Assembly (NCBI GenBank): GCA_017449025.1
Contig: JAFSKJ010000012.1
Location: 1-36,196, forward strand
Length of the DNA: 36,196 nt
Source: Prevotella sp.
GTDB taxonomy: Bacteria; Bacteroidota; Bacteroidia; Bacteroidales; Bacteroidaceae
Reading direction: 5' to 3'
Shown: positions 1 through 36,196 of the stretch, in pieces
Position numbering within the stretch: the first letter of the stretch is position 1
Layout: each line of letters starts with the position of its first letter
Translations under genes and position numbers: made by a program
The notes under the pieces: generated by a model
Database searches by the model: none
Seen by the model: the letters and a program-made list of their open reading frames with translations, nothing else
What the model was told of the DNA's origin: nothing

Positions 1-121
1 GGAAATCATAATTCATAATGATTATCCGCTATCGTACCACCAAAGCCCCAAAGGAGCGGCACCCCTGCATGTGGTCTTATCAGCCCTTCGGGCTTTGGTG
101 GTATCTTTGCGGATAATCATT
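1..121 (+). repeat. Palindromic repeat, copy 1 (with outward promoter motif)
   Basis: Two nested inverted repeats are visible. The outer 13-bp arms are at 17-29 and 109-121 (AATGATTATCCGC and its complement). The inner 14-bp arms are at 35-48 and 90-103 (TACCACCAAAGCCC and its complement). A 5x5 internal loop separates them. A smaller hairpin (AGCCC-ttc-GGGCT, 82-94) overlaps the inner right arm, so two folds compete. The right side carries TATCTTTGC (102-110), a perfect Bacteroidota -7 element pointing right, but no -33 TTTG at proper spacing. A second copy lies at 35988-36127 in the same orientation. It contains no ORF, so it is MITE-like or REP-like; its function is unknown. Confidence 0.85.
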
Positions 122-133
122 TAATTCATTGTA

Positions 134-563
134 CCGACAAACCTTTTGCACTGAGCTACGGTTGAAAAAAGAGACGCTAAAAGCGTCTTCGCTCAATGCC
201 GGAGTGTGCGCAGCACCCCCAAGCCCCCTTCCGATGTGCTGGGGCAATCTTTCTTTAGAGTGTTCCGGCGGTCACTGTCTGCAGTTATTGAGAGGCAACG
301 CTTTCAGCGTCATTTCAACCGCACAGGTCGAAAATTTACGTGTCAGTGGTTTACCTTATCTTTAATACGCGCGCGTAACGTCCCCTCCGGCTCCCCAAAA
401 GGAGGGAGTGAACTCTGCAATCAACTCATTTCAAGCACATTCAGAAATCAGGATTTCATAATCACCACCCTCATCATAGGTTGGATGAAGACTTTTAGCC
501 ACCTATGCAAGCCGCAGCTTAGTTAAATAATCATAAATATTACGGGATGTGAAGGTAGTGATG
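134..563. other. Gene-free stretch upstream of the ribosomal protein operon
   Basis: I see no credible gene here. Two short open frames lack any family resemblance, signal peptide or plausible composition. The stretch holds small hairpins: AGACGC-taaaa-GCGTCT at 172-188 and ACGCT-ttc-AGCGT at 298-310. It also holds a lone member of the GGGAGG palindrome family at about 380-415. None of the hairpins is followed by a T-run, so they are not obvious terminators. The region reads like an accumulation of small repeat remnants. Confidence 0.6.
380..415 (-). repeat. Solo GGGAGG-family palindrome
   Basis: CCCTCC at 382-388 can pair with GGAGGG at 401-406 around a CCCC-rich loop. Read on the minus strand it follows the pattern of the elements at 8510-8548, 8593-8631, 13395-13431 and 13857-13894: CTCCC-TCC, A/T spacer, GGGGAG, then an asymmetric G-rich arm. 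No inverted partner is convincing nearby, although a C-rich hairpin at about 211-245 is a weak possibility. Assignment to the family is by eye. Confidence 0.5.
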
Positions 564-564
564 G

Positions 565-595
565 CTTGTGAAAGAGAAAAAAGCAGTACCTTTGC
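565..595 (+). promoter_or_regulatory. Promoter for the rplM operon
   Basis: TACCTTTGC at 587-595 matches the Bacteroidota -7 consensus TAnnTTTGC. A TTGT-like -33 element lies at about 566-569 with 17 nt spacing, slightly short of the usual 19-21. Transcription would start near 600 and give a leader of about 195 nt before rplM. Confidence 0.65.
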
Positions 596-599
596 AGTC

Positions 600-795
600 C
601 GATTATTGGGGAGATGCTTAGAATCCCCGCAAATCTTTGTGTGAATAGTGGTGTCTTTGGCCGGGCATTACGGTTCGTGAATCAGAGGTTTAAACCCACC
701 CGCAGCGGAACTCTCTCCGCAGGGGGCATGCTTTATGTGTGTGTAAAAGAGAGAAAGAATAAAGAAACTGTTTTTTAGTAATTAACGAAAAAGAA
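600..795 (+). promoter_or_regulatory. Structured 5' leader of rplM (candidate ribosomal-protein leader)
   Basis: About 195 untranslated bases lie between the promoter and the rplM ATG. Visible structure: GGGGA (608-612) pairs with TCCCC (624-628); GGTTTAAACC (687-696) is a 10-nt palindrome; GCGGA (705-709) pairs with TCCGC (716-720), with CCC before and GGGGG after that can extend the stem. Ribosomal protein operons often carry leaders bound by one of their own products, so L13 or S9 autoregulation is plausible. That is inference; I cannot assign it to a named RNA family by eye. Confidence 0.5.
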
Positions 796-1257
796 ATGAA
801 CACTTTAAGTTACAAGACGCTTTCCGTGAACAAGGAGACGGCTCAGAAAGAGTGGGTGGTTATTGACGCCACCGACCAGATAGTAGGCCGCCTTGCTTCA
901 AAGGTAGCCAAGCTCATCCGCGGAAAGTACAAGCCAACTTTCACCCCGCACGTAGACTGCGGCGACAACGTCATCCTTATCAACGCCGATAAGGTAGTAT
1001 TCACTGGTAAGAAGGAGACCGACAAGGTTTACACCCGCTACACGGGCTATCCCGGCGGTCAGCGCTTCAACACGCCTGCCGACCTGCGCAAGCGCCCCAA
1101 GGGCATCGACAAGATGCTGCGCCACGCAGTGAAGGGCATGCTGCCCAAAGGCCCCCTTGGCCGTAGCCTGCTCAGCAACCTCTATATATATGAAGGTACG
1201 GAGCATCCCCATGAGGCCCAGAAGCCCAAGACTATAGACATAAACCAGTACAAGTAG
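796..1257 (+). CDS. rplM: Large-subunit ribosomal protein L13 (uL13)
   Basis: This 153-residue protein is an early-assembling component of the 50S subunit that binds 23S rRNA. It is recognised by the family core: the WVVIDATDQIVGRLAS segment near residues 20-35, the GKYKPTFTPHVDCGD segment near 43-57, and the MLPKGPLGRSL block near residues 114-124. Length is close to the family norm (about 140-155). It opens the operon; rpsI follows after 24 nt, which is the conserved bacterial L13-S9 order, and rpsB and tsf follow on the same strand. There is no clear Shine-Dalgarno before the ATG, as is usual in Bacteroidota. The long structured leader suggests post-transcriptional control of the operon. 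Identification is secure. Confidence 0.97.
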   Translation: MNTLSYKTLSVNKETAQKEWVVIDATDQIVGRLASKVAKLIRGKYKPTFTPHVDCGDNVILINADKVVFTGKKETDKVYTRYTGYPGGQRFNTPADLRKRPKGIDKMLRHAVKGMLPKGPLGRSLLSNLYIYEGTEHPHEAQKPKTIDINQYK

Positions 1258-1281
1258 GATTAAAGAATAAGGATAAAGATT

Positions 1282-1671
1282 ATGGCAGAAGTTATTAATG
1301 CAATCGGTCGCCGTAAGAGCTCTGTTGCCCGCGTTTACATGACAGACGGCACAGGCAAGATTACGATTAACAAGAAAGACTTAGAGGTATATTTCCCCTC
1401 AGCCATCCTGCAGTACGTGGTGAAGCAGCCGCTGAACCTGCTGGAGGTTGCCGACAAGTTCGACATAAAGGTTAACCTCGACGGTGGTGGTTTCACCGGC
1501 CAGAGCCAGGCTCTGCGTCTGGCCATTGCCCGTGCACTTGTCAAGTACAATGCCGAGGACAAGAAGAAGCTGAAGGACCAGGGTTTCCTCACCCGCGACA
1601 GCCGCGAGGTAGAGCGCAAGAAGCCAGGACAGCCGAAGGCTCGCCGCCGCTTCCAGTTCAGCAAGCGTTAA
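1282..1671 (+). CDS. rpsI: Small-subunit ribosomal protein S9 (uS9)
   Basis: This 129-residue 30S protein has a basic tail that reaches the P site and contacts the tRNA anticodon loop. The family signature is clear: the N-terminal AIGRRKSSVARVYMTDGTGK stretch, the GGGFTGQSQALRLAIARAL block in the middle, and the C-terminal KKPGQPKARRRFQFSKR tail ending in the diagnostic Lys-Arg. Length matches the family (about 130). It lies 24 nt after rplM and is followed by a 146-nt non-coding segment before rpsB that may fold and regulate the downstream genes. Identification is secure. Confidence 0.97.
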   Translation: MAEVINAIGRRKSSVARVYMTDGTGKITINKKDLEVYFPSAILQYVVKQPLNLLEVADKFDIKVNLDGGGFTGQSQALRLAIARALVKYNAEDKKKLKDQGFLTRDSREVERKKPGQPKARRRFQFSKR

Positions 1672-1817
1672 AGGAAACTGGCTGGACAGTTTAGCATCTA
1701 AACCGCTAAGACTTGGATTGAGGCAATTGTCAATGGCCCTTTCAATTACTAAGCGGCTGATTCTAACAACAGAATTAAAAAGAAAGTAAACAACAATTTA
1801 AAGCACAAGACAGAAAA
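1672..1817 (+). promoter_or_regulatory. Structured intergenic leader of rpsB
   Basis: This gap is long for a ribosomal operon. It contains a perfect hairpin, GTTTAG (1689-1694)-cat-CTAAAC (1698-1703), and a longer-range CCGCT (1703-1707)/AGCGG (1752-1756) pairing with ATTGA/TCAAT segments between. The part just before the gene is A-rich. No -7 promoter element is obvious. An S2-responsive leader RNA, as known for rpsB-tsf in other bacteria, is a reasonable inference but is not shown. Confidence 0.4.
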
Positions 1818-2681
1818 ATGGCAAGAACAAATTTTGACATGCTGCTGCAGGCTGGCTGCCACTTCGGCCACCTGACACGCAAGTGGAACCCCGCCATGGC
1901 TCCATACATCTATACCGAGCGCAACGGTATCCACATCATTGACCTTCACAAGACCGTTGTGAAGATTGACGACGCCGCCGAGGCTCTCAAGCAGATTGCC
2001 AAGAGTGGCAAGAAGATTCTCTTCGTTGGAACTAAAAAACAGACAAAGGACGTCATTGCCGAGAAGGCAACGAACGTTGGCATGCCCTACGTGATTGAGC
2101 GTTGGCCGGGCGGTATGCTCACCAACTTCCCCACCATCCGCAAGGCAGTGAAGAAAATGGCCAATATCGACAAGCTCATGTCCGACGGTACATTCAGCAA
2201 CCTGTCGAAGCGCGAGCTGCTGCAGGTGACACGCCAGCGCGCCAAGCTCGAGAAGAACCTTGGCTCTATAGCCGACCTTACCCGCCTGCCCTCAGCCCTT
2301 TTCGTGGTTGACGTGATGAAGGAGCAGATTGCCGTTCGCGAGGCCAACCGCTTAGGCATCCCCGTGTTCGCCATCGTCGACACCAACAGCGAGCCTAAGA
2401 ACATAGACTTCATTATTCCCGCCAACGACGATGCGAAGGACAGCGTAGAGGTTATTCTCAGCGCATGCTGCGCCGCCATTGCCGAAGGCTTGGAGGAGCG
2501 CAAGGCCGAGAAGGCCGACGAGAAGGCCGCAGAGGCACAGGCCGAGGCTGAGGAGGCTGAGGCAAAGCCCGCACGCCGTCCCGCACGCAAGGCCCAGAAA
2601 GAGGCAGAGGCTCCCGTAGAGGCTGTTGAGGCTCCCGTAGAGGCTACCGAGGCTGCTGAAGAGGCACCAGCTGCTGAGTGA
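1818..2681 (+). CDS. rpsB: Small-subunit ribosomal protein S2 (uS2) with acidic/Ala-rich tail
   Basis: This 287-residue protein binds late to the 30S subunit near S1 at the neck region. The core (residues about 1-230) carries the S2 hallmarks: GCHFGHLTRKWNPAMAPYIY near the start, the GTKKQTKDVI segment near residues 71-80, the ERWPGGMLTNF block near residues 95-105, and the PVFAIVDTNSEP segment near residues 180-191. Beyond about residue 228 there is a low-complexity tail of Ala, Glu and Lys containing AEAPVEA-type repeats. E. coli S2 is 241 residues, so this tail is an extension of the kind often seen in Bacteroidota. tsf follows 54 nt downstream, the near-universal rpsB-tsf order. Confidence 0.97.
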   Translation: MARTNFDMLLQAGCHFGHLTRKWNPAMAPYIYTERNGIHIIDLHKTVVKIDDAAEALKQIAKSGKKILFVGTKKQTKDVIAEKATNVGMPYVIERWPGGMLTNFPTIRKAVKKMANIDKLMSDGTFSNLSKRELLQVTRQRAKLEKNLGSIADLTRLPSALFVVDVMKEQIAVREANRLGIPVFAIVDTNSEPKNIDFIIPANDDAKDSVEVILSACCAAIAEGLEERKAEKADEKAAEAQAEAEEAEAKPARRPARKAQKEAEAPVEAVEAPVEATEAAEEAPAAE

Positions 2682-2735
2682 TTTTTGGAGAGATAAAGAC
2701 ATTAGTAAACAGAAAAAAAATAGCAAATAAAGATT

Positions 2736-3740
2736 ATGGCATACAAAGTAAGTATGGACGACATCAAGAAGCTCCGCACAATGACCGGTGCTGGTTTGGC
2801 CGACGTTAAGAAGGCACTGACCGAGGCCGAGGGAGACTTCGACAAGGCAAAAGAACTGCTTCGCGAGCGCGGACTGGCCATTGCTGCCAAGCGCTCCGAC
2901 CGCGAGACTTCCAACGGCTGCGTGCTCGTGAAGAAGGTAGAGGGCTTCGCCGCCATGGTGGCTGTGAAGTGCGAGACCGACTTCGTGGCTAACGGCGCCG
3001 ACTTCATAGCAATGGTACAGAGCATTCTCGACGCAGCCTTAGCCGCCAAGGCCAAGACCCTCGACGAGGTGAAGGCCCTGAAGCTTGCCAACGGCGAGGA
3101 TGCCGCTTCTGTGGTACAGCAGCGTTCGGGCATCACCGGCGAGAAGATGGAAATAGACGGCTACAACGTGCTCGAGGGCGACAACATCGAGGTTTACGAC
3201 CACATGGGCAAGCACACACTGTGCACCATGGTCCAGACCAACAAGGAGAACCAGGACGCCGGCCACAAGGTGGCCATGCAGGTGGCAGCCATGAAGCCCG
3301 TGGCCCTGAACGCCGAGAGCGTAGACCAGAAGATTCTCGACGAGGAGTACAAGACCGCCGTTGAGAAGACCAAGCTCGAGCAGGTGGAGAAGTACGTCGA
3401 GGTTGTACTGAAGAAGGCTGGCATCAACCCCAACCTTGTTGACTCCGACGACCACATAGAGAGCAACATGGCCAAGGGCTGGCTCACACAGGAGCAGGCC
3501 GACGAGGCTCGCAAGCTGAAGGTTCAGGCTGCCGAAGAAAAGCAGAAGACCCTGAACACCAACATGATCGAGAACATTGCCAAGGGTCGCGTGCAGAAGT
3601 TCCTCAAGGAGAACTGCCTCGTTGACCAGGAGTTCCAGTTCGGCGATGGCGACAAGGCTACTGTCAGCCAGTGGCTCGCCCAGCAGGACAAGGAGCTGAA
3701 GATTGTCGACTTCAAGCGCTTCACGCTTGTTGCCGAGTAA
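2736..3740 (+). CDS. tsf: Elongation factor Ts
   Basis: This 334-residue protein is the guanine-nucleotide exchange factor that releases GDP from EF-Tu. The N-terminal UBA-like domain (residues about 1-55) contains the conserved LRTMTGAGLADVKKALTEA segment. The TDFVA motif near residue 87, which contacts EF-Tu, is present, followed by the dimerisation/core subdomains. It is longer than E. coli EF-Ts (283) but in the range of Bacteroidota homologues. It closes the translation operon; a strong intrinsic terminator begins 25 nt after the stop. Identification is secure. Confidence 0.97.
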   Translation: MAYKVSMDDIKKLRTMTGAGLADVKKALTEAEGDFDKAKELLRERGLAIAAKRSDRETSNGCVLVKKVEGFAAMVAVKCETDFVANGADFIAMVQSILDAALAAKAKTLDEVKALKLANGEDAASVVQQRSGITGEKMEIDGYNVLEGDNIEVYDHMGKHTLCTMVQTNKENQDAGHKVAMQVAAMKPVALNAESVDQKILDEEYKTAVEKTKLEQVEKYVEVVLKKAGINPNLVDSDDHIESNMAKGWLTQEQADEARKLKVQAAEEKQKTLNTNMIENIAKGRVQKFLKENCLVDQEFQFGDGDKATVSQWLAQQDKELKIVDFKRFTLVAE

Positions 3741-3765
3741 GTCTCCAGACTCCGCGCATAAAAAC

Positions 3766-3807
3766 AAGCCGGCATGGTATCCCTCCCTGGATGCTATGCC
3801 GGCTTTT
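3766..3807 (+). terminator. Intrinsic terminator of the rplM-tsf operon
   Basis: A 10-bp perfect stem (AAGCCGGCAT at 3766-3775, ATGCCGGCTT at 3796-3805) encloses a 20-nt loop and runs into TTTT. It starts 25 nt after the tsf stop and separates the ribosomal operon from the next gene. Confidence 0.85.
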
Positions 3808-3859
3808 GCTTACACCAGAAACATCAAGCCCTCTACCCCACCCTTTTTACCAACTATCC

Positions 3860-5806
3860 ATGAGCAAGCTAACGGCCATCTATACCCCCCTGCTAATCGT
3901 TGCGGCCACCGTCTGCGCCTTCGTCGCCATTATTGTCAACGACAGCGACACTCTGTTCCGCCTGCAGGAGTTCGACCTTTTCCTCTACACCCCATCCTTC
4001 TTCACCGACAAAGTAACACAGGCCGGAGGCCTGCTGAGCTACGCAGGCTCCTACTTCACACAGTTCTGCTACCATCCGCACTTGGGCGCTGCACTCTTGG
4101 CAGCATGGGCAGGCCTGCTGTCGCTACTCACGTGGCGCACGTTCCGCATCAGTGCCGTGTGGGCACCCGTGGCCCTGCTTCCCATAGCCTTGATCCTGAT
4201 GGCCGACTTCACCATAGGCTACTGGATGTACTACCTGAAATTCCACGGCCACTTCTTCGCCGGCCCCATAGGCTTCTCAGTGGCCGTTGCCGCCGTGTGG
4301 CTCTACCGCTCACTGCCCCGCATTGTCAGGCCCGCCGTCCTTGTGCTCACGCCCGTTGTGCTCTATCCCTTTGTGGGCTTCTACGCCCTGCTGGCCACGG
4401 TGCTTATCATCATCATAGGCTGGCGGCTGCCCGACCTCTCGCGCCGTTGGCAGCTGATGTCCACCGTAGGCGGAGCCATAGTGGCAGTAGCCGTGCCTCT
4501 GCTGTGCTACCGCTATGCCTTCTGCCGCACCAATATTGCCGACATCTGGACCGTAGGACTGCCTCAGTTCAATCTCAGCGAGGCCTCTTTCGACCTCCAC
4601 TACCTGCCTTACGCCCTGCTCTCCGTCCTGCTCGTCATCCTGTCAGCCCTCTACAAGGCTCCTAAGAAAACTGCCGACAGTCAGCCAGAGCTTTCCGCCA
4701 AGCAGCCAGAGCCTTCCGCCAAGCAGCAGAAGCACACTGCCAAGCAACAGAAACACGCCGCCAAACAGCAGAAGCACACTGCCAAGCAGCCAAAGGCCAC
4801 TGGCAGGCGTCTTACGTTCGTACTCCATGCCGCCGCTGTTGCCTCCATGGTGTGGGGCTGCTCCCGCCTATGGTTCCGCGATGCCAACTTCCACCACGAG
4901 CTGCGCATGGCCGACTGCGTGGAGCGCTGCGACTGGCAGGGCGTGCTTGACGTGGCCTCTTCCATCGACGACGAACCTTCCCGAATGATGGTCATGTTCA
5001 AGAACCTGGCCGTGTTCAAGGCCGGACGGGCCGGCGACGAACTTTACAACTACCGCGACGGCTCCAAGAAACCGGCCGCCGACATCCCCGTGCGCATGGT
5101 GCAGATAGGCGGCAAGACCATCTACGTACACTACGGAGTGCTGAACTTCTGCTACCGGTGGTGCATGGAGGACGGTGTGGAATACGGCTGGCGCGTTGAC
5201 TATCTCAGACAGATGCTGCGCTGCGCCGTGCTCAACGGCGAGAAGGCACTGGCCCGGAAGTTCGCCGATCTGCTCAGCCACACACGCTATTACTCAGACA
5301 TGGGCAGCCACTATCTGGCACTTGCCAACCATCCAGACAAGATAACGGCAGACGCCGAGCTGGGACCCATAGTCCCACTGCTCGACTACGACAACACCCT
5401 GTCAAGCGACCGCGCTTTCATGGAGACCTTCCTGCTCATGGAACTTAGCTGCCGCAACAAGATGCAGCCGCTGAGCACCGAGCTGAGCCTCATAGCCGCC
5501 ATGCAGCTCAAGGTCATCCCCACATTCTGGCCCGCATTCTTCCGCTATGCCGAGACGCATAAGGGCCAGCACATGCCCCGCCACTTCCAGGAGGCGGCAC
5601 TGCTCTTCGGAAACCTGGAGCACCAGGTGGACATAAGCAAGATGCCCTTCGACTCGCTGGTGGTAAACAACTACAAGCAGTTCATGAACTTCGCCACCAA
5701 GTGCCAGGGCATGAGCGAGCCGCAGATGCGCAACGCTTTCTATCCCCGCTTCGGCAACACATACTTCTTCAACTACTACCTTTACCACGACCTCACAACA
5801 AACTGA
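3860..5806 (+). CDS. Polytopic membrane protein, DUF6057-like
   Basis: This 648-residue protein has at least seven or eight hydrophobic segments in residues about 7-345, starting with TPLLIVAATVCAFVAIIV. A soluble C-terminal region of about 300 residues follows that looks alpha-helical and TPR-like. The frame stays open upstream, but that part overlaps tsf and its terminator, so I chose the ATG at 3860, just before the first membrane segment. Residues 276-310, between two membrane segments, are five tandem copies of a 7-residue Lys/Gln-rich unit. The gene is followed 9 nt later by a PD40 lipoprotein, and the two are probably cotranscribed. I recall DUF6057 proteins as large Bacteroidota membrane proteins next to such genes; that name is a moderate-confidence assignment. 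The function is unknown. Confidence 0.75.
   Translation: MSKLTAIYTPLLIVAATVCAFVAIIVNDSDTLFRLQEFDLFLYTPSFFTDKVTQAGGLLSYAGSYFTQFCYHPHLGAALLAAWAGLLSLLTWRTFRISAVWAPVALLPIALILMADFTIGYWMYYLKFHGHFFAGPIGFSVAVAAVWLYRSLPRIVRPAVLVLTPVVLYPFVGFYALLATVLIIIIGWRLPDLSRRWQLMSTVGGAIVAVAVPLLCYRYAFCRTNIADIWTVGLPQFNLSEASFDLHYLPYALLSVLLVILSALYKAPKKTADSQPELSAKQPEPSAKQQKHTAKQQKHAAKQQKHTAKQPKATGRRLTFVLHAAAVASMVWGCSRLWFRDANFHHELRMADCVERCDWQGVLDVASSIDDEPSRMMVMFKNLAVFKAGRAGDELYNYRDGSKKPAADIPVRMVQIGGKTIYVHYGVLNFCYRWCMEDGVEYGWRVDYLRQMLRCAVLNGEKALARKFADLLSHTRYYSDMGSHYLALANHPDKITADAELGPIVPLLDYDNTLSSDRAFMETFLLMELSCRNKMQPLSTELSLIAAMQLKVIPTFWPAFFRYAETHKGQHMPRHFQEAALLFGNLEHQVDISKMPFDSLVVNNYKQFMNFATKCQGMSEPQMRNAFYPRFGNTYFFNYYLYHDLTTN
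4685..4789 (+). repeat. Five tandem 21-nt coding repeats
   Basis: Five in-frame copies of 21 nt encode PELSAKQ, PEPSAKQ, QKHTAKQ, QKHAAKQ and QKHTAKQ in the membrane protein at 3860-5806. The last three are nearly identical at DNA level, which points to recent slippage or unequal exchange. The copy number is probably variable between strains, with the repeat acting as a flexible charged linker. Confidence 0.85.
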
Positions 5807-5815
5807 TTGAACACT

Positions 5816-7333
5816 ATGAGACGCTTACCGCTTTTACTCCTCACGCTGGCACTGCTCAGCGCATGCCGGCAGGCACAGGTGCCCCCAACATACACCGACA
5901 GCAAGAGCCTGCCCGACATATACCCCGACTATACCAACGTCACCGTTCCTGCCAACATTGCACCGCTGCGCTTCCAGCTCATGAGCCAGGCCGACGACGT
6001 GGTGACACGATTCACTGGCGGCGGCTCAGAGATTGTGTGCGGCGGGCGGAAGGCCATGCCCGACGAAGACGAGTGGCGCGACATGGTGGGAAAGTGCAAT
6101 AATGCCGACATCACCGTTGAGGTCTACGCCGAGAAGGATGGCCAGTGGACGCGCTTCAAGCCCTTCGCCATCCACGTCTCTGCCGACCCTATAGACCCGT
6201 GGCTCAGCTACAGGCTCATCTCACCGTCGTACGTAGCCTTCGAGGAGCTGACCATCAGCCAGCGCTGCTTGGAGAACTTCGACGAGAGCATAGTCTACGA
6301 CAACATGCTCTGCTCGACAGAGGCCGAAGGACAGTGCATAAACTGCCACAACTACCAGCGCGGCAACCCCAACAAGATGCAGTTCCATGCCCGCCTGGCC
6401 AACGGCGGCACCCTCATCAACCTCGACGGCAACATCTTCAAGACCAACCTCAAGACCGACAGCACCCTGTCGGCAGGCGTCTATCCGGCCTGGCATCCCA
6501 CACGCAACCTCATAGCCTACTCCACCAACATCACCCGGCAGATGTTCCACACCCGCGACCTGAACAAGATTGAGGTGTTCGACAGCGAGAGCGACCTGAT
6601 ACTCTACGATGCCGACCACGGCGATGTGCGCACCATAGAGAACCGTTCCGACGAGTTTGAGGTGTTCCCATGCTGGAGCCCCGACGGCAAGTACCTATAC
6701 TACAGCTCTGCGCACTTCGTAGCCCAGGACACTATCGACGACGGCTCCATATCGGCCATGAGCAGCGTGGTGAACCACTACAAAGACATAAAGTACAACA
6801 TCTATCGCAAGGCCTTCGACAACAACACGCTCACCTTCGGCCCCCGCGAGCTGGTGTTCGACGCCGCCGCTCAGGGCCTCAGCGCCACATTGCCACGGCT
6901 GTCGCCCGACGGCCGCTGGCTTCTGCTCTCCGTAGGCGAATGGGGCTGCTTCCACATCTGGCACCGCGACGCCGACCTGTGGCTCATGGACTTGAGTGCA
7001 GAGACGCCCTCCGCCGCTCCCCTCAAGGCCGTCAACAGTCCCGACGTGGAGGCTTACCACACCTGGAGCACCAACGGACGCTGGATTGTGTTCAGCAGCC
7101 GCCGCTCCGACGGCAACTTCACCCGCCCATTCTTCGCACATATAGATGCCAACGGAAAAGCCACCAAACCCTTCGAGCTGCCCAGCGCCGACCCCGACTA
7201 CCACCGCCAGCTGATGAAGAGCTACAACATACCCGAGCTGATGACCGGTCCCGTAACCGTTACACCGCAGCAGTTTGCCGACGTGCTGAAAACCGACGCC
7301 CGCCCCGCCACCTTCGTCTCTAACAATGACTGA
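5816..7333 (+). CDS. PD40/TolB-like beta-propeller lipoprotein with CxxCH motif
   Basis: This 505-residue protein begins with a lipoprotein signal (MRRLPLLLLTLALLSAC), so it is predicted to be lipid-anchored at Cys17. A TTG at 5807 could extend it by three residues, but the ATG at 5816 gives a standard signal. Propeller-type repeats of the TolB/PD40 kind recur: AWHPTRNLIAYS, CWSPDGKYLYYSS, RLSPDGRWLLLS and TWSTNGRWIVFSS. At residues 174-178 there is CINCH, a canonical c-type haem attachment motif, at the entrance to the propeller. Neither substrate nor partner is evident; the adjacent membrane protein is the obvious candidate partner. Covalent haem binding is an inference from a five-residue motif. 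Confidence 0.8.
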   Translation: MRRLPLLLLTLALLSACRQAQVPPTYTDSKSLPDIYPDYTNVTVPANIAPLRFQLMSQADDVVTRFTGGGSEIVCGGRKAMPDEDEWRDMVGKCNNADITVEVYAEKDGQWTRFKPFAIHVSADPIDPWLSYRLISPSYVAFEELTISQRCLENFDESIVYDNMLCSTEAEGQCINCHNYQRGNPNKMQFHARLANGGTLINLDGNIFKTNLKTDSTLSAGVYPAWHPTRNLIAYSTNITRQMFHTRDLNKIEVFDSESDLILYDADHGDVRTIENRSDEFEVFPCWSPDGKYLYYSSAHFVAQDTIDDGSISAMSSVVNHYKDIKYNIYRKAFDNNTLTFGPRELVFDAAAQGLSATLPRLSPDGRWLLLSVGEWGCFHIWHRDADLWLMDLSAETPSAAPLKAVNSPDVEAYHTWSTNGRWIVFSSRRSDGNFTRPFFAHIDANGKATKPFELPSADPDYHRQLMKSYNIPELMTGPVTVTPQQFADVLKTDARPATFVSNND

Positions 7334-7363
7334 GAAAAACGAAAGCGACAGGAGCTACAGCGC

Positions 7364-7939
7364 TCAGTAGAGCAGAAGCAGTCCGGCAACGGCGGAGTAG
7401 CAGATCATGCGGATGGGGTTGATTTTCAGATAGCCAGTACCGAAAGCGGTGGCGGCAAAAAGGGCAATGCTAATCCAGAACTGCCAGGGATTGACAGCAG
7501 GGGTGGAAAAGTTCTCGGCATTGCAAAGCAGCAGCGTGGCTGCAGCAAGAAGTCCCACGACGGCAGGGCGCAGTGCGGTAAACACCGACTGCACGGTGCG
7601 CGTCTTCATATACTTGATGAAGAGCTTCGAAATGAGAATCATGAGGATGAGCGACGGCAGCACCAGCGCAAAGGTGGCGGTGGCCGAGCCGAGTACAGAC
7701 ATCAGCTCGCCGTAGCCGGCATTGTGGAGAGCGGTGTAGCCGCAGTAGGTGGCCGAGTTGATACCTATGGGTCCGGGAGTCATCTGCGAGATGGCAACGA
7801 TGTCGGTGAAGTCAGCAGTGGAGAGCCAGTGATAGTGCTCCACCGTCTCGTGCTGTATGAGCGAGAGCATGCCGTAGCCGCCACCGAACCCGAAGAGGCC
7901 AATCTTGAAGAACGTGATGAACAGGTAGAGGAAAATCAT
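7364..7939 (-). CDS. chrA: Half-size chromate transporter (CHR domain), second of pair
   Basis: This 191-residue protein has a single CHR domain with about six membrane segments. The family signature is present: FFKIGLFGFGGGYGMLSLI near residues 9-27 and the ISQMTPGPIGINSATYCGY block near residues 50-68. CHR proteins export chromate in the characterised members, by proton-linked antiport; many homologues have untested substrates. Short-chain CHR proteins work as pairs with opposite topology, and this gene follows its partner by 6 nt on the same strand. It converges on the PD40 gene with only 30 bp between stops, and no convincing terminator is visible there. The function is by family only. 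Confidence 0.88.
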   Translation of the reverse strand: MIFLYLFITFFKIGLFGFGGGYGMLSLIQHETVEHYHWLSTADFTDIVAISQMTPGPIGINSATYCGYTALHNAGYGELMSVLGSATATFALVLPSLILMILISKLFIKYMKTRTVQSVFTALRPAVVGLLAAATLLLCNAENFSTPAVNPWQFWISIALFAATAFGTGYLKINPIRMICYSAVAGLLLLY

Positions 7940-7945
7940 AGACTG

Positions 7946-8578
7946 CTAAGGATTATTGGGCTTATTAGTCTCATTGGGCTTATTAGTCTCATTGGACTTA
8001 TTGGTCTCATAAGCACCATAGGCATAGCCGGCGATGGCGGCTATCAGTATAATATAAATAGGTGAAACACCGAGGAGCCAGATAAGCAGAGCCGAGACAA
8101 CGGGTATCCAGAAGTTGGTCCAGCCAATTTTGGCGCGCTGCGCCATGCGGAACGTAGGAACGGCAATGAGCGCCACCACGGCGGGGCGTATGCCGCGGAA
8201 CATGGCGGCAACAAAGCGGTTCTCCTTGAAGGCTCCGAAGAAGATGGCTACAGCCAGGATGATAAGGAAAGAAGGCAGGGCAGTGCCGATGGCAGCGGCA
8301 ACGGCTCCGCGAACCTTCTGCAGCTTGTAGCCCACGAACACCGCAATGTTGATGGCGAAGACGCCGGGGCAGCTCTGGGCTATGGCAATGAGGTCGAGCA
8401 TGTCCTCCCTGCCAACCCAGCGATGGCGGTTCACCACCTCCTCCTCTATCAATGGAATCATGGCATATCCACCGCCGAGGGTGAACATGCCAATCCTGAA
8501 GAAGGTGGTAAACAGCCCCCCCACGTCCTCCCAAAGGGAGGGATGTTTGATTGCATATTCTGATTGTTGTTTTTGCAT
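7946..8578 (-). CDS. chrA: Half-size chromate transporter, first of pair, with repeat-encoded ends
   Basis: This 210-residue CHR-domain protein shows the family motifs FFRIGMFTLGGGYAMIPLI (about residues 26-44) and IAQSCPGVFAINIAVFVGY. Both ends are unusual. Residues 11-23 (KHPSLWEDVGGLF) are encoded by one copy of the GGGAGG palindrome family at 8510-8548. The last 20 or so residues (NETNK-type repeats) come from a 9-nt tandem repeat at 7952-8014, whereas CHR proteins normally end at the preceding hydrophobic segment. The start codon at 8578 lies between two inverted palindromes, and purL ends 51 nt upstream, so cotranscription with purL is likely. The repeat-derived ends are probably tolerated extensions. 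Confidence 0.87.
   Translation of the reverse strand: MQKQQSEYAIKHPSLWEDVGGLFTTFFRIGMFTLGGGYAMIPLIEEEVVNRHRWVGREDMLDLIAIAQSCPGVFAINIAVFVGYKLQKVRGAVAAAIGTALPSFLIILAVAIFFGAFKENRFVAAMFRGIRPAVVALIAVPTFRMAQRAKIGWTNFWIPVVSALLIWLLGVSPIYIILIAAIAGYAYGAYETNKSNETNKPNETNKPNNP
7952..8014. repeat. Degenerate 9-nt tandem repeat in the chromate transporter C-terminus
   Basis: Seven consecutive units follow the pattern YTYATTRGN on the plus strand: an ATTATTGGG-like unit, then CTTATTAGT, CTCATTGGG, CTTATTAGT, CTCATTGGA, CTTATTGGT and CTCATAAGC. On the coding (minus) strand they give alternating ETNK/SNETNK residues up to the stop. The same unit occurs in purL (twice) and in the GH127 gene at 27674-30133. Confidence 0.9.
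8510..8548 (-). repeat. GGGAGG palindrome, right partner inside chrA
   Basis: This 39-bp element contains CTCCC-AAA-GGGAG near its centre and a C-rich asymmetric arm. It is inverted relative to the 39-bp element at 8593-8631; read in the same direction the two share the AAACATCCC start, the TCC-TT-GGGAGG core and the TTT end. It lies within codons 11-23 of the chromate transporter and stays in frame. Confidence 0.8.
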
Positions 8579-8592
8579 TACAGTTACTATCT

Positions 8593-8631
8593 AAACATCC
8601 CCTCCTTGGGAGGGGCTTGGAGAGGTTCTTT
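8593..8631 (+). repeat. GGGAGG palindrome, left partner at the purL stop
   Basis: This 39-bp element has a CCCCTCC-TT-GGGAGGGG perfect core stem and overlaps the first two bases of the purL stop codon. With the element at 8510-8548 it forms an inverted pair separated by 44 bp, which hold only the start of the chromate transporter gene. It is related by eye to the repeats that flank the DUF559 gene. Confidence 0.8.
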
Positions 8632-11600
8632 AGCTGTGTTCCTCCACCCACTTACGTGCATTTACGAATGCTTCAATCCATGGTGTCACCTCATCGCTGC
8701 GGCGGTTGGCGGGATACCAGGCGTTCTGCCACGGGAAGACGGCACGCTCCAAGTGGGGCATCATGCAGAGATGCCGGCCGTCGGCAGAGCAGATGCCAGC
8801 CACGTCGTAGTCGGAGCCGTTGGGGTTGGCAGGATAGCCGGAGTAGTTGTACTTGGCAATGACGTTGTACGCGCTCTCAGCTTCCGGCAGAGAGAATTTC
8901 CCTTCGCCGTGGGCCACCCACAGACCGAGCTTCGAGCCACTGAGCGAGCCGAACATCACGCTGTTGTTTTTTGGTATGCTGAGACTGATGAATTCGCTCT
9001 CGAACTTATGGCTGTCGTTGTGCAGCATCTTGGCTCCCTTGGCACCTGTAAGCCCCAGTTCCACCATCAGCTGGCAACCGTTGCAGATGCCCAACGACAG
9101 TGTGTCCTTGCGGGCGTAGAACTTGTCGAGAGCCTCCTTGGCCTTGGGGTTGAAGAGGAATGCGCCAGCCCAGCCCTTGGCAGAGCCGAGCACGTCGGAG
9201 TTGGAGAAGCCACCGCAGAAGACTATGAGGTTGATGTCCTCCAGAGTCTCGCGGCCGCTGATGAGGTCGGTCATCATGACATCCTTCACGTCGAAGCCAG
9301 CCAGATACATGGAGTAGGCCATCTCACGCTCGCCGTTAGTACCCTTCTCGCGGATGATGGCTGCCTTGACGCCCGTCATCTCGCGGCGGTCGGCGGAGAT
9401 GCCGTACTGTGAGAGCTTGCCCGTGAAGCCTTTCGGGAACTTCATCTCTATGGGCTGCTTCTTGTAGTTCTCGAAGCGCTCCTTGGCCTTGCCGTTGAAG
9501 CTCTGCTTGCAATCGAGCAGATAGCTGGTCTTATACCATGTGTCGCGGAGATGGTCGATGTCAAAGGTCAGCTCCTGGTCGCCAGCCTTCACCACGATGG
9601 TGCGGCTGTCCTCCACGGGGTAGCCTATCTTGGCGTAGCCGATGCCCTGCTCCTCCATGAACTCCTTGAACTCAGCTTTGTGCCCGTCGCTCACCTCGAT
9701 GACCACGCCGGGGTTCTCAGCGAAGAGGGTCTTCACGATGTCGCCGTCATGACATACATCATGCAGGTTGATGTGCATGCCGCCACGGGTGTTGGCAAAC
9801 GTCATCTCCAAGAGGGTGGTGATGAGACCGCCGGCCGAGATGTCGTGTCCGGCCATGATCCAGCCGCGGTTTATCAGCTCCTGGATGACGTTGAAGGCAT
9901 CTGCGAAGTATTCGGGGTTCATAACCGTTGGCACGTCGTCGCCCACCTTGCCCAAACTCTGGGCGAAGGCCGAGCCGCCGAGGCGCTGTTCGTCGAACGA
10001 GAAGTCGATGTGGTAGATGGAGGCGTTCTTGTCGTTGACGAGCACGGGGCTGACCACCTTCTTGATGTCGCTGACCTCGCCTCCGGCACTGACGATGACC
10101 GTTCCTGGCGAAATGATCTTCTCGCCATTGGGGTACTGCTGTGAGAGCGACAGCGAGTCCTTGCCCGTAGGCACGTTGATATGAAGGCTGCAGCAGAAGT
10201 TCGACAGTGCTTTCACACCGGCATAGAGGCGGGCATCCTCACCCTCCTGCGAGCGGCAGGGCCACATCCAGTTTGCTGAAAGGCTGATACTGTCGAGTCC
10301 TTCCGACAGCGGTGCCCACACAATGTTGGTCAGTGCTTCGGCCACCGACAGCACACTTCCTGCGGCAGGATCAGCCAGTCCGGCCTGAGGGGCATGGCCC
10401 AAGGCAGTGGCAATACCCTTGACACCACGATAGTCAAGTGCCACTACACCACAGTCGCTCAATGGCAGCTGAATCTCTCCCTGACACTGTTGGCGGGCAA
10501 TCTTTCCTGTCACAGAGCGATCCACCTTGTTGGTCAGCCAGTCCTTGCAGGCCACGGCCTCCAACTGGAGCACGCGCTCCAGATAGTCGTTGATTAACTG
10601 CTGGGACTCATTGGACTCATTGGACTTATGGTATTCCACTGGGGCGTAGTGGCGCTCCACGGTATTGTCGCGCATGATGGTCTTCGGCGAGTGCCCGAAC
10701 ATCTGTGCAACGTCAAGGTCGAAAGGCTTCACGCCGTCGCCCTGACGGAACGAGAAGTGGGCGTCGCCGGTGGTCTCGCCTACCACATAGAGCGGGGCGC
10801 GCTCACGCTCGGCAATGCGGCGAACATGCTCGATGTGCTTCTCGTCGATGAGCAGTCCCATGCGCTCCTGGCTCTCGTTGGCAATAATCTCCTTCGAAGA
10901 GAGTGTCTTGTCGCCGATGGGGAGCTTGGTCATGTCAATCTCGCCGCCACACTCCTCGACAAGCTCGGAGAGACAGTTCAGGTGTCCGGCAGAGCCATGG
11001 TCGTGGATGCTGACAACGGGGTTCACGTCCTCCTCGCAAAGGGCACGGACAAGGTTGTAGGCACGCTTCTGCATCTCGGGGTTGGCACGCTGCACGGCAT
11101 TCAGCTCAATGCCGTTCGAGTAGCGGCCAGTGTCCACAGATGAAACGCTGCCGCCGCCGAGGCCGATGCGATAGTTGTCGCCACCTACCACTACCACCTT
11201 GTTGCCTTTCTGCGGCTCTTTCTTCAGGCAGTCGCGCTTGGTACCATAGCCCACGCCGCCAGCAAGCATGATAACCTTGTCGTAAGCATACTTCTCCTTG
11301 CCTTCCTGATGCTCGAACGTCAGCACGGAACCGCAAATCAGCGGCTGGCCGAACTTGTTGCCGAAATCACTGGCACCGTTCGAGGCCTTGGTCAGAATCT
11401 GCTGGGGTGTCTGGTACAGCCACTGGCGTACGGGCAGAATGCCCTCCCAGTCACGGAGATGGGGCTTATGGGACTTATCGGCCCCATTGGACTCATTCAA
11501 CCGCGGGTAGGCTGTCATGTAAACAGCCGTACCTGCGATGGGCCAAGAGCCGACGCCACCGCCCATGCGGTCGCGGATCTCACCGCCGGTACCTGTGGCA

Positions 11601-12382
11601 GCACCGTTGAAAGGCTCCACCGTCGTGGGGAAGTTGTGAGTCTCGGCCTTCAGCGAGATGACGCTCTCAATGTCCTTCACCTGGAAATAGTCGCTGGTGC
11701 TCTGGTCCTTGGGAGCAAACTGCTCCACAACAGGTCCCTGTGCAAAGGCCACGTTGTCCTTGTAGGCAGAAAGAATCTTGTTCGGATTTTCCTTCGTGGT
11801 TTTCTTGATCATGGCAAACAGGCTCGACTCCATCTCCTTGCCGTCGATGATGAATGTCCCGCCGAATATCTTGTGGCGGCAATGCTCGGAGTTGATCTGC
11901 GCAAAACCAAAAATCTCGGAATCAGTGAGTGGACGGCCGTTCTGCTTCTCCAGACCGTGCAGGTATTCTATCTCCTCGGGCGAGAGTGCCAGGCCTTCCT
12001 GCTCGTTATACTCTTCCAAGTTCTCCACGTGCTTGATAGGCTCAGGCTTGATGTTGATGGTGAAGATGTTCTGGTCAATACCTTTATACATGCGTTGCAG
12101 CATGGGGTCGTAGTCGGAGTCCTCTCCCTCTACGGGGAAATACTCCTCAATGCGGCTGATGCCATCGAGGCCCATGTTCTGAGTGATTTCCACGGCGTTG
12201 GTCGACCAGGGTGTCACCATCTCGCGGCGTGGCCCCACGAAGTAGCCCTCCATCTTTTCTGCGTTCAGCATCTCGGCTCCGCCGTAAAGCCAGTTTAGTT
12301 CGTCTGTCTCCTTCTGGCTCAGCTGGTGGTCAACTTCTGTGGCAATTATACTCTGCTGTGGAGTCTTAAAGAAAAGTATCAT
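8630..12382 (-). CDS. purL: Phosphoribosylformylglycinamidine synthase (large single-chain PurL)
   Basis: This 1250-residue cytosolic enzyme catalyses step four of purine synthesis, converting FGAR, glutamine and ATP to FGAM. The synthetase half carries the AETHNFPTTVEPFNGAATGT segment and KASNGASDFGNKFGQPL. The C-terminal class-I glutaminase domain has its nucleophile Cys1100 in LGICNGCQ and the catalytic pair His1210/Glu1212 in PHLERAV. Length fits the fused type (about 1200-1300). Two stretches, NESNGADKSHK and KSNESNESQQ, are extra relative to the usual alignment and correspond to 9-nt repeats at 11465-11500 and 10598-10633. The gene starts 24 nt after korB and ends at a palindrome before chrA; PurL is not otherwise functionally linked to these neighbours. 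Confidence 0.96.
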   Translation of the reverse strand: MILFFKTPQQSIIATEVDHQLSQKETDELNWLYGGAEMLNAEKMEGYFVGPRREMVTPWSTNAVEITQNMGLDGISRIEEYFPVEGEDSDYDPMLQRMYKGIDQNIFTINIKPEPIKHVENLEEYNEQEGLALSPEEIEYLHGLEKQNGRPLTDSEIFGFAQINSEHCRHKIFGGTFIIDGKEMESSLFAMIKKTTKENPNKILSAYKDNVAFAQGPVVEQFAPKDQSTSDYFQVKDIESVISLKAETHNFPTTVEPFNGAATGTGGEIRDRMGGGVGSWPIAGTAVYMTAYPRLNESNGADKSHKPHLRDWEGILPVRQWLYQTPQQILTKASNGASDFGNKFGQPLICGSVLTFEHQEGKEKYAYDKVIMLAGGVGYGTKRDCLKKEPQKGNKVVVVGGDNYRIGLGGGSVSSVDTGRYSNGIELNAVQRANPEMQKRAYNLVRALCEEDVNPVVSIHDHGSAGHLNCLSELVEECGGEIDMTKLPIGDKTLSSKEIIANESQERMGLLIDEKHIEHVRRIAERERAPLYVVGETTGDAHFSFRQGDGVKPFDLDVAQMFGHSPKTIMRDNTVERHYAPVEYHKSNESNESQQLINDYLERVLQLEAVACKDWLTNKVDRSVTGKIARQQCQGEIQLPLSDCGVVALDYRGVKGIATALGHAPQAGLADPAAGSVLSVAEALTNIVWAPLSEGLDSISLSANWMWPCRSQEGEDARLYAGVKALSNFCCSLHINVPTGKDSLSLSQQYPNGEKIISPGTVIVSAGGEVSDIKKVVSPVLVNDKNASIYHIDFSFDEQRLGGSAFAQSLGKVGDDVPTVMNPEYFADAFNVIQELINRGWIMAGHDISAGGLITTLLEMTFANTRGGMHINLHDVCHDGDIVKTLFAENPGVVIEVSDGHKAEFKEFMEEQGIGYAKIGYPVEDSRTIVVKAGDQELTFDIDHLRDTWYKTSYLLDCKQSFNGKAKERFENYKKQPIEMKFPKGFTGKLSQYGISADRREMTGVKAAIIREKGTNGEREMAYSMYLAGFDVKDVMMTDLISGRETLEDINLIVFCGGFSNSDVLGSAKGWAGAFLFNPKAKEALDKFYARKDTLSLGICNGCQLMVELGLTGAKGAKMLHNDSHKFESEFISLSIPKNNSVMFGSLSGSKLGLWVAHGEGKFSLPEAESAYNVIAKYNYSGYPANPNGSDYDVAGICSADGRHLCMMPHLERAVFPWQNAWYPANRRSDEVTPWIEAFVNARKWVEEHS
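10598..10633. repeat. 9-nt tandem repeats inside purL (site 1)
   Basis: Four units (CTGCTGGGA-like, CTCATTGGA, CTCATTGGA, CTTATGGTA) encode the KSNESNESQQ stretch in PurL. They keep the reading frame and sit in a loop between conserved blocks. Their unit matches the repeat at 7952-8014. Confidence 0.8.
11465..11500. repeat. 9-nt tandem repeats inside purL (site 2)
   Basis: Four units (CTTATGGGA, CTTATCGGC, CCCATTGGA, CTCATTCAA) encode NESNGADKSHK in PurL, just before the conserved ILPVRQWLYQTPQQ block. They are in frame and more diverged than at other sites. Confidence 0.75.
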
Positions 12383-12406
12383 AGCGTTTGTTGTTATTGG
12401 TTTTGT

Positions 12407-13462
12407 TTATTTCACTTCCCAGATGTCGTTTGTCTCAAGAAGCTCGCTGAAGTTGTGGTACTTCTTCATGGCCGACACCTCGTCAATCTGTGCATACACG
12501 GCATCGTTGTAGGTGGGAGCCTCCACGTCGCGGATAACGCCGAGGGCGATGGGGAAGCCATCCTCGGGAGTCATCATTGCCAGCTTCAGCTGCAGGGTGT
12601 TGTCCTCGCAGTGGGCGTCGTGAACAAGCACGTCGTCGAGCGTATAGCCGTCCTTGCCAATCTCCACCACCTTTAGGCTGAAGCCCTGCTGCACGAGTCC
12701 GTACTCATTGTTCTCGCCGAAGACAAGCTTCTCGCCGTGGCGCACGTAGATGGCATTCTTCTTGCGGCCTTCGTTGTTATAAACCACGTCGTGACAGTGG
12801 TCGTTGAAGATGACGCAGTTCTGCAGCACCTCAGTGACACTGGCACCCTTATGCTTGTAGGCTGCCTGGAGCACCTCGACGGTGCCCTTGGCGTCGGTGG
12901 CCACACAGCGGGCGAAGAAATGTCCGCGGGCGCCGAAACAGAGCTCGGCAGGACGGAACGGGTCCTCGACGGTGCCGTATGGGCTCGACTTAGACACAAA
13001 GCCGCGGGGCGACGTGGGCGAGTACTGGCCTTTTGTCAGGCCGTAGATGCGATTGTTCAGCAGGATCATGTTCAAGTCGATGTTCCTGCGGTTGGCATGG
13101 ATGAAGTGGTTGCCGCCGATGGCCAGTCCGTCGCCGTCGCCGCTGACCTGCCAGACGGTGAGGTTGGGGTTAGCCACCTTGGCTCCGGTGGCTATGGCGG
13201 CGGCACGACCGTGGATGGTGTTCATGCCGTAGGTGGCCATGTAGTGGGGCAGACGGCTGGAACAGCCGATACCGCTGATGACTGCAATGTTCTCAGGGGC
13301 TACGCCAATCTCGGCCATAGCCTTATGGAGCGATGCCAGGAAGAAGTGGTCGCCACAACCGGGACACCAACGGGGCTGGCCTTTCTTGAAATCAGAAGCC
13401 CCCCACTGTCTCCCCCCTTGGGGGGAGGAATTATTAGTTTTTCTATTGATATTTGATTCCAT
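12407..13462 (-). CDS. korB: 2-oxoglutarate:ferredoxin oxidoreductase, beta subunit
   Basis: This 351-residue TPP-binding subunit pairs with KorA to convert 2-oxoglutarate and CoA to succinyl-CoA with reduction of ferredoxin (or the reverse reaction in anaerobes). Visible motifs are WCPGCGDHF (Cys33, Cys36), GIGCSSRLPHYM, and the TPP/Mg signature from GDGDGLAIGGNH (from residue 108) to LLNNRIYGLTKGQ (Asn136-Asn137). Homologues usually reach the FKKGQPRWCPGCG segment a few residues after the start. Here residues 11-23 come from a palindromic repeat, so the N-terminus has been rewritten. The gene is separated from korA by the DUF559 cassette, whose ORF ends 5 nt before this start. Identification is secure at family level; substrate is by similarity. 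Confidence 0.93.
   Translation of the reverse strand: MESNINRKTNNSSPQGGRQWGASDFKKGQPRWCPGCGDHFFLASLHKAMAEIGVAPENIAVISGIGCSSRLPHYMATYGMNTIHGRAAAIATGAKVANPNLTVWQVSGDGDGLAIGGNHFIHANRRNIDLNMILLNNRIYGLTKGQYSPTSPRGFVSKSSPYGTVEDPFRPAELCFGARGHFFARCVATDAKGTVEVLQAAYKHKGASVTEVLQNCVIFNDHCHDVVYNNEGRKKNAIYVRHGEKLVFGENNEYGLVQQGFSLKVVEIGKDGYTLDDVLVHDAHCEDNTLQLKLAMMTPEDGFPIALGVIRDVEAPTYNDAVYAQIDEVSAMKKYHNFSELLETNDIWEVK
13395..13431 (-). repeat. Terminal inverted repeat of DUF559 cassette, korB side
   Basis: This 37-bp element is itself a hairpin: CTCCCCCC-TT-GGGGGGAG is a perfect 8-bp stem. Its complement aligns along its length with 13857-13894: ATTCCTCCCCC, AAGGGGG, AG, then a G-rich arm ending CT. It encodes residues 11-23 of KorB. 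Confidence 0.85.
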
Positions 13463-13467
13463 AATTC

Positions 13468-13842
13468 CTATTCTAAATAGTGTTTTATTGTTTCTAATAC
13501 GTTGTCAATATTTCCTGTTACCTCTTCGTTTGTAAATCTGATGACTGTGAATCCTTGAGCCTCCAACCATTGTTGTCGTTGTTCGTCGCTGTCCTGCTGT
13601 TCCGGCAACTGGTGGTAACCTCCGTCCAGTTCAATAATCAGTCTTGAAGGCATGCAGACAAAATCTGCAATGTAGTCGCCTATGATATGCTGTCTTCTAA
13701 AAGGCTGTCTAAGTTGCCGTTCTTTAAGACAATCCCACAATAGGCTTTCTGCCTCGGTAGGATTCTTTCTGTTTTCTTTGGCAAACTTTTTTAGCAAGTC
13801 ATACCAGCAAGGATCAGCCGTCTTAAATTCAAAGTCATTCAT
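13468..13842 (-). CDS. DUF559 (Vsr-like) endonuclease-domain protein
   Basis: This 124-residue protein belongs to the DUF559 group, distant relatives of the very-short-patch-repair endonuclease with a PD-(D/E)XK-type fold. Seen directly: NPTEAESLLWDCLKERQL near residues 27-44 (conserved Glu30/Glu32), FRRQHIIGDYIADFVC (Asp60), the IIELDGGYHQ motif (Glu71, Asp73, His77), and the closing GFTVIRFTNEEV. All expected acidic residues are present, so it is probably catalytically intact. Length is typical for the family. It lies between inverted palindromes and between korA and korB, and has no metabolic relation to either. The role of these small proteins is not established; a link to the flanking repeats is my inference. 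Confidence 0.9.
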   Translation of the reverse strand: MNDFEFKTADPCWYDLLKKFAKENRKNPTEAESLLWDCLKERQLRQPFRRQHIIGDYIADFVCMPSRLIIELDGGYHQLPEQQDSDEQRQQWLEAQGFTVIRFTNEEVTGNIDNVLETIKHYLE

Positions 13843-13854
13843 CAGCAGAGGTAT

Positions 13855-15717
13855 CTATTCCTCCCCCAAGGGGGAGGTCAGGAGGGGGCTGAAGGCTTTG
13901 ACAAGATCAGCAACTTGGAATGGCTGGCCTTTCACTTCGTTGTATTGGTAGGGAACGAAGTTGTCTACCTTCATGCGGAGGTAGGCGGCAAGCTGACCCA
14001 TGTTCTGCTCTGCCACCACCACCTTCTTGTACTTCTTCAGCACTTCGGCGGTGTTCTTGGGCAGCGGGTTCAGGTACTTGAAGTGAGCCTGTGCCACCTT
14101 GTAGCCCTTCGCACGGAGTTCGTCCATAGCCGAGTGCAGATGTCCGTAAGTAGAACCGAAGCCCACGATGAGCAGGTCGGCATCGTCGACGTCGCCGCTG
14201 ACTTCGAGGTCGGGAACCTGTATGTTGGCTATCTTCTGCTGGCGCAGGCGCGTCATCAGGTCGTGGTTCTCAGGATTGGTGGAGATGGCACCAGTCTGCG
14301 AGTCCTTCTCCAGTCCGCCAAGGATGTGGGCGAAGCCCTCACGGCCGGGCACTGCCCAGTAGCGGGTGCCGTTCTCGGCGCGCATGTAGGGTGTCCACTT
14401 GCCCTTCAGCTCCTCTGGCACATAGGGTGGGTTGATGGGGTCGAGCTTGTCCATCTCGGGCAGCTTGAAGGCACCAGAGCCGTTGGCCACGAAAGCGTCG
14501 GTGAGCAGCACCACAGGAGTCATGTGTTCAAGAGCTATCTTGCAAGCCTGATAGGCTGCGTCGAAGCAGTCGGTGGGACTGGTGGCAGCCATCACCGGCA
14601 TCGGACTCTCACCGTTGCGGCCGAAGAGCGCCTGCAGCAGGTCGGTCTGCTCCGACTTGGTGGGAAGACCGGTGGCAGGGCCGCCACGCTGTACGTCGAG
14701 CACCACGAGCGGCAGCTCCATAATGACGGCGAGGTTCATGGCCTCCGACTTCAGGCAGATGCCGGGGCCGGAGGTCGAGGTGACACCGAGGGCACCGGCG
14801 AATGAAGCGCCGAGGGCCGACGAGCAGCCGGCAATCTCGTCTTCGCACTGCACGGTAATGACACCGCACGACTTGTGCTTCGACAGCTCGTGGAGCACGT
14901 CGGTGGCGGGGGTGATGGGGTAGCTGCCGAGGTAGAGCTTCAGGCCAGCCTTCTCGGCTGCAGCTATGAAGCCGTAGGCTGTGGCCTTGTTGCCCGTGAT
15001 GTCCATGTAGCGTCCCGGCTCCTTCACCTTCGACTCTATGCGATAGACGTTCACCGTCGACGAGTGGGTGTTGTGTCCATAGTCCCAACCGGCCTGAATC
15101 ACCTTGATATTAGCCTCGGCAATGGCGGGCTTCTTGGCGAACTTGTCGCGCAGGAAGTTGTTCACCAACTCCAGGTCGCGGTCAAAGAGCCAGCAGACGA
15201 GTCCCAGTGCGAACATGTTGCGACACTTCATCATGGCCTTCATGTCCATGCCTGAGTCTGCCAGACAGTCCTTCACCATCGTGGTCAGCGGGCACTGGAT
15301 GACGCGGTCGGGGTCAATGCCCATCTCGCCAAGGTAATCCTCGCTCTTGAACTGCGCCTTCTCCAGGTCCTTCGGCCCGAAGGAGTCGGTATCGATGATG
15401 ATGGTAGCACCGGGCTTGGCATAGCGATACTGCGTTTTCAGGGCGGCTGCGTTCATAGCCACAAGCACGTCGCACTTGTCTCCCGGAGTGTACACCTTGC
15501 CTGCACCGATGTGCACCTGGAATCCGGAGACACCCGTCAGCGAGCCTTGCGGGGCGCGGATGTCAGCGGGATAGTCGGGGAATGTAGAGATGCCGTTACC
15601 AACGGTGGCACTAACCGTAGAAAAGATGTTTCCGGCCAACTGCATGCCGTCGCCGGAGTCACCTGAGAAGCGGACAACAACCTGTTCCAGCTCCTTCACT
15701 TCCAATTTTTCTGCCAT
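13855..15717 (-). CDS. korA: 2-oxoglutarate:ferredoxin oxidoreductase, fused gamma/alpha subunit
   Basis: This 620-residue protein has an N-terminal gamma domain (VVVRFSGDSGDGMQLAGNIF, near residues 13-32) and then the alpha/pyrimidine-binding domain. The alpha domain has the LGSYPITPATD motif, typical of KorA-type enzymes, and the QCEDEIAGCSSALGASFAGA block. It works with KorB as an oxygen-sensitive ferredoxin-linked enzyme of central metabolism. I chose the ATG at 15717 (MAEKLEV); an in-frame TTG seven codons upstream is less likely. The last 13 residues are encoded by a palindromic repeat, which also brings the stop codon, so the native C-terminus has been replaced or extended. A TAATTTTGC promoter element lies upstream. 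Confidence 0.93.
   Translation of the reverse strand: MAEKLEVKELEQVVVRFSGDSGDGMQLAGNIFSTVSATVGNGISTFPDYPADIRAPQGSLTGVSGFQVHIGAGKVYTPGDKCDVLVAMNAAALKTQYRYAKPGATIIIDTDSFGPKDLEKAQFKSEDYLGEMGIDPDRVIQCPLTTMVKDCLADSGMDMKAMMKCRNMFALGLVCWLFDRDLELVNNFLRDKFAKKPAIAEANIKVIQAGWDYGHNTHSSTVNVYRIESKVKEPGRYMDITGNKATAYGFIAAAEKAGLKLYLGSYPITPATDVLHELSKHKSCGVITVQCEDEIAGCSSALGASFAGALGVTSTSGPGICLKSEAMNLAVIMELPLVVLDVQRGGPATGLPTKSEQTDLLQALFGRNGESPMPVMAATSPTDCFDAAYQACKIALEHMTPVVLLTDAFVANGSGAFKLPEMDKLDPINPPYVPEELKGKWTPYMRAENGTRYWAVPGREGFAHILGGLEKDSQTGAISTNPENHDLMTRLRQQKIANIQVPDLEVSGDVDDADLLIVGFGSTYGHLHSAMDELRAKGYKVAQAHFKYLNPLPKNTAEVLKKYKKVVVAEQNMGQLAAYLRMKVDNFVPYQYNEVKGQPFQVADLVKAFSPLLTSPLGEE
13857..13894 (+). repeat. 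Terminal inverted repeat of DUF559 cassette, korA side
   Basis: This 38-bp element has a perfect CCTCCCCC-AA-GGGGGAGG hairpin core followed by a G-rich arm. It is inverted relative to 13395-13431. It encodes the final KorA residues (608-620, ending PLLTSPLGEE) and abuts the korA stop. Confidence 0.85.
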
Positions 15718-15776
15718 AAGTATATTGTTTGATATCAATTAATATCGCTGAGATAACATATCTGCGCTTATCGGCT

Positions 15777-15785
15777 GCAAAATTA
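15777..15785 (-). promoter_or_regulatory. Promoter -7 element for korA
   Basis: On the minus strand TAATTTTGC matches TAnnTTTGC. No clear TTTG -33 element is present at the right distance. It lies about 60 bases before the korA start and after the terminator of the upstream gene, so korA begins a new transcription unit. Confidence 0.55.
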
Positions 15786-15840
15786 CCATTTTTTTCTGAC
15801 ACTGAGGCATAAATGACGATTTATTTCACCTTTCTTATAT

Positions 15841-15868
15841 AAAAAGGTGGGCACCGACGGTGCCCACC
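15841..15868 (-). terminator. Intrinsic terminator after the GGGtGRT gene
   Basis: On the minus strand GGTGGGCACC (15859-15868) pairs perfectly with GGTGCCCACC (15846-15855) around a 3-nt loop, followed by TTTTT (15841-15845). It lies 24 nt after the stop of the upstream minus-strand gene. Confidence 0.9.
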
Positions 15869-15892
15869 TCTCTATCACGTGTGGTTATCTGC

Positions 15893-16906
15893 TTACTTGT
15901 TCAAAGCCAAGTCGATGGCAACGGCAACAGATACGGTAGCACCCACCATCGGGTTGTTACCCATGCCGAGGAAACCCATCATCTCTACGTGGGCAGGCAC
16001 TGAAGAGCTGCCGGCGAACTGAGCATCGGAGTGCATACGGCCAAGCGTGTCGGTCATACCGTAAGATGCCGGACCAGCAGCCATATTGTCGGGATGCAGG
16101 GTACGGCCAGTACCACCACCGGAAGCCACAGAGAAGTAAGGCTTGCCCGCAAGCACGCGCTCCTTCTTATAGGTACCGGCTACGGGGTGCTGGAAACGGG
16201 TGGGGTTGGTAGAGTTACCAGTGATGGAGACGTCTACATTCTCCTTCCACAGGATAGCCACGCCCTCACGCACATCGTCGGCACCATAGCACTTCACCTT
16301 CAGGCGGCTGGGGTTGTTGCCGTAAGGAACCTCCTTCACAACAGCCAGGTCGCCAGTGAAGTAGTCGAACTTGGTCTGCACGTAGGTGAAGCCGTTGATA
16401 CGGCTGATAATCTGGGCTGCATCCTTGCCAAGACCGTTAAGGATAACGCGCAGGGGCTTCTGGCGAACCTTGTTGGCCATCTCGGCAATCTTGATGGCAC
16501 CCTCCGCGGCAGCGAAGCTCTCGTGGCCTGCCAGGAAGGCGAAGCACTCCGTCTCCTCGCGGAGCAGACGGGCAGCCAGGTTCCCGTGGCCAATGCCCAC
16601 CTTACGGTCGTCGGCTACTGAGCCGGGAATGCAGAAGCTCTGCAGGCCGATGCCAATGGCCTCAGCAGCCTCGGCGGCTGTCTTCACACCCTTCTTGATG
16701 GCGATGGCTGCACCGCAAACGTATGCCCACTTGGCGTTCTCGAAGCAGATCAGCTGAGTGTCCTCACACATCTGGTAGGGATCCACACCTGCTTTTTCAC
16801 AAATCTCGTTGGCCTCTTCAATACTGTTGATGCCATTCTCCTTAAGAGCAGCAAGAACCTGGTCCATACGGCGCTCCTGACTCTCAAACTGTACTTTTCT
16901 TATCAT
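15893..16906 (-). CDS. GGGtGRT protein
   Basis: This 337-residue protein belongs to the family named for the GGGTGRT motif, visible here in FSVASGGGTGRTLHPDN near residues 262-278. Other conserved segments are KVGIGHGNLAARLLREETEC and the glycine-rich C-terminus GFLGMGNNPMVGATVSVAVA. In Bacteroidota and Clostridia this family occurs beside a NifU-like scaffold protein, as it does here 14 nt upstream. The biochemical role is not established; association with iron-sulphur metabolism is inferred from that pairing. A rare strong Shine-Dalgarno (AGGAGGA, complement of 16914-16920) sits 7 nt before the ATG and touches the end of the upstream gene, consistent with high-level coupled expression. Confidence 0.92.
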   Translation of the reverse strand: MIRKVQFESQERRMDQVLAALKENGINSIEEANEICEKAGVDPYQMCEDTQLICFENAKWAYVCGAAIAIKKGVKTAAEAAEAIGIGLQSFCIPGSVADDRKVGIGHGNLAARLLREETECFAFLAGHESFAAAEGAIKIAEMANKVRQKPLRVILNGLGKDAAQIISRINGFTYVQTKFDYFTGDLAVVKEVPYGNNPSRLKVKCYGADDVREGVAILWKENVDVSITGNSTNPTRFQHPVAGTYKKERVLAGKPYFSVASGGGTGRTLHPDNMAAGPASYGMTDTLGRMHSDAQFAGSSSVPAHVEMMGFLGMGNNPMVGATVSVAVAIDLALNK

Positions 16907-16913
16907 AGTCGTA

Positions 16914-16920
16914 TCCTCCT
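16914..16920 (-). promoter_or_regulatory. Strong Shine-Dalgarno for the GGGtGRT gene
   Basis: AGGAGGA on the minus strand with a 7-nt spacer to ATG. Most genes in this window lack any such site, so it is notable and fixes the start at 16906. Confidence 0.85.
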
Positions 16921-17622
16921 TTATTCTTTACGTGGGTCAATAGCCTTTACTGCACCCTGATCCTCAGTACGGCGACCGTATGAACCAGTGAACTTCTTCA
17001 GAGCCTCGTTGGCATCCATGCCATTCTTGATGGCCTCCATCATCTTGCCGAGGTGTACATACTCGTAGCCGCATACCTCGTTGTTCGCGTCAAGATACTG
17101 CTTGGTGATATAACCCTCTGTCAGCTCTAAGTAACGCGTGCCCTTGGCAACGGTGCCATAGAGTGTACCCGTCTGTGAACGAAGGCCTTTACCCAGATCC
17201 TCAAGACCGGCACCGATAGCCAGACCGCCCTCAGAGAAAGCACTCTGCGTACGTCCGTAGACAATCTGTAGGAACAGCTCGCGCATAGCAGTGTTGATAG
17301 CATCGCACACAAGGTCGGTGTTCAGGGCCTCGAGAATGGTCTTGCCGGGAAGAATCTCAGAAGCCATGGCTGCTGAGTGTGTCATGCCCGTACATCCAAT
17401 CGTCTCCACCAGAGCCTCCTGGATAATGCCATCCTTAACGTTCAGGCTCAGCTTGCAGGCACCCTGCTGAGGTGCGCACCAGCCAATGCCGTGCGTATAG
17501 CCCGAAATCTCCTTGATCTCCTTCACTGCCACCCACTTGCCCTCTTCGGGAATGGGTGCAGGACCATGGTAAGCGCCTTTGCAAACGCTACACATGTTTT
17601 CTACTTCTTTTGAATAAATCAT
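16921..17622 (-). CDS. NifU-like iron-sulphur cluster scaffold protein
   Basis: This 233-residue protein has the segments GWCAPQQGACKLSLNVKDG and ETIGCTGMTHSAAMASEILPG, with conserved cysteines typical of a NifU/IscU-like scaffold found in anaerobes with a GGGtGRT partner. I chose the ATG at 17622 (MIYSKEVENMCSVCKG). The frame is open for another 80 codons upstream, but that part runs through the promoter and has no conserved character. It is the first gene of a two-gene operon with the GGGtGRT protein and ends at a terminator. Proposed role: iron-sulphur cluster assembly or delivery, perhaps to the nearby ferredoxin-dependent KorAB; that link is inference. Confidence 0.85.
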   Translation of the reverse strand: MIYSKEVENMCSVCKGAYHGPAPIPEEGKWVAVKEIKEISGYTHGIGWCAPQQGACKLSLNVKDGIIQEALVETIGCTGMTHSAAMASEILPGKTILEALNTDLVCDAINTAMRELFLQIVYGRTQSAFSEGGLAIGAGLEDLGKGLRSQTGTLYGTVAKGTRYLELTEGYITKQYLDANNEVCGYEYVHLGKMMEAIKNGMDANEALKKFTGSYGRRTEDQGAVKAIDPRKE

Positions 17623-17710
17623 TGTTAATAAATATTTGTATGTTAAACAAAATATGCTCCGTTTACCCCACTGCCGCAACCCCTTTAGTGGTGTCACGAA
17701 CAATTTCGGC

Positions 17711-17719
17711 GCAAAGTTA
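17711..17719 (-). promoter_or_regulatory. Promoter -7 element for the NifU-like operon
   Basis: TAACTTTGC on the minus strand is a perfect TAnnTTTGC match, with a T-rich TTTCG -33 candidate about 19 nt upstream. The leader would be roughly 80 nt. Confidence 0.65.
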
Positions 17720-17773
17720 ACAAATAATTTCCAAATAGCGAAAAAAAAGAACTGATATTCCACGGATTTTTCG

Positions 17774-17782
17774 TAAATTTGC
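17774..17782 (+). promoter_or_regulatory. Promoter -7 element for the C_GCAxxG_C_C gene
   Basis: TAAATTTGC matches the consensus and faces right, 18 nt before the first ATG. It is divergent from the element at 17711-17719, so the two operons share a short control region. Confidence 0.6.
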
Positions 17783-17800
17783 ACACGATTAACTAAAACA

Positions 17801-18289
17801 ATGTATATTATGACCAAAGAAGAGAGTGATGAGAGGGTCGCCAAGGCCGTTGAGAACTTCATGGCGGGCTACGGATGCTGCCAGAGTGTGGTCGCGGCTT
17901 TTGCCGATGTCTACGGCCTCGACCAAACCATGGCCAAACGCATTGCGGCTGGCTTCGGAGGGGGCGTGGGGCGCCTCCGCATGATGTGCGGAGCCGTCTC
18001 GGCCATTGTCATGCTTGTCGGACTCCACTGCGGGCAGACCGAGGGCAACGACCGCGAGGGCAAGTCCCTTTGCTATAAGGTGGTGCAGCGGCTGTTAGAG
18101 CGCTCCAAGGCCGACAATGGCAGCCTCATCTGTGCAGAGATACTCGGCTTGAAGGGTTACGAGAAGGCTCATCCCACATACATAGCCTCCGAGCGCACGG
18201 CAGAATACTACAAGAGTCGGCCTTGTGCCGCGAAGGTGGAGAGTGCTGCCCGCATCTTTGCCGACTATCTCCTTGAGTCATGCGAATAA
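17801..18289 (+). CDS. C_GCAxxG_C_C family protein
   Basis: This 162-residue protein belongs to a redox-type family named for its spaced cysteines. Visible here are GYGCCQSVVAAF near residues 25-36, AAGFGGGVGRLRMMCGAVS near residues 49-67, and further Cys residues near 77, 90 and 108. Family members are often found with iron-sulphur or electron-transfer genes; their reaction is unknown. The start could be 17801 or the ATG at 17810 (MTKEESDERV); neither has a ribosome binding site, and a promoter 18 nt upstream slightly favours the later one. The gene overlaps comF by 10 nt, so the two are translationally coupled. Confidence 0.85.
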   Translation: MYIMTKEESDERVAKAVENFMAGYGCCQSVVAAFADVYGLDQTMAKRIAAGFGGGVGRLRMMCGAVSAIVMLVGLHCGQTEGNDREGKSLCYKVVQRLLERSKADNGSLICAEILGLKGYEKAHPTYIASERTAEYYKSRPCAAKVESAARIFADYLLESCE

Positions 18290-18981
18290 GCTTCTGGAGT
18301 CGTTTGCTCGACACCATCGCGCCACGGTTCTGCCCCGTCTGCGGTTCCCGGCTCACTGTGAGCGAGCAGGGCATCTGCAGCCTTTGCTACCGCCACCTGC
18401 CGCGAACATTCTTCTGGCAGCATCCCGAAGACAACATCATGGCGCGTCTTTTCTGGGGGCGCATGGACATAGAGCGGGCGGCCGCACTGTTCTTCTTCGA
18501 GTCTGGCTCGGAGGTGGCAGGCATCGTCTACAACATGAAATACCACGACCAGCCGGAGCTGGCACAGGTCATGGGACGCATGATGGCGAGCGAGCTTTCG
18601 CTTTCCGGCTTCTTCCACGGCATTGACATGCTGGTGCCTGTGCCACTGGCCCGCAAGCGTGAGAGGCAGCGCGGCTATAACCAGAGTTTCTGCATTGCCG
18701 AAGGCATCAGGGAGGCCACCGGTCTGCCTGTTGCCAGCCGCGTAGTCCGCCGCACGGCTTTCGAAAAGAGCCAAACACGCATGAGCCGCTGGGAGCGGCA
18801 GGAGAATGTGGAAGGTGTCTTCACGTTAGAGAAACCTGAGGCGGTGGCTGGCAAGCATGTCCTCATCGTCGACGATGTGGTTACCACAGGAGCCACCACC
18901 CTGGCCTGCGGTAGTGAGCTGCAGAAAGCCGACGGCACCAAAGTCAGCATCATCTCGTTGGCATTCACCAAAGGCATTTGA
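18280..18981 (+). CDS. comF: ComF family protein (zinc-ribbon phosphoribosyltransferase-like)
   Basis: This 233-residue protein has an N-terminal zinc ribbon (Cys18, Cys21, Cys33, Cys36) followed by a phosphoribosyltransferase-type domain. The PRPP-binding signature VLIVDDVVTTGATT is near residues 191-204. A central LVPVPLARKRERQRGYNQS segment is also typical. In Bacillus ComF acts in uptake of transforming DNA; in Bacteroidota its role is not settled. Length is typical. It overlaps the preceding gene by 10 nt. The next gene begins 43 nt after the stop and looks compositionally different (more AT-rich). Confidence 0.92.
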   Translation: MRISFWSRLLDTIAPRFCPVCGSRLTVSEQGICSLCYRHLPRTFFWQHPEDNIMARLFWGRMDIERAAALFFFESGSEVAGIVYNMKYHDQPELAQVMGRMMASELSLSGFFHGIDMLVPVPLARKRERQRGYNQSFCIAEGIREATGLPVASRVVRRTAFEKSQTRMSRWERQENVEGVFTLEKPEAVAGKHVLIVDDVVTTGATTLACGSELQKADGTKVSIISLAFTKGI

Positions 18982-19024
18982 AGTGCCAGCCTAAAATTCA
19001 TAAACAGATAATTCGGAATTCTGC

Positions 19025-19726
19025 ATGAAACAAAACTTAAGTTATAAGAACATTCACATTGGTGCAATAGCTACCTTTTATATAATAGCCTTACTGGTGC
19101 GCCTGATAACATTGTATGTTGTCAACAAGTATCCGTCAATTGAAACGAACTATGCGCTTCGAGTTTCCGCAGCGCTTGCCACGGGGCTTGGTCCCGCTAT
19201 CGGAGCATTGGTGGCTATGTTTATTTTCAAACGTAAAACGGAATACACTCTCATAGGCAAGTCTGCCTGGAAATCCATTGCGACTATAGTCATACCATGC
19301 ATTGTCTTTGGCATTATCGGCGGATGGGATTTGGGCGTGATATGTTTTTGGGCATTTGCGTATGGGCTATTGGAAGAATATGGTTGGCGAGGATTCTTGC
19401 AATATGAACTCAGGAAATTGCCTGTGTGGCAGTATGTATTTATCATTACGGTGATGTGGTTTCTGTGGCATCTGGATTTAAATCAGCGAAGTGCCTTGTC
19501 ATTCTTCCTGCTTCTGCTTTTCGCTTCATGGGGAATAGGAAAGGTGGTGAGTGACACCCATTCATTGCTATTATGCGCTGCATTTCATGGCATCGTGAAT
19601 TTCTCGAAACATGGATTGCTATCTGATACCACTTGCCTTATTGCGTTCATCTGCATCATAATCTTTTGGATAGTTATGTGGTATTTTGTTGGTATTTCCC
19701 CAAAACAGCAAGATAGAGAAGAGTAA
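19025..19726 (+). CDS. CPBP-family intramembrane metalloprotease (CAAX protease-like)
   Basis: This 233-residue polytopic protein has about six hydrophobic segments. The CPBP/Abi signature is complete: motif 1 EEYGWR at residues 117-122, motif 2 FLWHLD with His149, and motif 3 AAFHGIVN with His188 and Asn192. These Glu and His residues form the metal-dependent active site in Rce1-like proteases. Bacterial members are implicated in bacteriocin immunity, signal processing or unknown roles, and nothing nearby decides between them. Codon and base use is more AT-rich than comF upstream, hinting at separate acquisition. It converges with the cupin-MsrA gene; about 90 bp separate them. Confidence 0.88.
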   Translation: MKQNLSYKNIHIGAIATFYIIALLVRLITLYVVNKYPSIETNYALRVSAALATGLGPAIGALVAMFIFKRKTEYTLIGKSAWKSIATIVIPCIVFGIIGGWDLGVICFWAFAYGLLEEYGWRGFLQYELRKLPVWQYVFIITVMWFLWHLDLNQRSALSFFLLLLFASWGIGKVVSDTHSLLLCAAFHGIVNFSKHGLLSDTTCLIAFICIIIFWIVMWYFVGISPKQQDREE

Positions 19727-19815
19727 TTTTCAATTTTCTGTTCCCGCTGACAGCATGTGACACGCATACGCATGATAGTTTTTTGCCGAAGGCGACTCCC
19801 AAACTCCCTGACTCC

Positions 19816-20772
19816 TTAGAACACAGCCCCGCCGAAGTCCCTGGTGGGGCCCGCAGGCTTCCCTCTATTTTTCTCTTTCGCCTTCCTTGCAAACTCAAAT
19901 AGTGACTTTGGCAGATGACAGTAGCCGGTGGGATTCTTGTCAAGATAGTCCTGGTGATACTCTTCGGCTGAATAGAAATTCTGCAACGGAAGCTTTTCAA
20001 CAGCCAAGGGCTGCTGATATTTCTTCTGCTCTTCAGCATAAGCCTTTTCGATGACGGGCAAATCTTCCGCTTGGGTGTAGTAGATACCAGTACGATAACG
20101 AGTCCCTTCATCATGTCCCTGCTTATTGAGACTTGTAGGGTCAATAGCCTTGAAGAACATCTGCAGGAGGAATTCGAGGCTGACCACTCCGGGATTGTAC
20201 TTCACATGTACCGTCTCTGCATAGCCCGTCGTGTCCGTATAGACCTCCTTGTACGATGGATCAGCAGTATGTCCGTTGGCAAATCCAACTGACGTTTCCA
20301 CCACACCCTCAATCTGTTTGAAGTAGTGCTCCGTTCCCCAAAAGCACCCTCCGGCAAGATAGATGTCCTTACCGTCTTTTATCTCCAAGATCCCGTCTAC
20401 CTCATGCTCAATGAAGGGGCCTGCCTTACATTCCAGAAGTACGGCAGATGTAATGCACTCTAATCCATGCCACACGTTTTTTGGAATGTCAACACCATAG
20501 GTTCCGCTTTCATGGCTGATGACGCAGGATGCCAGAACCCCGCCATCGTCCTTGTAGGTTGTCACTCTGACCTTGCCCTTCAGGATGACAAAGGTCTCAT
20601 CCTTGTCTGGATGGTGATGCACAGGAATGAAAGTACCAGGCTCCAGGGCATTGAGGAAACGATGGCACTTGTCCTGAAGGCTCTGATGGAAGTTGTAGTT
20701 CATCCTCAGTCGTGGCGATTTTTTTGCCTGTTCCACCACGCTGCTAATTAGTTGGTCGTTTATTATCTTCAT
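19816..20772 (-). CDS. msrA: WbuC-type cupin fused to peptide-methionine (S)-S-oxide reductase
   Basis: This 318-residue protein is a two-domain fusion. Residues about 1-130 are a WbuC-like cupin with metal ligands in the HHHPDKDE segment (His52-His54, Glu59) and His102. Residues about 136-300 are MsrA with the catalytic GCFWG motif at 142-146 (Cys143), the GYAETVHVKYNP substrate block and the EYHQDYLDKNP C-terminal motif. MsrA reduces methionine-S-sulphoxide using thioredoxin; the stress genes gpx and trxB lie elsewhere in this window. Both domains look intact. I do not recall this pairing as common, and the junction (ILEIKDGKDIYLAGG) looks like a former MsrA start read through. It follows the PLD-like gene by 7 nt. 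Confidence 0.9.
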   Translation of the reverse strand: MKIINDQLISSVVEQAKKSPRLRMNYNFHQSLQDKCHRFLNALEPGTFIPVHHHPDKDETFVILKGKVRVTTYKDDGGVLASCVISHESGTYGVDIPKNVWHGLECITSAVLLECKAGPFIEHEVDGILEIKDGKDIYLAGGCFWGTEHYFKQIEGVVETSVGFANGHTADPSYKEVYTDTTGYAETVHVKYNPGVVSLEFLLQMFFKAIDPTSLNKQGHDEGTRYRTGIYYTQAEDLPVIEKAYAEEQKKYQQPLAVEKLPLQNFYSAEEYHQDYLDKNPTGYCHLPKSLFEFARKAKEKNRGKPAGPTRDFGGAVF

Positions 20773-20779
20773 ATATTTT

Positions 20780-21286
20780 TTACTTTATAGGATCTGAACA
20801 ATACTCACGTCGGCCACAGTCCTTGCAGAACTTGCCGATCCATACATTATCGAACTGTTCAATGGCTGCTTCAAGCATTTCCGGGTCATCGGTCAGGATG
20901 CCAGCCTCGAAATTCCGTTTCTTAGGCGATTTCATGCCCATGCCAGCACCTGTCAGATTCGCTGAGCCGATGTAGGCAATGGTACAGTCGATGATGATGA
21001 GCTTGAAATGGACTCTCGGACATAGCACACGCTCCATGCCGTCATAGAGGATAGGATGCTTCTCGTGATCCTCTCTCCATGCAGTCCCTGGTTCCTTGGC
21101 GTGAATCAGCCTGACCTCCACACCCTTTTTGAGCAAAGAGGCTATCAGAGCAAGAAATGGCTTGTCATCGACATACAGGTCTTTGATGTCTGCCGTTCCA
21201 ATCCACACCGTCTGTTTGGCCTTACCAACCAATGACAGGACTTCCTTGTAGTGGTTCTCGTCTGCTATGTACTTTATGAAACTCAT
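20780..21286 (-). CDS. Small phospholipase D-like (HKD) protein with C-terminal Cys cluster
   Basis: This 168-residue protein has one HKD motif: His93, Lys95 and Asp100 in HFKLIIIDCTIAYIGSANLT. Single-motif members of this superfamily (Nuc-like) form dimers and include nucleases and phosphodiesterases, so a nuclease is as likely as a lipase. The C-terminus carries FCKDCGRREYC (Cys154, Cys157, Cys163), perhaps a metal site. There is no signal peptide. Its ATG overlaps the original stop of the decayed hotdog gene (ATGA), showing former translational coupling. The cupin-MsrA gene follows directly. Confidence 0.82.
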   Translation of the reverse strand: MSFIKYIADENHYKEVLSLVGKAKQTVWIGTADIKDLYVDDKPFLALIASLLKKGVEVRLIHAKEPGTAWREDHEKHPILYDGMERVLCPRVHFKLIIIDCTIAYIGSANLTGAGMGMKSPKKRNFEAGILTDDPEMLEAAIEQFDNVWIGKFCKDCGRREYCSDPIK

Positions 21287-21577
21287 TCTTCCACGTCACA
21301 ATGAATGAATCCCATTTCCTTGGCCTTCTCCTGGGTCCCATCCACACACTTCATCAATCAGTGTACTAAGTATGCCACCGTGCATAGTATTTACCCATCC
21401 CTGATAGTTCTTCGCAGAGCGAAGCGGCGAAGCCGAGCGCTTTTCGGGATGCCAGGTACTTACAATGTAATCTCCATCCTCGTAAAAAACCATGTGAAGC
21501 CCAATAGGATTCTCAGGACAACAACCGAAACAGTTGTATTCTGGATGGTTTCGCCAAGGGTTTATTATTTTTTTCAT
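21283..21577 (-). pseudogene. Decayed PaaI-type hotdog thioesterase
   Basis: The start (MKKIINPWRNHPEYNCFGCC) and the NTMHGGILSTLIDEVCGW block match the N-terminal half of a PaaI-like acyl-CoA thioesterase. After CGW the homology stops and the frame ends at 21296. In the next frame the DNA reads DGTQEKAKEMGFIHCDVEE and then a TGA overlapping the downstream ATG, which looks like the genuine C-terminus. The middle part of the fold (about 60-70 residues) is therefore missing through an internal deletion with a frame change. The open frame alone encodes only 93 residues and would not fold as a hotdog enzyme. Confidence 0.75.
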
Positions 21578-21893
21578 CTGTATAATATATAACCAATTAG
21601 TGCAAGTTGAACAATGATAATGGCAGGAATACCATACTTGAACTGGTGCCCTCCACGATGTTATCAACATCGCGGACTCCTCCCTTATGCTGGGTCTTGT
21701 GATGCCAGACCTTCATTCCCAGCCAAGCTCCGATACTTCCACCAAGCACAGCCAATCCAAGTAGTGCGATCTCTCTAATACGCCATTTAGATTTTCGGGC
21801 TTTCCACTTGTCTACACCGTACATGAAGAAAGTGACCACGTTGATGACAGCGAGGTAGATAAGGACGATATGTAGGAGACTCTGTTCTTTCAT
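21574..21893 (-). pseudogene. DUF1294 membrane protein gene disrupted by a 41-bp insertion
   Basis: The first 66 residues read as a DUF1294 protein: two hydrophobic segments, MYGVDKWKARKSKWRI, LGGSIGAWLGMKVWHHKTQHK. The expected continuation FKYGIPAIIIVQLALIGY is present but in another frame after a 41-bp insert (21643-21683). As it stands, translation runs through the insert and ends at 21597 after 98 residues, losing the last membrane segment. The original stop (TGA at 21574-21576) would overlap the hotdog gene start in ATGA. DUF1294 function is unknown. Confidence 0.75.
21643..21683. repeat. 41-bp palindrome-bearing insertion in the DUF1294 gene
   Basis: The insert contains an 11-bp inverted repeat (21652-21662 and 21666-21676, one mismatch that would be a G-U pair in minus-strand RNA) around a 3-nt loop. 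It lies between codons that are contiguous in an intact DUF1294 gene. No second copy was noticed in this window. Confidence 0.6.
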
Positions 21894-21900
21894 TTACTTT

Positions 21901-23283
21901 TCAAATTGATTTCAGCAGTTTCTCAGCCAGAGGTACATACCAGTTACGGACTTCATCTGCTGTCGGAGTGTGACCACCGGGGAAATGGAACGTCTTATTG
22001 TAATGTTCCAAGAAGGTTGACTCAAAGTGTGCCAGCGTGTCCTTTTCTCCGAATAGACCCCAGTTGCGGTCTTTGAAGTCGGGATTGCAGTTGTTGAATT
22101 GAGTGGCCTCCATTTCTGCAAACTCCTCAATCAAGGCTTCATCAATGACAAAATTCTGCTTGCCGTCGGCTCTTGGTGATTTGTACTGATTGTTGCCGAT
22201 ACGCTCACGAAGGAACTCCGTCATCTTGAAGTGCGGATTGCCGAGAAGGGCAGGGACTCCGATAATCGGTGAGATTATCTGTGCATAGAACGAACCACAG
22301 CTGTTGCCCACAAGGATATCAGGTTTCTCTTTGTCGCAGATTTCGCGAATGAGCCTGAGGGCATCGGCAGGGTGGAGTGGAAGGTCAGGAGTCAGCACAG
22401 TGGCTCTCTTCTCAAAAGCCTCCTTCAATGCCAGAGCTGGCACACAACTGCCGCTGGCATAGAATCCATGAAGGAACAGAATCTTCTTATATGTTTGCAT
22501 ATCGGGGCCACAGTTGAATGCATGAAGCTGTTCACCCATCACGGCCGTTAGTATAGCAAAGACTTTATCACCCGTACAATGGCTGGTATAGAACTGGGTT
22601 TCGGGATATTTAGCTTTCAGCCTTTGAGCCAGAGCTGTCAGTTCTTCTTCCGTCTCTTGCCCGTCGAGTAAGTGGAAACCTCCGACAACGGTATGAACCG
22701 GCCACGGACAAGCCGCCAGGATATTCTCCATACCGCTATGGGCACAGCCTGTAAACAGCAGGCCGTCGACATACAGAGCCAACTCATGACGGAAGTCGTC
22801 GTGGATATAATCGCCATTGGTGTTCTGCACATAGAGATTTTGATTTCCTTTGGGCATCGGATGGTTCTGAGGGATATGAGCTATTACATGGATGTCCTCT
22901 GCTATTGCGCAGGTCTGAACTATCAAGACGAGTCTGCCATCGTCAATCTTTGGCCACTCCGCAGTAATACTATGGAGATTCCCTCGCTTGGAAAAGAATT
23001 TACCATTCACAGCATCTGGCGAGACAATAACCTTAGCACGTTCGTTGATATTCAAGAAGTGCTTCAGACCTCCTGCATGGTCACTATGTCCGTGAGAGAT
23101 AAACACATAGTCCACCCTACTGAGGTCGATACCCATCTTCTCTGCATTGCGGATAAACACATCACTGGCTCCAGTGTCCAGCAAAATGTGATGCTTGTCG
23201 GTCTCTAATAGAATCGACAGGCCATGCTCTGTTTCGAACTGGCTGTCATTTGTACGGTTATCAGATAGTACTGTCCACTTCAT
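21901..23283 (-). CDS. Metallo-beta-lactamase-fold protein fused to YqiA-like esterase
   Basis: This 460-residue protein starts at MKWTVLSDN (23283); a longer frame upstream overlaps the decayed neighbour. Residues about 1-270 are an MBL-fold hydrolase with the metal motif SHGHSDHAGG (near residues 64-73) and further ligands in TGCAHSGMEN and TSHCTGDK. From about residue 273 (MQTYKKILFLHGFYASG) a complete YqiA/UPF0227-like alpha/beta hydrolase follows, with nucleophile motif GNSCGS and C-terminal FHFPGGHTP supplying the His. Each half matches a normally separate protein, and an internal Met sits exactly where the esterase would begin. The fusion may result from loss of a stop codon, and the esterase could still be started internally. 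Confidence 0.85.
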   Translation of the reverse strand: MKWTVLSDNRTNDSQFETEHGLSILLETDKHHILLDTGASDVFIRNAEKMGIDLSRVDYVFISHGHSDHAGGLKHFLNINERAKVIVSPDAVNGKFFSKRGNLHSITAEWPKIDDGRLVLIVQTCAIAEDIHVIAHIPQNHPMPKGNQNLYVQNTNGDYIHDDFRHELALYVDGLLFTGCAHSGMENILAACPWPVHTVVGGFHLLDGQETEEELTALAQRLKAKYPETQFYTSHCTGDKVFAILTAVMGEQLHAFNCGPDMQTYKKILFLHGFYASGSCVPALALKEAFEKRATVLTPDLPLHPADALRLIREICDKEKPDILVGNSCGSFYAQIISPIIGVPALLGNPHFKMTEFLRERIGNNQYKSPRADGKQNFVIDEALIEEFAEMEATQFNNCNPDFKDRNWGLFGEKDTLAHFESTFLEHYNKTFHFPGGHTPTADEVRNWYVPLAEKLLKSI

Positions 23284-23308
23284 ATTGTGAATACATCCTC
23301 GATGACGG

Positions 23309-24031
23309 TCATTTCTTGAAGTCAATGATGATTCTTTGATATCCTTTCAAGTGAAAGTTTCCTTGGTCGCTGACTTCACAGACGAGATGGAGCTTCTGAC
23401 CTGCTGCATCGGCAGGGATATGGACATTGGCGATGCTACTCTCCGCATTGTCGATAGTTAGCCTCGCTGTGCCTATCTCCAGCTGTTGCCACCACAGGAA
23501 CTGGATGACATCGCCATCGGGGTCTTTAGATTGTGAGGCATCCAAACGAATTGTCTCGCCAGCATTCGCGTGGACGACCAATGGCGAAGCACCATGATGC
23601 CCGTCAATCACAACAACGGGATTATGATTTGTTTGACACGCCAGATGGCCTGCGCCAGCGTGTTTGCACCACCCCAACCTGCCACATAGATAGGCCTTGG
23701 ATTATCCTCGTCGGCCAGGCGGATGAGCAACTGGCTGCCAGGCGAGTCGTTGTCTTCGCCAATAACCTTGATGCCCCCCCGTTCACTTCCCATGACGGTA
23801 TGACTCCTCATATACGCACGTAATCAGCGCCTCTATCTCGAACATGTCGGCATAGGTCATCAGGTGCACCATCGACTCCATATCGTCGGGCTCCACATTA
23901 CCTGGAGCGATGTCCGTACACACTACCAGCCGCGGTTTCAGTATTCCACCATTTGGCATACCATAAGCCGACATTCCCGTAGAAAAAGCCAGCAGAGCCG
24001 TTGCAAACAATTTTAGTATGAACTTCATCAT
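23309..24031 (-). pseudogene. Remnant of a DUF1593 (nucleoside hydrolase-like/Sde182-type) secreted protein
   Basis: Three pieces of one protein lie in order but in different frames. The N-terminal piece has a signal peptide (MMKFILKLFATALLAFSTGMSAYG) and KPRLVVCTD...DDMESMVHLMTYADMFEIEALIT. The middle piece reads GSQLLIRLADEDNPRPIYVAGWGGANTLAQA. The C-terminal piece reads NHNPVVVIDG...LDASQSKDPDGDVIQFLWWQ. About 240 codons remain of a protein usually above 400, so two internal stretches are missing and both joins change frame. Intact members are secreted and resemble nucleoside hydrolases with an Ig-like C-terminal domain. It is very unlikely to be functional. Confidence 0.8.
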
Positions 24032-24081
24032 TATTTCACAACTACTATTAATCCAAAAGACAAGGACGGTGGAAAAGGGAA

Positions 24082-25482
24082 TCAATCTACCTTTATCTGT
24101 TTACCATTCACAAACAGCCGGTGGCCATTGGCCTTGATGCGTGAGGTATCACCCTTCAGGGATGTAATGAAAGAATCGGCAGTAAGCGTCCATGTGCAGT
24201 CATCGCCTAACGTTACATTCACCGTACCTGTCTCAGTAGAAACGCTACTGCCCTCTGCATTAGTGATGTTGCCGTTGATACAGCCGTTGAAGGTGGAACC
24301 GTCTGCCAGCGTCAGCGTCAGCTCAGAGTCGTTGCCCACGAGGATAGTGCCTTCCAACTGCTGACGACTCACGTTGACTGTAGCCTTATTGCCTGCTCCC
24401 TGCCATCCGTCGGCACATACCGACAACAGCACCTTCGCAGGATCCTCATTCACCAAGTTGACATTGTTCAGCATGATGATAGCATTTGTGTTGGTCACAT
24501 GGAACAGATGTCCCTTTTTGTTTGTCAGCTGTCCGCCGTTCATCGTAAAATGTGAGTTGCCTGCATCGGCATCGCCTGAGAACGACTGGTAAATCATGAT
24601 GGCGTCAAGGAACTGCGCATGCCCGTTGCGTTGCGTATTGCTGACAGTCATCTGACAGTTGTTCAGCGTGATGCTGTTCTTGCCCTCAATGCAGACACCC
24701 TCGGACATGTTCGATGTAAGCGTGGCGTTTGATACTGTCACATCAGCTGTGGAGTAGATAACAGGTGAACCAAGCCCGTTGCTGGTATAACTGCCGCCAT
24801 CTACGGTTACGACACCGCCACCACGATCGGTACGAATCGGAGCCGACGAACGACCGCTGGTGTTGATGGTCAGATTCTTGGCCTTCATCACGCCTCCGCC
24901 AGTGGTCATGATACCGCCAGAGCCACCACCGGTAGTCGTAATCTTAGTGTCTTCTATGATGACGGTGGTGCCATCGCCCTCACCGCCATTATGTCCACCA
25001 TTGCCACCATAAGAGAATACGCCGTTGGCACCATTAGCGTCGCTGGTGATGGTGCCACCCTTGATGGTCGTGGTGCTGCCGCCCTTCACAAGCAGGGCTG
25101 CGTTTACACCATAGAAGCTACAATTGTCGCCACCATTGGAACTACCCGTCTTGTTGATTGTAGGCTGAGAGATGGTCACTGCCTCCTTGGTGGAAACCAA
25201 CAAGGCATTCTCATCGGTCTTTTCGCTCTTGTAAGTCTTGCCAGTCTCAGTTGACTCTGCCTTCAACTCCGTAGCTCCAGCGTAGGTTATATTCGTATTG
25301 CGCGAGCCTGGTCCTCCAGGGCGCCCCATGCCTCCTGGACCACCATGTCTTCCCCCAGGTCTGCCAGGAGGACGTTGTCCCATTGGTGGCCGTTGCCCCT
25401 GAGTATGGTTGTTTTCAACTTGTGCCATCAGAGAGCCTGACAGCACGAAAATGCTGAATAGCATTAAAAATGTCTTTCTCAT
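24082..25482 (-). CDS. Secreted beta-helix surface protein with Pro/Gly-rich N-terminus
   Basis: This 466-residue protein has a signal peptide (MRKTFLMLFSIFVLSGSLMAQ) and then a Pro/Gly/Arg-rich segment (GQRPPMGQRPPGRPGGRHGG) up to about residue 58. The long remainder consists of short Thr/Asn/Gly-rich beta strands in repeated rungs (for example TTTIKGGTI, TVIIEDTKITTT, VVTVDGGSYTS, SITLNNCQMTVSN), the look of a right-handed parallel beta-helix. No catalytic motif or sorting domain is recognised, so carbohydrate or surface adhesion is only a guess. A TACTTTTGC promoter lies upstream. It heads the minus-strand run of partly decayed genes. Confidence 0.75.
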   Translation of the reverse strand: MRKTFLMLFSIFVLSGSLMAQVENNHTQGQRPPMGQRPPGRPGGRHGGPGGMGRPGGPGSRNTNITYAGATELKAESTETGKTYKSEKTDENALLVSTKEAVTISQPTINKTGSSNGGDNCSFYGVNAALLVKGGSTTTIKGGTITSDANGANGVFSYGGNGGHNGGEGDGTTVIIEDTKITTTGGGSGGIMTTGGGVMKAKNLTINTSGRSSAPIRTDRGGGVVTVDGGSYTSNGLGSPVIYSTADVTVSNATLTSNMSEGVCIEGKNSITLNNCQMTVSNTQRNGHAQFLDAIMIYQSFSGDADAGNSHFTMNGGQLTNKKGHLFHVTNTNAIIMLNNVNLVNEDPAKVLLSVCADGWQGAGNKATVNVSRQQLEGTILVGNDSELTLTLADGSTFNGCINGNITNAEGSSVSTETGTVNVTLGDDCTWTLTADSFITSLKGDTSRIKANGHRLFVNGKQIKVD

Positions 25483-25507
25483 TTTCTTTCAATTCAAAAT
25501 TTCAGGT

Positions 25508-25516
25508 GCAAAAGTA
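25508..25516 (-). promoter_or_regulatory. Promoter -7 element for the beta-helix gene
   Basis: TACTTTTGC on the minus strand matches TAnnTTTGC and lies 25 nt before the ATG. A TTTCTG candidate -33 is about 20 nt further upstream. The large palindrome at 25578-25675 lies immediately behind it. Confidence 0.6.
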
Positions 25517-25577
25517 CACTTTCCACCAGAACTACAGAAATATAATCAGCAAATCCCCAGATTATTTCAGCAAAAAG

Positions 25578-25675
25578 GCCTCATCCGTAGAGTGGCACTT
25601 TACGGAGCTAAAGTGCCACTTTTTTGAAATTAAGTGGCACTTTACGGTCGTAAAGTGCCACTCTGTGGATGAGGC
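25578..25675. repeat. Compound palindrome built of AAGTGCCACTT units
   Basis: The outer arms, 25578-25604 and 25649-25675, are 27 nt long and complementary except for two positions that form G-T wobbles. Inside are two more AAGTGCCACTT/AAGTGGCACTT copies that make their own hairpin around TTTTGAAATT. The unit therefore occurs four times in alternating orientation. It sits between divergent genes with no ORF. A degenerate relative lies at 35789-35824. Confidence 0.85.
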
Positions 25676-25850
25676 ATGTTTCACGCCATTTTTGCGAAGT
25701 TTTTTCGTGTCAGAGGTGTCAGTATTTTTTTGCTATCTCGGACGCGCGTGTGGAAGTAGGGAGTGCCATGCGGGGATTTCCCTATGAAACTATAGGATTT
25801 CACCCACTCCATTTTAGAGTTTATCCCTTGTAGAACAGGCAAAAAGTTGC

Positions 25851-25859
25851 GATCTTTGC
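25851..25859 (+). promoter_or_regulatory. Probable promoter -7 element for the small secreted protein
   Basis: GATCTTTGC differs from TAnnTTTGC only at its first base and lies 53 nt before the ATG. TTGT about 18 nt upstream (25828-25831) could be the -33 element. Confidence 0.45.
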
Positions 25860-25912
25860 ACCGTGAACAAGAAAACAAAATGTTTAACCCTTTAAAGATA
25901 GGAGATTAAGAT

Positions 25913-26455
25913 ATGAAGAAGATGTTACTTATGGCAGTGATGATGGTCATGACCATCTCGGCCAACGCAATGAGCTATAACGCAGCAAGGAACGAGGCTC
26001 TTTTCCTGAGCGACAAGATGGCTTACGAGCTGAACCTTACCGCTGCGCAGTATGAGGCAGTCTATGAGATCAACCTCGACTACCTAATGAGCCTGAACGG
26101 TCATGGCGACGTGTTTGGCATTTGGTGGGACCGCCGTAATGCCGACCTCCGCTATGTGCTGGACAGCTGGCAGTATGACAGGTATGTAGCACTGAGCCAC
26201 TTCTATCGCCCCGTGGCATGGAAGGCTGGCGGCTGGACATTCGCAGTGTACGCCCACTACAACAGAGGCCACTTCTATAAGGCTCGCCCAACGGTGTTCG
26301 AGACCTACAAGGGTGGTCACCGCTCTAACTATGGCCGCTCGCATGGCCATAATATGAGTAACCACAATAATGCTCATAGGGCTCTGCATCGCGAAATTGC
26401 TCAAAAGCCCCGCAGCAATAGCAGTGGTTCCGGCCACTTCGGAGGTCGCCGCTAA
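25913..26455 (+). CDS. Small secreted protein of unknown function
   Basis: This 180-residue protein has a signal peptide (MKKMLLMAVMMVMTISANA). The mature part begins with ARNEALFLSDKMAYELNLTAAQYEAVYEINLDY, a helical segment resembling Spy/periplasmic helical proteins in its 'sense Leu-Thr, then Gln-Tyr-Glu' pattern. It is rich in aromatic residues in the middle (FGIWWDRRNADLRYVLDSW) and in Gly/His/Asn/Ser at the C-terminus. I recognise it as a type common in Bacteroidales but cannot name a family. It is monocistronic: its own promoter is upstream and a strong terminator lies 45 nt after the stop. Confidence 0.75.
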   Translation: MKKMLLMAVMMVMTISANAMSYNAARNEALFLSDKMAYELNLTAAQYEAVYEINLDYLMSLNGHGDVFGIWWDRRNADLRYVLDSWQYDRYVALSHFYRPVAWKAGGWTFAVYAHYNRGHFYKARPTVFETYKGGHRSNYGRSHGHNMSNHNNAHRALHREIAQKPRSNSSGSGHFGGRR

Positions 26456-26499
26456 GGTTGTTCCATTAGTGTTCTATATATGCCTCGAAAGAGGACTCC

Positions 26500-26534
26500 A
26501 GGGAATCTCAGGAATGAGGTTCCCTACGTTTTTT
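26500..26534 (+). terminator. Intrinsic terminator
   Basis: AGGGAATCTCA (26500-26510) pairs with TGAGGTTCCCT (26515-26525) as an 11-bp stem with one T-G wobble around a GGAA tetraloop, followed by TTTTTT. It terminates the small secreted protein gene. Confidence 0.88.
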
Positions 26535-26703
26535 GCCGAAAGACTCATGGACTTCGCTGAATGGCAGAAAGGCAGGCTCTTCCACCAAAGGCAACATCAT
26601 ACAAAACGGGGAAAAAGACCATAAGGAAATGAAGATGACGCCCCCAGGCAAGCCGGGCGAAAGGCATGGAAGACATGAGGAAGAGAAAACAGGTTTTCAT
26701 GTG
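26535..26703. other. Short non-coding gap
   Basis: An open frame on the plus strand runs through this gap, but mostly covers the EamA gene antisense and has no recognisable features. I see no RNA gene or repeat here. Confidence 0.5.
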
Positions 26704-27630
26704 TCAGTTCTTTCCTTTATTTATTATGTAGATGCCAAGTGCAGCGAGTCCTCCGGCAAGGGCATATTTCGCATGGAATGTTTCTCCAAGACAGAGACAG
26801 GAGGTGACGGCACCGACGATAGGTATGAGCGAGTTGTATATGGCCACCTTTCCAACAGGATTCAGACTGAGCAATTTGTTGTAGAGTGCAAATCCGATGG
26901 CAGAGATGGCAATGAGCAACAACAGGCACACGATGCCGAGTATATTAACTTGGGGCAGAGTGCCGCCAAAGGCCAGCCCGGGAATGATGAGCAACAGGCC
27001 TCCGACGGTGAGGCTATAGCCCGTCCCGACAAAGACGTCCACCCGTCGGCTCAGTCCACGAGTCATCAGGTTAGCCGTTGCCCCGCAGATGGCGTTCAGG
27101 ATAATCATGCCGTCGCCCAGCCAAGTGAACCGTCCGCTGTCAGTTCCGCCAAGGTTCAGTGCAAGGATTCCGCAGAACCCAACGGCACAGCCAAGAATCT
27201 TCCGTGAGGTCAACTTGTCGCTCTTGAAACAGGCACAGGCCAGAAGCACTACAAGGAAGGTGCTGAGCGAATTGAGGATAGCCGCCCGTGAACCTTCGCT
27301 ATGTGACATACCGACATAGAAGAAGAAATAGTGGAGCGCGGTGTTCATCAGCGCAAAGGCGAGGAAAAACCACCAGTCTTTCCTGATGTCCGTCTTGAAT
27401 GAACGTCCGCTGCCATGGGCTACAGAAAGGACAATCAGACCTGCCGCAGCAAAGCGGATGCCCGCAAAGAGCATCTTGCTACCCGTCATGTCTGCCGTAA
27501 TGCCAAAGGCACTGAAGCCCATCTTGATGAGCGGGAACGCCCATCCCCATGCTATAGCAGCTGTCAGGGCAAACACTACCACCCAGGGGGGACGCTGAAA
27601 AATGCTATCGAAATGGCCTTGGGAATGCAT
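26704..27630 (-). CDS. EamA/DMT-family permease
   Basis: This 308-residue membrane protein has about ten hydrophobic segments in two EamA halves. It begins with PPWVVVFALTAAIAWGWAFPLIKMG and repeats the pattern from about residue 170 (LGDGMIILNAICGATANLMTRG), ending in LAGGLAALGIYIINKGKN. The family includes exporters of amino acids, sugars-related and other metabolites, and the substrate cannot be read from sequence. It begins 43 nt after the GH127 gene upstream on the same strand and may be cotranscribed, but a sugar role would be speculation. Confidence 0.88.
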   Translation of the reverse strand: MHSQGHFDSIFQRPPWVVVFALTAAIAWGWAFPLIKMGFSAFGITADMTGSKMLFAGIRFAAAGLIVLSVAHGSGRSFKTDIRKDWWFFLAFALMNTALHYFFFYVGMSHSEGSRAAILNSLSTFLVVLLACACFKSDKLTSRKILGCAVGFCGILALNLGGTDSGRFTWLGDGMIILNAICGATANLMTRGLSRRVDVFVGTGYSLTVGGLLLIIPGLAFGGTLPQVNILGIVCLLLLIAISAIGFALYNKLLSLNPVGKVAIYNSLIPIVGAVTSCLCLGETFHAKYALAGGLAALGIYIINKGKN

Positions 27631-27673
27631 TGTATGAATACCAGCAGGAATAATTGGAAGTGAATTGCTTAGG

Positions 27674-30133
27674 TCATCTTACACTCCACTCAAACAATCC
27701 TGCTGAGTTGTCGGCGGGCAATACCACCTCTAACTTCACAGCCTTGGTGCTGACTGGGTCGAAGTTAACAGTGCAGGCACTACCTTTGTCAGTAGGATAG
27801 CTGTCGGCACCGCTTACGGGCTGCCATTGGCCTTGGGCATCCTGATAGAGAATCCGCCACGACTGCGGCACACGGCATCCGCCCCATGGACCGTCGTCGA
27901 ACCAATAGACGGTGGCACTCTGTACGGTACTCTGCTGCGGAAACTCGTAGGCGAGCCACTCCGTGGTGCCTTTCTTAGGCCACCAGTGGGTGTAGGGAAC
28001 GGAACGGTCGCTCTCGTCTTTGGGTATCAGGCGGTCGTTGACAGAGGAGATGGCCGGCACCTTCGACCCGCTGCTGACCTTGCTTTCCGAGGCGAGCGTG
28101 GCTGGCTGTGAGGGAGTGGTGGCGTTGAGGTCCTGAGGCAACCATACACGCATCTTCCCACTGCCGCGATGGCACCATGCATAATAGGGAATGAGCGTGA
28201 GCGTCTGGTCCTTGGCTTCGAGCCTGCCCTGCTTGTTGAAGTTAAGTGTCTGGGCATGGGTGACGAGCGTCACGACAGGTGTTCCGGCAATCTGGCCTTT
28301 GCCCGTTACGAACTTCGGATTCTGGTTGACAAGGGCACCCATGATGTCGAAGCTGTTGTCAGGGTGCTCGGCGCAGTAGACCAGCGGGCCGCGCTCTATG
28401 GCCACCATACCTCGGTCGGCCTCCACCTTATTATTAGCACGCACGACGCGAGGCTCCATGTCGAAATGAATCTGTACCTTGTCGCCCTTCTTCCATTTGC
28501 GGGTGATGGTGTAATAGCCGTCAGCCTCCACCGTCCCCTCCAAAAGGAGTGGAGTTCCATTCACCTTGACTGTGTAGTTAGGGCGCTTGTTGTCGGTGTA
28601 GGTGTAAAGGTCGCTGGGCACCACCTTGTTACGTACCCATCCGGGGATGCGTATCTTCATGGCAAACAGGCCTACGGAGTTATTGTCGACGCTGACGGTT
28701 ATGTCGCCGTCCCACGGGTAGCTGGTCTGCTGGCTCAGGCTTACCTTTTTCTTGCCTACCCCCAGCGTGGCGCTACTGGCGACAAAGAGGTTCACGTAGA
28801 CCATAGGTGCCCCCTTGGCCTTATTAGTCTCATTGGCCCTATAAGCATAGACATAGCCCGGCAGCGAGGGTATGAAGCGACAGATGTTGGAGGGGCAGCA
28901 GGCGCATCCGAACCATGCCTGGCGCTGGTGCTGGCCCATCGACTCCAAGGGGTTGGGGTAGAAGAAGCCATTGCCTTCGAGCGAGACGCCGCTGATGAGT
29001 CCGTTATAGAGCGTGCGCTCCAGCACGTCGTAGTATTTCGACTCGCCGTGGAGCAGGAACAGGCGGTAGTTCACATATACGTTGCCGATGGCTGCGCATG
29101 TCTCACAGTAGGCGCTCATGTTGGGAAGCTCATAGTTTTTGCCGAAGGCCTCGCCGTTAGAAGTGGCGCCGATGCCGCCGGTGATGTAGAGTTTCTTGGT
29201 CACGATATTGTCCCAGATGGCATCGATGGCATGGATATAGCTCTCGTCGCCAGTCAGTGCAGCCACGTCGGCCATGCCGGCATACATATATGCGGCGCGT
29301 ACGGCGTGTCCCACAGCCTCGTCCTGCTCAGTGACAGGCTGGTGGCTCTGGCTGTAGGGGTTCTTGATCTGTGTCTTGCCGCGGTAGTCGAGCAGGAACT
29401 TGGCGAAGTCGAGATAGCGCTGCTGTCCGGTGGCAAGGTATAGGCGTGCCATCGCCATCTCGGCTATCTGGTGGCCGGGCACTACGCACATCTGCCCAGG
29501 ATTGGGTCCCACCTCCTTACAGGCCACGTCGGCATAGCGGCAGGCAATGTCGAGGAACTTTCTTTTCCCCGTGGCCTGCCAGTAGGCCACGGCACCCTCG
29601 ACCATGTGGCCGAGGTTATAAAGCTCGTGCGAGAGGTCTTCCTCCTTCACCCATCGGCGGTCGCCAGCCCAGTGGTGCGGGTCGGCGGGGTTCTGTGTGC
29701 GTGCGGTGTAGAGGTAGCCGTCGGCCTCCTGCGCACGGCCGATGATGTCGATAACGGAGTCGCAGTAGGCCTCCAACCTCTTGTCGGGATAGGTCTGCAG
29801 TATGTAGGCAGCGCCTTCGAGCGTCTTGTAGGGGTCGGTATCGTCGAACGAATAGCCCACGCCGTTCACCTTGAACACCTTCGAGGGGTCCTTGAGGTGT
29901 GCGGCAGCGTTCTCGAAGTTCTTGTAGCGGCCCTCGCTCTCGCACTTCGAGAAGGCCAGTGGCACGGTCGTGTTGCGCGAGGCTTCGAGACGTTGTCCCC
30001 AGAACGTGCCGGGCGTCACCTTGACGGCGGTGAAGGGCACGGGGGTGATGGGATAGCCCTTCTGCGCCACTACGTGGGTAGCGATTAGTGACAAGTGAAG
30101 GGTGATGAGTGAAAGGAGAATTGTACGTTTCAT
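27674..30133 (-). CDS. GH127-family beta-L-arabinofuranosidase-like glycoside hydrolase (copy A)
   Basis: This 819-residue secreted enzyme begins with a signal peptide, MKRTILLSLITLHLSLIATH, ending near VVAQ. Its (alpha/alpha)6 catalytic domain carries the GH127 hallmarks: AYCETCAAIG (Glu344, Cys346) and WFGCACCPSN (Cys410, Cys412, Cys413), which in characterised members hold the zinc ion and the cysteine nucleophile. The C-terminus (TEWLAYEFPQQSTV onward) is a beta-sandwich domain. GH127 acts on arabinofuranosides of plant cell walls; other specificities exist in related families. Residues ETNKAK after YAYRAN are absent from copy B and derive from two 9-nt repeat units. The signal peptide is partly built from 7-nt repeats. 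It follows the 460-aa gene by 15 nt. Confidence 0.92.
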   Translation of the reverse strand: MKRTILLSLITLHLSLIATHVVAQKGYPITPVPFTAVKVTPGTFWGQRLEASRNTTVPLAFSKCESEGRYKNFENAAAHLKDPSKVFKVNGVGYSFDDTDPYKTLEGAAYILQTYPDKRLEAYCDSVIDIIGRAQEADGYLYTARTQNPADPHHWAGDRRWVKEEDLSHELYNLGHMVEGAVAYWQATGKRKFLDIACRYADVACKEVGPNPGQMCVVPGHQIAEMAMARLYLATGQQRYLDFAKFLLDYRGKTQIKNPYSQSHQPVTEQDEAVGHAVRAAYMYAGMADVAALTGDESYIHAIDAIWDNIVTKKLYITGGIGATSNGEAFGKNYELPNMSAYCETCAAIGNVYVNYRLFLLHGESKYYDVLERTLYNGLISGVSLEGNGFFYPNPLESMGQHQRQAWFGCACCPSNICRFIPSLPGYVYAYRANETNKAKGAPMVYVNLFVASSATLGVGKKKVSLSQQTSYPWDGDITVSVDNNSVGLFAMKIRIPGWVRNKVVPSDLYTYTDNKRPNYTVKVNGTPLLLEGTVEADGYYTITRKWKKGDKVQIHFDMEPRVVRANNKVEADRGMVAIERGPLVYCAEHPDNSFDIMGALVNQNPKFVTGKGQIAGTPVVTLVTHAQTLNFNKQGRLEAKDQTLTLIPYYAWCHRGSGKMRVWLPQDLNATTPSQPATLASESKVSSGSKVPAISSVNDRLIPKDESDRSVPYTHWWPKKGTTEWLAYEFPQQSTVQSATVYWFDDGPWGGCRVPQSWRILYQDAQGQWQPVSGADSYPTDKGSACTVNFDPVSTKAVKLEVVLPADNSAGLFEWSVR
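28811..28846. repeat. 9-nt repeat expansion inside GH127 copy A
   Basis: The units CCCCTTGGC, CTTATTAGT, CTCATTGGC and CCTATAAGC encode YRANETNKAKGA. The paralogue at 31632-34079 reads YRANGT at the same site, so copy A is longer by exactly six codons, or two 9-nt units. The ancestral codons (near ATTGGCCCTATAAGC) already resemble the unit and may have seeded the expansion. Confidence 0.85.
30087..30114. repeat. 7-nt tandem repeats in the GH127 copy A signal peptide
   Basis: Four units on the plus strand, AGTGACA, AGTGAAG, GGTGATG and AGTGAAA, encode the hydrophobic core LSLITLHLSLI on the minus strand. Because 7 is not a multiple of 3, the encoded residues vary between units but remain hydrophobic. 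Confidence 0.7.
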
Positions 30134-30148
30134 ATTGAAAATGTGTTG

Positions 30149-31531
30149 TTAAAAAATGTCTATCTTTCTGTTCAATTGGAATCTCCACGACTGCAATTCA
30201 GTAATCGTCAGGTGTCCTAAGAATGTGATTTGGCAGGCATCCTTCAGTTCCTCGTAGTTCTTGTAGTAGGGTTCAGAAAAAGAAAGCATCAGTCTCTTGT
30301 CCTTGACAATCCACCACGACTCCTTGTCTTTCAAGCCTAACTGTCCGTTAGACTTGACCAACACCCTGTAGCAGCCGTCCATGTCGTCCAGCAAATAGGT
30401 CTCGACCTTGAACGGCCATACCAAGCGGCGCACGGAGAACTGGCCATTCCATATTGCAATGATGTCGAAGGAGGATAGGGCTATCAGCAAGAACGCCCCA
30501 AATAAAGCCAACATAAAAACGCCAAACAGTATCATCCCAAGATTTCCTTCGTATGCAGCATCTGCAATCATAAACAACGATATGGCCACAAACAAACCAA
30601 AGAGACCGCCCAAGCCCCACAGATTCCACTTGTTGAACACCGACCTCACTTCAGCATTTGACCGTCTGGTAAAATGGCTTTTGTCACGAACAGGTACCAA
30701 AGCCGAAAGCAAGTGGTAGTTGGCGTACACGTAAGACGAGATATTGACCACCCGCTCACCTTGGCTAATGAGGCGAAACACGCTTTCACCCGTCCTCGTC
30801 ACGTCCACTTGGGAATAGTCGAACTCCGTGAACCAATAGAAGCGCTTGACAAATGGGAGAAAAGTCCTTTTCACTTCCATCCCGTCCGACAGAATGGTTA
30901 TCGTCTTCAGCATACTCAGCCAGATGGCGAGTGCGACCAACACGATGGAGCCAGAAACGACAACCACAGGCCACGTGGGAGACTGAACCAAGGCGGGAAG
31001 TGTCATTCCCATTATGCCAAGAGCCACCAGCACAGGCGTCGTGCCGAAGTACTTCCTGCTGAACTCAGACCGTACCCCGGCACTGTTTGGCGGGAGATGG
31101 ACTGCTGCTTCTCTTCCGTCTGATGGGGTCGGCTGCAGAATCTCGCCGTCAGGGTAAACGACCTCATCACTGCCGCTGGCATCGTAGAAGGCAACATCAT
31201 GCTTCAGGGCCAGCTCCTTCACTAACCGTAAAGCACGCTCGGCGTCGGACCAGGCAAAGGCGACATAGATACATTCTCGGTCAATGACATAGTCAGCGTC
31301 AAGGAAATCGCCACTGTCCACCTCTTCCTCTGAAGGCGCAAACTCTCCATTCATAGGACGGATGAGGTCCTTCATCTCCAGGAACCACGATTGCAAACTG
31401 GGGGTCGTGTGCCGGTAGTCATTGTAGTCAATGTCATCCTCCCAGTCCATTTCCTGCTCGAACCACTTCACGAAATCATTGTGGTTTTTGAATCGCTTGT
31501 GCTTGTCGAGCACCATCAAATCATAACTCAT
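30149..31531 (-). CDS. Membrane protein with N-terminal immunity/regulator-like domain
   Basis: This 460-residue protein has two parts. Residues 1-125 (MSYDLMVLDKHKRFKNHNDF, then WFLEMKDLIRPMNGEFA, CIYVAFAWSDAERA and LKHDVAFYDASG) match a small stand-alone cytosolic family I know from diverse bacteria without an established function. The rest has a pair of hydrophobic segments near 165-205, a soluble stretch resembling a PH-like domain (KRTFLPFVKRFYWFTEFDYSQVDV), another pair near 302-355, and a short C-terminal domain. The architecture suggests a membrane-anchored sensor or housekeeping protein. It lies directly upstream of GH127 copy A (15 nt) and is transcribed from a promoter overlapping that of copy B. 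Domain boundaries are by eye. Confidence 0.75.
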   Translation of the reverse strand: MSYDLMVLDKHKRFKNHNDFVKWFEQEMDWEDDIDYNDYRHTTPSLQSWFLEMKDLIRPMNGEFAPSEEEVDSGDFLDADYVIDRECIYVAFAWSDAERALRLVKELALKHDVAFYDASGSDEVVYPDGEILQPTPSDGREAAVHLPPNSAGVRSEFSRKYFGTTPVLVALGIMGMTLPALVQSPTWPVVVVSGSIVLVALAIWLSMLKTITILSDGMEVKRTFLPFVKRFYWFTEFDYSQVDVTRTGESVFRLISQGERVVNISSYVYANYHLLSALVPVRDKSHFTRRSNAEVRSVFNKWNLWGLGGLFGLFVAISLFMIADAAYEGNLGMILFGVFMLALFGAFLLIALSSFDIIAIWNGQFSVRRLVWPFKVETYLLDDMDGCYRVLVKSNGQLGLKDKESWWIVKDKRLMLSFSEPYYKNYEELKDACQITFLGHLTITELQSWRFQLNRKIDIF

Positions 31532-31570
31532 CGCAACGTCGTCTTATTGGTCGTGACAAACAATTTTGCT

Positions 31571-31579
31571 GCAAAGGTA
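31571..31579 (-). promoter_or_regulatory. Promoter -7 element, minus strand (460-aa gene)
   Basis: TACCTTTGC on the minus strand matches the consensus, 39 nt before the ATG at 31531. Its -33 region overlaps the plus-strand -7 element at 31602-31610. Confidence 0.65.
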
Positions 31580-31601
31580 ATGCTTTTCCGTAAAAAAGTG
31601 C

Positions 31602-31610
31602 TATCTTTGC
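31602..31610 (+). promoter_or_regulatory. Promoter -7 element, plus strand (GH127 copy B)
   Basis: TATCTTTGC is a perfect match, 21 nt before the ATG at 31632. Only 22 bp separate it from the opposing -7 element, so the two polymerases would collide or exclude each other. Confidence 0.7.
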
Positions 31611-31631
31611 ACCAGAAATTACTTAGAATCT

Positions 31632-34079
31632 ATGAAATACAAGTCAATGCTGGCGGCAGTGGTGCTCCTTTGGACGGCGGGAGCCAGTGCCCAAATCAAG
31701 GAAGTGCCGTTTACGCAGGTACATCTCAACGATGTGTTTTGGGCACCGCGCATCGAGGTGAACCGCACGGTATCCATCCCTTCCGCCTTCCGCGAGTGTG
31801 AGAAGAGCGGGCGTTTCGACAACTTCGCGCTGGCTGCGCAGAACAACGGCCGCTACAAGACCGACGTCAAGGAGCATCGTGGCGACTTCTCGTTCGACGA
31901 TACCGACCCTTACAAGGTCATCGAGGGCGCATCGTATGCGCTGGCCGTCAAGTACGACCGACAGCTGGACCACTACCTCGACTCGGTTATCAACCTCATT
32001 GCGTTGGCGCAGGAGCCGGACGGCTACCTGACCACCTGCGTTACCAATAAATGTACGCGCCTGAGCGGCTGGTGGGGCACTCACCGATGGGAGAAAATCA
32101 ACTCGCACGAACTGTACAACAGCGGCCATTTGATTGAGAGCGCCGTGGCCCACTTCCGCGCTACGGGCAAGCGCACGTTCCTTGACGTGGCCATCAGGAA
32201 TGCGGACTTGGTCTGCAAGACCTTCGGCCCCAACGAGGGACAGATACACCGTCCCGGTGGGCATCCAATCATAGAGATGGCGCTGTGCAAGCTCTACAAG
32301 GTGACGGGCAACAAACGCTACTTGGAGGGTGCAAAGTACTTCGTCGACGAGACGGGCCGCTGTACCGACGGCCATGCGCCCAGCATGTACTCGCAGGACC
32401 ACAAGCCCATTCTTGAGCAGGACGAGATTGTAGGTCACGCCGTGCGTGCAGGTTACCTCTATTCAGGCGTGGCCGACGTGGCAGCGCTGACTGGCATCAA
32501 GGCATATCAAGAGGCGCTGGAGCGCATCTGGGAAAACATGGCATCGAAGAAACTCTTCATCACGGGCGGCATCGGCAGCCGTGCCCAGGGCGAGGGCTTC
32601 GGTCCCAACTACGAGCTGAACTCGCACACGGCCTACTGCGAGACCTGCGCTGCCATTGCCAATGTGTATTGGAACTACCGTATGTTCCTCGCCACGGGTG
32701 AATCGAAGTATATTGACGTGGTGGAGCACGCACTATATAATAATGTGTTGAGCGGCGTGTCGCTCTCCGGCGACCGATTCTTCTACGACAACCCCTTGGA
32801 GAGCGACGGTGAGCATGAGCGCCAGCGATGGTTCGGCTGTGCCTGCTGTCCTGGCAATGTGACGCGGTTTATCGCCTCTGTGCCGGGATATGTCTATGCT
32901 TATAGGGCCAATGGGACACCCATGGTTTACGTGAACCTTTACGTACAGGGCACCGCAGACATACAAGTGGGAAAGAACAAGGTGGAGCTGCAGCAGACAA
33001 CGGACTACCCTTGGGACGGCAAGATACAGATCAAGGTGAGTAAAGGTGGTGGCAAGTTTGCCATCAAGCTGCGCCTGCCCGGTTGGCTGAAACAGCACCC
33101 CATGGGCACCGCCCTCTACACATATCTCGACAAGGCCCCGAACTATAGTGTCAGTGTAAACGGCAAGGAACTTTACCCCGAAAGCCACGACTACATAACC
33201 ATTGAACGCCGATGGAAGCAGGGCGACGTAATAGAGTTGAACCTGCCAATGGATGTGCGCCGCGTCGTGGCCAACGACAATGCCGAGGACTTGCGCGGAA
33301 AGATTTCCCTTGAGCGAGGCCCTGTGATCTACTGTCTTGAGGGCATCGACCAGCCCGACGGCACTGTGTTCAACAAGTACATTCTCAATGCCACAGCCGT
33401 TGAAGCCCAATTCGAGCAAGGACTTTTAGGCGGGGTGACGGTGCTCAGCGGAAAAGCCAAGCAGGTGGAGCACGACGGCAACATAGCTGACACAAGCTTT
33501 CGCGCCATACCTTACTCGGTATGGAACAACCGCAAACCTCAGCAAATGGAGGTATGGATAGCCAACAGCCCGGCCAAGGCAGTGCCCACACCTCTGCCCA
33601 CCATTGCCAGCCGGGCACAGACATTCTGCAACCGCGGACCCATACAGAACGATGCACCCGAGACAGCACCGGCAGACTCATGGGCTGGCGGAGTGAACGA
33701 CCAGTGGGAGCCCAAGCGCAGCAGCGACACCTCCAAGCCCTATCACTACTGGTGGCTGAAGCGTGGCACAAGGGAAAGTATCGCGTATGAATTCGAACAG
33801 CCTTACGAGGTGTCGAACGTACAGGTCTACTGGCTCGACTTCGACCATTACGACGGCAACTTCCGCACGCCAGAGTCATGGACTCTTTTCTACAAGACCT
33901 CCGACGACGAGTGGAAAGAGGTTGAGAATCACAGCCCGTTCACCGTACGCAAGGACTGTTACAACAGCGTCGACTTCAAGGCAGTGACCACAAGGGGGCT
34001 CAAGATTGTGGCCCAGCTGCGTAAGGGCGAGTCGGGAGGAGTGCTTGAATGGAAGGTAAACAACTACAACAAAAATTAA
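31632..34079 (+). CDS. GH127-family beta-L-arabinofuranosidase-like glycoside hydrolase (copy B)
   Basis: This 815-residue secreted paralogue of copy A has the signal peptide MKYKSMLAAVVLLWTAGASA. The catalytic motifs are intact: AYCETCAAIA (Glu337, Cys339) and FGCACCPGN (Cys403, Cys405, Cys406). The C-terminal beta-sandwich (SIAYEFEQPYEVSNVQVYW onward) is also shared. The two copies differ throughout, so they are an old duplication or two related acquisitions, perhaps with different arabinose-containing substrates. No SusC/SusD pair or regulator is in the window, so this is not a complete polysaccharide utilisation locus. It has its own promoter, overlapping that of the opposite operon. Confidence 0.92.
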   Translation: MKYKSMLAAVVLLWTAGASAQIKEVPFTQVHLNDVFWAPRIEVNRTVSIPSAFRECEKSGRFDNFALAAQNNGRYKTDVKEHRGDFSFDDTDPYKVIEGASYALAVKYDRQLDHYLDSVINLIALAQEPDGYLTTCVTNKCTRLSGWWGTHRWEKINSHELYNSGHLIESAVAHFRATGKRTFLDVAIRNADLVCKTFGPNEGQIHRPGGHPIIEMALCKLYKVTGNKRYLEGAKYFVDETGRCTDGHAPSMYSQDHKPILEQDEIVGHAVRAGYLYSGVADVAALTGIKAYQEALERIWENMASKKLFITGGIGSRAQGEGFGPNYELNSHTAYCETCAAIANVYWNYRMFLATGESKYIDVVEHALYNNVLSGVSLSGDRFFYDNPLESDGEHERQRWFGCACCPGNVTRFIASVPGYVYAYRANGTPMVYVNLYVQGTADIQVGKNKVELQQTTDYPWDGKIQIKVSKGGGKFAIKLRLPGWLKQHPMGTALYTYLDKAPNYSVSVNGKELYPESHDYITIERRWKQGDVIELNLPMDVRRVVANDNAEDLRGKISLERGPVIYCLEGIDQPDGTVFNKYILNATAVEAQFEQGLLGGVTVLSGKAKQVEHDGNIADTSFRAIPYSVWNNRKPQQMEVWIANSPAKAVPTPLPTIASRAQTFCNRGPIQNDAPETAPADSWAGGVNDQWEPKRSSDTSKPYHYWWLKRGTRESIAYEFEQPYEVSNVQVYWLDFDHYDGNFRTPESWTLFYKTSDDEWKEVENHSPFTVRKDCYNSVDFKAVTTRGLKIVAQLRKGESGGVLEWKVNNYNKN

Positions 34080-34090
34080 CAGCCTAAAAT

Positions 34091-34122
34091 TTTGCCACCT
34101 CAGTTTTATTACGTATCTTTGC
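34091..34122 (+). promoter_or_regulatory. Consensus Bacteroidota promoter of the gpx-trxB operon
   Basis: TTTG (34091-34094), a 19-nt spacer and TATCTTTGC (34114-34122) reproduce the full -33/-7 consensus. The leader to the gpx ATG is about 100 nt and AT-rich, with no binding site I can name. Confidence 0.85.
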
Positions 34123-34229
34123 AGCCAAACTCATACATCTTAATTCACAATCCTTAATCGCAGCAAAGCGAGATAGCTCTTAATTCTAAATACTAAATAT
34201 TCAATTCCAAATATTCAACACAAAAGAAA

Positions 34230-34781
34230 ATGAAAACAATTTATGATTTTTCTGTCAAAGACAGGAAGGGAAAGGATGTGTCGCTGAAGGAGTATGCCAA
34301 CGAAGTGCTGCTCATTGTCAACACAGCAACAAAGTGCGGCTTCACCGCTCAGTACGAGGAACTGGAGAAACTATACGAGAAGTACCACTCACAGGGCTTC
34401 GAGATTCTCGACTTCCCCTGCAACCAGTTCGGCCAGCAGGCCCCTGGCACCGATGAGAGCATTCACGAGTTCTGCAAGCTCAACTTCGGCACTGAGTTCC
34501 CGAGATTCAAGAAAATAAAGGTGAACGGCGACGATGCCGACCCACTCTACAAATTCCTAACAGCAGAGAAAAACTTTGCAGGCTGGGACATGGAGCACCC
34601 CATTGCACACATTCTTGACGACATGCTTTCAAAGGAAGACCCCGACTACAAGGAAAAGCCAGGCATCAAGTGGAATTTCACCAAGTTCCTCATCAACAAG
34701 AAAGGACAGGTAGTGGCACGCTTCGAACCCACAGAGAAGATAGAGAATATAGCCCAGCAGATAGAAGCCTTGCTGCACTAA
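34230..34781 (+). CDS. Glutathione peroxidase-family (thiol) peroxidase
   Basis: This 183-residue cytosolic enzyme has the family motifs NTATKCGFTAQYEELEKLY, where Cys36 replaces selenocysteine, and ILDFPCNQFGQQAPGT, holding the conserved Gln. The later WNFTKFLI motif completes the active site. Bacterial Cys-type members usually take electrons from thioredoxin rather than glutathione. The adjacent trxB, 15 nt downstream and cotranscribed, fits that. It reduces hydrogen peroxide and organic hydroperoxides, useful to an anaerobe exposed to oxygen. Length is slightly above the bacterial norm of about 160-180. Confidence 0.94.
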   Translation: MKTIYDFSVKDRKGKDVSLKEYANEVLLIVNTATKCGFTAQYEELEKLYEKYHSQGFEILDFPCNQFGQQAPGTDESIHEFCKLNFGTEFPRFKKIKVNGDDADPLYKFLTAEKNFAGWDMEHPIAHILDDMLSKEDPDYKEKPGIKWNFTKFLINKKGQVVARFEPTEKIENIAQQIEALLH

Positions 34782-34796
34782 CCCCCGAAAAGGTTT

Positions 34797-35729
34797 ATGG
34801 AACATACCAAATGCTTGATTATAGGCAGCGGCCCCGCTGGCTATACTGCTGCCATCTACGCCAGTCGCGCCAATCTGCAGCCCATAGAGTACTCTGGGCT
34901 GCAGCCTGGCGGGCAGCTTACACAGACAACAGAGGTTGAGAACTTCCCCGGATACCCACAGGGTGTGGACGGCAACCAGATGATGATGGACTTGCGCGAG
35001 CAGGCCGAACGCTTCGGCACAGACATTCGCGACGGCGAAATAGTGAAGGTAGACTTCTCCGAAGCGCCGTATGTCTGCACCGACGACAGCGGCAACCAGA
35101 TCGCGGCCGACACTGTGATTATAGCCACCGGAGCCTCGGCCAAGTACCTCGGACTCGACGATGAGCGCAAATACAACGGCCAAGGCGTGTCGGCATGCGC
35201 CACTTGCGACGGATTCTTCTATCGCAAGAAGACCGTGGCTGTGGTCGGAGGCGGCGACACGGCTTGCGAGGATGCCCTGTACCTGTCGTCGCTCGCCAAG
35301 AAAGTATACCTCGTGGTGCGCAAGCCATTCCTTCGCGCCTCGCAGGTCATGCAGCAGCGCGTGCGTGAACGCGAGAACATTGAAATCCTTTTTGAGCACA
35401 ACACCATCGGCCTGTTCGGAGAAAACGGAGTTGAGGGCGCACATCTCGTAAGGCGCCGCGGCGAACCCGACGAGGAGCCAGTAGACATTGCCATCGACGG
35501 ATTCTTCCTCGCCATAGGACACAAGCCTAACACCGACATCTTCCGTGACTGGCTTGACACCGACGAAGTGGGGTATCTCAAGAAAATCGACGGTACGCCG
35601 CGCACCAAGCTGCCTGGCATCTTTGTTGCAGGCGACTGCGCCGACCCCATCTACCGGCAAGCCATTTCAGCTGCCGGCAGCGGCTGTCAGGCAGCCATCG
35701 AGGCTGAGCGCTTCCTGCTTAACAGGTGA
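34797..35729 (+). CDS. trxB: Thioredoxin-disulphide reductase
   Basis: This 310-residue FAD/NADPH flavoenzyme reduces thioredoxin. Motifs in order: FAD-binding GSGPAGYTAAIYASRA near residues 11-26, the redox-active CATCDGFF near residues 134-141, the NADPH-binding VVGGGDTACEDALYL near residues 150-164, and the closing GIFVAGDCADP. Length is standard (about 310-320). It is the second gene of the gpx-trxB operon and would recharge the thioredoxin used by the peroxidase and by MsrA. No clear terminator follows; the downstream region is a set of short repeats. Confidence 0.97.
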   Translation: MEHTKCLIIGSGPAGYTAAIYASRANLQPIEYSGLQPGGQLTQTTEVENFPGYPQGVDGNQMMMDLREQAERFGTDIRDGEIVKVDFSEAPYVCTDDSGNQIAADTVIIATGASAKYLGLDDERKYNGQGVSACATCDGFFYRKKTVAVVGGGDTACEDALYLSSLAKKVYLVVRKPFLRASQVMQQRVRERENIEILFEHNTIGLFGENGVEGAHLVRRRGEPDEEPVDIAIDGFFLAIGHKPNTDIFRDWLDTDEVGYLKKIDGTPRTKLPGIFVAGDCADPIYRQAISAAGSGCQAAIEAERFLLNR

Positions 35730-35788
35730 ACAAACTGGGGGGCATGGGGCAAACATGAGGACACAGCCCGTCAGGCGTGGCCGATTGA

Positions 35789-35824
35789 CTTTACGGAAAC
35801 CGAGTGGCACTTTAGAGCGTAAAG
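35789..35824. repeat. Degenerate relative of the GTGGCACTTT palindrome
   Basis: CTTTACG (35789-35795) and CGTAAAG (35818-35824) are inverted around an inner AGTGGCACTTTA. The inner unit is the one repeated four times at 25578-25675. It looks like a decayed single copy. Confidence 0.6.
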
Positions 35825-35837
35825 ACCATTGTCATAC

Positions 35838-35869
35838 CTGTCACCCTCCTGTCACCCTCTGTCACCCTC
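35838..35869 (+). repeat. CTGTCACCCTC tandem repeat
   Basis: Three tandem units of 11, 10 and 11 nt (35838-35848, 35849-35858, 35859-35869), with diverged units nearby (GTCACC and GACACCCT around 35906-35920). CACCCT and AGGGTG around 35864-35878 form a small hairpin. No gene is present in 35730-35987. Confidence 0.75.
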
Positions 35870-35987
35870 AAACAGGGTGCAAACGCTTTGTGGCAGGCCA
35901 TTCTGTCACCATGACACCCTATTTTCAAAAAAAACTGTAATATCACCTTTGCCCCGCGCCGGTCACTACCACTATTTACAATGCAAA

Positions 35988-36127
35988 GGAAATCATAATT
36001 CATAATGATTATCCGCTATCGTACCACCAAAGCCCCAAAGGGGCAACAGACCGCAGGCAGGGGTGCCGCTCCAGCCTGTGGTCTTATCAGCCCTTCGGGC
36101 TTTGGTGGTATCTTTGCGGATAATCAT
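35988..36127 (+). repeat. Palindromic repeat, copy 2 (loop inverted relative to copy 1)
   Basis: The left flank (35988-36016) is identical to the start of copy 1. The outer 12-bp arms (36005-36016, 36116-36127) and inner 14-bp arms (36022-36035, 36097-36110) are the same as copy 1, and TATCTTTGC occurs again at 36109-36117. The loop is 61 nt rather than 41. It holds an extra stem, 36048-36058 with 36074-36084, and the 16-nt segment 36057-36072 is the exact reverse complement of 53-68 in copy 1. Confidence 0.88.
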
Positions 36128-36196
36128 AAATAATAATATAATGTTACTTTTTTACCTACATTGCCTACACTATTATATAAGTTTCTGGTTTACAAG
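36128..36196. other. AT-rich end of window
   Basis: AT-rich sequence without a recognisable gene; probably an upstream region for a gene beyond the window edge. Confidence 0.4.

Follow-up and report, generated by a model that had tools for sequence, protein, structure and literature searches.

A DUF559 nuclease gene with palindromic inverted ends at the korA-korB junction of Prevotella: a candidate minimal mobile element

What a nuclease gene is doing in the middle of an energy-metabolism operon is the question raised by the window analysed here, a 36,196-nucleotide stretch of a Prevotella sp. genome (assembly GCA_017449025.1, contig JAFSKJ010000012.1). A DUF559 open reading frame bracketed by two inverted hairpin ends lies between korA and korB, and the cassette has the same orientation as both genes (minus strand). 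The gene names are those of an earlier note on this DNA and agree with the Pfam domain pair. The locus comprises the following features.

12407..13462, minus strand: korB-type 2-oxoacid:ferredoxin oxidoreductase beta subunit (TPP_enzyme_C, PF02775, E=1.1e-28)
13397..13890, minus strand: whole palindrome-ended cassette, 494 nt, delimited by its inverted arms and by comparison with the short junctions of relatives
13397..13431, plus strand: korB-proximal end, inverted; head AGCCCCCCACTGTC, hairpin TCCCCCCTTGGGGGGA, then GGAAT
13411..13426, no strand: hairpin core TCCCCCCTTGGGGGGA, 7-bp stem, 2-nt loop
13397..13462, minus strand: korB start encoded by the cassette, MESNINRKTNNSSPQGGRQWGA (translation)
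13468..13842, minus strand: DUF559 nuclease gene, 124 aa, open reading frame without internal stop
13855..13890, minus strand: korA end encoded by the cassette, SPLLTSPLGEE-stop (translation)
13856..13890, minus strand: korA-proximal end; head AGCCCCCTCCTGACC, hairpin TCCCCCTTGGGGGA, then GGAAT
13862..13875, no strand: hairpin core TCCCCCAAGGGGGA, 2-nt loop; the stem grows to 8 bp at 13860-13877
13855..15738, minus strand: korA-type 2-oxoacid:ferredoxin oxidoreductase alpha subunit (POR_N/POR; PF01855, E=9.8e-47; PF01558, E=7.7e-28)

The earlier note had described an intact gene for a 124-residue DUF559 protein, flanked by inverted repeats of 37-38 bp with a perfect hairpin at each core and separating two genes that are normally adjacent. 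The gene is intact and its product matches Pfam DUF559 (PF04480; E=1.1e-35, 122.2 bits, cut-off 20.6), the two hairpins have perfect G/C stems of 7 and 8 bp, and 66 of 108 same-genus loci have a short korA-korB junction (at most 182 nt between anchor motifs). The repeats are present, but they measure 34-35 nt and are about 83-85% alike; read inwards, the arms AGCCCCCCACTGTCTCCCCCCTTGGGGGGAGGAAT and AGCCCCCTCCTGACCTCCCCCTTGGGGGAGGAAT have 29 identical positions over 34-35. The last 11 codons and the stop of korA, which often ends in ..FEDILKK-stop at the short junctions of relatives, come from the cassette, as do the first 22 codons of korB, which often starts with MSYTAQDFKKGQP at those junctions. 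The insert seems to have taken the place of a few codons, and no target-site duplication was seen by eye at korA-korB or in alaS.

Judged against the window only, the cores are no more than slightly unusual: the pattern CTCCCCCNNGGGGGAG, whose sole exact match lies at 13861, has five matches when three mismatches are allowed (1.92 expected), and 4 of 100 shuffles give at least that many. Genome-wide, TCCCCCN{1,5}GGGGGA occurs 50 times, compared with a single occurrence of the backwards-read pattern. Folding energy was dropped as evidence, as single-stranded ends fold no better than dinucleotide shuffles (z of -1.12 for one end; the other end gave -0.12 on one strand and 0.35 on the opposite one). 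The case therefore stands on recurrence and not on energy. A role of the palindromes as terminators was also discarded, as no T-run was seen by eye on the gene strand.

Hairpins occur on both sides of 145 of 190 DUF559 loci and in none of 180 control segment pairs; in the other 45 loci, no hairpin was detected on one or both sides. Hairpin type is the same at both ends in 109 of the 145 loci (20.9 upon shuffling) and unequal in 36. Within a locus, 79 of 110 end pairs score at least 18, as opposed to 5.5% of 1500 cross-locus pairs; at 15, the window's end-to-end score is lower than the median of the 110 loci (23.5). Nucleases at least 70% identical and located at different sites have a common type in 40 of 42 pairs, versus 574 of 4613 pairs at 40-59% identity. 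One genome may hold several types (the elements of G117 are T3, T4, T1 and T1), which indicates that hairpin type belongs to the element. The loci feature 89 flank pairs, a figure that is too high: for orientation and site counts, the longest frame on either strand was taken as the gene, and antisense frames consequently left some genes mislabelled and some sites split. Nuclease and palindromes are associated, forming, as had been proposed, one unit that is found at many sites with ends that are usually type-matched.

ORF-less copies, a search for which the earlier note had suggested, are numerous in the window's own genome. Of its 50 palindromes, 46 located outside the window were read, grouped into 32 clusters; the palindromes at C132:495 and C133:15345 were left out. 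In 12 of the 32 clusters, a stretch of at most 120 nt contains two or three exact palindromes, which amounts to dispersed REPIN-like inverted doublets; 20 clusters have only one exact palindrome, and 17 lie inside open frames of at least 300 aa. ORF-less palindromes are found in frame in alaS (twice) and in metH-like, GH43, GH31 and symporter genes. Of 30 alaS loci read, 5, including that of the own genome, have palindrome pairs in one and the same loop, and these pairs differ in type; inverted doublets of other types are found elsewhere too. Other genomes have the DUF559 gene itself embedded in frame in MetH, MetG, LeuRS, ABC-F, DegT and epimerase genes. By description, these in-frame palindromic inserts in conserved genes resemble Rickettsia palindromic elements (RPE), which a passage of one paper places in frame within functional genes (PMC3733652). 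They differ in that some of the elements described here encode a nuclease, and Rickettsia belongs to a different phylum.

Palindrome load follows DUF559, as anticipated, by both presence and copy number. In a sample of 150 same-genus genomes (79 with strong DUF559 matches, 63 without, 8 with weak matches set aside), the median number of palindromes is 25 in carriers and 1 in non-carriers, and counts correlate with DUF559 copy number (rho 0.69). Since every element contributes both of its ends to the totals, two palindromes were subtracted per DUF559 copy as a check on circularity, which left medians of 20 and 1 (p=4e-10) and a rho of 0.58 (0.44 within carriers). The effect persists within Y1-positive and within Y1-negative genomes. 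At least two G6-type palindromes are present in 6 of 7 genomes with G6-type DUF559 versus 5 of 57, and at least three in 5 of 7 versus 3 of 57, the G6 labels of G023, G059 and G140 having been added by hand from korA-korB loci. T4 palindromes are similarly enriched (median 31 versus 12, p=0.001). For the window's own type, T6/7, enrichment is not significant (median 11 in 7 genomes versus 8 in 57, p=0.12).

Repeats in genomes devoid of DUF559, which the earlier note had counted against its reading, occur in part, as 12 of the 63 non-carriers have at least 10 palindromes. Eleven of these 12 genomes are less than 90% complete, and one of the 12, G128, has kept an ORF-less palindrome-ended insert at korA-korB, which suggests DUF559 loss. 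Fewer than three palindromes are found in 8 of the 79 carriers, and none in 11 after own-end correction. A tree-aware test points in the right direction with few supported pairs: at threshold 5, among 10 supported independent pairs, 5.2 go the same way and 0.7 the other (median p 0.125), and the result is weaker at thresholds 10 and 20. GxxExxY presence also tracks palindromes (rank-regression t of 3.8, versus 8.4 for DUF559), indicating that general mobile-element load contributes to palindrome counts.

On balance, the cassette is rather probably a minimal mobile element, in which a Vsr-fold nuclease acts on its own ends in a REP/RAYT-like design with an unrelated enzyme. It would be one autonomous copy of a Bacteroidota family of such elements, made of two inverted end modules, each combining an asymmetric, C-rich head with a G/C hairpin, placed around the gene of a single-domain Vsr-fold nuclease. 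Each nuclease would work with the end type of its element. New genome sites would be reached by elements and by ORF-less end pairs (REPIN-like miniatures), mostly between co-directional genes and also in frame inside proteins, as miniatures or with the nuclease; such sites would be open to insertion since an end translates as an uninterrupted Pro/Gly/Ser-rich linker and is able to provide a stop or a start. We infer that the ends are cut and the unit moved: the nuclease would nick or cut the ends as hairpin or cruciform DNA, and host repair or replication would then copy the unit into a new site.

A broader reading, which we hold only tentatively, is that DUF559, GxxExxY and S23/IVP cassettes make up a class of minimal selfish Bacteroidota cassettes, each with one small ORF between inverted-repeat ends, that compete for the same junctions and protein loops, the DUF559 nuclease alone replacing a transposase and driving the in-frame miniatures. 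The empty korA-korB sites that the earlier note proposed to look for in close relatives were found, the junctions being short or otherwise filled. Some carry different inverted-repeat cassettes, encoding either GxxExxY or S23/IVP (the latter in 8 of 108 loci), the repeats of which are A/T-rich and own to each. DUF559 at this locus without repeats, another observation set against the unit beforehand, is not the rule: G/C inverted ends flank all four DUF559 cassettes that same-genus genomes carry at korA-korB. Among the named genomes, L018 and L020, in which the korA side has no hairpin in the flank read, are exceptions, and the end score of L039 is as low as that of L020.

The main reading also draws on the enzyme itself. 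The DUF559 nuclease matches I-Bth0305I in both sequence and fold, and Vsr in fold. In an alignment of 74 sequences, 14 residues are invariant, including D60, E71, D73 and H77, which are conserved candidates for the active site. The alignment comprises the window's protein and those of 73 of 80 DUF559 loci, after exclusion of duplicates (L006, L045), loci with an internal stop (L032, L035, L076, L084) and L058. The cassette protein combines a Vsr/EDxHD homing endonuclease fold with conserved active-site candidates.

Spread by homing, in which the nuclease, like a free-standing homing endonuclease, cuts a cassette-free allele of a conserved gene junction and recombination copies the cassette in, the palindromes being incidental or site-protecting, is unlikely. 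As for EDxHD/Vsr-like enzymes, the gene sits in conserved host genes. However, the matched region of I-Bth0305I (residues 167-259) is part of a longer protein, whereas the cassette protein is a single domain encoded between palindromic ends. The cassette is found at many sites and flank pairs, similar nucleases lie at different sites, and ORF-less derivatives at many unrelated places are not predicted by homing. The 14 loci nearest the window by korB identity carry no DUF559 at the junction, and no intron or intein was seen. No clear co-conversion tract, which would be a sign of homing, was seen either; L007, with higher korB identity within 240 nt (0.80-0.92) than beyond (0.74-0.78), is a doubtful case. 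No paper tying DUF559 to palindromic or inverted repeats was found in the open-licence PMC literature searched. The words DUF559 and "palindrom" co-occur in an Aliivibrio quorum-sensing/CRISPR paper and in a cancer NAD review, both judged by their listing entry.

It is improbable that the palindromes are REP-like or MITE sequences moved by a Y1 (RAYT/IS200-like) enzyme or another host factor, with DUF559 as captured cargo. In REP/RAYT systems, ends made of a tag and a hairpin occur in inverted pairs and co-vary with a Y1 HUH enzyme. The cassette shares with REP/REPIN-RAYT systems the asymmetric tag plus hairpin ends, the inverted pairs, the dispersed ORF-less doublets, the single enzyme gene between cognate ends and the co-variation of enzyme and ends. 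It differs in its enzyme, a Vsr-fold PD-(D/E)XK nuclease and not an HUH protein, and in its insertions, which occur in frame in coding sequences and between operon genes. The gene between the cassette ends is DUF559, with no HUH/Y1 gene, and the ends begin with AGCCCCC.., with no GTAG or CGTC beside the hairpin, the tags by which REPs are defined in PMC3733652. The earlier note had proposed a mobile cassette without a transposase; the unit recurs and holds no transposase, but Y1 matches number four elsewhere in the genome (one below cut-off, all on other contigs). Y1_Tnp matches are present in 88 of 150 genomes, Y1-positive DUF559 carriers have more palindromes than Y1-negative ones (29 versus 13, p=0.016), and inverted-repeat cassettes at one junction hold different ORF families. 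Nevertheless, Y1 adds little in a model beside DUF559 and GxxExxY (t of 1.5 versus 8.4), at least 10 palindromes are still present in 16 genomes, some of them incomplete, that are positive for DUF559 and lack a Y1 match, and capture leaves the coupling of end type and nuclease similarity unexplained. Y1 transposase, whose association with palindromes is the weaker one, was rejected as the true mover.

Equally hard to credit, if not harder, is an RNA-level process similar to that of 23S intervening sequences (IVS), in which the ends pair in the transcript and the insert is cut out or isolated by RNase III, making it neutral in operons, while the substrate of DUF559 may be RNA or a DNA copy. Co-orientation with neighbours is strong (148 of 182, and 29 of 29 ORF cassettes at korA-korB). 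Bacterial IVS with S23, located in 23S rRNA and excised by RNase III according to the abstract of PMC4990558, also consist of a short ORF between inverted repeats, and cassettes of S23/IVP, the IVS protein family, sit at the same junction. In contrast, the DUF559 cassette lies between protein genes and has a different ORF, and S23 repeats at korA-korB are A/T-rich. Moreover, in-frame copies lie in single proteins, which excision from the mRNA would lose. The ends of IVS need not be palindromic in themselves, whereas those of the cassette are.

That DUF559 is a domesticated Vsr-like repair or regulatory gene, with palindromes acting as local transcription or mRNA-stability signals, is very improbable: a passage of PMC12907096 describes the Caulobacter DUF559 protein VsrA as Vsr-like, but VsrA and the very-short-patch-repair endonuclease Vsr are treated as host repair proteins and not as palindrome-ended units, while DUF559 is patchily distributed (79 strong of 150 genomes), inserted in frame in unrelated genes and missing from the junctions of close relatives, and its many flank pairs argue against vertical inheritance with conserved neighbours.

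If the cassette is indeed a minimal mobile element, DUF559, a common and little-understood family, would gain a role as a mover of palindromic elements, and REP/RAYT systems would have a non-HUH counterpart. The old question of what moves in-frame palindromic elements could be put to the test using an enzyme of 120 residues and an end of 35 nt, and the odd Pro/Gly-rich linkers or inserted nuclease domain of some essential proteins would be accounted for. Should the reading of a wider class of selfish cassettes hold, DUF559 would be the first candidate enzyme for in-frame palindromic elements of the Rickettsia type.

The window cassette (13397-13890, minus strand, 494 nt) separates korA from korB and has the same orientation as these genes. 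It consists of an intact DUF559 gene (PF04480 match, E=1.1e-35) between inverted arms, in each of which a head of the AGCCCCC type precedes a perfect G/C hairpin:

13397-13431, inverted arm
13468-13842, minus strand, DUF559 gene
13856-13890, inverted arm

The earlier note correctly described a nuclease gene flanked by inverted palindromic repeats, although the arms are slightly shorter and less alike than stated there (34-35 nt, 29 positions identical). The korA reading frame enters one cassette end and terminates there (SPLLTSPLGEE-stop), while korB starts within the cassette and its frame exits via the other end (MESNINRKTNNSSPQGGRQWGA). Both frames stay open because the cassette supplies the korA stop and the korB start.

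Similar units recur at other loci. We analysed 190 partly non-independent DUF559 loci (184 distinct protein stretches; some genomes are represented in two collections), comprising the window, 80 loci from named genomes (the best 80 of 237 encoding a relative), and 29 and 80 loci from two further collections. C-rich/G-rich hairpins of at least 6 bp, located up to 260 nt from the DUF559 gene, were found on both sides in 145 loci, on one side in 28 and on neither in 17. In control segments 540-800 nt away, hairpins occurred on both sides in 0/180 loci, and 17/360 sides were positive. The hairpin type is identical at both ends in 109 of the 145 loci (shuffled mean 20.9, maximum 34). Local alignment of the two ends scored at least 18 in 79/110 loci, compared with 5.5% of 1500 cross-locus pairs; the window cassette scored 15, below the median of 23.5 for the 110 loci. 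In L053, the DUF559 gene lies between near-identical 60-nt inverted repeats (59/60 alike), which differ greatly in sequence from other DUF559 repeats and share only a short C-rich head with them.

Sequence comparisons indicate that the nuclease and its hairpin ends travel together. In the nuclease tree, 26 changes of hairpin type are counted across 108 rows (65.6 on average after shuffling), and the downstream gene likewise changes 26 times, across 115 rows (80.2 after shuffling); the 76 doubly labelled rows show 14 type changes versus 21 site changes. Nucleases at different sites have the same type in 40/42 pairs at 70% identity or more, 140/316 at 60-69% and 574/4613 at 40-59%. Elements of differing type coexist within single genomes, and hairpin type is therefore not merely a genome-wide habit.

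Palindromes were counted using three patterns in 150 same-genus genomes, many of them incomplete (own genome 80.65%); backward-pattern controls gave zero or few. Excluding 8 weak-match genomes, the median was 25 in 79 genomes with strong DUF559 matches (E<1e-15) versus 1 in 63 without (p=2.5e-14). Because every element contributes its own ends, two palindromes were subtracted per DUF559 copy, giving medians of 20 versus 1 (p=4e-10). Counts correlate with copy number before (rho 0.69; carriers alone 0.50) and after subtraction (0.58; 0.44). As exceptions, 12/63 DUF559-less genomes have at least 10 palindromes, and 8/79 carriers fewer than 3. G6-type palindromes number at least two in 6/7 genomes with G6-type DUF559 versus 5/57 without (p=4e-5), and at least three in 5/7 versus 3/57 (p=1e-4). 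Median T4-type counts are 31 with and 12 without T4-type DUF559 (p=0.001); for the window's T6/7 type, enrichment was not significant (11 versus 8, p=0.12). In a rank regression, DUF559 was the strongest predictor of palindromes (t 8.4), followed by GxxExxY (3.8), with little contribution from the Y1 (RAYT/IS200-like) transposase (1.5). On a korA tree of 88 genomes, 82 of them usable, a pairing test gave the same direction, with only 10 supported pairs.

The own genome (81% complete assembly) has a different palindrome type (CCCCTCCC..GGGAGGGG) in 33 copies, although the sole DUF559 found there is of the window's type. Its Y1-transposase matches all lie away from the cassette:

C87:37965-38306, match
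C50:28737-29093, match
C129:506-760, match
C117:19657-19848, below cut-off, internal stop

A korB match (1e-70) occurs in 129/150 same-genus genomes. From the better-scoring of these matches we surveyed 110 upstream stretches, a few genomes contributing two, and located the korB motif in 108. The junction is short (182 nt or less) in 66 loci, carries DUF559 in 4, GxxExxY (PF13366) in 17 or an S23/IVP four-helix protein (PF05635) in 8, is longer without a recognised ORF in 11, and has its korA end beyond the stretch read in 2. All 29 ORF-bearing inserts are co-directional with korA-korB, and the inverted repeats differ in kind from one ORF family to the next, with arm GC fractions of 0.62-0.76 for DUF559 (4/4), 0.13-0.47 for GxxExxY (17/17) and 0.12-0.21 for S23/IVP (8/8). 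Of the 11 inserts without a recognised ORF, two (G044 and G128) retain DUF559-type palindromic ends and are probable relics. The 14 loci closest to the window by korB identity lack DUF559 at the junction. Among named genomes with DUF559 at this junction, L018 and L020 show no korA-side hairpin within the flank read, and the end-to-end score of L039 equals the low score of L020.

The GxxExxY (PD-(D/E)XK_3) genes at this junction sit in cassettes with A/T-rich inverted repeats (e.g., ACCACGAATTTAACGAATT), and the S23/IVP four-helix-bundle genes, flanked by TTAAGAGTTAAGAATTAAGA-type repeats, place the 23S rRNA intervening-sequence (IVS) protein family in an operon junction:

GxxExxY: L130, L134, L141, L143, L144, L149, L157, L159, L161, L170, L182, L185, L189, L190, L192, L231, L232
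S23/IVP: L136, L147, L187, L207, L210, L219, L220, L227

The window-type hairpin core is present in 50 copies in the own genome. The 46 copies read, of 48 outside the window, form 32 clusters, 12 with two or three exact palindromes within 120 nt and 20 with one. The pairs at L004, L092, L098, L321 and L322 combine both end kinds found around DUF559. DUF559 could conceivably act as a homing endonuclease, with which its fold and the recurring insertion sites agree, but these dispersed ORF-less copies do not fit, and we consider this unlikely. In a comparison of flanks for a tract shared with a donor, L007 shows higher korB identity within 240 nt (0.80-0.92) than farther out (0.74-0.78), an ambiguous sign of such a tract.

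Seventeen of the 32 clusters lie in open frames of at least 300 aa; the eight Pfam-named frames include alaS (two inserts), metH-like, GH43, GH31 and dicarboxylate symporter genes. Solved AlaRS can be aligned to both flanks of the first alaS insert. Palindrome pairs occupy this loop in 5/30 loci read, being of the window's type (own genome), mixed T6/G6 (two genomes) or T4 (two genomes). In other species (L345, L365), simple peptide repeats in tandem (SENSEN.., REPRDS..) occupy the loop, marking a generally insertion-tolerant spot.

In other genomes, the DUF559 domain itself is in frame: it lies in stop-to-stop frames exceeding 200 aa in 53/190 loci, some of which may be chance read-through. 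Ten Pfam-named frames include MetH, a helicase-like AAA protein, MetG, an ABC-F protein, LeuRS, DegT aminotransferase and an epimerase; in three, DUF559 precedes Gmk, an amino-acid kinase or IspF. The alignment of Flavobacterium MetH to solved methionine synthase runs to query 410/chain 757 and resumes at 552/773, so that about 140 residues correspond to 15 in the solved chain. An RNA-level, IVS-like element, with which the operon sites and S23 neighbours agree, is less likely still, as in-frame copies do not fit.

A REP/RAYT-like design, similar overall to that system but with an unrelated enzyme, is the best account, the enzyme's step being a proposal: the target of the nuclease would be its own hairpin ends, with either the whole unit or the end pair alone being copied to other places. 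At the level of genome evidence, the mobile cassette envisaged in the earlier note is largely borne out. As a palindromic mobile element, the DUF559 unit may work on a familiar principle, whereas neither its enzyme nor the way proteins tolerate it as an insert is familiar.
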